From: a virus
Length of the DNA: 27,289 nt
IMG/VR virus record: IMGVR_UViG_3300013125_000037
Location: 1 to 27,289 of that record
Strand: one strand, 5' to 3'
The notes under the pieces are model-generated. The model saw only the letters and a list, made by a program, of their open reading frames with translations, made no database searches and had not been told where the DNA came from. Positions 1 to 27,289 of the stretch are shown piece by piece. Made by a program: the position numbers and the translations under genes. Position 1 is the first letter of the stretch. Each line of letters begins with the position of its first letter.

Positions 1-1
1 C

Positions 2-664
2 GCAGCGATACAACTCGCCGTGGCCTCGATGATGGGTGACCGGTCCCATGCGTCTGAGGCCGTCGAGAGGATGCACGAAAATGAGAAGGGCTGGGTCGAT
101 GCCATCGAGGATGCCATCGCTCGGGGTGAGGAGCTTGCGCACACCGTTGGTCCGCTCGTACAGGCGTCGCAGCAGGCATACGACAGTCCGCAGAACCCGA
201 TGTGGTTCGTGGTCACTGGTGACGCTGCGAAGTCCGCGCGCAACGGTCTGAAGGGCAAGTCCATCTTCGACATCAAGACCGACATGCTTGTCCGACTCAC
301 AGACAAGGAGTCTGTCGCGGCGGAGCGCGCTCGAAGTGGTGACCTCGTTGTAGCCCTGTCCGTCCTGCAGCAGGCCATCATCTTCTCGCACCGAGCACTC
401 CCCATGTCGGCCGAGGCCGAGAAACGCGGAGACGTCATCGTCGCGTCGCGCGGTGTCTTCCGTATCCGGAAACAGGACGTGGTCTCTCTTGATAGGGCAG
501 TCGCAAAAAGCATCACGTCAGCGCGCGACGAGGGCGTTACGCCAGTACCAGTCGTCGACATGATGACGCTGCTCAAGTCCATGCACGACCGCCACCTTGC
601 GGGGCTGCGTGAAGTGGTCAAGGGCATTCACGAGCGCAAGGCCTCCACGCCCGGAGCGCGCTGA
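2..664 (+). CDS. Unassigned phage protein, 5'-truncated (head region)
   Basis: The frame is open to the left edge of the window. The first in-window start (GTG at 20) has no Shine-Dalgarno sequence, so the true start is probably upstream and only the C-terminal ~220 residues are visible. The visible part is largely helical in appearance and charged, with heptad-like stretches near VERMHENEKGWVDAIEDAI and VVALSVLQQAIIFSHRAL. It ends with a basic tail. No catalytic motif is recognised. It overlaps the following MuF-type gene by one base (TGA/ATG), implying co-translation. In many phages the portal gene sits just before MuF, so this could be a portal C-terminus or a small protein between the two. 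The sequence does not look like a typical portal, and the function is left open. Confidence 0.7.
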   Translation, partial: AAIQLAVASMMGDRSHASEAVERMHENEKGWVDAIEDAIARGEELAHTVGPLVQASQQAYDSPQNPMWFVVTGDAAKSARNGLKGKSIFDIKTDMLVRLTDKESVAAERARSGDLVVALSVLQQAIIFSHRALPMSAEAEKRGDVIVASRGVFRIRKQDVVSLDRAVAKSITSARDEGVTPVPVVDMMTLLKSMHDRHLAGLREVVKGIHERKASTPGAR

Positions 665-1557
665 TGTTCTGGTCGCTCGCCGACTCCGCCCGCCTTGCTT
701 GGGGTATCCGCGATCACTACGACGCGTTGGCCTGGAGCATCGCCGGAGAGCGCGCGCACCTAACCGAATCCAGGCGCAAGGAACTGGAGTTGCGCGGCGC
801 CCTGAAGGGCAAACCTGAGACTCCGCTCTTTCTTTGGCTCGCGTTGGCCGCGGGTGTGGCAGGGGTAGTTGACGAAGAGAGTCGAACTAAGCAGGCATCG
901 TGGTCGAGCGCGAAATGGAAGACGTCGGCGCACGAACTATCTGGGTCAGCGGTACTAACGGCCATCGCGAACAACGCAGCGGAGAGGCTCGCACTCGAGA
1001 CACGGATGCTAGGCGAGGTGGCTGCGCGGGATATCATCGGCGCATCAACGTCAAGCCTGAAGTACAAGATGCCAGGAGAGGACAAGTCCACGCGCCTCGA
1101 TGCGGTACTCACGGCGCTCACAGCAACTCAGACGCTGCCCGAGATGTACAAGCAGACTGAGCACCTCGAGAAGCTCCTCAGTCAGAGTTGGCTACAGCGC
1201 GCAGATGTCATCACGCAGTCGACATGGAACGAGGGGCAGATCATCTCCATCGAAGAGAAGGCGGATGACGGCGACATGATCGCCCGCGTCCCAGAACCCG
1301 ACGCATGTAGCAAGTGCATCGAGTTGTTTGTCTCTCCACTCGGGACGCTGAACCTCTTTTCGGCGACGCAACTGTTGCGTGACGCACATACGACCGAAGG
1401 ACAGATGGCCGCGTCGTCGAGCCCTGTGCATCCACACTGTAGGTGCTGGGTGCTGCACGTTCCAAAGGGCTACTACGCCACCCGCGACGGTGGTATCGTC
1501 AAAGACGAGACGGGCAACGCGCCGGGCGTTCCCTTGGGAGACGACGATGGACAGTAA
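664..1557 (+). CDS. MuF-type minor head (head morphogenesis) protein
   Basis: A 297-residue protein with an N-terminal mostly helical region and a C-terminal cysteine/histidine motif typical of the phage Mu gpF / SPP1 gp7 family: a CxxC pair at C215 and C218, followed after about 40 residues by HPHCRC (residues 256-261). In this family the motif is thought to bind metal, and the protein is carried as a few copies inside the procapsid next to the portal. The length is normal for a stand-alone MuF domain without a toxin fusion. The start ATG overlaps the previous stop codon. The 3' end overlaps the protease gene by 11 bases. The acidic C-terminus (GDDDGQ) follows the metal motif closely, leaving no room for an effector domain. 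Confidence 0.8.
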   Translation: MFWSLADSARLAWGIRDHYDALAWSIAGERAHLTESRRKELELRGALKGKPETPLFLWLALAAGVAGVVDEESRTKQASWSSAKWKTSAHELSGSAVLTAIANNAAERLALETRMLGEVAARDIIGASTSSLKYKMPGEDKSTRLDAVLTALTATQTLPEMYKQTEHLEKLLSQSWLQRADVITQSTWNEGQIISIEEKADDGDMIARVPEPDACSKCIELFVSPLGTLNLFSATQLLRDAHTTEGQMAASSSPVHPHCRCWVLHVPKGYYATRDGGIVKDETGNAPGVPLGDDDGQ

Positions 1558-2314
1558 CGAACTCTTCTTCTCACTCGGTCGGGTCGGGATCATTGACACG
1601 GTCGATGTTGCTTTGGCGCTCGTCAAGGACGCGAAGGGCGGAAGCAAGATGCGCGGCGCCATCGAGGGAATCGCCACAGCCGAGTCACAGGACCAGGACG
1701 GCGATGAGGTCGACCAGGACGGTGCAGACTTCTCGTACGCGAAGGAGTACGGGTTCTTCACGCAGGGTCACTATCGCGAAGCGGACGGCGTCATCGGGGA
1801 GATCGAGAGCATCGAGAAGACAACGATCAAGGACCCGAAGACCGGAAACGACGTACGCGCCACTCGCGTGTCCGGGTTCTTGTACCTGCACAAGAAGATC
1901 GCCGCAGAGACCTATGAGACGATGCTCGCGATGAAGGCCGCCAACTCTTCGCGACAGGTCGGCATGTCGATCGAGGGTCGTGGCCGTCGAGACCCGAACA
2001 ATCGCAAGCGGATCGTCAAGTCGCTCGTACACAACATCGCGATAACGCCTCACCCCGCCCACCCACTCGCGCGCGCCGGCGCCTTGCAGATGATCGCCAA
2101 ATCGGTGGCCGCGTCCGAGGCGTACAACTTGGCATGGGGCGAGTTCTCGAAATCGCTCGAGCCAGACGTCCCGGTTCCAGTCCAACAGAATCGACCCGTC
2201 AAGCTTGTATCCAAAGACGACATCGATCGCACGTTGAGGTTAGCTCAGCCTCACGCAACAGACCTTGAGCGGAGCAAGATGGTAGATATCCTGTTTCGTT
2301 TGACAAATATCTAA
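1547..2314 (+). CDS. Prohead maturation protease
   Basis: A 255-residue protein starting at the ATG at 1547, chosen because GGGAG lies 7 bases upstream; a longer open frame reaching back to 1379 would run inside the MuF gene. The sequence matches the layout of the phage prohead serine protease group placed between portal/MuF and scaffold/capsid genes. There is an N-terminal acidic segment with QDQDGDEVDQDG, then GHYREADGVIGEI with H75 as candidate catalytic histidine, then VGMSIEGRG with S141 as candidate nucleophile, then an AITPHPAHPLARA segment. In known members the enzyme sits inside the procapsid, cleaves scaffold and capsid N-termini, then degrades itself. The C-terminal ~60 residues after the Pro-rich segment may be a scaffold-like extension. 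The catalytic residue assignment is by pattern, not alignment. Confidence 0.68.
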   Translation: MDSNELFFSLGRVGIIDTVDVALALVKDAKGGSKMRGAIEGIATAESQDQDGDEVDQDGADFSYAKEYGFFTQGHYREADGVIGEIESIEKTTIKDPKTGNDVRATRVSGFLYLHKKIAAETYETMLAMKAANSSRQVGMSIEGRGRRDPNNRKRIVKSLVHNIAITPHPAHPLARAGALQMIAKSVAASEAYNLAWGEFSKSLEPDVPVPVQQNRPVKLVSKDDIDRTLRLAQPHATDLERSKMVDILFRLTNI

Positions 2315-2348
2315 CTGTATTGACGCTCACCAGGGGCGTGTGTACGGT
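2300..2348 (+). promoter_or_regulatory. Weak sigma70-like promoter candidate upstream of the scaffold gene
   Basis: A locally AT-richer stretch contains TTGACG at 2320-2325 and TACGGT at 2343-2348, separated by 17 bases. The -35 matches consensus at 5 of 6 positions, the -10 at only 3 of 6. A second TTGACA at 2300-2305 has no convincing -10 at the right distance. The position, in the 86-base gap before the scaffold/capsid pair, is where extra transcription would make sense, but the match could be chance. Confidence 0.2.
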
Positions 2349-2400
2349 CGACTTGCAAGCGTCGGAATGAGCCGGCGACACTGAACCAGACGAGGACAAG

Positions 2401-3066
2401 ATGAACATCAAGCTCAAGGCAGCCCTTCTCGCCGCAGGAATCGAAGGTCTCGACGAGGCCAAGGCTGAGGAGATCGCCAAGCAGTTCGCCGAGGTTGGCG
2501 CGGTTGAAGTCGACCAGCTCGTCACGCTGGCCAAGTCGCTGCGTGATCTCTCGGCCCCGTCGGTCGATGCCGCGGTGCACGCCACCGAAGACAGCGAAAT
2601 CGCCAAGGGCCTGAACAAGGTCGGCGACGGTTTCGAGGCGTTTGCCAAGTCGCAAGGTGATGCGTTCAAGGCGCTCACCGACGGCGTCGCACTCATCTCC
2701 GAGCGCGTGGTCGAGTTGACGGCCGACATCAAGGCCCTCAAGGCCGGCGACGCCGAGAAGACCGCGGAACTCACCAAGAGTCTCGACGGACTCAAGGACC
2801 ACATCAACGCGCCGCGCCCCACGAAGTCGGTCGAGTCGGTCCTTCCGACCGAAGGCGACAAGGCTGCTGCAGCGGCTGCTGCGGCGGGCAAGCCCGAGCT
2901 TCCCGTTCTTCGTGAGCGCATCGTCAAGCACTGCACGGAGATCGCGATCAATCCCGCGACGACCCCGGGTGCGCGCTACACGGCCCAGCAGAAGCTGAGC
3001 GAGACCCTTGCGGGCGGAGACGCCTTCGCCATCGCCAAGGGTCTTGGGATCTCGGTCGAGAAGTAA
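2401..3066 (+). CDS. Probable capsid scaffold protein
   Basis: A 221-residue, Ala/Lys/Glu-rich, predominantly helical protein with no enzyme motif. A GAGGAC ribosome binding site precedes the ATG. Its place between the protease and the major capsid gene, its highly charged coiled-coil-like composition and its size fit an internal scaffold that is later digested by the protease. An eight-residue alanine run at about residues 157-164 separates the long helical part from a C-terminal segment (from ELPVLRERIVKH) that could be the capsid-binding end. Scaffolds are too divergent for sequence recognition, so this call rests on context and composition. An alternative is a helical decoration protein. 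Confidence 0.6.
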   Translation: MNIKLKAALLAAGIEGLDEAKAEEIAKQFAEVGAVEVDQLVTLAKSLRDLSAPSVDAAVHATEDSEIAKGLNKVGDGFEAFAKSQGDAFKALTDGVALISERVVELTADIKALKAGDAEKTAELTKSLDGLKDHINAPRPTKSVESVLPTEGDKAAAAAAAAGKPELPVLRERIVKHCTEIAINPATTPGARYTAQQKLSETLAGGDAFAIAKGLGISVEK

Positions 3067-3128
3067 CCACCGGTTGAACGTCAACTACGGGAGACCGAAA
3101 GTCGACCGAGAGATAGGGGGAAAGGAAG

Positions 3129-4607
3129 ATGTACGACACGATGAGCACCTTCGGCTTCCAGCCCGGTGACGAAATCAGCGCCAAGGAGCTGATGGCGTTC
3201 AACGAGGCGATTCGCAAGTCGACCTACGCCGGCTACCAGACCCCTGCGGTCACGACCGGTGGTGACAATGGGCCGATGAGCCCTGGTATCCCGCAGTCGA
3301 TCGACGCGCAGATCGTGCCCCTGTCGTACGGCAAGGAGCAGCTCGTCTTCTTCCTCGAACTCGTCCAGAAGGACGTGACGCAGATGGTCCACGAGGCCGC
3401 GCGTCTGAAGAGGTACGGTCGCCGGTTGCCGAGCTTTGTCGGAGAGGGCCTGACGAACTCGGTCAACGTCGTCGAGATGGACCGCGTGAGCTTCAAGGTT
3501 CGGTTCATGAACGTGATGCGCGAGGTCTCGAACGCCCTCGCCGCCATCCGTCTCCTGGCCCCGAACGCCAGCGCCATCGCGGCGGACAACGACGCGGCGA
3601 CGCTCGAGCTGCTCTACGACGCGGAGAAGGCGGTACTCTTTGGAGACAACGCCATCGACCCGCTGAGTTTTGACGGCGTCATCACGCAGATCGAGCGCAT
3701 GGAGACCTTCGAGGGCCAGAAGAACTTCTCGAGCCTGAACGGCGCGACGCCCGACCCGGACATCTTCCGGGCCATCCTGACGAAGCTCTACATGCCCCCG
3801 TTCTACGGCTACACGAAGTGCATCTACGTCGCGCCCGACGTGCATGCCAAGTTCCATGAGATCGCGACCGCGTACCAGCGCGGCTCGAACCTCCTCACCG
3901 GCGCCCCGATCTTCTTCGGCGCGGCGGGCGAGATTCTCATCAGTTACCCGGGCGGCGCGCCGGTCCGTGTCAAGGCGGTTCCGTTCCTCTCGAACGCGGA
4001 AGACACCTGCGACGGCACGGGCACGGCGTTCGGAACGACCGTCGCGCAGCCGACGTGGAACGTGCCGCCGGCGTCCGTCGTTCTCGGTGGCGGCGAGACC
4101 TCGGGGTGGGCGGCGGCCAATGCGGGCGACTACAAGTACTACGTCATCGGCCAAACGAGCGGCGGCTTGTCTCAGGACTCGGCGCTCTCGGACGCAGTCA
4201 CCGTGGTGAAGAACCAGAAGGTGACGATGACCATCAACTCGACCAACGGGTGCGTGTACAAGGTCTACCGCTCGGCCAAGGGCGTGTTCACGGGCCAGTT
4301 CCAGTACGCTGGCTCGGTCCGTGCGACGGGCCCCACGGTCGTGTTCACGGACTTCAACCGGAGCTTCCTGAGCGCGACCCAGAACTCGATCAGGCCCGGC
4401 ACGACCAAGGTCCTGTTCTCGACGCTTGACCCGGAGCACTACTACTTCGGCAAGTTGCTCGACCTCTTCCGTATGGAGTTGCCGAGCCTGAACGTGACCC
4501 GCCGGTTCTCGACGAACCTGTGGGGCATGCCGGTGGTCAAGGCGCCGATGAAGCTCTGGGTTCTTCAGGACGTCGGCGGCGTCACACTCCCGAGCGGCTC
4601 GGTCTAG
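3129..4607 (+). CDS. Major capsid protein with Ig/Fn3-like insertion
   Basis: A 492-residue protein preceded by a very strong GGGGGAAAGGAAG ribosome binding site, consistent with high expression. The HK97-fold features seen are the N-terminal arm, a long alpha/beta core with LFGDNAIDPLSFDGVI around residues 173-188 (a capsid-typical segment), and a C-terminal part with RRFSTNLWGMPVVKAPMKLW. Between the core and the C-terminal strand, about residues 320-412, sits a segment with a different pattern: YKYYVIGQTSGGLSQDS, then CVYKVYRSAKG, then VVFTDFNR. This alternation of hydrophobic strands and the Y-KVYRS...FTDFN pattern resemble a fibronectin type III / Ig-like domain. Such insertions or fusions are known on other phage capsids and are usually surface exposed. 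It lies downstream of protease and scaffold, as expected. Confidence 0.85.
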   Translation: MYDTMSTFGFQPGDEISAKELMAFNEAIRKSTYAGYQTPAVTTGGDNGPMSPGIPQSIDAQIVPLSYGKEQLVFFLELVQKDVTQMVHEAARLKRYGRRLPSFVGEGLTNSVNVVEMDRVSFKVRFMNVMREVSNALAAIRLLAPNASAIAADNDAATLELLYDAEKAVLFGDNAIDPLSFDGVITQIERMETFEGQKNFSSLNGATPDPDIFRAILTKLYMPPFYGYTKCIYVAPDVHAKFHEIATAYQRGSNLLTGAPIFFGAAGEILISYPGGAPVRVKAVPFLSNAEDTCDGTGTAFGTTVAQPTWNVPPASVVLGGGETSGWAAANAGDYKYYVIGQTSGGLSQDSALSDAVTVVKNQKVTMTINSTNGCVYKVYRSAKGVFTGQFQYAGSVRATGPTVVFTDFNRSFLSATQNSIRPGTTKVLFSTLDPEHYYFGKLLDLFRMELPSLNVTRRFSTNLWGMPVVKAPMKLWVLQDVGGVTLPSGSV

Positions 4608-4613
4608 TGAACT

Positions 4614-4643
4614 AAGCCCCCTCCCAAATTCGGGAGGGGGCTT
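4614..4643 (+). terminator. Strong GC hairpin after the capsid gene (terminator or attenuator)
   Basis: A perfect 12-bp inverted repeat, AAGCCCCCTCCC at 4614-4625 and GGGAGGGGGCTT at 4632-4643, encloses the 6-base loop AAATTC. It begins 7 bases after the capsid stop codon. The expected U-run is poor (only TTCGCTTC follows), so it may act as a partial terminator or as an RNA 3'-end stabiliser that raises capsid mRNA relative to downstream genes. Confidence 0.8.
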
Positions 4644-4670
4644 CGCTTCACCTGACACTGGAGGCTTCCC

Positions 4671-5981
4671 ATGGTTCTCACGACTGACACCCAAACCCTG
4701 CTCGCCGCCCTCTCGGTCTCCGAGGCCCAGGAAGCCGACAACAACTTCCCCATCACGAAGAAGTACAAACTCTTCGAGACCCTGCAGGCGCTCGCGACGG
4801 GCCTCCTGTCGGTGTCCGAGACCGGGACCTACAAGGATCCGGTCGTGGTCGCTGGCACGATGCCCGACACGCCAGTCTACTCGGTCGGCACGGACGGATC
4901 ACGCCTTCTGACGAACAGCGCCAACAAGAAGATCACTGTCGACGCGACTGACCTTCTCGTTGGCGAGCGTTTCCTCTGCACCGACAACACCGAGTTCGGC
5001 GGCTTCTGGGAAGTGGTCACGAAGGGCTCTGGCAGCGTCAAGTGGGTTGCCAAACGCCCCGCGGACTATGACTCGGATGCCGATGTTACCGAAGGCGCGC
5101 TCTGCGTCGTTCAGAACGGAACGTCTGCGAACAAGGTCTTCGAGCTCACGACCACGACCCCACTCGTCCTTGACACCGACGCCCAGCAGTGGGCTTTGGC
5201 CACGAGCGCCCCATCGCTCCACGCTACGACCCACGTCACGGGTGGAACCGACGTCATCGCCAACGCGATTGCGGGCGGTGCTGCGGGCCTGATGTCGGGT
5301 GCCGACAAGACAAAGCTCGATGGCATCTCCGCTGGCGCCAAGACGGACGTGGAGTCCGAGACCACGGTCAAGTCCAACGCTGTCGCGACGACGAACGTTG
5401 GTGTTGGCGACGCAGGCAAACTCTTCAAACTCGATGCTGCAGGCAAGGCCGCTGGTCGCGTTCTCGAAGTCGACGGTGCGAAGCTCGACAAACTCGGCCT
5501 CGTCAAGACGGCCAATGCTGCAGCGGGTGATCGCGTCACATCGACCGTCGCGGGCGCAACGGCCACGTTTGCGACGAAGAAGTCCTGGGTCGCCACGGCG
5601 CTCTTGGTGGACGACGAAATCAAGCTCACCGCGTTCGGCACGTTCCCGACAGGGGCCAACGGGGCGACGTTCTCGCTCCAGGTTCGGTTCGGTGGAACGG
5701 TGATTGGCACAGCGACCGGAACCCTCAACGTGGCCGACAACGACACGTGGTTCATTGAGGCCACGCTCAAGATCGTCTCCGCGACCACGTTCACCGGGTT
5801 CGCGAGGATCAAGAGCGGAGTCTCGGGTGCCGGTACGTACAATGACGTCTGGGGTGTGACGATCGACGGCGTGTGCAACGATATCGCCACGCTCGGTAAT
5901 GACCTCGACATCCAAGCGATCCACGCCGGAGCAGACGGCGATACTTGCGACCTCAACGGGTTCTTCGTCGACGTTCAGTAA
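4671..5981 (+). CDS. Fibre-like virion protein, probable head fibre/decoration protein
   Basis: A 436-residue protein with a GGAGG ribosome binding site. The N-terminal ~60 residues form a short helical head. Residues ~85-170 show a pattern common in phage fibre proteins: VGERFLCTDNTEFGGFWEVV, then W and R...D.DA...E, then a second short strand set. Residues 184-220 hold HATTHVTGGTDVI and GLMSGADKTKLDGIS, a motif that often marks the trimeric shaft of fibre proteins. The C-terminal ~140 residues are beta-rich (FSLQVRFGGTVIGTATGTLN), as in a jelly-roll or knob. The gene lies between capsid and neck genes, far from the tail fibre cluster, so a fibre or decoration protein attached to the head is the best reading. 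A tail-linked appendage cannot be excluded. Confidence 0.6.
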   Translation: MVLTTDTQTLLAALSVSEAQEADNNFPITKKYKLFETLQALATGLLSVSETGTYKDPVVVAGTMPDTPVYSVGTDGSRLLTNSANKKITVDATDLLVGERFLCTDNTEFGGFWEVVTKGSGSVKWVAKRPADYDSDADVTEGALCVVQNGTSANKVFELTTTTPLVLDTDAQQWALATSAPSLHATTHVTGGTDVIANAIAGGAAGLMSGADKTKLDGISAGAKTDVESETTVKSNAVATTNVGVGDAGKLFKLDAAGKAAGRVLEVDGAKLDKLGLVKTANAAAGDRVTSTVAGATATFATKKSWVATALLVDDEIKLTAFGTFPTGANGATFSLQVRFGGTVIGTATGTLNVADNDTWFIEATLKIVSATTFTGFARIKSGVSGAGTYNDVWGVTIDGVCNDIATLGNDLDIQAIHAGADGDTCDLNGFFVDVQ

Positions 5982-5989
5982 CCAACTTC

Positions 5990-6010
5990 CCCCGTGACCG
6001 CACCGCGGGG
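5990..6010 (+). other. Short hairpin abutting the connector gene's ribosome binding site
   Basis: CCCCGTG (5990-5996) can pair with CGCGGGG less one offset (6004-6010), giving a 7-bp stem with one G-U pair and a 7-base loop. The 3' arm ends just before the GGAGGG ribosome binding site of the gene at 6022. There is no U-run, so it is not a convincing terminator; it might tune translation or stabilise an mRNA end. It may also be chance in GC-rich DNA. Confidence 0.25.
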
Positions 6011-6021
6011 CGGAGGGAACG

Positions 6022-7011
6022 ATGGCGGTTGATCTCTACAAGGACATCCTGACCCCACTGTGGCTCAAGGAGACCTTCCTTCTGGGGATCGATCTACGCG
6101 ACAACGACGGCGTCGAGTTCCCTGCCCGCATCTTCTCCGAGTCCATCCGACGTGCCGTTGGGCTTGTCGAGAAGGACTTCGGTATCGCCGTCGAGCCCCG
6201 TGTGATCGAGGGCGAAAGGCACTCGTTCGACTGGCGCAAGAAAGAGCGGTACTTCCCCTTCGCGCTCGACGTGTGTCCGCTCCTGCAACTCAACGAGATG
6301 CAGCTACAACTCGGGGCGTTTGACCCGGTCAACTTCCCTAAGGAGATGGCGCTCGTCACTTCGCTCGTAGGCGGGCGCATCAGTATCGTCCCGGCGCCCA
6401 TCCCCATCTCGATGGGGCCGATGTCGGCGTCGACCGCGTTCTTCATGATCCCGAACGCCCCGACGCAAGAGTACATGCCGGGCTTTTTCCGTTTCGACTA
6501 CGACGCTGGCATGGCCCTCTTTGATGGCCGTCAGAACGTCACGCCAGCGACGACGTGGCCTATCCAAGTCGACTTACCCTACGCGCTTGACGAGTCGAAC
6601 TACGAACTCACGTTCATCGTTACCGCCGCCGACGATGACACGGACCGCACGATCGAGTTCGGGACTGTTCGGCGAACGCAAAGCTACTTCACCTTCGAGC
6701 CCGACCGAGACATGCAGGGCACGACCATGACGGTGCGCTGGATCCTATCGAGCCTCGGTGCCGACATGAAGGGCTACATCGGAAAGTACGCCTCCACCCT
6801 GGTGGCCGCGGTGGCCGGCGACTTGCTCGGCGGTCAAGGTATTGCGTCATCGAGCCAGAGCCAGGACAACGTATCGCAGGTCGTGGCCACCACGTCGTCT
6901 CCTGAGAACCACGGCTACTCGGCGCGTGTGCGTCAGTTCGAGCGCGAACTCAAGCGCGAGCGTGAGATCCTTCGGTCGTACTGGTCTGGACTCCGGACCT
7001 TCTACATCTAG
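6022..7011 (+). CDS. Probable head-tail connector (gp6/gp15-like adaptor)
   Basis: A 329-residue protein preceded by GGAGGG. The N-terminal third has the layout of head-tail adaptor proteins of the HK97 gp6 / SPP1 gp15 type: a helix with IRRAVGLVEKDFGIAVEPR followed by an aromatic/charged turn and the strand YFPFALDVCPLLQLNEMQL. The remaining ~200 residues are longer than in the usual ~100-residue adaptors and include beta-rich segments (YELTFIVTAADDDTDRTIEF) and a helical C-terminus ending in FERELKREREILRSYW. The next gene starts 12 bases later. Assignment relies on position just after the head genes and this N-terminal resemblance. An alternative is a head-attached structural protein of unknown type. 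Confidence 0.45.
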   Translation: MAVDLYKDILTPLWLKETFLLGIDLRDNDGVEFPARIFSESIRRAVGLVEKDFGIAVEPRVIEGERHSFDWRKKERYFPFALDVCPLLQLNEMQLQLGAFDPVNFPKEMALVTSLVGGRISIVPAPIPISMGPMSASTAFFMIPNAPTQEYMPGFFRFDYDAGMALFDGRQNVTPATTWPIQVDLPYALDESNYELTFIVTAADDDTDRTIEFGTVRRTQSYFTFEPDRDMQGTTMTVRWILSSLGADMKGYIGKYASTLVAAVAGDLLGGQGIASSSQSQDNVSQVVATTSSPENHGYSARVRQFERELKREREILRSYWSGLRTFYI

Positions 7012-7022
7012 GAGGACTCGAC

Positions 7023-7850
7023 GTGCCGACCATGCTCCCATCGCGAAGGCCAGCAAAGCTTCGACCGATCGTTCAGCTCGACCCGGAGATGCTGCGCTCG
7101 GAGATCTTCACACGAGGCCTTCGGTGCTTGTGGGAGCAGTCCGCTGAGTGCCCGTGCACCGACGTGCTTGATACGAAGTCCTCGGCTTTCACCTATGGGC
7201 TTGGGTCGTCCGTCACGAGTGGACAGGCGCAAGAAGACTGCCCTATGTGCAATGGGCAGGGCTACTTCTACCACAGCTCGCAGGAAATCTATGCGCTCGT
7301 CACCGCGGCACACGGGGATATGGAGCGCTTCTCGGTCTACGGAGAGTACGCTCGCGCGATGGCGAGCTTCACAACGAACCCGGAGCACCAGCCGCAGTAC
7401 CTGGACCGCTTCACGATCCTCGATACGTCGCTCGTTTTCAGAGACCATGCCACAAGGACCGCAAACGCCATCGAGAGCCTTCGATATCCGGTTGTGCGGC
7501 GCGAACACGATCTCGAGTGGGGCGTGACTCCTCGGGGCGTCCTGTACGCGCACAAGGCCGACGGTGCACGCCTCGGGGTCGTGGGCGGGGAGCTTGTCGA
7601 GACGGTTGACTTTGACGTCACGACCGACGGCAAGATCGATTGGACGAAGGGCGACATTTCGGGGTCTGCGCCAACGGTCGGTAATCGCTACACGATGACC
7701 TACTACTGCCACCCAGTCTATGTCGTGATGAGCTTCCCGCACTCCATCCGCGCAACGCAGACCAAGTACAAGCGACCGGACTTCATGGTCCAGTACCTCA
7801 GCGTCCAATCGGACGCGCGCCTAGAGTTCGTGGCGCCGGTCGTGCGCTGA
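7023..7850 (+). CDS. Neck-region protein with CxxCxGxG cysteine motif
   Basis: A 275-residue protein starting at GTG 7023, chosen because AGGAGG at 7010-7015 lies 7 bases upstream; an ATG at 7032 would be too far. The N-terminal third has five cysteines: C35, C43 and C45 (CPC), then C73 and C76 in CPMCNGQG, a CxxCxGxG element like those in DnaJ-type zinc modules. This suggests metal binding or a structural zinc site. The remainder is beta-rich, with regions such as YTMTYYCHPVYVVMSFPHSIRA. Its last base overlaps the next gene's ATG. Cysteine-rich proteins of this sort occur among phage head-tail completion (stopper) genes; the function here is inferred from position only. Confidence 0.5.
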   Translation: MPTMLPSRRPAKLRPIVQLDPEMLRSEIFTRGLRCLWEQSAECPCTDVLDTKSSAFTYGLGSSVTSGQAQEDCPMCNGQGYFYHSSQEIYALVTAAHGDMERFSVYGEYARAMASFTTNPEHQPQYLDRFTILDTSLVFRDHATRTANAIESLRYPVVRREHDLEWGVTPRGVLYAHKADGARLGVVGGELVETVDFDVTTDGKIDWTKGDISGSAPTVGNRYTMTYYCHPVYVVMSFPHSIRATQTKYKRPDFMVQYLSVQSDARLEFVAPVVR

Positions 7851-8536
7851 TGCAGAACCACACCCATGACGTAAACATCGAAAGCGGACTTGAGCGCGGC
7901 GTGATCAAGCAGATCATCGGCCAACTCGCGCAGCGTGTGGCGAAGGAGTGGCGCGACCGCGGTGTCGCACAGGCCAGAGGCGGAATCAAGGCCGCGTACG
8001 AGGCCGTGCTCGTGACCGAGGTGAGCGAGAACGGTTTCACGGTGTCGATGCGCAACAGCGAGATGCCGTCGCCTCTCGACGCGCTCGGACTGATGTACGA
8101 GACCGGTTTCGGTCCTGGCGGGTTCGACGTCACAAGTCCTTGGGATCTGCGGATGTTCCTCCTGCGCGGCGGAAAGACCGCGGTCAACGTTCCGTTTTCC
8201 AAGAGCCAGTCGACGATCGAGTCCATCAGCCCGCGCGCTGCGGCGATGTTGCCGAGCCTGCGCCCTGGTGCTCCGGACATGGGCTCAACGGCCGGGGCAA
8301 AGCGCATGCCGAGCGGCATGTCCGGCAAGCTCATGGAGCACCACGTTACGGACGCGACGGCGCAGCTCATCCGGATCAACAACCCAGGATCAGTCGACTC
8401 GTTTCGCTTGTGGCGCCGCGCGTCCATCTTCGGCAAGCCCTGGATCCGTAGCGGCATCACGCCTCTCAAGATCGCCGAGAACCTCTGCAAGGAGATCCCT
8501 CAGATGTTCCTCGACGTCGCGGCGGAGGGTAAGTAG
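7850..8536 (+). CDS. Neck/tail-completion protein candidate
   Basis: A 228-residue protein whose ATG overlaps the previous TGA, indicating translational coupling. It begins with a helical segment (VIKQIIGQLAQRVAKEWRDRG), continues with a beta-rich middle, and ends with a helix WIRSGITPLKIAENLCKEI. The order of an N-terminal helix, a central sheet and a C-terminal helix that starts with a W/F-R segment resembles HK97 gp10-like neck or tail-completion proteins, but the resemblance is loose. It lies between the cysteine-rich neck protein and a terminator-like protein. No enzyme motif is seen. Confidence 0.45.
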   Translation: MQNHTHDVNIESGLERGVIKQIIGQLAQRVAKEWRDRGVAQARGGIKAAYEAVLVTEVSENGFTVSMRNSEMPSPLDALGLMYETGFGPGGFDVTSPWDLRMFLLRGGKTAVNVPFSKSQSTIESISPRAAAMLPSLRPGAPDMGSTAGAKRMPSGMSGKLMEHHVTDATAQLIRINNPGSVDSFRLWRRASIFGKPWIRSGITPLKIAENLCKEIPQMFLDVAAEGK

Positions 8537-9139
8537 ATGTCCGCGCACCTCGACTTACACATCCTCGCGTCGCTCCAGAAGTTCTGGCCGGTCATCTTGG
8601 CCGACGCTGCGTTGTGGGACGCGTGTCACATCGGGATCGATTCGGCCGAGGCCGAGAAGACACGGACAAAGCTCGTGGCGCAGCCTCTCGTGTTCCGCGA
8701 TAGGCTCGCGAAGGGCAAGGACGCGTTCCCAGTCGTGGTCGTGCAGCTTGATTCCGAGTCGCGCTACAAGGAGGCGCTCGGTAACCGCAAGCTTATCGAG
8801 GTACAGCAGACCGCCATCCTCGACATCTACGGCCAGACCGTGGACACGACCCGGTCCATTCACGTCGTCACGCGCGCCATCTTGCAGGAATGCCAGAAGC
8901 GCTTCCTCGAGGCCGGTTACGATGACTTCCGGTACTCGGGCGTCAGCTCCTTGTCGGACGTCCAGGAACTCGCCGCTGAGCAACTAGGCGTCTATCAGCG
9001 CCGCGTGCGCTACGAGGCCAAGGTCGCGCTCGAGATCCCAGACCTGCTTCCAGTCACGGCCGAGAAGCCCTGGATGGTGTTGGCCGAGGACATCACGGAC
9101 GATGACGGCCATGTGGGCAAGGTGAAGTTGGGCCTGTAG
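8537..9139 (+). CDS. Probable tail terminator / tail completion protein
   Basis: A 200-residue protein that begins immediately after the previous stop codon, with GGAGGG overlapping the end of that gene as its ribosome binding site. The sequence alternates helices and strands (VVVVQLDSESRYKEALG; AILDIYGQTVDTTRSIHVV; YQRRVRYEAKVALEI). The RRVRYEAKVALEI strand near the C-terminus, and the position as the last gene before the tail sheath, suit a tail terminator protein, which caps the finished tail and joins it to the neck. In myophages this slot is the usual place for that function. No motif proves it. Confidence 0.45.
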   Translation: MSAHLDLHILASLQKFWPVILADAALWDACHIGIDSAEAEKTRTKLVAQPLVFRDRLAKGKDAFPVVVVQLDSESRYKEALGNRKLIEVQQTAILDIYGQTVDTTRSIHVVTRAILQECQKRFLEAGYDDFRYSGVSSLSDVQELAAEQLGVYQRRVRYEAKVALEIPDLLPVTAEKPWMVLAEDITDDDGHVGKVKLGL

Positions 9140-9142
9140 GAC

Positions 9143-9171
9143 TTTCGGGCCATGGAGCAGCGTGGTACGCT
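9143..9171 (+). promoter_or_regulatory. Extended -10 promoter candidate upstream of the tail sheath gene
   Basis: The 59-base gap before the sheath gene contains TGGTACGCT (9163-9171), an extended -10 form (TG-n-TACGCT) used in high-GC bacteria. The sequence 17 bases upstream is TTTCGG, a poor -35 box. It would start transcription about 20 bases before the GGAGG at 9186. This is weak support, since other TAC-G-T strings occur by chance. Confidence 0.25.
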
Positions 9172-9198
9172 GTAGTCCGGTCTGGTGGAGGACGTGTC

Positions 9199-11541
9199 AT
9201 GCCGAGTTCCATTTACGTCAACGGTCAGCGGGTCTACGTGCCGGGTCTGTACGGCAAGATCAACGCTTCGGCGCTTGCGGCCACCGGTTTGACCGTGGGC
9301 GGAATCGCGGTCGTGGGGTCCTTCCCGACGCTCGAGCACGCGGTGCCGAAGGTCTTCCAGACCGCGCGCCAAGTCGCCTCATGGGACGGCAACGACAAGG
9401 TCATGGCGCGTATTGCGCAGATGGCGTTCCAGCCTTCGAGCGATGACCGGGCGCCCGGCGGCGCGAACCCGCTCATCCTCGTCAACGCCCAGGAAAACAC
9501 CCAGGCCTCGCGCACGCTCTACGATGCGACCGGTCTTGAGGCTCTCGTCATCAAGTCGAAGTATTGGGGTGTCAAAGGCAACCACGTCAACGTGCTGTCG
9601 GACACCAATACCCTGGACGCGACGCTTCAGGATTTCATCGTCAAGCTCGATGGGGAGACCGAGACCTTCAGTGCGCTCGGATCTGGGTCGATGATCTCGG
9701 CCGGGTACCAGTCACCCGTCGGGGATACCGCCCTATTGACCGATATGAAGCTGCAGGTCTCTCCACGCACGACGTTCGCGAAGTCCGGGACGCTCGCTGC
9801 GGGCGCGGCGACGATCGACATGTCGAAGGTCCTTCCGCTCAAGACGGGGACCATCACCGCGACGACAAGCGTGGACGCCACGCAACCTATCGAAGTCACG
9901 CTCAAGGGTTACGACGCTTACGGCAAGTACCAGCAGGAGACACTTCAATCGGTCGCTGTCGCAACACCGAAGTCGAGCGCGAAGAAGTGGTCATCTGTCT
10001 CGTCTGCAGACGTGGCTACCGCAGACAACGCGAGCACGGCTACCATTACGCTCTCCGGATCGTCCGCCCAGGCGCTTCGTATGGTGTGGGAGAAGACGAT
10101 CGCGTACGTCGGCGCCACCACGTCGTTCCTGCCGGTCTCTCCATGGTCGCCGTCCGACAACATGAAGCTCAACTCGGGGCACATCACGATCGCGTTGACG
10201 GTCGCGGCGTCCGTTGGCAAGACGATCTCGTTCGTCTTCACTGGACGAGACCACACGAATGCGATGATGACGGAGACGGTGGACTTCGCCAACGCTGACG
10301 GTACCACCCCGAAATCGACAACCACAAAGTGGTCGTCCCTGACGTCCGTCACCTACACCGGCGACTCGACCGCCAACACGTCGATCACAATCTCGGGCGA
10401 GAGCTTCTACATCGACTTCACGGCAACAAAGACACTCAAGCAAGTGGCGGACGAGATCAACGTCGTCTCGGCTCTTGGGTACTTTGCGACGGTCGACAAC
10501 GCGAAATCCGGAACGGTGCTCGCGCGTGAGTGCGACGAAGTGGCGCTCGGCACCACCTGCTTCACGTCAAGCGGCGCTTCGGTCCGCGCGGACCTGTGGG
10601 CCATCATCGACTTGCTGTCGGGCTCTGACTTCATCACGGTCTCTCGCGCCACGAACGCAGGAGCGCAGCCCGCCCCATACGGCGGTGGTGTGTTCTTGCT
10701 CGGCGGCACGGAGACCGTGGCGACGACGGACATGTACTCCGACGCGTTCGACTCGCTCCTGCCGCGCACCGACGTGCAGAAGGTCGTGGCCTTTGGCGAC
10801 GACTCGTTCGATGCGTCCGAGACGCTCACGCTCGCGATGAACACCAAGATGGTGGCCTTCATCCGGTCGGCAGCCATCTTCGGGCACGAGTGCGCGGGCT
10901 ACATCGCGTGGCCCTACCAGTCGAACAAGACCATCACCGACATCAAGGCCTTCATCAAGCAGGTGAACTCCCGATCGGTCTCGGTCGGCGCGCAGAAGCT
11001 CGTGTCGATCGACCCAGACGGCACGACCCAGACCCTCGAGTCGAAGTACCGTGCCCTCCAGATGGCCGCGATGAAGGTCGCGGTCGGTCTGTGCGAGCCC
11101 GTGACGGAGAAGCGTCCGACCGTGTCGGACGTCATTTCGGTCTGGACACCGTTCCTCGACGACAACGAGGTTATCCCGGCCGGTATCCAGGCGCTGACCT
11201 ACGAGGAAGGTTGGAAGGAGTTGCGCGGCATCACGTCGTACCTCACGGACGACAACCCTGTGCTCTCCGAGTCGTCCTCGGTCGAGTCCTGTGACACCAG
11301 CATCCGGATGCTGCGCGCAGATCTGAAGAGCCTCGTTGGCCAGAAGAACACCATCACAGCGACAAAGCTCGCGGAGTTGGTGACGACCTCGCTCAAGAAG
11401 CAGGTCAAGGCCGGAGTCATCAAGGACTGGCGCAACGTCTCGGTCGACGACGAAGGCGACGTGTACAACATCGTATACGAGTGCGCGCCCGTCGAGCCCT
11501 TCAACTTCGCGAACGTCGAGCTTCGTGCTATTCGGTTCTAG
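9199..11541 (+). CDS. Tail sheath protein (contractile tail), enlarged by a duplicated insertion
   Basis: A 780-residue protein with GGAGG 5' of its ATG. The N-terminus (YVPGLYGKINASALAATGL) and the C-terminal domain (LTYEEGWKELRGITSYL ... VKAGVIKDWRNVSVDDEGD ... PFNFANVELRAIRF) match the pattern of contractile tail sheath proteins, whose subunits stack around the tube and shorten on infection. The next gene is the tube protein, as expected. Typical phage sheaths range from about 390 to 700 residues. Here residues ~190-410 hold extra beta-rich sequence containing two similar units about 114 residues apart, marked by KSSAKKWSSVSS (from residue 258) and KSTTTKWSSLTS (from residue 372). Such additions usually sit on the outer surface of the sheath. 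Confidence 0.88.
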   Translation: MPSSIYVNGQRVYVPGLYGKINASALAATGLTVGGIAVVGSFPTLEHAVPKVFQTARQVASWDGNDKVMARIAQMAFQPSSDDRAPGGANPLILVNAQENTQASRTLYDATGLEALVIKSKYWGVKGNHVNVLSDTNTLDATLQDFIVKLDGETETFSALGSGSMISAGYQSPVGDTALLTDMKLQVSPRTTFAKSGTLAAGAATIDMSKVLPLKTGTITATTSVDATQPIEVTLKGYDAYGKYQQETLQSVAVATPKSSAKKWSSVSSADVATADNASTATITLSGSSAQALRMVWEKTIAYVGATTSFLPVSPWSPSDNMKLNSGHITIALTVAASVGKTISFVFTGRDHTNAMMTETVDFANADGTTPKSTTTKWSSLTSVTYTGDSTANTSITISGESFYIDFTATKTLKQVADEINVVSALGYFATVDNAKSGTVLARECDEVALGTTCFTSSGASVRADLWAIIDLLSGSDFITVSRATNAGAQPAPYGGGVFLLGGTETVATTDMYSDAFDSLLPRTDVQKVVAFGDDSFDASETLTLAMNTKMVAFIRSAAIFGHECAGYIAWPYQSNKTITDIKAFIKQVNSRSVSVGAQKLVSIDPDGTTQTLESKYRALQMAAMKVAVGLCEPVTEKRPTVSDVISVWTPFLDDNEVIPAGIQALTYEEGWKELRGITSYLTDDNPVLSESSSVESCDTSIRMLRADLKSLVGQKNTITATKLAELVTTSLKKQVKAGVIKDWRNVSVDDEGDVYNIVYECAPVEPFNFANVELRAIRF
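9826..10407 (+). repeat. Two-unit protein-level repeat inside the sheath gene
   Basis: Two diverged units of about 80-114 codons lie in tandem. The markers are TPKSSAKKWSSVSS with STATITLSG in the first, and TPKSTTTKWSSLTS with NTSITISG in the second. The KS..KWSS codons begin at 9970 and 10312, 342 bases apart. Each unit has alternating hydrophobic/polar residues as in a small beta-sandwich. DNA identity is modest, so the duplication is old. Confidence 0.65.
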
Positions 11542-11550
11542 GAGGTTCCC

Positions 11551-11994
11551 ATGGCTCTCAAGCGTGCGGCATCTGGCGCGAGGTACACACTCGAGATCGA
11601 CGGGCAGGAGGTCGGCTGGGCCGACTCCATCCGGTTCGCGACGGGCAAGACCTTGGCACGCGTTAAGGTGCTCGGCAACCTCCGGTCGGACGGCATCGAG
11701 GTCACGGACTTCTCGCCCGGTGGGACGATGGATGCGGTCTTCATTGCGGACACGTCGATCTTCAAGTACCTCGGCTCGGCCTCCGAACTTGGGTCGAACT
11801 TGCAGATCATCGAGTCGGCATCGAAGACCATCTACGTCAAGGACATCGTCACCGGCGCCTACGTCTGGGTGCTCGAGGACTGCAAGTTCGGGACGACGGG
11901 CTGGTCAGTCGCGCGCGACGGCGGCCTCGCCGCGCACTCGGTCGACTTCGAGTGTCTCGACGTGGTAGACAACACGACTGGCGCGTCGCTGTAG
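11551..11994 (+). CDS. Tail tube protein
   Basis: A 147-residue protein directly after the sheath gene, with AGGAGG and a 7-base spacer before the ATG; this high-quality site suits an abundant protein. The sequence is beta-rich with a short helix, and has the layout of a tube monomer: an N-terminal strand pair (RYTLEIDGQEVGWADSIRF), a middle with STSIFKYLGSASELGS-like turns, and a C-terminal strand set (VARDGGLAAHSVDFECLDV). In contractile-tailed phages these rings form the inner tube that is driven through the envelope when the sheath contracts. The order sheath then tube is nearly invariant and is the main support, along with length. Confidence 0.8.
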   Translation: MALKRAASGARYTLEIDGQEVGWADSIRFATGKTLARVKVLGNLRSDGIEVTDFSPGGTMDAVFIADTSIFKYLGSASELGSNLQIIESASKTIYVKDIVTGAYVWVLEDCKFGTTGWSVARDGGLAAHSVDFECLDVVDNTTGASL

Positions 11995-12009
11995 ACGCTG
12001 TAGGGCTCG

Positions 12010-12471
12010 ATGGACATCCTTAAGCACAGCAAGGTCGGACCGGTCCCTTCGAAGGCTCCTGTCGAAAAGGAGCTCACACCAAAGGAGCGCGAAATCACGA
12101 TCCAGTACGAGACTGACGACGGTCTCGAAGAGGGTATCGTCATCTCGCGTATCATGTCGGCCGAGGACCGGGTCAAGTTCGCGCGTACCCAGGCGCTCTT
12201 CGCTGGCGCCATTCCGTGGGCCTCGTACCCACCGAGCGAGCAAGGGCGCTTCCGTGCGCTCGCGACAATCCAGGTCCAGCTTCACGACGCGCCCGACTGG
12301 CTCGTGCCGGCCGTGACTGAGGATGACGACCTCCTGTACACGCTCGCCAACCTGTGCGAGGAGCACGAGGCGAGCTACTTTCGCCGAGATGTGGGACAGA
12401 GCGAGGGCGATTCGGGCAAGAACCGACTGGTCCTGGTTGAGTTTACTGCTACCGGACATGACACTGAGTGA
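12010..12471 (+). CDS. Tail assembly chaperone, upstream frame (gpG-like)
   Basis: A 153-residue acidic protein between tube and tape measure, the standard slot for the tail assembly chaperone pair. It contains ELTPKEREITIQYE, a helix-rich middle (EDRVKFARTQALFAGAI) and an acidic segment (TEDDDLLYTLANLCEEHEA), ending in a polar tail. In known phages the protein coats and stabilises the tape measure protein during tail assembly and is absent from virions. The C-terminal ~50 codons overlap an open second frame from 12317 to 12471 that continues to 12706, as expected for the G/GT frameshift arrangement. A modest AGGG site precedes the ATG. Confidence 0.68.
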   Translation: MDILKHSKVGPVPSKAPVEKELTPKEREITIQYETDDGLEEGIVISRIMSAEDRVKFARTQALFAGAIPWASYPPSEQGRFRALATIQVQLHDAPDWLVPAVTEDDDLLYTLANLCEEHEASYFRRDVGQSEGDSGKNRLVLVEFTATGHDTE

Positions 12472-12706
12472 AGCCGAGGTGATGCTTGGGGAGGGACACC
12501 CCCTGGTCGAGGAGAAGATGCTGTTGAGCATGAGCGACCGGGACTGGGGGGCCGTAGAACTCGCTGAGAGGACCTCGCGCGAGGACGTTAACCCACATGT
12601 CGCCGCAGCCCAGAAGCGCATCCTGCGTAAAGCCAGGGAGCGTATGAAGGCGCAGGTCGAGGCGCAGCGTAAGGCCAAGTTGCAGGGCCTGAAGCGGGGG
12701 GTGTGA
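12458..12706 (+). CDS. Tail assembly chaperone, downstream frame (gpT-like), likely expressed by frameshift
   Basis: The nearest ATG (12458) lies 14 bases before the end of the upstream chaperone frame and would give 82 residues. No Shine-Dalgarno sequence precedes it. The same frame is open back to 12317, so a +1 or -2 ribosomal frameshift from the upstream gene could fuse the two into a ~230-residue product. The product is helical and becomes strongly basic at the C-terminus (KARERMKAQVEAQRKAKLQ), suiting a domain that binds the acidic/helical tape measure. The stop overlaps the tape measure start. No obvious slippery sequence was identified. An independently initiated small gene translated by coupling is the alternative. 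Confidence 0.55.
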   Translation: MTLSEAEVMLGEGHPLVEEKMLLSMSDRDWGAVELAERTSREDVNPHVAAAQKRILRKARERMKAQVEAQRKAKLQGLKRGV

Positions 12707-14718
12707 TGTCCAAAGACAACGACGTCAAAATCCGCTTAATGGTCGATGGTGTAGACCTGTCCCCGAAGGCGCTCAGGGACCTCGAGTCCATCAAGAAGCA
12801 AGCGGTTGCTAAGGCAACCGCTCAAGCGGACGCTGTGAGACAGAGAAACAGGGATCGCGAATTGAGTGGTCCGCGGTCGATGTCGATTTCGCAGTACCCC
12901 AAGCCGAACTCAGATGATGCTGACAGGTTCTTTCTTCGTAAGCGTGCGCAAAGGGAACAGCGCGAGATTCGTGATAAGCAGCGCGAGGATCAGGCGACGC
13001 ATCGGTCCATAATGTCTGAAAAAAAGGCATTGGACTCGGAGCAGCGACGTGCGGACAACGCTAGAGCGAGGCTCCATACCAGTTCGATGTCTGGTATCGA
13101 GAAGACGTTCGCGCAGATGCAGCGGAGCGCTCGCGCGGAAAACCGTCGAGAAGTTGGGGCATTTGGCGGTCGCGTAACCGCAGCCGCGTCAAGGCTCGCA
13201 TCAATCAAGAGCGGGTCCGATGCCCTGTTCGCGAAGATGCAGCGCTTCAAGACGGAGTCGTCGGCCTCGGTTGATGCGTGGAATCCGCAGAACGACGCTA
13301 TGTACCAAGCGATGTTGGCGAACGAGAAGGCGCGGAAAGGTCCGTCGGGAGGAGGCAGTGGCGGAGGTGGGCGTGTTCGAGTTGGCGGTGGAGGAGGTGG
13401 TCGAGGCCACTTCGGCGAACTTATCGGCGCCGGCTTCTTGACCCATGGCTCAGCCCAGGCCCTTGGTCAAATCATCGGCGGGACCACGCTCGGCACCCCA
13501 TTCAACGTCGCCGGCAATATGCTCACAACGGCGTCACACGCGATGTTGTCGACGCGTATGATGTCGTCGCTTATGAGGAGGGGTCCGAGTGGTGGGCAGA
13601 TTGCGGCAAATGCTGCAGGTGGTGCGGTTATGGGCGCAACGACTGGCGCTATGATGGGTGGCGGCTTGTGGGGCGCTGTGGGGCTTGGTCTTCTTGGCGC
13701 AGCATCTTCCGCTGCAGGTGGAATGCTTGAGTCGCGCGCGGGCACTCGTGACGCGGCCGTCGCGATCCAACAGAACTACGCGTTGGCTCGAAGTATTGGA
13801 AACGGGAACCTCCCAGGAATTGGAGGCCTGAATCGAGGTAAGGCGTTTGCTGAGCTGGGCTGGGGGCCTGAGCAAGCGTCAGCCTTTACCGTGCAGTCTG
13901 CCCGATTGGGTGGGGCAAACGCGTCCTTCGAAGCCCTGTGGCGCGAAGCCCTAATGGAAGCGTCTGGCGTAGGTATCGGTGGTGCGCAACGTGCCCGTGG
14001 GATGGGGTACTATGCACAAGGCGGCAGGTCTGGCGCCAATGCCCTCTCGTCCTGGTCAATCCAGAGTGCAGTGGGCCAAGGTCTCAAGGGAGATGCGGCG
14101 ACCCAGTACCTATCTGACATCGCCGAGAACATCTCCTCCATCGTCAGAGGTGGTCTTCAGCCGAACATGGGTGCTACCCAATCCTTCCTGGCCATGGCTT
14201 CGGCGATGGGCGGGCCGCTTGCCGGGTCGATGGGTGTTGGCGCCATGAGCGCCATGCAGTCAGGGTCCTTGGCGTACGCAGGTGGGTTCAGGGGGCAGTT
14301 CTCGGGGATTGCTGACGCTCTCGACTTGGCCGCCGCGGCTCGTGGTGGAGGAAGCATCACCGATATCCTCGAGAGACTCGAGTCTCGCGCCGCCACGCCC
14401 GGCACTACGTTGGCCGAGTACAAGTCTGTGGGTGGTGTAGCTGGGGAGCTTGCGACCATCGCTAGGTCTCAGTCCGTGGCGCAAGGGCGTTCCCTGTGGG
14501 AGTATCAACCTGGAGTAGACTGGTACACTACAGGAGAACCGGCCCCACTAATAAGTGAGGCAGCAAAAATCGCGGCAAGGAGTGATTTCTTCAAGGCCCA
14601 GACCGTGGTCGGTGAGAGCCAAGACAAGGTCCTGGAGATGGAACGCGCCGCTGGTATGTTCTGGCAGGCGGGCGTTCAGACACTCGAAGGCATATTGTCT
14701 AAGTGGTTCGGTAGATGA
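12706..14718 (+). CDS. Tape measure protein
   Basis: A 670-residue protein that begins at ATG 12706, overlapping the chaperone stop codon, with a G-run (12695-12701) as ribosome binding site; a GTG three bases earlier is the alternative start. The N-terminal ~200 residues are highly charged and coiled-coil-like. A glycine-rich linker follows at residues ~212-238. A long small-residue, hydrophobic segment (around residues 300-340, e.g. GAMMGGGLWGAVGLGLLGAA) is typical of tape measure proteins, which insert in the host inner membrane. There is no lytic domain. Tape measure length sets tail length at about 1.5 A per residue, so this predicts a tail of about 100 nm. Base composition is lower in G/C at third positions than neighbouring genes. 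Confidence 0.78.
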   Translation: MSKDNDVKIRLMVDGVDLSPKALRDLESIKKQAVAKATAQADAVRQRNRDRELSGPRSMSISQYPKPNSDDADRFFLRKRAQREQREIRDKQREDQATHRSIMSEKKALDSEQRRADNARARLHTSSMSGIEKTFAQMQRSARAENRREVGAFGGRVTAAASRLASIKSGSDALFAKMQRFKTESSASVDAWNPQNDAMYQAMLANEKARKGPSGGGSGGGGRVRVGGGGGGRGHFGELIGAGFLTHGSAQALGQIIGGTTLGTPFNVAGNMLTTASHAMLSTRMMSSLMRRGPSGGQIAANAAGGAVMGATTGAMMGGGLWGAVGLGLLGAASSAAGGMLESRAGTRDAAVAIQQNYALARSIGNGNLPGIGGLNRGKAFAELGWGPEQASAFTVQSARLGGANASFEALWREALMEASGVGIGGAQRARGMGYYAQGGRSGANALSSWSIQSAVGQGLKGDAATQYLSDIAENISSIVRGGLQPNMGATQSFLAMASAMGGPLAGSMGVGAMSAMQSGSLAYAGGFRGQFSGIADALDLAAAARGGGSITDILERLESRAATPGTTLAEYKSVGGVAGELATIARSQSVAQGRSLWEYQPGVDWYTTGEPAPLISEAAKIAARSDFFKAQTVVGESQDKVLEMERAAGMFWQAGVQTLEGILSKWFGR

Positions 14719-17195
14719 AAGCCCGCCACGCCCATAGCTTCCCACCAAAGCTCGCCCGTGCTGGGATGCCTCGCGTGGAGTTCCATGGCTTCACAAAGGC
14801 CGCGACGTCTGACCCGGTCGATGTGAACAAGACCGCGGGCCGATCGACCATCAACGGCTGGATGGACGTCACAAACTTCGTGCGCTCGGTCCGGTGGCGT
14901 CAGTCCGTCACGCGACCATGGGAATCCATCACCCTCCAGTTGGCCGTGCCTCGCCGGTACTGGTTCCAGTTCTTCCCGGGCCTCACCCAAGGCCTGCGTT
15001 CTCACGGCGCACCGGGCGAGTGCGACGATCCAAAAACCGCGTACCTGCGCCAGCCCACAGCCGGGTTCTGGGTCGTGGTGCGTATGCCTCGCGGTACCGC
15101 GTCAGATGCTGCGGGGGGCGCGGCCGAAGCGTGGGGACACGTCACGAGCCTTAGTTACGGCATCACGATGGGTCCCGACGGGATGCCTAACGAGATGACC
15201 GTGTCCATCCAGACAGAGTCTTGGCTCGAGATGCTTGGACGATCACGGCTCGCCCTCAAAATTGGGAGCGAGGGCTTCACGCTCCGCGGGTTCCTTGAGC
15301 CCCTCGGCAAATGGCTGCAGGACTGGACGGGCATCCTTCAGGGCGCGCTTAGCGAGAAGTACCCAGGCCGACTGCTCGCGAAGACCTTCAAGCGTTTGGC
15401 GCAGATCCAGGTGCCTGAAACGCTCGTCAAGAACCTGACCTTCGGCGGGGACCCGCGCGACGAAAACGCCGCCGGCGCCATCAAGATCATCGCGACCGAG
15501 TCCGACGCTGAGAAGTGGGCGCCGATACGCGCGCCACAGCAGTCTGAACCGCGCGGGTGGGATATTAACGTCGCGGGCTCCGCTCTTCCCAGGTGCTCCA
15601 TCCTCGAGTACCTGTACTCGATCGTTGGAGCCGACCCGAATATCGTCGAGTTCTTCCCGTCGCTTGAGTACCAGCCGGCCGTCGACCCATGCACCGAGGC
15701 TGGCGCGAAGCCTGCGGCGTGGCCCGACCCCATGATCCGGGCGCTCGGTGGCTCATGCCCCGTGCTCATCCACCGCATCAGGCCGTTCCTCGTCGACAAC
15801 ATCGATAGCGCCAACGCCACAATCGCACGCTCACACGGCAACACCGAGATCCCGTCCGCGGGCCTAGAGAAAACGGCCAGCGAGCAACTCGGGATCTACC
15901 AGAGTAGCGGCCCGTCGCGCAGGATTCGGCGCGCTCACGACAAGTCGAGGGACTGGTACACGGTGCGCGAGAACGAGGTCATCTCGCTCAACCCGACGTG
16001 GTCCGATCTAAACCGCGTCAACTACGTGACCTGCAAACCCGGATCGATGATGCTTCCGGCGTTGCAGATGGAAGGCGTTCTCGGCGTCCCAGTCGGCGCG
16101 CCAGCCGAGTGGCGGGCGCACGGTATGCGCCCATACGATGTCGACTGGCCCTGGTTTCCAGCGATCATCGAGAACAACGAAGACGAACTCGCAGACCTCA
16201 CGAAGGAAATTCTCTCCCTGTCCGAGCTCGGTTTTGCCCTGCTGGCCGGCCAGGAAGCGTACTCGACTGGTTCGATGCGCATGCGCTTTCGCCCCTGGAT
16301 GAAGGCCGGGCATTGGATGTTCGCGCACCTCGATCGACTTGACACAACGTCGTACAAGTCCGACGGGGTATCAAGCGGCGAGAACTGGCCGCGATTTGAC
16401 TGTTATATTGAAGCTATTACGCATGAAGTCTCTGTACTTTCGGTGCTTGGCGGGTTATTTCAGAACGATGACTCCGAGATTATCGCAACAACCACGGTCG
16501 AGTTCTCACGCGGCGCCTTCGACATGCCCGTATACCCGCGCGCCGCCGCGTGGAGAAACGAGGGGGAGATCCAAGGTGCGATCGACAAGGCGGCGAAGGC
16601 GTACAAGGAGACAGGGCAGGTTGGGGACGAAGAGGGTGGCGAAGAGGCTACTGGCAAGACCGCTGCGCTCAACGCCAAGTACGGGGATCCGCTCGGCGGG
16701 AAGCCTGCGGTCCACGGCGCAGGTGACCTCATCGAGCCGGACGCCGCGTGGTACGCGGCCAACATCATCACGAAGTCCTTCGACGTTTCCGGGAAGTCGT
16801 ACAAGATCACACTTCACAAGGACGTGATCGATGACTTCATCGCACGGTTCAAGCAGGCGTGCCTCGCTACAGGGTATAGACCCACGAGCATCGTCGGCTA
16901 TCGATCTCGGTACAAGCGGGTCGCTGGCGGTGGGTCGTCGTCCGAACTTTCGCTTCACACCTGGGGTGTAGCCGTCGACATTGACAGTTACCGCAACGGT
17001 CGCGCAAGCACGAAGGATGCAGCGCTCGCGAAGTCGTTCATGCACACTAAGTACAAGGACTTCCCGTCGTACTTCAAGGCGTCTCTGGGCGCCACGGGCG
17101 CTTGGTTCTGGGGAGGGGACTGGAACGATAAGACCTTGCCGGGCGGAGAGGTCAAATCCAACTGTGATCCCATGCACTTCCAAAAGAACCCGTGA
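14715..17195 (+). CDS. Baseplate hub protein fused to a C-terminal M15 zinc peptidase
   Basis: An 826-residue protein whose ATG overlaps the tape measure stop. Residues 1-~620 look like a hub: WMDVTNFVRSVRWRQSVTRP near the N-terminus is the start pattern of gp27/gpD-like hub proteins, followed by mixed alpha/beta sequence. After a Glu/Gly/Ala-rich linker near residues 635-655, the last ~150 residues show M15 (VanY / L-Ala-D-Glu peptidase) signatures: GYRPTSIVGYRSRYKR, then LSLHTWGVAVDID with zinc ligands H748 and D755, then WFWGGDW and DPMHFQ with H821. M15 enzymes cut peptidoglycan cross-link or stem peptides. Carried at the tail tip, it would open the wall locally during DNA entry, the job of the gp5 lysozyme in T4. 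The hub assignment is less certain than the peptidase. Confidence 0.78.
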   Translation: MKARHAHSFPPKLARAGMPRVEFHGFTKAATSDPVDVNKTAGRSTINGWMDVTNFVRSVRWRQSVTRPWESITLQLAVPRRYWFQFFPGLTQGLRSHGAPGECDDPKTAYLRQPTAGFWVVVRMPRGTASDAAGGAAEAWGHVTSLSYGITMGPDGMPNEMTVSIQTESWLEMLGRSRLALKIGSEGFTLRGFLEPLGKWLQDWTGILQGALSEKYPGRLLAKTFKRLAQIQVPETLVKNLTFGGDPRDENAAGAIKIIATESDAEKWAPIRAPQQSEPRGWDINVAGSALPRCSILEYLYSIVGADPNIVEFFPSLEYQPAVDPCTEAGAKPAAWPDPMIRALGGSCPVLIHRIRPFLVDNIDSANATIARSHGNTEIPSAGLEKTASEQLGIYQSSGPSRRIRRAHDKSRDWYTVRENEVISLNPTWSDLNRVNYVTCKPGSMMLPALQMEGVLGVPVGAPAEWRAHGMRPYDVDWPWFPAIIENNEDELADLTKEILSLSELGFALLAGQEAYSTGSMRMRFRPWMKAGHWMFAHLDRLDTTSYKSDGVSSGENWPRFDCYIEAITHEVSVLSVLGGLFQNDDSEIIATTTVEFSRGAFDMPVYPRAAAWRNEGEIQGAIDKAAKAYKETGQVGDEEGGEEATGKTAALNAKYGDPLGGKPAVHGAGDLIEPDAAWYAANIITKSFDVSGKSYKITLHKDVIDDFIARFKQACLATGYRPTSIVGYRSRYKRVAGGGSSSELSLHTWGVAVDIDSYRNGRASTKDAALAKSFMHTKYKDFPSYFKASLGATGAWFWGGDWNDKTLPGGEVKSNCDPMHFQKNP

Positions 17196-17202
17196 GGCCA
17201 CC

Positions 17203-18003
17203 ATGCAAGCATTGACACGAGGGCATGACTGGAAGGACAAGTCGCGGGGCGTGAGGTTCTGCTATGTCATCAGCACGTACCTTGAATCCGGTGTCCCGGT
17301 CTGTGACGTCGTCGACGAGTTCGGGTGCATGTGGTTCAAGTGCAATATCCGTGGGGAGGGCGCGGACGGCGACTCGTACACGTACAAACCGCCAACGCTC
17401 AAGACGATCGACCCGGCGAGCTTCGACTATAACGCGCTCCTGCAGCAGCCCAAGGCGCTGCTCCTGCTCATGGACGGAAGCGACCCACCCAAGGCAATCG
17501 TCGCGGGTGGATTCCTCTCTACGCAGGCCGCGATCAAGTTCGACGGGGGAACGAAGACTGAGCCGCCCGACGCGAAGACGAGTGCGCCCAAGCTCGCGAG
17601 CGTGTCCGACAAGATCGACCACCACGCGGGCGCTGAGATTCGTATGCTCGGGTCGGGTGGCGTAGTCATCGAGCATCGCGAAGTCGACGGTCCTGTGCGC
17701 ATCGAGCTCAAGGCCGGCGCTTCGGTGCGTACCGCGTACGACGGTGGGGAGGCGGCCGACAACCTCTCTACGGCTGGCGCGGTTCGAGATGCCATCGCAG
17801 CGCTGACCGAGAAGTACAACGCGCTGGTCAGTGCGGTGAACGCATTTGCCGACGGCGCCTCGGCAGCAACAGGAGACCCGGTCAAGATCAGTGGGGCCGC
17901 TACAGCACTGGCCAATCTGAAGCTCGGGACGCATACTGCCCCCACGCGCGAGGCCTTGGCCTCGGTCGCCTACGAAGTCCCTCCGGACACGCTCGCGGGG
18001 TAG
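17203..18003 (+). CDS. Probable baseplate spike/puncturing protein (gpV/gp45-like)
   Basis: A 266-residue protein with GAGG 5 bases before the ATG at 17203, 7 bases after the hub gene. The N-terminal half has an OB-fold-like pattern (FCYVISTYLESGVPVCDVVDEFG). The middle (HHAGAEIRMLGSGGVVIEHR, then VRIELKAG) has short alternating strands rich in Gly and Val, as in the beta-helical spikes of the P2 gpV / Mu gp45 type. The C-terminal ~80 residues are Ala-rich, helical, and end with HTAPTREALAS. Position after the hub and before a wedge protein fits the central spike complex that pierces the outer envelope. A longer frame upstream lies inside the hub gene and is not coding. Confidence 0.5.
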   Translation: MQALTRGHDWKDKSRGVRFCYVISTYLESGVPVCDVVDEFGCMWFKCNIRGEGADGDSYTYKPPTLKTIDPASFDYNALLQQPKALLLLMDGSDPPKAIVAGGFLSTQAAIKFDGGTKTEPPDAKTSAPKLASVSDKIDHHAGAEIRMLGSGGVVIEHREVDGPVRIELKAGASVRTAYDGGEAADNLSTAGAVRDAIAALTEKYNALVSAVNAFADGASAATGDPVKISGAATALANLKLGTHTAPTREALASVAYEVPPDTLAG

Positions 18004-18006
18004 TCC

Positions 18007-19827
18007 ATGGCCGACGTTAGGTGCAAGAAGAACCAGAAGCACGCGACCAAGAAGAAGGTCAAGCGCAAGACCGTCGCCCGCAAGCCCGCTCCGCCGAACA
18101 AGGACATGAGCGTCGACCGCGACTCAGTGCGCATCGACTACATCCTCGAGGTCTGGAAGGGCAACAAGGTCATCCGCGCCATCCCGCTACCCATGCAGCC
18201 CGCGAACTTCACACTTCGCCTGTTCCCAGCAACAGCCATCCGCATGACGCTCGGTATGGAGGCCATTCGAGACCCGGTATACTTCCGTCGGTGCGCGATT
18301 CATTGTTCGGGGCGCTCGGGCGTTCAGGCGCGCCTCGGGTATGGGGAGAAGGGTACAGCAGGGGCACTCGATTCGTTCGCCGGCCCGCGCCATGTCGAGA
18401 ACGTGGACGCATTTCTCAAGGAGTACCAAAAGGAAGTCACGGAGTCCGGTGCCCACCGTATGCCGTCCTTCGGATCTCGAGCGCCAGTAGAGAGCCGGCT
18501 TAGGCTCGCGCTCCTGGTCTTCGGGGATTTCCTTCCGGACACGCAACCATCCAACGAAGACCTCGCAGCGGGGGGTAGGGGCATCGAGGTCAATACAGGC
18601 CTCGGACATCACTGGTTCGTTGAGGTGCAGTCATGGATCTTCTCGAAGGACAGATCCTTCTCACCATACGAGTACCAGTGGTCGCTCGACCTCGCCGGAT
18701 ACCAGCCCGTAAAGCGTGACGCACAGCGCGGATGGGCCGAATTCTCGTTCAAACGCGTCGAGTCGGACGATGAGTGGTCTGGCCCCACCCAGGGCGCCAA
18801 GGACATCTTGGACCTCGACCCGAAACGCTGGCAACACTACGACACCTTGCTGCGCGACATCACCGCGGCCAAGGCTCCCATCACGCGCTACGCCGACGCC
18901 ATGTCGAAGGGCCTCATCACGATAGCGAAGCTCCCGGCGCAGGTCCTGGCCGAGATGGTCGCCACGTCGCGTCAGCTTTACGCCACCGTCCACAGGGCCT
19001 ACGTCGCGCTGAGGTACGACTTCGTCACGGGGACCGTGTCCCAGTCCGCCATGCTCGTCAACTCGCTCGTTGACCTGACGCAACTGCTCGGCATCACCCA
19101 CACATGGCACCTCGACTGCACGACACTGTTCGGCAACTCCCCTGCCGTCCCGATCGCACAAAAACCCCTCCTGTTGGCCGCGGCCGAATCGAGCGAGTGG
19201 GGTCAGGCATCAGGCGTACCGCTTACGCAAGCGCCAGAAGGCCAATCGCTCAGCGTCTACGTCGTCAAGCCCGGCGACTCGCTCCAGAGCATCGCACTGA
19301 CGCTGCTCGGCGACGCGAACCTGTGGACCCAGATCGCTGACCTCAACAACATGCCGGACGCCACGCACTTCCCCTCCGGTCAACCAATGATCCCCGGGTC
19401 AATGCTGACGGTGCCCCAGAGTTTCTATTCACCGGCCACTGATGGGTGGGGCTCAGACCTCCTGGTTGACGACGAGACGGGCGATCTTGTCGCAAGCAAG
19501 GGCTCGGTAGTCTATGACGATATCGTGCTTGTGAGAGGCCCCCAGAACCTCGAGCAGGCACTGCGCATAAGGGTGCGAACCATCGCTGGTGACGTGCCGC
19601 AGTTCCCGGACTTCGGACTCCCTTCCGTCATCGGAAAAGCCGTTAGGCAGGGCGCGATGGTCAAGACCGCGGACGACATCGTGGCGCAGGTCGAGCGCGA
19701 CGACCGCGTAGTCGGTGTCTCAAGCCTCGAAGTGTCCGATCTCGGTGACGCACTCGTCGCCGAGCTTGTCGTGCAGACCATCGCCGGGGACTCGGTAGGG
19801 GTAGCGGCTCCGCTCGGTACGGTGTAG
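18007..19827 (+). CDS. Baseplate protein combining a LysM domain and a gp25/XkdS-like wedge domain
   Basis: A 606-residue protein. The first ~32 residues are strongly basic (CKKNQKHATKKKVKRKTVAR) and may be a nucleic acid or membrane contact tail; a second start at 18106 (AAGGAC before ATG) would omit it. Residues ~45-270 resemble the N-terminal region of XkdP-type baseplate proteins (WFVEVQSWIFSKDRSFSPYEYQW). Residues ~415-468 form a LysM domain (YVVKPGDSLQSIALTLLGD ... PGSMLTVP). The C-terminal ~110 residues (VYDDIVLVRGPQNLEQALRI ... VVQTIAGD) match the gp25 / XkdS-type wedge pattern. In other phages these are separate genes, so this is a fused wedge component. It would lie in the baseplate between the hub and the J protein. 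Confidence 0.72.
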   Translation: MADVRCKKNQKHATKKKVKRKTVARKPAPPNKDMSVDRDSVRIDYILEVWKGNKVIRAIPLPMQPANFTLRLFPATAIRMTLGMEAIRDPVYFRRCAIHCSGRSGVQARLGYGEKGTAGALDSFAGPRHVENVDAFLKEYQKEVTESGAHRMPSFGSRAPVESRLRLALLVFGDFLPDTQPSNEDLAAGGRGIEVNTGLGHHWFVEVQSWIFSKDRSFSPYEYQWSLDLAGYQPVKRDAQRGWAEFSFKRVESDDEWSGPTQGAKDILDLDPKRWQHYDTLLRDITAAKAPITRYADAMSKGLITIAKLPAQVLAEMVATSRQLYATVHRAYVALRYDFVTGTVSQSAMLVNSLVDLTQLLGITHTWHLDCTTLFGNSPAVPIAQKPLLLAAAESSEWGQASGVPLTQAPEGQSLSVYVVKPGDSLQSIALTLLGDANLWTQIADLNNMPDATHFPSGQPMIPGSMLTVPQSFYSPATDGWGSDLLVDDETGDLVASKGSVVYDDIVLVRGPQNLEQALRIRVRTIAGDVPQFPDFGLPSVIGKAVRQGAMVKTADDIVAQVERDDRVVGVSSLEVSDLGDALVAELVVQTIAGDSVGVAAPLGTV

Positions 19828-19866
19828 AGTCTTCAAGGCTCCATCCTGCAGGAGGACGGCCGAGCG

Positions 19867-21327
19867 ATGTCGATCTTCACCCCACGCACGACAGACGAAA
19901 TCCTCCAGGCCCTAATGGCGCGCGTTCAGGCGCGCACGGGGCTCGACGACGTCCGTGAGTCCGGGCAGTTGCTCCAGATACTGGCATCCATCTCCGAAGA
20001 GTTCTCGACCATCGACTACCGGCTCCAGGTGATGATCAACGCGTTCGCGTTCGACGAGAGTTTGGACGGCAAAGACCTCGACGACAGAGCGGCGCAGCTT
20101 CCGGGCATTAGCCCGCCGGCACGGCTCCCACCGTCAGCCGCGACCGGGAACGTGCTCAAGGTCTTCCGTGGCGGTGACACGGCGGTCCCGATGCTACTGC
20201 CCTCCGGGTCGCTCTTCGGCCGAAACGACGGCGTGAACGTGACGTACCGGACGACAGCAGACCACACGTTCGGTGTCGGTATTGATATGATTTACCCAGT
20301 CGAACTCATTGCGACGTCGACCGGGCTGGACGGCAATTGCGAGCCCGACGCCATCACGACCATCGTCTCGGCACCGAAGGATGTCATCGCTGCGACAAAC
20401 GTTGACCCGCTCAACAACGGCATGCCGTCCGAGAGCGACGCACTCTTCCGGGCGCGCTGCCTGTTGTACCTCGGCTCACTCTCGGGATGTCAGCCGCTCG
20501 CACTCCAGTACGCGGCGCTGTCGTTCCTGTCGACCGGAGGGCAGCGCGTTCGGTACGCGCGCATCTTCGAGGACCCGATCCGCAAGGGCTACTCCGAACT
20601 CGTCGTGGACGACGGGTCAGGGCTCGCAGGATCGTCGAAGGCCGGCACGGCGACACAGGGTTTTGTGCCTGCGTCGGGTGTCAAGGTGCTCTGGCACGAG
20701 GCCCCGGCGACGGCACCCATCGCCAAGGTGCGGCTCGACGAACTCGATCCGTTCGGGATGATCGTCTCGACGAAGACCTACAACGCCTCAGCGCCGAAGA
20801 AGACGGTGTTCACGTCCTTGCCTGAGCGCGGGGTCGTGTTCTTCCCGCCGGGTGAGTTGACTCCGGGTTGGCGGTGGACCATCGAGGACTACGACGTGTT
20901 CGTTGGCCTCATCCAGGAGTTGCAGAAGTTCCTTGATGGCGACCCGTCAGACCCAACAACGACGCCAGGAAAGGTCGCGGCCGGCACTTCGGTACGTGTG
21001 GTGCCGCCGACCGTTGACACGATCGGGATGGCGCTCGCTATCACGCCATACGAAGGCATCTCGTACGACGCGGTGGCCGCGACGGCCATCACGAATGCGG
21101 TGAACTTCTGCGCGGGCCTCGGGCCAGGCGAGACGTTCTACGTCTCGCAGCTTGAGTGCTACCTGCTCGACATGGATCCGACGCGCCTCAAGTCGGTGAT
21201 GGCCTTCAAGTGGACGGGCGGGTTCACGCTCGCGGACCTTGTCAGACTCGAGGACATCAACCCGATCGACCTGCGCCATGTGTTCAGGACGACGTCCACC
21301 AAGATCAAGACGATCCAGGGAGCGTAG
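19867..21327 (+). CDS. Baseplate J-like wedge protein (gp47/gpJ family)
   Basis: A 486-residue protein with AGGAGG about 10 bases before the ATG, after a 39-base gap. It follows the baseplate J layout: an N-terminal helical region (TDEILQALMARVQARTGL), then a glycine-rich strand part with SGSLFGRNDGVNVTYRTTA, the LIATSTGLDGNCEP segment, and the VDPLNNGMPSESDALFRARC segment, the family's most conserved stretch. J proteins (Mu gp47, P2 gpJ, T4 gp6) form the ring of wedges that triggers sheath contraction. The place after the gp25-like domain is canonical. The C-terminal part is less conserved. Length is typical. Confidence 0.85.
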   Translation: MSIFTPRTTDEILQALMARVQARTGLDDVRESGQLLQILASISEEFSTIDYRLQVMINAFAFDESLDGKDLDDRAAQLPGISPPARLPPSAATGNVLKVFRGGDTAVPMLLPSGSLFGRNDGVNVTYRTTADHTFGVGIDMIYPVELIATSTGLDGNCEPDAITTIVSAPKDVIAATNVDPLNNGMPSESDALFRARCLLYLGSLSGCQPLALQYAALSFLSTGGQRVRYARIFEDPIRKGYSELVVDDGSGLAGSSKAGTATQGFVPASGVKVLWHEAPATAPIAKVRLDELDPFGMIVSTKTYNASAPKKTVFTSLPERGVVFFPPGELTPGWRWTIEDYDVFVGLIQELQKFLDGDPSDPTTTPGKVAAGTSVRVVPPTVDTIGMALAITPYEGISYDAVAATAITNAVNFCAGLGPGETFYVSQLECYLLDMDPTRLKSVMAFKWTGGFTLADLVRLEDINPIDLRHVFRTTSTKIKTIQGA

Positions 21328-21329
21328 CC

Positions 21330-22577
21330 GTGGAAGAACGCGTCAACATGATCGACAACCAGCGGGTGGACAAGTCCGACCTACCGGACATCGGCAACCT
21401 CCCGCTCAACTACACAAAGCGCCTCCTTGGCGCCCTGATGGGCGGACAGGGCGGAGGGTGCCTGAGCCCGTTCGGCACCGATGTCAACGCCCTAGCAAAG
21501 CTCGTGCTCATCGGCCCGTTCGCGTTCTACTGGGCAGAGAAGGGCGTCAACGACCTGTCGGGCGCGGGGTCTGTGACCTGGGGGGGCGAGATCGTCGAGC
21601 ACGATCCGCTGTCGAACAAGAACGACCCGCTCGATTCGCAGATCGACTACTCGGCAGCACACACCGCGGCCACCACGGCGATTATTGACAATGTTGTGCC
21701 CCCAGGGACGGCGGACGCGTTCCCGTACCTGTGGGTGCAGCCATGGTCGGTCGCTGAGGACCACGCGACACGTCGGTACTGGGACACGGTCAGTGGCTCC
21801 GAGGACGGGAAGCTCGTCTGGACCCGCCAACGTCGCCGAGTGCGCTTCATTCTCGCGGACGCAGCGCCAGTGGACAGTACGACCTGGGCTCCCGTCGGAC
21901 GCGTTATTGAATGGCAGGGCACGGTTCCTGGCAACGCGGGCGACCCGCTCATCATGCCATTCTCGGTCTGGGACCGGGCGGCGTTTCCGTTGGACTCTGA
22001 TGCTCCGGCACCAGACGCGACCCACACGTCTCGCGTGTCGAACTCGCTCTTCGGCCTCGTGGGAACGGCGGACAGCGAGGACTTGGGGCTTGTTCGATTG
22101 CTCCAGAAGATCCGAAAGCAACTCTGGCGTATCAACGACGACACTGATGACTGGGACGCCATCCCGGCGAGCGATATCAAGACGCTCGATGCAGCGAAAA
22201 CGGACCACGAGGCGCGAATCGCGCACCTCGAAACCCATCCGTATATGATGCTCGGCGCCGTCCAGGCAACATGGGACGGTGCTACGTATCAGATCGTATC
22301 GGAAATCAACAACGTACCCGGTTCGATTGCTACGTTTACGGTCACCCCAAACGTAATGTTTGGAGGAACCCCATGGACTGTTATTGACTTCTCGCCCGTC
22401 ATGTTTGTGGACAACAAGGCGTTTTTCCAAATAGCTGACGTCTCCGGTTTCACTGGTGCCGTCATCACTGTTGTGGTCGATAAGGTCCAGACTGGACCAG
22501 GATCATGGAGGGTACGTGTCACGGTCGGTGGCGTCGATCAGACTCCAGACTTCATCTTCACGCTGTTTGGGGAGTAG
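21330..22577 (+). CDS. Fibre/appendage protein following baseplate J
   Basis: A 415-residue protein with GTG start at 21330, supported by GGGAG 7 bases upstream; an ATG at 21348 has no ribosome binding site. The N-terminal ~250 residues contain IDNQRVDKSDLPDIGNLPL, an aromatic-rich mixed region (VTWGGEIVEHDP; WVQPWSVAEDHATRRYW) and beta segments. A short coiled coil (LDAAKTDHEARIAHLETHP) precedes a beta-rich C-terminal domain of ~110 residues. This layout (baseplate-binding N-terminus, coiled coil, beta tip) suits a tail fibre or collar-like appendage, possibly of the gpI slot. No homologue is recognised by name. Bases ~22255-22470, the C-terminal domain, are visibly lower in GC than the rest, suggesting module exchange. 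Confidence 0.55.
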   Translation: MEERVNMIDNQRVDKSDLPDIGNLPLNYTKRLLGALMGGQGGGCLSPFGTDVNALAKLVLIGPFAFYWAEKGVNDLSGAGSVTWGGEIVEHDPLSNKNDPLDSQIDYSAAHTAATTAIIDNVVPPGTADAFPYLWVQPWSVAEDHATRRYWDTVSGSEDGKLVWTRQRRRVRFILADAAPVDSTTWAPVGRVIEWQGTVPGNAGDPLIMPFSVWDRAAFPLDSDAPAPDATHTSRVSNSLFGLVGTADSEDLGLVRLLQKIRKQLWRINDDTDDWDAIPASDIKTLDAAKTDHEARIAHLETHPYMMLGAVQATWDGATYQIVSEINNVPGSIATFTVTPNVMFGGTPWTVIDFSPVMFVDNKAFFQIADVSGFTGAVITVVVDKVQTGPGSWRVRVTVGGVDQTPDFIFTLFGE

Positions 22578-22579
22578 CC

Positions 22580-23740
22580 ATGTCGATAACCGCCTACGCA
22601 TCCGCCGAGCCCGCCCCGACCGCGAACCAGTGGGACCATCTCATTGACCAGAGCAACGGCGACGTATTCCCGCCTGTGGCTCCGACGCTGACGTTTTACG
22701 GCGACGTCATCGACACTATCAACGGCGCAGGGCCGTTCTCGTACAAATGGTCCATCATCTCGAAGCCGTATGGGTCAGCGGCAAGTCTCGTCAACGACAC
22801 GCTGCAGGACGTTGAACTCACCGGTATCGACCTCGAAGGCAATTACGTCCTGTTCCTTGTTGTAACGAACACAGCCTCGACTGAGGTCAGTGAAGGCAGC
22901 TACGTGGTCGCTCCAAACTCTGCGCGTTCGCACCTTCGCGTCAGAACCACGAAACACGGCCTCGAGAAGAACGCCCCGGTCGAGCGCAACGTCTACAAGC
23001 GCCCGATCAACTCCGGCGGCGACACGTTACGCAACGTCCACGACATCGTGGACGCGTTCGAGAACCACACAATCGAGGACGACCACAACACCGTGGCCAC
23101 GGGCGCCGACCTTGACGAACTCGTAGGCGGCGGGATGACCGCGCTTCACCAGCACGCAGGCCTGTCGGTCACGCCCGCGACCGAGATCGATCTCGGCACA
23201 GTGATGCTTGAGGATGCGCCGGTCGACCCGCTCCATCCGAAGGTCATCAACCAAGAGCGCCTCATCTTCCAGGGCGGGTCTGCTGGCACGATGACGAGTC
23301 GCGGCTTCAAGCCCGGCATCATCGAACCTCCGGTCTCGACCGTGGCGCAGGCGTGTTGGTGGGTGCGCGTCCCGGAGGACGTCACCGTTGATCTTATCGA
23401 GGTTGGCCTCGAGGATGGTGGTGGTGTTCCTGGTGACTACCAATTCGCCCCCATATACACGGCGACTGTCAATGGCGTGGAGGCCAACACTTGGTTCCAA
23501 CTCCTCGACACGGACGCGGTCTGGCGCAGGATGCAGATCCTGTGGGACGACGCTGGCGCTCACGCGTCGTCAGTCGCCCATGGCCCGCTCCAACTTCGCT
23601 TGAAAGGCGATAACACCGCACCGACCTACAAGCCTTGGGAAGTGACCGGCGGCTGGTACATTGGCATCCAGTGCATCGCAGCGCCGGCCGAACCGGGCGG
23701 TGGGCTCCACATTTCGATCCACGCGCGCAGGAAGGTGTAG
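22580..23740 (+). CDS. Fibre/appendage protein with PKD-like domain
   Basis: A 386-residue protein; ATG at 22580 with GGGGAG upstream; a longer reading frame from 22505 lies in the previous gene. Residues ~50-110 (YKWSIISKPYGSAASL; DLEGNYVLFLVVTNTAS) match the W-S-I-S-K-P-G-S-A and G-Y-V-L-L-V-V-T pattern of PKD/Ig-like domains, common surface binding modules. A short His/Asp-rich connecting region follows (EDDHNTVATGADLDEL, GGGMTALHQHAGL). The C-terminal ~150 residues are beta-rich with Trp-containing strands (ACWWVRVPEDVTVDLIEV; GGWYIGIQCIAAP) and a basic end. It lies in the fibre block and is likely part of the host-recognition apparatus. Function is inferred from domain type and position. 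Confidence 0.55.
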   Translation: MSITAYASAEPAPTANQWDHLIDQSNGDVFPPVAPTLTFYGDVIDTINGAGPFSYKWSIISKPYGSAASLVNDTLQDVELTGIDLEGNYVLFLVVTNTASTEVSEGSYVVAPNSARSHLRVRTTKHGLEKNAPVERNVYKRPINSGGDTLRNVHDIVDAFENHTIEDDHNTVATGADLDELVGGGMTALHQHAGLSVTPATEIDLGTVMLEDAPVDPLHPKVINQERLIFQGGSAGTMTSRGFKPGIIEPPVSTVAQACWWVRVPEDVTVDLIEVGLEDGGGVPGDYQFAPIYTATVNGVEANTWFQLLDTDAVWRRMQILWDDAGAHASSVAHGPLQLRLKGDNTAPTYKPWEVTGGWYIGIQCIAAPAEPGGGLHISIHARRKV

Positions 23741-23743
23741 CCC

Positions 23744-25153
23744 ATGAGCGGACGCATCAGGCAGTTCTACGAGTCGGACCTCACGGTCACCGCGTCGGCC
23801 GGTATGGCTGGGCTCAAGGGCCTGGGCGACGCCGCGGGGCCTGTCGTCGTCAGGATCGTTGACAACCCATCATCGGGCCTCGAGGTCGTTCGGCTCGCCA
23901 GCGCAACGACCGCAGAGGAGGTCGACGGCGTGCTCGGGCTCCTGTGGATCGGAGTTGATGGGTCCAGTACTCCCGCAGACACCGATAATGTGTACGTCAA
24001 GCACTTCGGGATCATGGAGGGCGTCCCGTGGGCAGGGGCTCCAGACCCTGTCGCGGGCGACACACTCTACGTCACCGACGCTGGCCGCCTGCATGTCGTT
24101 CCGGGCACTAACGTCAGGCGCGTTGGGGAGGTTCTCTACAGCGACGGCGGTGGCTCTCGGACGATGACCGTGCTCTTCAACGGCTTATCGAACCCGGATG
24201 GTCTCACGGACTCGGCGCCAGCGGATGCTGCGTACCTCACGATGGGCGCATACGCGAGTTTGCCGGCAAGCAAGGATGTCAGCGGCACGACAGCGACGAC
24301 GGACATGGGGGCAACCGTAGCCTTCCAACGACGACAAGACGCGTCGCCCGCAGCCATGTTGGACGTGCTCGATCTCGCGCACCGCACCGCGACGGTTGCT
24401 GGTGGCGTTGGCATCGGTGTTCGGCAGAACTTCTGGACCAACAACGGAACGGCCGACACGCTCGTGAAAGCCGCAATGATCGACGCTATTCTGTCTGACG
24501 TTACGCCAGGGTCCGAGAAGGGACTGCTTCAGTTCTACGTCAAGACAAGCGGATCTGCGACACCACAACTCGCCCTGAAATTCACCGACTTGCTCGACGC
24601 TGTTTGCTACGGCGGCCTCTCCGTGCTTGGGACGGGGACCTTTCAGACGATCCTGGTTCACAAAGATGGACAACTCGCTGAAGTAACGCTTGATGACGGT
24701 GTCAACACGGCCCTTTCGGCTGCTGGTAGCGGGACGTTCCGTTACAACGACACGGCGAAGAAGCTGCAGGCGAGCGAGAACGGCGGCGATTACTCGGACC
24801 TCATCGCCGGCACAACCATTACGAACGGCAGCGGCCAGACCGTGGACGCGGTAACAGGCAACATCATCACACGCACGGTCGCGATCAACGGCGCAGAGAC
24901 CGTCATGGTCGACGTCGCTGGCACGAAGAGTGACTATTCCAAGGCGTTCGGGTACTCGTTGCGCGCTACGTTCAAACGCGCCGCAGGTGCCGCTTCACAG
25001 GTCGGTGCGACGGTCGTTGTTGTGCAACACGAGGACGACGCAGCGGCCGATTGCAACATCGTGCTCAGCGGCAATGACGCCATCGTGCAAGTGACTGGTG
25101 TCGCTGGTGATACGATCAACTGGAGCGCGACCATGCGCGTGCTGCGGGTGTAG
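23744..25153 (+). CDS. Tail fibre protein
   Basis: A 469-residue protein that starts 4 bases after the previous stop, with a GGAAGG site. The N-terminal ~145 residues are beta-rich (VVVRIVDNPSSGLEVVRL; AGDTLYVTDAGRLHVV; RRVGEVLY), a small barrel-like adaptor pattern also seen in phage decoration proteins. The middle region (AMIDAILSDVTPGSEKGLL, then LQFYVKTSGSATPQLALKF) is a typical tail fibre shaft pattern. The C-terminal domain contains NGAETVMVDVAGTKSDYS and ends with VTGVAGDTINWSATMRVLRV, characteristic of a fibre knob in which the last strands close the trimer. It sits in the fibre block and probably contacts the receptor. No chaperone gene is evident. Confidence 0.68.
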   Translation: MSGRIRQFYESDLTVTASAGMAGLKGLGDAAGPVVVRIVDNPSSGLEVVRLASATTAEEVDGVLGLLWIGVDGSSTPADTDNVYVKHFGIMEGVPWAGAPDPVAGDTLYVTDAGRLHVVPGTNVRRVGEVLYSDGGGSRTMTVLFNGLSNPDGLTDSAPADAAYLTMGAYASLPASKDVSGTTATTDMGATVAFQRRQDASPAAMLDVLDLAHRTATVAGGVGIGVRQNFWTNNGTADTLVKAAMIDAILSDVTPGSEKGLLQFYVKTSGSATPQLALKFTDLLDAVCYGGLSVLGTGTFQTILVHKDGQLAEVTLDDGVNTALSAAGSGTFRYNDTAKKLQASENGGDYSDLIAGTTITNGSGQTVDAVTGNIITRTVAINGAETVMVDVAGTKSDYSKAFGYSLRATFKRAAGAASQVGATVVVVQHEDDAAADCNIVLSGNDAIVQVTGVAGDTINWSATMRVLRV

Positions 25154-25155
25154 CG

Positions 25156-26550
25156 ATGACGAAGCTCTTCCTCAAGTCGTCTTCCAGTGCAACGGGTCCT
25201 GACGCACCACTTCCGGCGGCCGATGGTGGCTCGGGCGGTACCGTCGTTCCAAGCCAAATCCTGCACGGCGTGCCGCGCAACCCGCTCACGGACGCTCTCC
25301 TGCTCACCGTCTCGTACAACGCCATCGCCAAGCAGTTCACGTTGACGCCGACAGAATCCACGTTCGACATCTGGGTACTCGGCACGAAGTACACGTTTAC
25401 CGACGCGCAAACGACCACGGCGCATGCTGCGACGACTGGACCGTACTTTTGCTACGTCGATTCAACTGGGGCGATTCAGGTCTCGGGCACCGCGTGGGAC
25501 ATTGGTATCCATGTCCCGATAGCGTTCGCGTACTACAACGCCTCGCTCGGCGCAGCCATCGTCATCAACGAGTGTCACCACGCCGACGGACGCGACCGAT
25601 TCATGCATGCGTACCTGCACCACACCTACGGAGCGCAACTTTCGTCTGGATGCACTCTCGGTGATTACCTGCTCGACACGAACACCGACGCCTCGATGCG
25701 TTTTTCCGTGTCTCCAGGCGTCATTCGCGACGAGGACTTGCCGTGCAGCACAGCAGCAGTCGTGGCGGCCGGTCCATACCTACTGCTCGAGCGAAGCGAT
25801 ACCGACGCGTCCAACACCTGGACGTGGTCGATCCTTTCGAGCGCGACCGACCCGTTTGTCAAGGGCACGACGTACCCGTACTACAACCAGAACAACGTGG
25901 GCACTTGGCAGCGCACCGAGATGGCATCAAGCAACTTCTTCAACATGTGGGTGGTAGGTATCCCGATCGACGGCTCGGTTCAGATCGCGCTCGTCATGGG
26001 CCAAGGCACCCACGCATCACAATCCGCTGCTGAGTCTGCGACGCCACCCGACATGTCGCTCATTTCAGAGCGCGTGTACCTGTACCGATTGACGTTCCGG
26101 TGTCACGCCAGTTACGGAACAACAGCCAAGACGCGCCTCATGAGCGTCGCCGCGCTATCGGCACTGACGCGACAGACCGCTCCCACGCTTCAAACGATTC
26201 CGGCGACGCAAGTTACGACGGGCTGGCAGGACATGGTCCTGGTAACGACGACGCTGAACAACGACGCGTCGACTGCGGTCAACTTCGCATACGCGATGTC
26301 CGACGGGGTCACTTACACGCTCGCGAACCCGACGAACCTGAGCGACGGCAAGACGTACCGGTTTCTGTTCTACCAGGGTGGCGCATCTGGCACAGGGGCG
26401 CTGTCTTCGTCCTATGGGTCAGTGTTCGCGTTTCCAAACGGAGCGCGTCCCACGCCCGCCGTCGGCGCTGGCAAGATCAGCATCATCGAGGGCGTGTACC
26501 GGGCCGTGACCGGGAAAATCAACTGCACGATGGCCGTCGACTTCTCATAG
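25156..26550 (+). CDS. Tail fibre protein, receptor-binding candidate
   Basis: A 464-residue protein whose ATG lies 3 bases after the previous stop; the ribosome binding site is weak, so coupling is likely. An N-terminal Gly/Ser-rich linker (AADGGSGGT) leads into a beta-rich module of residues ~55-170 with FDIWVLGTKYTF, GPYFCYVDSTGAIQVS and VPIAFAYYNASLGAA, ending with CHHADGRDRFMHAYLHHTYGAQ. This wall-facing pattern (short strands, aromatic turn and a conserved H...H..L.. segment) is recurrent in phage fibre proteins. The remaining ~250 residues are beta-rich with small-residue loops, as in a receptor-binding tip. A role in adsorption is inferred from neighbours. Confidence 0.6.
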   Translation: MTKLFLKSSSSATGPDAPLPAADGGSGGTVVPSQILHGVPRNPLTDALLLTVSYNAIAKQFTLTPTESTFDIWVLGTKYTFTDAQTTTAHAATTGPYFCYVDSTGAIQVSGTAWDIGIHVPIAFAYYNASLGAAIVINECHHADGRDRFMHAYLHHTYGAQLSSGCTLGDYLLDTNTDASMRFSVSPGVIRDEDLPCSTAAVVAAGPYLLLERSDTDASNTWTWSILSSATDPFVKGTTYPYYNQNNVGTWQRTEMASSNFFNMWVVGIPIDGSVQIALVMGQGTHASQSAAESATPPDMSLISERVYLYRLTFRCHASYGTTAKTRLMSVAALSALTRQTAPTLQTIPATQVTTGWQDMVLVTTTLNNDASTAVNFAYAMSDGVTYTLANPTNLSDGKTYRFLFYQGGASGTGALSSSYGSVFAFPNGARPTPAVGAGKISIIEGVYRAVTGKINCTMAVDFS

Positions 26551-26559
26551 GAGGCACCG

Positions 26560-27279
26560 GTGGCACATCTCGACATGGCATCACGCCGACAAGTCGGCAT
26601 ACCGCTGCTGTGGCTGTCCGCGCGCTACACACCTGGCGTCGATGGCGCGTCGATCTCTTCTGTCACGGACCTTGCAGCGAAAGTTTGGACGGGTGACGCG
26701 ACGAAGCAGCCGGTCGCCAAGCGTGACATCGCCACGGTCAAGAACGCGCTGCGCTTCGACGGCATCAACGACTGCCTGTACCTCGGCGCGCAGGACTGGA
26801 CCGCGTATAGCGCCCTCACAGTCTATGCGGTCATGAGCGCCGAGACGGCTACCAGCGTGATACTCGAAACGTCTGACAACATGAACTTCGCGGCCGGGTC
26901 TATAGGTCTCTTTCGGCGTATTTTGGTCGCTTATGACTCGGAAATTGCGTGTCATGGTAACGTTGGCTTGTCTACTCGGGTTACGTCGGCTGGCTACACA
27001 GGTTACACGGTCGATTGCGGCGTGGTGGACCTCGGTGCAAGCGCGGCGAACGAAGCGAAGATCTACGTCAACGGCGTAGCTGTCGCGAGTTCGGCTACCG
27101 TTACGAATGAGAATACAGGCACGTTCGGCAACCACGTCGTGAACCTCGGCAGTCGCAACAACGGGACAGCGTTCTGTTTTGCGGGTGATATCTGCGAGGT
27201 AATCGTCTTCGTTGGGGCTCACGACGCGACCACGGTCGCTGCTCTCACGGCGGAGCTGCGTCGGGAATGGGGGGTTTGA
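26560..27279 (+). CDS. LamG/concanavalin-like lectin-fold appendage protein
   Basis: A 239-residue protein starting at GTG 26560 with AGGAGG 5 bases upstream (an internal ATG at 26575 is less well placed). It follows the Laminin-G-3/ConA-like pattern: LLWLSARYTPG near the N-terminus, ALRFDGINDCLYL around residues 63-75, a central beta run, then NEAKIYVNGVAVASSATV and the final FAGDICEVIVFVG with a helical end (TVAALTAELRREWGV). Such domains bind carbohydrates or form fibre tips. It is small and may be a stand-alone receptor-binding or fibre-cap protein. The central part (~26880-27000) is lower in GC than the surroundings. The TGA overlaps the next ATG. Confidence 0.65.
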   Translation: MAHLDMASRRQVGIPLLWLSARYTPGVDGASISSVTDLAAKVWTGDATKQPVAKRDIATVKNALRFDGINDCLYLGAQDWTAYSALTVYAVMSAETATSVILETSDNMNFAAGSIGLFRRILVAYDSEIACHGNVGLSTRVTSAGYTGYTVDCGVVDLGASAANEAKIYVNGVAVASSATVTNENTGTFGNHVVNLGSRNNGTAFCFAGDICEVIVFVGAHDATTVAALTAELRREWGV

Positions 27280-27289
27280 TGGGCTCTCC
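27279..27289 (+). CDS. Start of a further gene (truncated at window edge)
   Basis: An ATG at 27279 overlaps the previous TGA in the same stop/start arrangement used elsewhere in this cluster. A G-run at 27269-27274 serves as ribosome binding site. Only M-G-S and a partial codon are visible, so no function can be given. It is probably another fibre or lysis-region gene. Confidence 0.45.

Follow-up and report, generated by a model that had tools for sequence, protein, structure and literature searches.

The sheath gene and its relation to known sheaths

The stretch of DNA analysed here, termed the window, is the 27,289-base virus record IMGVR_UViG_3300013125_000037. An intact open reading frame on its plus strand (9199..11541) encodes a protein of 780 residues, as stated in an original prediction made from the letters of the window. 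In a sequence family search the product matches the PHROG 279 tail sheath family (E 1.9e-22). An AlphaFold2 model of the whole protein matches the sheath of Staphylococcus phage 812 with Z 27.5 and an rmsd of 7.9 over 489 aligned residues, and the sheath fold is recognised in this match from the N- and C-terminal parts. The protein is a contractile phage tail sheath protein.

The conserved sheath core is in two parts, and both align with all relatives. The N-terminal part spans about residues 1–97 (9199..9489, plus strand), with block-mean pLDDT of 73–95 from residue 31 on, and the C-terminal part spans about residues 405–780 (10411..11538, plus strand). The N-terminal part is followed by the base of an outer extension domain, which corresponds to the sheath beta-sandwich domain II (about residues 98–176; 9490..9726, plus strand). 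Pfam PF17481 (Phage_sheath_domII) matches weakly here, at residues 106–151, with an E of 0.093 that is under the curated cut-off. The base is well modelled in the full-length prediction (block-mean pLDDT 89–95 at residues 91–160 and 79 at residues 161–170), and it has a counterpart in relatives that carry none of the added units described below. A Flagellin_IN match at residues 396–435 (E 0.097) is weak and below the curated cut-off, and several tail tube families match the protein or its units weakly (E 0.006–0.016); these were given no weight.

Directly downstream, at 11551..11994 on the plus strand, lies a probable tail tube gene, whose product matches PF18906 (Phage_tube_2) with an E of 4.7e-5, slightly under the Pfam cut-off. 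The order of sheath gene and then tube gene is the same in Bordetella phage PHB04 and Pseudomonas phage Dolphis, and the Dolphis neighbour is annotated as the major tail protein. Sheaths of the PHB04/Dolphis type have a core homologous to that of the window protein (23–29% identity) and lie among genes in a similar order, but they are about 570 residues long and have no unit at the insertion site. The phage 812 sheath (PDB 9euf, 8r5g, 5li2) has the same arrangement of core and domain II as well. The phage 812 chain is modelled to about residue 570; two added units make the window protein some 210 residues longer.

The internal repeat

Two homologous units, each of about 114 residues, lie in tandem inside the sheath protein. 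Counted with its lead-in strand, unit 1 covers about residues 177–290 (9727..10068, plus strand) and unit 2 about residues 291–404 (10069..10410, plus strand). The original prediction had described a tandem pair of related beta domains at residues ~190–410, a claim that alignments and models now support. It had located the pair at 9826–10407 (residues 210–403), which takes in most of both units but misses the lead-in of the first, as this begins at about residue 177. The four short motifs it had quoted start at residues 258, 372, 279 and 393, and the spacing it gave for the two pairs, 114 residues, is exact (258/372 and 279/393).

Self-alignment, which had been proposed as a check, places the repeat score above background. 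Local alignment of one half of the region against the other gives a score of 90, compared with a mean of 36 (SD 6.3) and a maximum of 72 in 2000 composition shuffles. When the whole protein is compared with itself, the best score is again 90, against a maximum of 84 in 300 block-shuffled proteins. A blastp comparison of unit with unit shows 33% identity, with E values of 1e-4 and 4e-5 that refer to a small database made from the window. An independent test comes from a profile of 32 single-unit relatives that was made without the window protein. It matches the protein twice, at residues 162–288 (E 2.4e-11) and 320–409 (E 5.1e-11). The repeat in the sheath protein is therefore confirmed by shuffles, unit-against-unit comparison and an independent profile.

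Protein identity between the units is about 29–37%, depending on the alignment, and at the DNA level no repeat between them rises above shuffles. Conservation across the units is highest at a W or F of the lead-in strand, the G in a G-x-D pattern, T-E-T, and a closing S-G.

Insertion site and predicted structure

By alignment, the insertion site of the units has the final strand of domain II on its N-terminal side and the segment FYIDFTATKTLKQVADEIN on its C-terminal side. This segment is the counterpart of the place where the return to the core begins in relatives without a unit.

The full-length AlphaFold2 model (mean pLDDT 71, pTM 0.61) resolves the core and domain II, and unit 2 less well, with block-mean pLDDT of 49–77 over residues 321–400. 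Unit 1 is poor in this model because all alignment rows fell on unit 2, which left unit 1 without depth. A second AlphaFold2 model was made of residues 88–412 with the rows on unit 1 (mean pLDDT 63, pTM 0.42). Here block-mean pLDDT is 62–90, mostly 72 or more, for unit 1 (residues 188–287), and 59–83, mostly 74–83, for unit 2 (residues 328–397). In the numbering of this second model, strands of unit 1 at 144–152, 157–164, 177–187 and 195–202 recur in unit 2 at 256–264, 269–276, 291–300 and 307–315, an offset of +112 to +114, although alignment depth was present only on unit 1. Structure prediction of the region, also proposed at the outset, thus gives a twofold all-beta repeat. Each unit is predicted to be a small all-beta sandwich. 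Confidence of the models is middling, and with pTM values of 0.61 and 0.42 they do not reliably show how the two units are placed with respect to each other.

Fold comparisons of the units return generic beta sandwiches and jelly rolls with Z up to 8.0, among them the phage cement protein KHP40 (Z 7.0) and spore pili. Foldseek also matches the units to XepA of PBSX, with low TM scores, and a profile search of solved structures gave chance-like matches only. On these models no specific fold family can be claimed for the units.

Relatives and copy number

Matches to cultured phages are distant and confined to the C-terminal half of the protein; they are Bordetella phage PHB04 and Pseudomonas phages Dolphis, Jeremy and Touem01. 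Searches by tblastn of cultured phages with the repeat region, and with single units from two uncultivated relatives (L151 and L165), gave no match. Neither the sheath nor the major head protein matched viral contigs as a single-protein query, and alignments were needed; a scan of genome contigs found no relative. An alignment that included the cultured-phage sheaths retrieved 65 viral contigs, where sheaths are almost all about 570 residues long and the insertion site is empty. Closer relatives, with sheaths of 646–662 residues, were reached via the major head protein. Two further scans brought the total to 117 distinct complete relative sheaths.

With the narrower profile, one unit is detected in 39 of these 117 sheaths, two in none, and no unit in the remaining 78, where absence means none detected: the 841-residue L190/L226 fell under the cut-off of the count, yet shows one match by the wider profile. 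Most of the single-unit sequences went into building the profile and so match by construction. Seven relatives outside it still matched (L200, L205, L207, L212, L213, L221 and L224), and for three of these the match is weak (E 5e-6 to 7e-4). The two-unit arrangement is found only in the window protein, that is, in one metagenomic contig.

The single-unit sheaths of uncultivated phages (L073, L149, L151 and others; 646–676 residues) carry a homologous unit at a collinear site, with roughly 26–37% identity in aligned segments; they have one unit and the window protein has two. An unbroken alignment places their unit where unit 1 of the window protein lies. Many of them align twice to the window protein by blastp. 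In the case of L151, residues 1–287 align to window protein residues 1–290, and residues 227–654 to residues 343–780. Such an overlap is expected if one unit became two.

The sheath had been described as at the long end of its family. This holds among close kin (569–676 residues, and one of 841), but predicted viral proteins named sheaths reach 932–1117 residues. In the sheath of 841 residues (L190:6001–8523 and L191:6001–8523) a single unit occupies the usual site, and an insertion of another kind follows further on, around residues 420–520. These sheaths therefore take up added domains in more than one place.

Comparison with multi-domain sheaths

Evseev et al. (2022; PMC9230969) describe type 3 sheaths, in which an N- plus C-terminal core is joined by several added domains, as in the window protein. 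By alignment and models the latter has at least three domains with extras between the core parts (core, domain II, unit 1 and unit 2), which is how type 3 is delimited there. The added domains of type 3 sheaths are often beta sandwiches or Ig-like and lie away from the tube, and extra beta-sandwich domains on sheath proteins are reported there as common. The original prediction called this a less described kind of elaboration, which is only partly right, as sandwich domains far from the tube, and longer sheaths, are already known. What looks new is the series of zero, one and two copies of one added domain at one site. As for duplication, the passages of PMC9230969 on which this comparison rests mention only that of whole sheath genes, and not tandem copies of one added domain inside a sheath, as seen in the window protein.

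Origin of the second copy

Taken together, the evidence makes it very probable that this is a contractile sheath of the 812/PHB04 kind with an outer extension made longer by two peripheral beta sandwiches, homologous and in tandem. The simplest and most likely reading is that a single ancestral unit was duplicated within one gene and that this gave rise to the second copy. The low protein identity together with the lack of a DNA repeat indicates that the event is old and is not an assembly error.

The mechanism of duplication named in the original prediction is plausible, but scores, tree and flank rankings do not separate it from recombination of two single-unit genes. The same protein would result if two different single-unit sheath genes had undergone unequal homologous recombination, a real though somewhat improbable alternative. 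Unit 1 is most like the unit of L156 (score 116) and that of L174, and unit 2 is most like that of L149 (score 118), whereas unit 1 against unit 2 scores only 91; each unit thus has a relative that it resembles more than it does its neighbour. The borders of the repeat also match those of the stretch that is covered twice in alignments with single-unit relatives. On the other hand, the flanks do not track the units, since L149 is also the nearest relative for the N-terminal part of the protein and L200 for the C-terminal part, and a ranking of the flanks for a mosaic origin shows no clear pattern. The divergence is high enough to blur similarity rankings. In the tree, the join of the two units has no SH-aLRT support (83/0) and the branches are long.

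An error of metagenome assembly as the source of the second copy is hardly credible and was rejected. The two-unit form does come from one contig only, but with about 29–37% protein identity and no DNA-level similarity above shuffles the units are too divergent to be the same reads assembled twice. Nothing interrupts the reading frame, and the region keeps an even G+C content (0.58–0.62).

Position on the tail and possible function

Both units are likely to be displayed outward, away from the tube, because they are nested in the outer extension and solved sheaths carry this extension on the outside. Domains III and IV, the outer sheath domains of phage 812, are flexible and sit on the exterior (PMC12886913), and in phage Milano residues 91–203 form an external extension domain (PMC10811340). 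The outward-facing position that had been proposed is made likely by this analogy. Because they follow the final strand of domain II and precede the return to the core, the units would be carried outward from the tube, and with a presumed six sheath copies per ring, twelve units would be displayed on each ring. The core that touches the tube and contracts is unchanged.

Our best guess is that the units are a peripheral, probably non-essential surface elaboration, which may serve in weak adhesion to cells or particles or in cementing side to side between sheath subunits. These are the two published ideas for added sheath domains (PMC9230969). In phage T4, the extra sheath domains are reportedly dispensable. 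The unit is not needed for contraction as such, since 78 relatives show none.

Perhaps the units cement adjacent sheath subunits and so stiffen or stabilise the extended tail, although this is unlikely. Domain II of phage 812 has been proposed to touch an adjacent subunit and to stabilise the disk (a proposal cited in PMC9230969), and KHP40, one of the fold matches noted above, is a cement protein. However, the outer component of phiKp24 takes no part in subunit contacts during assembly (PMC9700779), the relatives in which no unit is detected argue against such a role, and the fold matches are unspecific. The tail rigidity that had been put forward for the repeated domains gains no specific support from these generic sandwiches.

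Binding of glycans or other cell-surface sugars along the full length of the tail, by way of the doubled domains, is still less probable. Ig-like domains of virions have been hypothesised to bind carbohydrates weakly (quoted in PMC9230969), and the probable outward display would suit such a role. But no carbohydrate-binding family is found among the Pfam or PHROG matches of 21 units, an absence that is no proof, and the best fold matches, cement protein and spore pili included, are generic. The sole glycan-binding structure matched is 7kwb, with a TM score of 0.18. The suggestion of glycan binding in the original prediction is thus left with no specific support.

A broader and very doubtful proposal is that sheath genes of this phage group gain and multiply one domain at one site, and that the doubled form makes a binding or cementing surface over the whole tail, its reach growing with copy number. 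Sheaths with none, one and two units at a single insertion site are in any case a natural series in a contractile sheath. They make the purpose of added sheath domains testable, by comparing or deleting copies with the contraction core untouched.

Other proteins encoded in the window

A head protein (3129–4607) matches PHROG 752 (E 7.3e-36) and has only 23–26% identity to PHB04-type head proteins; its C-terminal half may include an added beta domain. An 826-residue protein of the tail region (14715–17195) has a terminal domain like that of D-alanyl-D-alanine carboxypeptidases (PF13539, E 2.2e-6) at its C-terminal end and is perhaps a tail-associated cell wall enzyme. A 606-residue protein (18007–19827) has a LysM domain and a baseplate-like C-terminal region (PHROG 975, E 2.3e-17).
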